Origin: Nitrospirota bacterium
GTDB taxonomy: Bacteria > JACPQY01
Assembly (NCBI GenBank): GCA_016190245.1
Contig: JACPQY010000005.1
Coordinates: forward strand, 1-13,629
Reading direction: 5' to 3'
Length of the DNA stretch: 13,629 bases
Under the pieces are notes generated by a model. It made no database searches and was not told where the DNA came from. It saw nothing but the letters and a program-made list of their open reading frames with translations. The translations under genes were made by a program, and so were the position numbers. Below, in pieces: positions 1 through 13,629 of the stretch (position 1 is the stretch's first letter; the number at the start of each line of letters is the position of its first letter).

Positions 1-1236
1 GCTCTTCTCAACACGTGCGCCATCCGAGAAAGCGCGCAAGAGAAGGTCTGGCAGCGGCTGCAAGCCCTTGCACGGCTGAAGACCGAAGGCCGACTGCGCG
101 CCATCGGCCTCCTGGGCTGCATGGCCCAGAGCCTCCGCCGCTCCCTGGCGCGACGCGCGCCGCACGTGGACCTCGCGGCCGGTCCGGACAGCTACCGTCG
201 CCTGCCCCGGATGCTCCGTTCCGTTCTGGCCACGAGCGAGCCTTCGCACGACTTCAGCCTCTCCCGCACTGAGACCTATTCCGGCATCGCGCCCCACCGG
301 GCATCCCCCTTCAATGCCTGGATCGCCATCATGCGGGGTTGCGACAATATGTGCTCGTTCTGCCTCGTTCCGTTCACGCGCGGTCGCGAGCGCAGCCGCG
401 ACCCCGATGATGTCATTGAGGAGGCTCGAATCGCGGTCGAGCGCGGGATCCCGCAGGTGACGCTCCTCGGCCAGAATGTGAACTCCTACCATCACGATGG
501 TACGGACTTCGCAGCACTCGTGGACCGTATGGCGGGCCTTCCCGGACTTCGCCGCCTCCGGTTCACCTCCCCCCACCCCAAGGACTTCCCGCCCCGCCTC
601 CTAGAGGTCATGGCCCGCCACGGGAACGTCTGCAAACACATCCACCTGCCACTCCAGGCCGGGAGCGACGGCGTGCTCGCCCGGATGAACCGCACCTACA
701 CGGGGGACGACTTCCTGCGCTTGGTGAATACGATCCGCGAGACCCTCCCTGGCGTAGGACTGACGACGGATGTGATCTGCGGCTTCTGCGGGGAAAGCGA
801 CGACGACTTCCGTCGGACTGTGGAAATCCTGGAACGGGTGAGGTTCGATTCGGCGTTCATCTTCAAGTACAGCCAGCGACCGCACACCCTCGCCGAGCGG
901 AGGCTCAAGGACGACGTCCCTGACACTCTCAAGACCGAACGCGTCGTCGCCTTGAACGAGCTACAGCGCATGATCTCACAAGAGCGTAATATCAATGAGA
1001 TAGGAAATGTTTACGATGTGTTAGTTGAGGAACCGAGCCGCAAGGACCCATCCCAGTGGCTCGGCCGAACCGAGCACAACAAGGGTGTCGTTTTCTCCGC
1101 TCCCGCTGCCCGGCCAGGCGATTTCGTGAAGGTCCGCGTGGACGACGCGGGAACGAATACGTTGATCGGCACCGTAGCGGAGACTCCCACCCGGATTCCC
1201 GCCGGTCAGGCCTTAGTCGTCTCCGACCTCCCCTGA
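1..1236 (+). CDS. miaB: MiaB, tRNA-2-methylthio-N6-dimethylallyladenosine synthase (5' end missing)
   Basis: This is a radical-SAM methylthiotransferase that converts i6A37 to ms2i6A37 in tRNAs reading UNN codons. The frame is open from base 1 and ends at TGA 1234-1236, giving 411 visible residues, so only a few dozen N-terminal residues are lost. The N-terminal UPF0004 domain shows NTCAIRE (Cys6) and GCMAQ (Cys40), two of the three ligands of the auxiliary 4Fe-4S cluster. The first Cys would lie before the window. The radical-SAM cluster motif CxxxCxxC is at Cys114, Cys118 and Cys121, followed by PFTRGRERSR, which is typical of MiaB rather than RimO or MtaB. A TRAM RNA-binding domain occupies about the last 65 residues. 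The ATG at 121 is internal, because the conserved NTCAIRE lies upstream of it. The 3' end overlaps the convergent gene by 24 bp. Confidence 0.96.
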   Translation, partial: ALLNTCAIRESAQEKVWQRLQALARLKTEGRLRAIGLLGCMAQSLRRSLARRAPHVDLAAGPDSYRRLPRMLRSVLATSEPSHDFSLSRTETYSGIAPHRASPFNAWIAIMRGCDNMCSFCLVPFTRGRERSRDPDDVIEEARIAVERGIPQVTLLGQNVNSYHHDGTDFAALVDRMAGLPGLRRLRFTSPHPKDFPPRLLEVMARHGNVCKHIHLPLQAGSDGVLARMNRTYTGDDFLRLVNTIRETLPGVGLTTDVICGFCGESDDDFRRTVEILERVRFDSAFIFKYSQRPHTLAERRLKDDVPDTLKTERVVALNELQRMISQERNINEIGNVYDVLVEEPSRKDPSQWLGRTEHNKGVVFSAPAARPGDFVKVRVDDAGTNTLIGTVAETPTRIPAGQALVVSDLP

Positions 1237-2997
1237 TTCCGCGCCCCCCGGTTCAACCGCTGCAACGGCCCTCGGCGGAGTGAGCCGGATCACCTTGGGC
1301 TGGCCGCCCTCGACATGCCACCCGGGCATGTTGGAGTTGCTCGTCCACACGCGGCCCGCCTCGTCGAAGTCAACCTCGCGGCAGAAGGTGACGCGAGTCG
1401 GCAACGGGAACACCGTGAAACGCTCCGTCGGGATATCGAACCGAATGAGGCTGTCGGAGTTCGATCCACAGATCCAGACCTCCTTCTTCGCGCGATGCAC
1501 GTTGAGCGCGTACGGCATCTCGCCGACACCGGTCGGCAGCGGGAAAGCCGAGAAGGTCTCCGTGCTGGGATCGAACTTGTAGAGCGCCCCTTCGCCGTAC
1601 GCCGGGATCCAGACGTCGCCGTCCGCATCGCAGCGCAGGCGGCGTGGGCCGAAGAAAGGTGTGTCGTAGGTACGGACCTCCAGGCTGTTTGGATCGATCC
1701 GACCGATCCGACGGCTGTTGAACTGGCTGAACCAGACCGTTCCGTCCGGCGCCACGTCCAGCCCGTACGGGATCGGAAGCATCTCGGGGTTGGCGACGGT
1801 CACGCCCTCGAAGGGAAGGAACTGGGCGAGCCGGAGCCAGAACCCCACGGTGGATTGGACGAACCACTGCGTGCCCGGCCGCGTGGGCAGCGAGACGAGA
1901 TCGAACCTGCCCGACGCGGGGTCCAGGCGCGCGACGTGATTGCTCATCGCCAGCGTGTACCAGATTCTCCCGAGCGCATCGAAGCGGAGCGTGTGGGGAT
2001 AGAGACCCCTTCGCGGCTGCCGGTAGTCGGTGAAAGTCCCCGTTGCGGGATCCAGCTTTACGAGTCCACGCCCCAGGCTCAAGGTGATCCACAGCTTCCC
2101 ATCGGGGGCCACTTGGACGCTGTGCGGCGCGACGTAGGGGATCGCGTGCGTGTAGCGGAGGCTTCGGCGGGCGAGTACGCCCATGATTCCGCCGGGCGGC
2201 GCGTCGGACCGCGGCACTTCCCACACGTCGCGCTTGCCGGTTTCCGGATCGAGGGCGTACACCTTGTCGAGGATCCAATCCACGGCGTACACGCGGCCAT
2301 CTCGCCCCACGGCGACGTCGTGCAGCATCGAGACAGGCGAGCCAACCTCCCACTCCTCGACCGTCGCCCCGATGGCCCCCCGCGTTACCCGCGGCTCGAT
2401 CGCGGGGACATCGTCCGGGCCGTGTACGGTGTAAGCTGCGTTGAGCACCTTAGGAACCGTCTCTCGCAGATCCTTGGTGATCATCGCACCCATCTGGAAC
2501 ATGGAATCGAAGACACGGTCCCAGTCGCCGTCCGTCCTCGGCTGCCGCGTCGCCGCGCTGCCCTGCTGGTGGCACATGCCGCACTGGATCATGAACTCGC
2601 CCCGCAACTCGTTTGAAGGAAACCCGACTCGCCTGAGCCAGATGTTTGCGGGGAGCTGGTGAAGCCAATCCTCCCAGCCAAGCGGCTGGAGGACGAAATC
2701 CTCTCGACCATCTCGAGTGAGCGAGAATCCGGATAGAACCCGGTCGGCGTACCCTTCGCGCCGGGCACGCAGGTCGTAGAGACCCGAATCGAGGCCTCTA
2801 AGGATGTAGCGGCCCTTGGCACCCGTGTAGACCGTGGTTTCTTTTTTCTGGCCGACGTGCCGAATCGTGACCATCGCGCCGAAGAGCGGCGAACCCGAGG
2901 CCGTGCGAACCTGCCCGGCGAGCGTGAGAGCTTGGGCGACGGGGACAGCGCCAAGGGCGGTCGCTAGAGCCGCCAAGACGAGCGGCGCGACCCTCAC
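1213..2997 (-). CDS. Secreted carboxypeptidase-regulatory-like / mono-heme cytochrome c / Vgb-like beta-propeller protein
   Basis: This is a predicted periplasmic or exported protein of 594 residues. I chose the GTG at 2997 because it overlaps the upstream stop as GTGA and is followed directly by a signal peptide (residues 1-23, hydrophobic, ending AQA). The frame stays open to 3198, but that stretch lies inside the dehalogenase gene and does not look like a real N-terminus. In order: a carboxypeptidase-regulatory (transthyretin-like) domain at about 25-105; a cytochrome c-like segment at about 115-195 with one heme motif CGMCH (Cys139, Cys142, His143) and several following Met residues that could be the axial ligand; then a beta-propeller at about 215-580 with repeated VAPDG.(L/V)W and LDP..G.F blades, as in the virginiamycin B lyase-like (Vgb) and SMP-30 families. 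True Vgb lyases lack the heme part, so no lyase activity is claimed. A substrate-binding electron-transfer role is inference. It is the last gene of a three-gene leftward run. Confidence 0.85.
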   Translation of the reverse strand: MRVAPLVLAALATALGAVPVAQALTLAGQVRTASGSPLFGAMVTIRHVGQKKETTVYTGAKGRYILRGLDSGLYDLRARREGYADRVLSGFSLTRDGREDFVLQPLGWEDWLHQLPANIWLRRVGFPSNELRGEFMIQCGMCHQQGSAATRQPRTDGDWDRVFDSMFQMGAMITKDLRETVPKVLNAAYTVHGPDDVPAIEPRVTRGAIGATVEEWEVGSPVSMLHDVAVGRDGRVYAVDWILDKVYALDPETGKRDVWEVPRSDAPPGGIMGVLARRSLRYTHAIPYVAPHSVQVAPDGKLWITLSLGRGLVKLDPATGTFTDYRQPRRGLYPHTLRFDALGRIWYTLAMSNHVARLDPASGRFDLVSLPTRPGTQWFVQSTVGFWLRLAQFLPFEGVTVANPEMLPIPYGLDVAPDGTVWFSQFNSRRIGRIDPNSLEVRTYDTPFFGPRRLRCDADGDVWIPAYGEGALYKFDPSTETFSAFPLPTGVGEMPYALNVHRAKKEVWICGSNSDSLIRFDIPTERFTVFPLPTRVTFCREVDFDEAGRVWTSNSNMPGWHVEGGQPKVIRLTPPRAVAAVEPGGAESGEVGDD

Positions 2998-3902
2998 GAG
3001 ACCGGGGAGCTGGAGATGAAATCCGCGATGACGCCCGCCAGTTCCTCGCCTTTGTCCTCCTGGACAAAGTGCCCCGCCCCGCGGATCGTCGTGTGTTTCT
3101 GCCCGCGCGCCCCGGGAATCGCCATCTGCAGAAAACGATCGGCCCCGCGCGTGATGGGATCGGAGTCCGCGAATGCCGTGAGAAACGGCTTCGTCCACTT
3201 CACCAAGACCTGCCAGGCCTTGCGGTTCGGCTCGGATGCGGGATCGTCGGGGCGCGTGGGAACAAGCATCGGGAACTGGCGCGCGCCGGCCTTGTAGCGG
3301 TCATCGGGAAACGGCGCATCGTAGGCGGCAATCACCTCGGGCGGGAGCTCGCTCACGCATCCCCCCTTCACGATGCCGCCCACGTGGAATTCGGGGGTGG
3401 TCTGCGAGTATTCCTGCCATCGCCGGAAGGCATCGCCGGGGTCCATGTCGCCGGTTGGGAGAAAGGTGTTGGACGCCACGGCTCGCGAGAAGAGATCCGG
3501 GTGTACACCGAGGATCCGCAGACCGATCAGCCCGCCCCAGTCCTGACCGAACAGCGTGATCCGGGTGAGGGGAAGGCGTTGGATAAGCGCAACAACCCAG
3601 TCCACGTGACGCTGGTAGGTGTAGTCCTCTCGGCGGACGGGCTTGTCCGATCGCCCGAATCCGATCAGATCGGGGGCGATCACACGGTGCCCCCGCGCCG
3701 CCAGGACCGGGACCATCTTGCGATAGAGATACGACCACGACGGTTCACCATGGAGGAGCAGGATCGGATCGGCCTCGCGCGGCCCCTCATCCACGTAGTG
3801 CATCCTCAGGCCGTCCACTTCGGCATAGTGCGGCGCGAAGGGATAGCCGGGGAGGTTTGCGAACCGCTCGTCCGGTGTGCGAAGAACCTCGAGGGACCCC
3901 AC
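2994..3902 (-). CDS. Haloalkane dehalogenase, subfamily HLD-I (alpha/beta hydrolase)
   Basis: This is a 302-residue alpha/beta hydrolase predicted to cleave carbon-halogen bonds in haloalkanes hydrolytically (EC 3.8.1.5). The N-terminus (RTPDERFANLPGYPF) and HGEPSWSYLYRKM are characteristic of the DhlA/DhmA group. Visible catalytic residues are the nucleophile Asp121 in GQDWGG; the halide-binding Trp122; Glu53 at the oxyanion/halide position of HGEP; a cap-domain Trp162 that lines up with DhlA Trp175; the acid Asp248 in FADSDP; and the base His278 in GAGHFVQE. The complete halide-binding set favours dehalogenase over epoxide hydrolase or esterase. The start is a GTG at 3902, 13 bp after the fbaB stop, with no clear Shine-Dalgarno site. 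The stop overlaps the next gene by 4 bp. No signal peptide is seen, so it is probably cytoplasmic. The natural substrate cannot be told. Confidence 0.92.
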   Translation of the reverse strand: MGSLEVLRTPDERFANLPGYPFAPHYAEVDGLRMHYVDEGPREADPILLLHGEPSWSYLYRKMVPVLAARGHRVIAPDLIGFGRSDKPVRREDYTYQRHVDWVVALIQRLPLTRITLFGQDWGGLIGLRILGVHPDLFSRAVASNTFLPTGDMDPGDAFRRWQEYSQTTPEFHVGGIVKGGCVSELPPEVIAAYDAPFPDDRYKAGARQFPMLVPTRPDDPASEPNRKAWQVLVKWTKPFLTAFADSDPITRGADRFLQMAIPGARGQKHTTIRGAGHFVQEDKGEELAGVIADFISSSPVS

Positions 3903-3915
3903 TCGCGTCGCGGCG

Positions 3916-5064
3916 TCAGGCGACCGTGATCGAGGAATCCAGGTACACGTCCTGGATCGCGTTGAGGATCTGCACCCCGTCCTTCATTGGCCGCTGGAAT
4001 GCCTTGCGACCCGAGATGAGCCCCATGCCCCCTGCCCGCTTGTTGACGACGGCCGTCTTCACCGCCTCCGCGAGGTCGTTCGCTCCGCTGGCGCCGCCGG
4101 AATTGATGAGACCGACGCGGCCCATGTAGCAATTCGCCACCTGGTAGCGGCACAGATCAATCGGGTGCTCCGTGGTCAGCTTCTCGTACACGCGCTTGTC
4201 GGTCTTTCCGAACTTGAGCGCGTTGTAGCCGCCGTTGTTCTCCGGGAGCTTCTGCTTGATGATGTCCGCCGCCAAGGTCACGCCGAGGTGGTTGGCCTGG
4301 CCCGTGAGATCGGCGGAGGCGTGGTAGTCCTTGTCACCCACTTTGAAGGCGCTGTTGCGCAGGTAGCACCACAGCACGGTGGCCATGCCCAGGTCGTGGG
4401 CCTGGGCGAACGCTTCTCCAACCTCCTGGATTTGGCGGGCGGATTCGTCCGAACCGAAATAGATCGTCGCGCCCACGGCGACGGCCCCCATATCGTAAGC
4501 CTGCCGGACCCGCGCGAACATGATCTGGTCGAACTTGTTGGGATATGTGAGCAGTTCGTTATGGTTGATCTTTAGGATGAACGGGATCCTGTGGGCGAAC
4601 TTGCGCGAGACGGCGCCCAGCACGCCGAGCGTCGAGGCCACGGCGTTGCAGCCACCCTCGATGGCCAGCCGCACGATGGATTCGGGATCGAAGTAGGTCG
4701 GTTCCTTCGCGAACGAGGCCCCGCCGGAATGCTCGATCCCCTGGTCCACGGGGAGAATCGAAACGTAACCGGTCCCCGCGAGACGGCCGCTCGTCTGGAT
4801 GGCCCTCAGGCTCCGCAGGACACGCGGGCTCCGATCGCTGTGATACCAGATTCGGTCAATGCTGTCGGGCCCCGGGAGGTGGAGAGACACCTTCGGGATG
4901 GTCGTGCACACATGGCTGAGGAGGTACTGGGCCCCTTCCCCACCGATGATCTTTTCGAGATCGAGTCTGTGATTTTCAGCCGCCACTTTTCCGGCCTCCT
5001 TCCAGTTGTTGCGGCGCATTCTTGCGCGATCACGCGCAGGTTGCAAGGACGGCTTGGCTGCCAT
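3916..5064 (-). CDS. fbaB: Class I fructose-bisphosphate aldolase, FbaB/DhnA type
   Basis: This enzyme reversibly cleaves fructose 1,6-bisphosphate into dihydroxyacetone phosphate and glyceraldehyde 3-phosphate through a Schiff base, in glycolysis and gluconeogenesis. The 382-residue product matches E. coli FbaB nearly end to end: [18 protein letters not shown] (Asp107), [44 protein letters not shown], the Lys pair in DIIKQK (Lys270/Lys272, one of them the Schiff-base lysine), [16 protein letters not shown] and [15 protein letters not shown] for phosphate binding, and the terminal QDVYLDS.ITVA. The start is uncertain. ATG 5064 gives a tail of about 35 residues before the conserved part. ATG 5019 (MRRNNW) would give 367 residues, closer to the usual 350. 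Neither has a good Shine-Dalgarno site. It heads a run with the dehalogenase (13-bp gap) and the propeller gene, an unusual partnership for a central metabolic enzyme. Confidence 0.96.
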
Positions 5065-5196
5065 GGCCGTGTCGTGCCCGCGGGGCAGGGCGGTGAGGGG
5101 GGGATTCCGTGGTCGCTCTCCTTCGACTCCGGCATCCCCAAAGTCGGCACGTCATCCTGACCTGCGATGGGGAACTCTCCGCTGCGCTGCGCGCAT

Positions 5197-5283
<87 letters not shown>

Positions 5284-5392
5284 GGACACATGCCGATCCT
5301 ATCGCAACCCCGCGGCCCCGGCTATCGGTTCCATCCCGGGCGCCTCATCCGGCAAAGTGGTCGGCCCTCCTGGCCTCCGAATACTCTCCCGG

Positions 5393-5495
5393 TCGAGGCG
5401 CGCCGTTTCAACCCCGTGCGACCCACTGGGATGCCGTCCTGGCTCCCAACGCACGGGGCCGCGCCTTCCATGGCTGGCCGCTCACGCACCTCTCC
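5393..5495 (-). pseudogene. Broken 5'-half copy of tRNA-Ser(CGA), split by a 64-nt insert
   Basis: Two blocks are identical to the neighbouring tRNA-Ser gene. Block one, 5478-5495, repeats 5266-5283 (18 nt: 5' acceptor strand, D stem, start of D-loop). Block two, 5393-5413, repeats 5247-5267 (21 nt: rest of D arm, 5' side of the anticodon stem and the start of the loop). In the real tRNA the blocks share two bases and are contiguous. Here 64 nt (5414-5477) separate them, with that CC present on both sides. Identity ends at the anticodon. No variable arm, T arm or 3' acceptor strand follows, so it cannot make a tRNA. The order and strand match the intact gene, so a local duplication followed by insertion is the simplest reading. 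Confidence 0.8.
5397..5465. repeat. Long imperfect hairpin within the broken tRNA copy
   Basis: This is a nested inverted repeat seen directly in sequence. GGCGCG (5397-5402) pairs with CGCGCC (5460-5465). CCCCGTGCG (5412-5420) pairs with CGCACGGGG (5450-5458). TGGGA (5427-5431) pairs with TCCCA (5444-5448). GCC (5433-5435) pairs with GGC (5441-5443) around a 5-nt loop. That makes 23 base pairs interrupted by small internal loops. No T-run follows on either strand, so it is not a canonical terminator. The outer arm and part of the 9-bp arm lie in the duplicated tRNA block, and the rest lies in the insert. Confidence 0.7.
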
Positions 5496-5552
5496 TTGAT
5501 ACATGAATCGTAAAGCGTGAATCGGGAATAGCAAGAGGGGAATATCGAGAGG

Positions 5553-5696
5553 CTACTGTTCCGGCAAGGGCGGATCGAGGAAGAGCCGGCCGTCCGGGTC
5601 CAGCGCGAGGCCGCCGAAGCGGATCTGGCGCTCCCACCCCCACCCCGCGGATGCCTTCGGCCCTAGAGTAGGCTCATAACAAACGCACCCTGTACG
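5553..5696 (-). other. Possible remnant of a protein-coding gene (C-terminal fragment)
   Basis: A minus-strand open stretch of 47 codons ends at TAG (5555-5553) and reads ...WERQIRFGGLALDPDGRLF..., which looks like natural protein in composition. It has no ATG, GTG or TTG start in frame and is closed upstream by a TGA at 5699-5697, so as it stands it is not an expressible gene. I recognise no family. It could be the tail of a gene lost by rearrangement next to the tRNA, or chance in high-GC DNA. Confidence 0.2.
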
Positions 5697-5757
5697 TCAA
5701 GCTGCCGCACAACCCCTTTGCTTTGCACTCCGCGGGCACTTCGGGTACAAGACGCTC

Positions 5758-6198
5758 ATGGTGGATCGTAGCCTCATCGGGATGGAGGGGGACAGCGTCG
5801 AGTTCGAGGTCGAGAAAGGAGCGATTCGTCGGTTCGCTCAAGCCATCGGCGACCCGAATCCTGTCTACACCGACGAAGCTGCGGCCCGCCGCGCGGGATA
5901 CTCGGGCCTCGTCGCGCCACCGACTTTTGCCACCACCTTCAACGACACGGCCTACTCGCTGCGCGCCAGGCTCCCGCTCGATTTCAAGCGCATCCTGCAC
6001 GGGGAGATGGCCTTCGAGTATCACCAACCGATCGTGGCGGGGATGAAGCTTCGGTGCCGCGCCAAGCTGGCGGACGCCTACGAGAAACCCGGCAAGAGCG
6101 GATCCATGGAGTTCTACGTCATCGAAATCGCCGGCCACGAGACAGTGAGCGGCACACTCGTCTTCGCCTCCCGCTCGACGGTGATCATGCGAGGCTGA
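5758..6198 (+). CDS. MaoC-like dehydratase, N-terminal-type subunit (HadA-like)
   Basis: This is a 146-residue single hot-dog-fold protein of the MaoC_dehydrat_N / FAS1-like dehydratase type, resembling mycobacterial HadA. That family forms a heterodimer with a catalytic MaoC subunit and hydrates or dehydrates enoyl and 3-hydroxyacyl thioesters. The region AIGDPNPVYTDEAAARRAGY...APPTF (residues 29-57) is the counterpart of the hydratase-2 motif, but Tyr37 replaces the catalytic His. This fits the non-catalytic, acyl-chain-binding partner. The start is ATG 5758, which keeps about 20 residues before the conserved helix. No clear Shine-Dalgarno site is present. It is followed after 5 bp by the catalytic partner. 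Whether the pair serves fatty-acid synthesis or a CoA degradation pathway cannot be told here. Confidence 0.87.
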   Translation: MVDRSLIGMEGDSVEFEVEKGAIRRFAQAIGDPNPVYTDEAAARRAGYSGLVAPPTFATTFNDTAYSLRARLPLDFKRILHGEMAFEYHQPIVAGMKLRCRAKLADAYEKPGKSGSMEFYVIEIAGHETVSGTLVFASRSTVIMRG

Positions 6199-6203
6199 GA
6201 GTC

Positions 6204-6605
6204 ATGTCCCTCACGCCCGGCCACGCATTCCCCGTCCACACCCAGGGGCCCATAGAGCGCATCCAACTCGTTCGGTACGCCGGCGCGTCCGGCGACTTCA
6301 ACCCCATCCACGTGGACGAGACGTTTGCCAAGGCCGCCGGCTATCCCACCGTGTTCGCCCAGGGGATGCTCACCATGGGCATTCTCGGCCGGGCACTGGT
6401 CGGCTGGGCGGGAGACCAGGGGCGGATCCGGTCTTTCTCGACCCGATTCAGCTCCATCGTGTGGCCGGGCGAGGTACTCACATGCAAGGGGCGCGTCTCG
6501 GCCGTTCAGGGTGGCGTGGCGAAGTGCGACCTCCAGGTTCTTAACTCGAAGGGCGAGGTCGTCGCGAAGGGATCCGCAGAGATCGCGATGGACACCGCTC
6601 CCTGA
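6204..6605 (+). CDS. MaoC-like dehydratase, catalytic subunit (HadB-like)
   Basis: This is a 133-residue hot-dog-fold (R)-specific enoyl hydratase / 3-hydroxyacyl dehydratase. The hydratase-2 signature is complete: YAGASGDFNPIHVDETFA, with catalytic Asp31 and His36, followed by FAQGML. ATG 6204 is chosen because the product then begins just before the first strand and lies 5 bp after the upstream stop. The frame is open back to 6054, but that part overlaps the HadA-like gene and carries no domain. Together with the preceding gene it should form a HadAB-type heterodimer. Its stop is 7 bp from the stop of the convergent DUF4159 gene, and no hairpin terminator lies in that gap. Confidence 0.9.
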   Translation: MSLTPGHAFPVHTQGPIERIQLVRYAGASGDFNPIHVDETFAKAAGYPTVFAQGMLTMGILGRALVGWAGDQGRIRSFSTRFSSIVWPGEVLTCKGRVSAVQGGVAKCDLQVLNSKGEVVAKGSAEIAMDTAP

Positions 6606-6612
6606 CCGGCGC

Positions 6613-7374
6613 TCAGGTCTTCCTTCTCAGAATATACGGCTGGTGGATGAGGTCTTTCTTGTAGTCCAGCGTGAGTCCGTACATCAGGATGTTGATCCCC
6701 ATTCGAAACGCCATCTCCCGCTGGTAGTCGCCGCCGGGGAAGCAAGGGTAGATGAAGTTGCCGAGTTCATCTCTTGCCCACGCCCCGCCGAGATCGTTGA
6801 AACTGTAGAGAATGACCGCCCGATTCCCTTCCTGCACGGAGTAGAGCGCCGGCTTCACGAGTCGGCGTCCCCCATCCAGTCGCCTGAGGAGGTGAAACGT
6901 CACGTACACCGCGTGATCCTCCGTGATGGGCTGGAGCGAACGATCCGGATAGAGGCGTCGGACCAGGCTGACGGCCGAGGCGTGGAACCCCTGATTCTCG
7001 ACGCCCAGCGCGTCATCCATCAAGAGAAGCCCTCCTCCGTCGAAATGAAGCCGGAGGCGGCGAACGGCATCATCACTGAACGGAAGGAAGGCCTGGTCTC
7101 CGGCCATGTACAGCAGCGGGTACTCGGAGAGGTTTGGATTCGTCGGCACCACCACCACACGATCCGGGTTTGCATCCACGCTCGTCCTGCCCATCAGGGC
7201 GGCCACCAGGCTGGGCAGCGCGCTCGGGTATGGATCCCACCGCCCGCCCTCATACTTGAGTTGCGCCACCGCGAACCGGCTTCGGGGTCCGACGGCGAGG
7301 GCGTCCGGTCTCACGAAGGCCGGGCCGAGAACGGCGACCGCACACAATGCCAGGCCGAACGGGAGAACCCTCAC
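6613..7374 (-). CDS. DUF4159 domain protein, exported
   Basis: This is a 253-residue protein of unknown biochemical function, DUF4159 family, usually found at the end of MoxR/DUF58/BatA clusters. GTG 7374 is chosen because it begins a signal peptide (LPFGLALCAVAVLGPAF...ALA, residues 4-27), lies 7 bp after the BatA stop and has a GAGGTG ribosome-binding site about 8 bases upstream. The frame is open to 7527, but that part is inside the BatA gene and is rich in Arg, Ser and Trp. The domain runs from about residue 33 to 250: RFAVAQLKYEGGRWDPYP, then SEYPLLYMAGDQ, then FDGGGLLLMDDA with the acidic pair Asp120-Asp121. The fold is likely related to the glutamine-amidotransferase-like region of its neighbour (family knowledge). 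It ends convergent to the HadB-like gene. Confidence 0.87.
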   Translation of the reverse strand: MRVLPFGLALCAVAVLGPAFVRPDALAVGPRSRFAVAQLKYEGGRWDPYPSALPSLVAALMGRTSVDANPDRVVVVPTNPNLSEYPLLYMAGDQAFLPFSDDAVRRLRLHFDGGGLLLMDDALGVENQGFHASAVSLVRRLYPDRSLQPITEDHAVYVTFHLLRRLDGGRRLVKPALYSVQEGNRAVILYSFNDLGGAWARDELGNFIYPCFPGGDYQREMAFRMGINILMYGLTLDYKKDLIHQPYILRRKT

Positions 7375-7381
7375 GCCGGCT

Positions 7382-9466
7382 TCACCTCGGGTTCCCCAGG
7401 AGCAACTCCCCGGCCACGAGACCGGCCACGAGGAGGAGGACGATCGGCGTGAGATCCTGCCGGCCGGTCCCAGTCGTCCATCCCATGAGCGCCCGATCGG
7501 CGGTGCGCAACTGCACGTCTCCCACAATTCGTTCCTTGATCTCAGCCTCCCCCACCCGTTCGAGGACCGACTCGCGTGGATCGGGGTTCACGGCGACTAC
7601 AAGCTGCCGATCTCCGTCCCTCGGCACACCGCCCAACCGATAGAAGCCCGGAGGTCCCGGCACGGCAAACTCAACCCACGCCCGGCTGCCCTCCGTCTGC
7701 ACGGGCAGATCGAAGGACTCGCCCTCCGGTGGGCGTACCGCCACGCGACGCGCCGCGGGATCGGGCCACGCCAGCCGCACTCTCTCTCCTGCGAGGACGT
7801 TGCGGGGCCCAGCGGGCGATCCTTGGACCGCGAGGTAGAAAACGGCTTGTTGCACGAGGGCCACGAACGCGGGGTGCACGGGCAGATCGTTCCACTCGCG
7901 GTCGGCCGTGGAAGCGAAGACGAGCGTGCCCCCCGCGCCGGCGCGTCCTTCGACGAGGTAGGCGTCCCCGTTCCCGAGTCGCAGGATCACGGCACCCCGG
8001 CCCGATATCGGCTGAAGACGCGCGTACCGTTCCACCCGGACGAGACTCGGCCCGCCCTGCGTCCCGCCCGCGAAGGGCTCCAGCAGCGGATGCCCCCAGT
8101 TCACGGCGGTCAGGCCGATGCCGGCCTGCCCCGGGACCGGATCGACTGCCTGCTCTCCGCCGAAGACGACGGGCAGAATCGCGCCGAGTCGCTCGTTGTA
8201 CTCCGCGCTTTCCGCCCGCTTCCCCATGAAGAGGATGAGCCCCATGCCGCGCCGCACGGCATCGGGAATCCCCGCCAAGCTCTCCTTGGGGAGCGACGCG
8301 AGAGCCACGTTCGCGAGGATCAAGACATCGGTGGCCTTGAGCGTATTGGCTTCGAGCATATGGGGTCGGATGATGGCGGGCTGAAGTTCCGTTCCGCCCC
8401 GGGGGACCTTCAGAAACGCCTTGCTGAGGTAGAACGCCTCGCCTTCGAGAGGCACGCTGCCGAACTCGCCCTCCACCAGCGTGACGCGCAACGCCGTTCG
8501 GGTATCGGCCGCGAAATAGCGGATGTCGTCGTGGGGAAGATCATCGGCTGCGAGCCGTGCCTCGGCAAGCAGGGCTTCGCCCTGCACGGGCGGGGCCACC
8601 TGCGCCACGGCGTTCAGGAGGTTCCCCTCGGTCCGATTGAGAACGATCCGCCCGACGGTTGTGGATCCCGCGCGCAGCGTCACCACCGCGTCGGGCTTCC
8701 CGTTGCCGGGCCCCAAGGCCACCGTTGCGTTCAGATCCCACTCCGTGCCGTGTCGCGTGGGCCGCGCCCTCATCTCCACCACACCGTCGCTCGCGCCTTC
8801 CCAGACCGCCGCCATGTCCACCACGTCCACCCCCACGTTATCCGGCAACTTGATGGCACCCCCTTCGCTCTCCCACGACGTCTTGCGCAGATCGCTGAGC
8901 ACGTAGATGTGGCCGCCTTCCGGAAGCTTCCCCAGCGCCTCCTTGATCCCGTGGAGCGCCCGCACAGCGCCGAAGTAGGGACGTGTGTCCTTCAGAAATC
9001 GAGACAGCGCATCGAGATCCGATGACGCGAGAGAGGCCTCATCGGGTTCGAGTGCACCCAGGCGGAGCAGGTGGACGCGTCCCTCCAGCCCCGCCAGTCT
9101 GGCCTGTACCCACTCCGTCGCCAGTTCCAGAAGGTTCGAGCCTCCGGACCGCGCCAGCATGCTCGCGGAGTTGTCGATCACGAAGGCGGTGGGCTCATTC
9201 CCTCCCGTATCCGGCGCTGCCCCTACCCCTGAGAGGAACGGACCCGCGAGGGCCAGCGCAAGCGCCACCACCAGGGCCGTTCGCACCGCGAGGAGCGCCC
9301 GCTCTCTCCACCGGTTGAAGCGCGCCGTGTTCTGCTGAATCCGCAGGAGCAACGCGATGGGTGGAAAGAGCTGCTGCCGGGCCCGGCTCCGCGTCAACAG
9401 GTGAATGACGATCGGCGCCGCGGCGAGGGCCGCGAAGGGCAACAAAAGCGGCTGCAAGAAACCCAT
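7382..9466 (-). CDS. BatA-type membrane protein with von Willebrand factor A domain
   Basis: This is a 694-residue membrane protein of the aerotolerance/BatA class. The N-terminal BatA domain (residues 1-80) has two hydrophobic helices around the family motif P-I-VIHLLTRSRARQQLFPPI. A VWA domain follows with a MIDAS metal site DNSAS (Asp98, Ser100, Ser102). The middle carries a beta-rich extracytoplasmic part and a glutamine-amidotransferase-like region (LILFMGKR..., about residues 400-560). A last helix at about 672-690 (LTPIVLLLVAGLVAGELLL) anchors the C-terminus. Its ATG overlaps the stop of the DUF58 gene by one base (TGATG), implying translational coupling. In related clusters such proteins partner MoxR-type AAA+ ATPases in envelope processes. 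The exact role is not known. Confidence 0.88.
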   Translation of the reverse strand: MGFLQPLLLPFAALAAAPIVIHLLTRSRARQQLFPPIALLLRIQQNTARFNRWRERALLAVRTALVVALALALAGPFLSGVGAAPDTGGNEPTAFVIDNSASMLARSGGSNLLELATEWVQARLAGLEGRVHLLRLGALEPDEASLASSDLDALSRFLKDTRPYFGAVRALHGIKEALGKLPEGGHIYVLSDLRKTSWESEGGAIKLPDNVGVDVVDMAAVWEGASDGVVEMRARPTRHGTEWDLNATVALGPGNGKPDAVVTLRAGSTTVGRIVLNRTEGNLLNAVAQVAPPVQGEALLAEARLAADDLPHDDIRYFAADTRTALRVTLVEGEFGSVPLEGEAFYLSKAFLKVPRGGTELQPAIIRPHMLEANTLKATDVLILANVALASLPKESLAGIPDAVRRGMGLILFMGKRAESAEYNERLGAILPVVFGGEQAVDPVPGQAGIGLTAVNWGHPLLEPFAGGTQGGPSLVRVERYARLQPISGRGAVILRLGNGDAYLVEGRAGAGGTLVFASTADREWNDLPVHPAFVALVQQAVFYLAVQGSPAGPRNVLAGERVRLAWPDPAARRVAVRPPEGESFDLPVQTEGSRAWVEFAVPGPPGFYRLGGVPRDGDRQLVVAVNPDPRESVLERVGEAEIKERIVGDVQLRTADRALMGWTTGTGRQDLTPIVLLLVAGLVAGELLLGNPR

Positions 9467-10374
9467 CAGCGGCTCGCCGTCACGCCCTGGTGGACCGCTC
9501 TCTGCTCCAAGTATCGGAAGAGGAAGCGATCGACGGGCTCGTCGGTCGAGAGTTCGGCATGCTCCACGCCGTTGGCCAGGCAGGCCGCCTTCACGTCCGC
9601 GACAAACCGGGCAAAAGCTTCTCGATAGCGGGCCCGAATCGCTTCCGGGTAGGCCAGCACGCGGGCCGCGGTCTCCGGCCCTACGAATTCCGTGCGCCCC
9701 TTGAATGACAGACTCCGCTCCACCGGGTCAATGACGTGGAAGACCGCGCTCTCCGCGCGAACCTGGCGCATCATCGCCAGCGCACGATCGAGGTCCTCAG
9801 GTGTGAGATCCAGGAAATCCGATATGAGCACCACGAGACTTCGCCGGTGGATGCGAGGCAGAAGCTCCTGGAGCGTCGGCAGGAGCCCGGTTCCACCCTG
9901 CGGCCGGACGGCGCTCAGCAGCTCGTGAAGGATGCGGAGCTGACCCGAGCGCGCACGGGGCAGCACCACGGAACGGGAACCCTCGCGAAAGGCGGCCACG
10001 CCCGCGGCGTCGCCCTGATTTAGAAGAAGGAACGAGAGGGCCGACGCCAACGTGGCGGCACATTCGAACTTCGTCGCCCCCGCCGTCCCGAAATCCATCG
10101 AACCGCTCGCGTCCACGAGGAAGTACGCGCGCAGGTTCGTTTCTTTTTCGAACTGCTTCACGTAGTGCTTGTCCGTCTTGGCGAGCAGCTTCCAATCGAG
10201 GTAGCGGAGATCGTCGCCCGGCGAGTAGGTCTTGTGCTCCCTAAATTCGATCGAGGCGCCGTAGTGAGGGCTGGGGTGAATCCCCGTGAGCGTCCCCGTG
10301 ACGCGACGGCGCGTTCGAAGCACGTACGAACGCAGCCTCTCCAGTTTCTCCGGCGCGAGGAGGACGGTGGCCAT
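9466..10374 (-). CDS. DUF58 domain protein (VWA-like fold)
   Basis: This is a 302-residue cytoplasmic DUF58 protein. The hallmark is GASIEFREHKTYSPGDDLRYLDWK (start near residue 39), followed by TDKHYVKQFEKE and a VWA MIDAS-like DASGS (Asp88, Ser90, Ser92). ATG 10374 is preferred: it begins MATVLLAPEKLERL, the usual start region of the family. A GTG at 10395 would add seven residues, and neither start has an ideally spaced Shine-Dalgarno site. It is the first gene of the DUF58-BatA-DUF4159 operon and overlaps BatA by one base. In most such clusters a MoxR AAA+ ATPase gene comes just before DUF58. Here the upstream neighbour is the divergent response regulator. Confidence 0.92.
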   Translation of the reverse strand: MATVLLAPEKLERLRSYVLRTRRRVTGTLTGIHPSPHYGASIEFREHKTYSPGDDLRYLDWKLLAKTDKHYVKQFEKETNLRAYFLVDASGSMDFGTAGATKFECAATLASALSFLLLNQGDAAGVAAFREGSRSVVLPRARSGQLRILHELLSAVRPQGGTGLLPTLQELLPRIHRRSLVVLISDFLDLTPEDLDRALAMMRQVRAESAVFHVIDPVERSLSFKGRTEFVGPETAARVLAYPEAIRARYREAFARFVADVKAACLANGVEHAELSTDEPVDRFLFRYLEQRAVHQGVTASR

Positions 10375-10447
10375 CTCCGGTCGCGATCTTATCACCCCCC
10401 TATCGCCCCGGCGACTCCCGGTGCTGCAAACCTGGCTAGAACAGAGC

Positions 10448-10480
10448 GCAGGCGTTCAGCGGTCAGTCCGCCTCGGGCCG
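10448..10480 (+). repeat. Decayed one-ended copy of the 114-bp MITE-like element
   Basis: The start of this segment matches the left end of the element at 12060. GCAGGCGTTCAGC differs from GTAAGCGTTCAGC at two of 13 positions. The following GGTCAG is identical, and GCCTCGG resumes after a 3-bp deletion. No matching right end (GCTGAACGC) is present downstream, so it is a solo or truncated end. It lies in the roughly 190-bp divergent spacer between the DUF58 gene and the response regulator, where promoters for both should be. Confidence 0.6.
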
Positions 10481-10563
10481 ATCGGCCGTCAGCCTCTAAT
10501 GCCGCTCGATGATTGATTTCGGTCATATCGCAGAATCTAATGTGGAGCCACCCTATCCAGGAC

Positions 10564-12063
10564 ATGGTGGCTTTGTTGGAACGGGAATTGCTCTTGGGAG
10601 AGGTTGGAGACTTGGCAACCAAGAGACCGTTCAAGGGTGGTGCCGGATCGAAACGAGACGAAGGTTCCGGATTCCGGGTGTTGATTGCCGAAGATGAGCC
10701 TTCCCTCCGGCTGACCCTTTCGGATTACCTGAGCGACCTCGGTTTCGTTGTAGACAGCGCAGCCGACGGCACGCAAGCCCAACTCAAGCTCCGATCTCAA
10801 TTCTACAATCTGGCGATATTGGATATCCGCCTGCCGAAGGTGGACGGTCTCACGTTGTTCCGTCAAATCAAGCAGGACGGCCGAGGCACGGAGGTGATTC
10901 TCATGACCGCGTTCGCCTCGGTGGTCGACGCCGTGCAGGCCGTCAAACAGGGTGCTTACGACTATCTCACCAAGCCCTTCGACCGCGATGAGCTTCTCAT
11001 CCGAGTCCGGCGAGTCCAGGAGGAGAGCCGACTTCGTGCCGAACTCCAGGAAGCCCGGCGGCGCCTGAGTGAACTGGATGCTTCGCGCAGGATCCTGGGC
11101 GGCTCGCCGCGAATGCTCACTCTCCTGGATCAAGTGGGCGTCGTGGCGGCCTCCGAATCCAACGTCCTGATCATGGGAGAAACGGGGGTGGGAAAGGAAT
11201 TGCTGGCGAGGGAAGTTCACCGGCTCAGTTCGCGCGAAGCCAAGCCCTTCGTGGCCGTGAACTGCGCCGCTTTTCCAGAAACCCTCCTCGAGGCGGAGCT
11301 CTTCGGATACGAAAAAGGCGCCTTCACCGGCGCCGTGAAGAGGCGCGACGGGAGGTTCAAGGCCGCGGACAGGGGCACCCTGCTCCTGGATGACGTGTCG
11401 GAGATACCTCTTCCGGCGCAAGCCAAGCTTCTCCGCGTCATCCAAGAGGGGACCTTCGAACCTCTCGGGACCAATGCAAGCGTTCAAGTAGATGTTCGGA
11501 TCATTTCCACCACCAACGTAGACCTCCTCCAGCGAGGCAAGGAGGGCCGCTTCCGGGAGGATCTCTATTACCGGCTGAATGTGGTCGGCTTGGAGGTGCC
11601 TCCTCTCCGGGATCGGAAAGACGACATCCCGATCCTCGCCGCCGCCTTCCTCGGGCGACTGGCGTCAAGACAGGGTTCAACCCGGCAAGACATTGCGCCG
11701 GCGGCGTGGGCGGCCCTCACCTCCTACGCCTGGCCCGGCAATGTCAGAGAACTTGAACACGCGATCGAACACGCCTCCATCCTGGCCCGCGGCGGTGAGA
11801 TTGACGCCGCGCACCTTCCCGAAGCGGTTCGCGGCACTAGCTCGAACACCTTGCTCTCGGATCACATGGCGCCGGGATCGCGCGGTTTGGAGGACGCCTT
11901 GAAATCGTTCGAACGCGAGTACCTTTCCAGAACTCTGCAGTCCACGGGATGGCGCAGGCAGGAGACCGCCGACTTGCTCGGCATCTCGCGCAAGACGCTC
12001 TGGGAGAAACTGCGCGAGCACGGGCTGAATCCACCGGCCGAAGAAGAGGAAAAGGATGAGTAA
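10564..12063 (+). CDS. Sigma-54-dependent response regulator, NtrC family
   Basis: This is an activator of sigma-54 RNA polymerase with three domains; residue numbers are from ATG 10564. The receiver domain is at about 37-155, with the acidic pair in AEDEP, phospho-acceptor Asp87 in LAILDIRLP, Thr115 and Lys137. The AAA+ domain is at about 176-400, with Walker A GETGVGKE, ELFGYEKGAFTGAVKR (the sigma-54-contacting GAFTGA loop), Walker B GTLLLDD (Asp-Asp instead of the usual Asp-Glu), and FREDLYYRLNV with the arginine finger. The C-terminal Fis-type helix-turn-helix is RRQETADLLGISRKTLWEKL. The start is unsure: the frame is open from TTG 10513 and ATG 10540; TTG 10612 has the best-placed GGAGAGG; GTG 10678 would begin right at the receiver. 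The stop TAA is supplied by the end of the inserted element. Its partner kinase follows. Confidence 0.93.
   Translation: MVALLERELLLGEVGDLATKRPFKGGAGSKRDEGSGFRVLIAEDEPSLRLTLSDYLSDLGFVVDSAADGTQAQLKLRSQFYNLAILDIRLPKVDGLTLFRQIKQDGRGTEVILMTAFASVVDAVQAVKQGAYDYLTKPFDRDELLIRVRRVQEESRLRAELQEARRRLSELDASRRILGGSPRMLTLLDQVGVVAASESNVLIMGETGVGKELLAREVHRLSSREAKPFVAVNCAAFPETLLEAELFGYEKGAFTGAVKRRDGRFKAADRGTLLLDDVSEIPLPAQAKLLRVIQEGTFEPLGTNASVQVDVRIISTTNVDLLQRGKEGRFREDLYYRLNVVGLEVPPLRDRKDDIPILAAAFLGRLASRQGSTRQDIAPAAWAALTSYAWPGNVRELEHAIEHASILARGGEIDAAHLPEAVRGTSSNTLLSDHMAPGSRGLEDALKSFEREYLSRTLQSTGWRRQETADLLGISRKTLWEKLREHGLNPPAEEEEKDE
12052..12059. repeat. Target-site duplication, left copy (AAGGATGA)
   Basis: AAGGATGA directly abuts the left terminal inverted repeat of the 114-bp element and is repeated perfectly at 12174-12181. 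Here it lies within the last codons of the response regulator. Confidence 0.85.
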
Positions 12064-12173
12064 GCGTTCAGCGGTCAGCAATCAGCCTCGGATACAGAGG
12101 CAACCGTGCATGGCGGAACTTCCAAGGCCTTGTCTGGAAGCTGAAAGCTGAGCGCTGATGGCTGAACGCTTAC
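12060..12173. mobile_element. 114-bp MITE-like non-autonomous element, IS66-type ends
   Basis: Perfect 13-bp terminal inverted repeats are GTAAGCGTTCAGC (12060-12072) and GCTGAACGCTTAC (12161-12173). Similarity continues inward as NNTCAGC heptamers: three on the left, four on the right in inverted sense, with only the two N bases differing. A second hairpin, CTTCCA...TGGAAG, lies in the centre (about 12119-12140). The element is flanked by a perfect 8-bp direct repeat AAGGATGA. It has no coding capacity and would need a transposase supplied elsewhere. Ends starting GTAA plus 8-bp duplications are, from general knowledge, features of the IS66 family. The family assignment is inference, since no IS66 genes are in the window. 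It separates the response regulator from its kinase. Confidence 0.85.
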
Positions 12174-12177
12174 AAGG

Positions 12178-13629
<1,452 letters not shown>

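Follow-up and report, generated by a model that had tools for sequence, protein, structure and literature searches.

The window analysed here, a stretch of 13,629 nt from the Nitrospirota contig JACPQY010000005.1, closes with a regulator-kinase gene pair. The upstream gene (10513-12063, forward strand) was identified from the ORF listing and Pfam as an NtrC-type response regulator with a receiver domain (Response_reg), a sigma-54 AAA+ domain (Sigma54_activat), and a Fis-type HTH_8 domain, and its product ends in ...EEKDE before a TAA at 12061-12063. The downstream gene (12178-13629, forward strand) was assigned to a sensor histidine kinase from the ORF listing, Pfam, and its match in a related genome, and encodes an N-terminal hydrophobic region, a PAS domain, a HisKA domain, and the beginning of HATPase_c. 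The source genome (G000, 85% complete) was compared with G001 (97% complete), which belongs to the same family and another genus and is the sole relative; the phylum search covered two genomes only. A sequence-only reading of this locus had proposed that both genes were kept alive. This stands for the regulator, whose ORF is intact, but not for the whole kinase, whose sequence breaks off with the contig at residue 484, about 68 C-terminal residues short of its 552-aa orthologue in G001. The missing part was not found on the other contigs of the assembly, and outside the window only 28-46% paralogues were found. Against G001, dN/dS was about 0.14/0.68 for the kinase and 0.12/0.49 for the regulator. 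This shows purifying selection on both genes across the whole divergence, a signal that is not assignable to the time after the insertion described below.

Between the two genes lies a MITE-like element of 114 nt (12060-12173, no strand assigned), which has the ends GTAAGCG...CGCTTAC and arms made of the heptamers NNTCAGC/GCTGANN. Arm comparison delimits a left terminal inverted repeat (12060-12086, forward strand) and a right one (12147-12173, reverse strand), the two arms being imperfect (85% complementary over 27 nt). As had been read from the letters, the element is flanked twice by the same 8-bp sequence, AAGGATGA, at 12052-12059 and at 12174-12181 (no strand assigned). Both copies are flush with the element, and the right one holds the present kinase ATG (12178-12180). 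When flanking repeats were searched from -14 to +6 around each hairpin end, the repeat of this element fell at offset 0,0, and an 8/8 match anywhere in the searched flanks was seen in 0.37% of cross-paired flanks (41 hairpins). Because it is an 8/8 match and flush, against this low background, the repeat is not attributed to chance. The proposal that a strongly self-pairing RNA segment separates the two cistrons is likewise borne out, the element strand folding at -60.4 kcal/mol, whereas its shuffles average -39.6 (z = -6.1) and none of 200 folded as well.

All six frames of the element contain stops. With its 7-nt period, GCTGANN brings TGA into every frame over three heptamers, as does the inverted arm for the opposite strand. 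The longest coding content noted is a 31-codon ORF, and there is no transposase capacity. Rfam gave no family match for the element, no promoter or terminator consensus was detected in it, and it was found neither in viral contigs (exact pattern) nor in plasmids. An intrinsic terminator was considered and rejected: the U-run is missing, no 8-nt stretch near the right end of the element holding more than 2 T, and there was no terminator match.

When the element and one repeat are left out, the regulator reads ...KDETSRQKR and stops at a TAG at 12201-12203. The former gene overlap, from the kinase ATG to this ex-regulator TAG (12178-12203, forward strand), thus measures 26 nt, and the codon arithmetic of the pre-insertion junction that had been predicted holds. 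In G001, contig C52 carries the orthologous regulator-kinase pair without the element, its kinase being 79% identical across all 484 residues. Alignment of the two junctions leaves a single 122-nt gap, the length of the 114-nt element and one 8-nt repeat combined. The G001 junction reads GAA GAG GAT GAA GCT CCC CGG CAG GAC GGA TAG, so that its regulator tail is EDEAPRQDG* where the joined flanks of G000 give ...KDETSRQKR, and the stop lies in the same place. The ATG...TAG gene overlap of G001, ATGAAGCTCCCCGGCAGGACGGATAG, is again 26 nt long. In this one relative the spacer is therefore absent and the empty site shows the forecast overlap. A search of the genome contigs with the regulator gave relatives at 37-46% only, which is too far for the junctions to be compared.

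The effect on the regulator is also as had been proposed. Its stop now comes from the terminal GTAA of the element (TAA 12061-12063), and the six-residue tail TSRQKR is absent. These residues lie beyond the HTH domain, and their loss was probably harmless. The 8-bp duplication, the 122-nt difference from G001, and the multi-copy family described below together uphold a mobile insertion at the regulator/kinase junction. It is practically certain that a MITE inserted into the regulator-kinase overlap and duplicated 8 bp that hold the kinase start, with the borders given in the earlier reading.

The assignment to MITEs agrees with the properties of the element: it is short, non-coding for a transposase, and bounded by terminal inverted repeats; its family has multiple copies in both genomes, few of them with intact ends plus a duplication; and an empty site exists in a relative, G001, the only one compared. 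The duplication is of fixed length and differs by site. Besides AAGGATGA, the copy at C50:14131-14251 of G000 has TCGCGCCG on both sides and that at C25:4179-4305 has CACTGAGG, all three being 8/8 and flush, while a copy on C8 of G001 has a 7/8 flanking repeat. The C25 copy shares only the terminal ~11 nt (GTAAGCGTTCA ends) with the others, its interior being an unrelated CCCCAACCC/GGGGAGGGG hairpin. Judging from this different interior, the C25 copy suggests that only the ends may be needed for mobility. The gene upstream of the C25 copy had only a 34% relative in G001, so that empty-site comparison was uninformative. On C24 of G001 (113694 region), a GTAAGCG...CGCTTAC element supplies the TAA of the upstream gene (...KELLKELK-TAA); a gene resembling tsaD (MLTLGIETSCDET, identified by eye) follows immediately, and the element has no remaining duplication. 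This upstream gene had only a 29% relative in G000, at a locus without the gene that follows in G001, and the comparison was again uninformative.

The ends point to a particular parentage. For IS66-family elements, ends with GTAAGCG that span 20-30 bp are reported along with 8-bp repeats (PMC11946415), the latter also documented in PMC3281130, and the end of ISPsko1, GTAAGCGTCCGGCGAACTCACCTT, likewise contains GTAAGCG (PMC12888890). The element at 12060-12173 shares with this family the inverted ends beginning 5'-GTAAGCG and the 8-bp target duplication. It differs in that it is 114 nt long and has no genes, in that its interior heptamer repeats are those of no known IS66 end, and in that one of its copies (C25) has a quite different interior. 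Neither a full-length partner with matching ends nor a transposase was found in the host: the IS66 transposase PF03050 and TnpB PF05717 had no match in G000 or G001, with several control genomes matched. Because no IS66 transposase was found, the parentage is recorded as IS66-like ends rather than as a proven IS66 derivative; the ends are IS66-like, and we infer that the element may descend from an IS66 member.

A covariance model built from eight copies and run on both genomes found a wider family of hairpins with the same heptamer arms, NNTCAGC/GCTGANN, with about a dozen members in G000 and some thirty in G001. All six frames are closed in 21 of 40 hairpin copies, compared with 17.5% of shuffles. 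With genes called by a simple codon-based finder, 29 of 40 hairpins abut a gene stop codon (within 10 nt), and a hairpin lies within 10 nt on 35 of 48 sides facing a gene 3' end versus 8 of 32 facing a 5' end (Fisher p = 3e-5); with crude gene calls and hairpin borders taken from the model, these counts are a lead. Family hairpins commonly take up the entire space separating two genes, and some have T-runs at their ends and resemble bidirectional terminators. Most of the 41 hairpins examined for 8-bp duplications were no different from the cross-paired null, and most had no GTAAGCG ends. Since most match this null, the wider family cannot be called MITEs on duplication evidence. Other heptamer-like tandem runs (GTGAGCAGTAAGCAGT..., GTTCACTGCTTACTGCTCACTG...) occur on C10, C38, C45, C76, and C79 of G000, some of them apparently inside or beside coding regions.

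Two other origins for the hairpin have to be weighed against insertion of a MITE. The hairpin could be an ancestral functional intercistronic RNA, either a regulatory leader or an mRNA stabiliser, that was precisely deleted in the relative. Its strong fold and the related hairpins at many gene ends would suit such a role, and precise excision could also leave one AAGGATGA copy. However, in G001 the two genes overlap compactly and the Shine-Dalgarno sequence is well spaced, the duplications are flush and different from site to site, and Rfam recognised no family, so that this origin is extremely improbable. A REP/REPIN-type palindrome moved by a REP-associated tyrosine (Y1/HUH) transposase would likewise be short, intergenic, and multi-copy, and the heptamer arms are in keeping with it. 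Flush 8-bp target duplications are, however, expected of DDE transposases and not of HUH enzymes; REP/REPIN elements are defined by having no target duplication, whereas flush 8-bp duplications are present at three sites here, and the ends are GTAAGCG inverted repeats. This origin too is very improbable, and the insertion of a MITE with IS66-like ends is preferred.

Several known MITEs resemble this one in part. The Chunjie MITE of Geobacter uraniireducens also lies in an operon and is multi-copy with terminal inverted repeats and direct repeats, according to PMC10969869, which cites Chen et al. (2008), a paper whose title says that the operon structure was undisturbed by the MITE. Sequence and host differ, and the present element sits within a gene overlap, where it has displaced a ribosome-binding site. 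ERIC, Correia elements, and QMITE2 are likewise hairpin MITEs, located in operons or at the 3' ends of genes, and ERIC and Correia elements can alter mRNA levels via RNase E or RNase III cleavage (PMC10969869); the element described here is unrelated to them in sequence. The 113-bp MITEAba12 also has stops in all six frames and can truncate the 3' end of a gene (PMC6382973). It is related to ISAba12 and is not IS66-like; hns was disrupted and a second gene truncated where it inserted, compared with the loss of only a six-residue tail here.

The insertion also changed the surroundings of the kinase start. The putative ancestral Shine-Dalgarno sequence of the kinase, GAAGAAGAGG (12040-12049, forward strand), has an AAGAGG core identical in G001 and now lies upstream of the insert. 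In G001 and in the joined flanks alike, AAGAGG stands six nt before the ATG, and the best anti-SD duplex reaches -6.0 kcal/mol. With the element present, AAGAGG is 122 nt further upstream of the kinase ATG than before, and nothing better than -1.5 kcal/mol is found at a spacing of 4-12 from this ATG. The earlier claim that the duplicated target rebuilt AAGG-ATG for the kinase thus fails, as AAGG touches the present ATG with a spacing of 0 and AAGAGG stays on the regulator side. A predicted 31-codon ORF, MSKRSAVSNQPRIQRQPCMAELPRPCLEAES (12056-12151, forward strand), starts at the duplicated ATG and runs through most of the element to a TGA at 12149-12151, which leaves 26 nt up to the kinase ATG. 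The kinase ATG has a predicted accessibility of 0.64 in the filled state, 0.04 in the joined flanks, and 0.35 in G001.

Before the insertion, the kinase would have been translated from a Shine-Dalgarno sequence inside the last codons of the regulator and coupled to it. The insertion left this Shine-Dalgarno sequence with the upstream ATG copy (12056), which now opens the 31-codon ORF and may be translated from there. The kinase start itself lies 122 nt further on, past a hairpin of -60 kcal/mol, and lacks a spaced Shine-Dalgarno sequence of its own. Any kinase still made might depend on ribosomes re-initiating once they leave the short ORF, or on a folded hairpin that sets the upstream AAGG close to the ATG. 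Few genes in the window have an obvious Shine-Dalgarno sequence at their listed starts (judged by eye, with starts uncertain), and the cost of losing one may therefore be smaller than in model bacteria. A strong effect on the kinase is less supported, because accessibility of the ATG in the filled state is no worse and many genes lack a Shine-Dalgarno sequence. On balance, we lean slightly towards translation of the kinase being weakened or uncoupled, with a lower kinase:regulator ratio.

The insert could instead be silent, the kinase having an independent start or promoter and unchanged expression. Many window genes without an obvious Shine-Dalgarno sequence (by eye) would fit this, and the lineage may often use leaderless or unstructured initiation. 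Against it, no promoter consensus was detected near the junction, and the conservation of AAGAGG in G001 suggests its use; a silent insert is accordingly doubtful, though it deserves some weight. Another reading turns the hairpin into a switch: when folded, it would let the upstream AAGG/AGAGG serve the kinase ATG, so that the kinase would still be made, in amounts that depend on how stable the hairpin is. Counting the hairpin as zero length, AAGG (12052-12055) would lie 8 nt and GAGG (12046-12049) 14 nt from the kinase ATG, and genes 38 and 25 of phage T4 use the same arrangement, an RNA stem between Shine-Dalgarno sequence and start codon that reduces the distances to 5 and 11 nt (PMC3014915). 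The T4 stems are, however, short, evolved, and experimentally supported, whereas the split site here is a possibility and its 114-nt branched stem is far larger. Ribosomes translating the regulator also reach as far as 12063 and so enter the stem by its first base pairs. Such a switch is unlikely, and so, to the same degree, is the fuller version in which the target duplication copied AAGG-ATG and placed the hairpin inside a split ribosome-binding site. There the upstream copy would retain the Shine-Dalgarno sequence and start a short ORF across the element, the kinase would depend on whether the hairpin is folded or translated, and the MITE would have turned simple translational coupling into a kinase gene controlled by a leader ORF or by a hairpin. 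Displacement of the Shine-Dalgarno sequence by the MITE remains the preferred reading, and the account as a whole, comprising the insertion of a MITE with IS66-type ends, the displaced Shine-Dalgarno sequence, probable uncoupling, and a lower kinase:regulator ratio, is likely to be correct.

The insertion of a MITE is already a known kind of event, but the before/after evidence in this case is unusually clean, the overlap being kept in one natural relative and split by a mobile hairpin in G000. IS66-type ends have apparently been mobile in genomes where an IS66 transposase was not found, and the hairpins with the same heptamer arms at gene 3' ends point to a lineage-wide habit. The G000/G001 pair permits a direct test of the effect of a MITE on translational coupling and on the kinase:regulator ratio.
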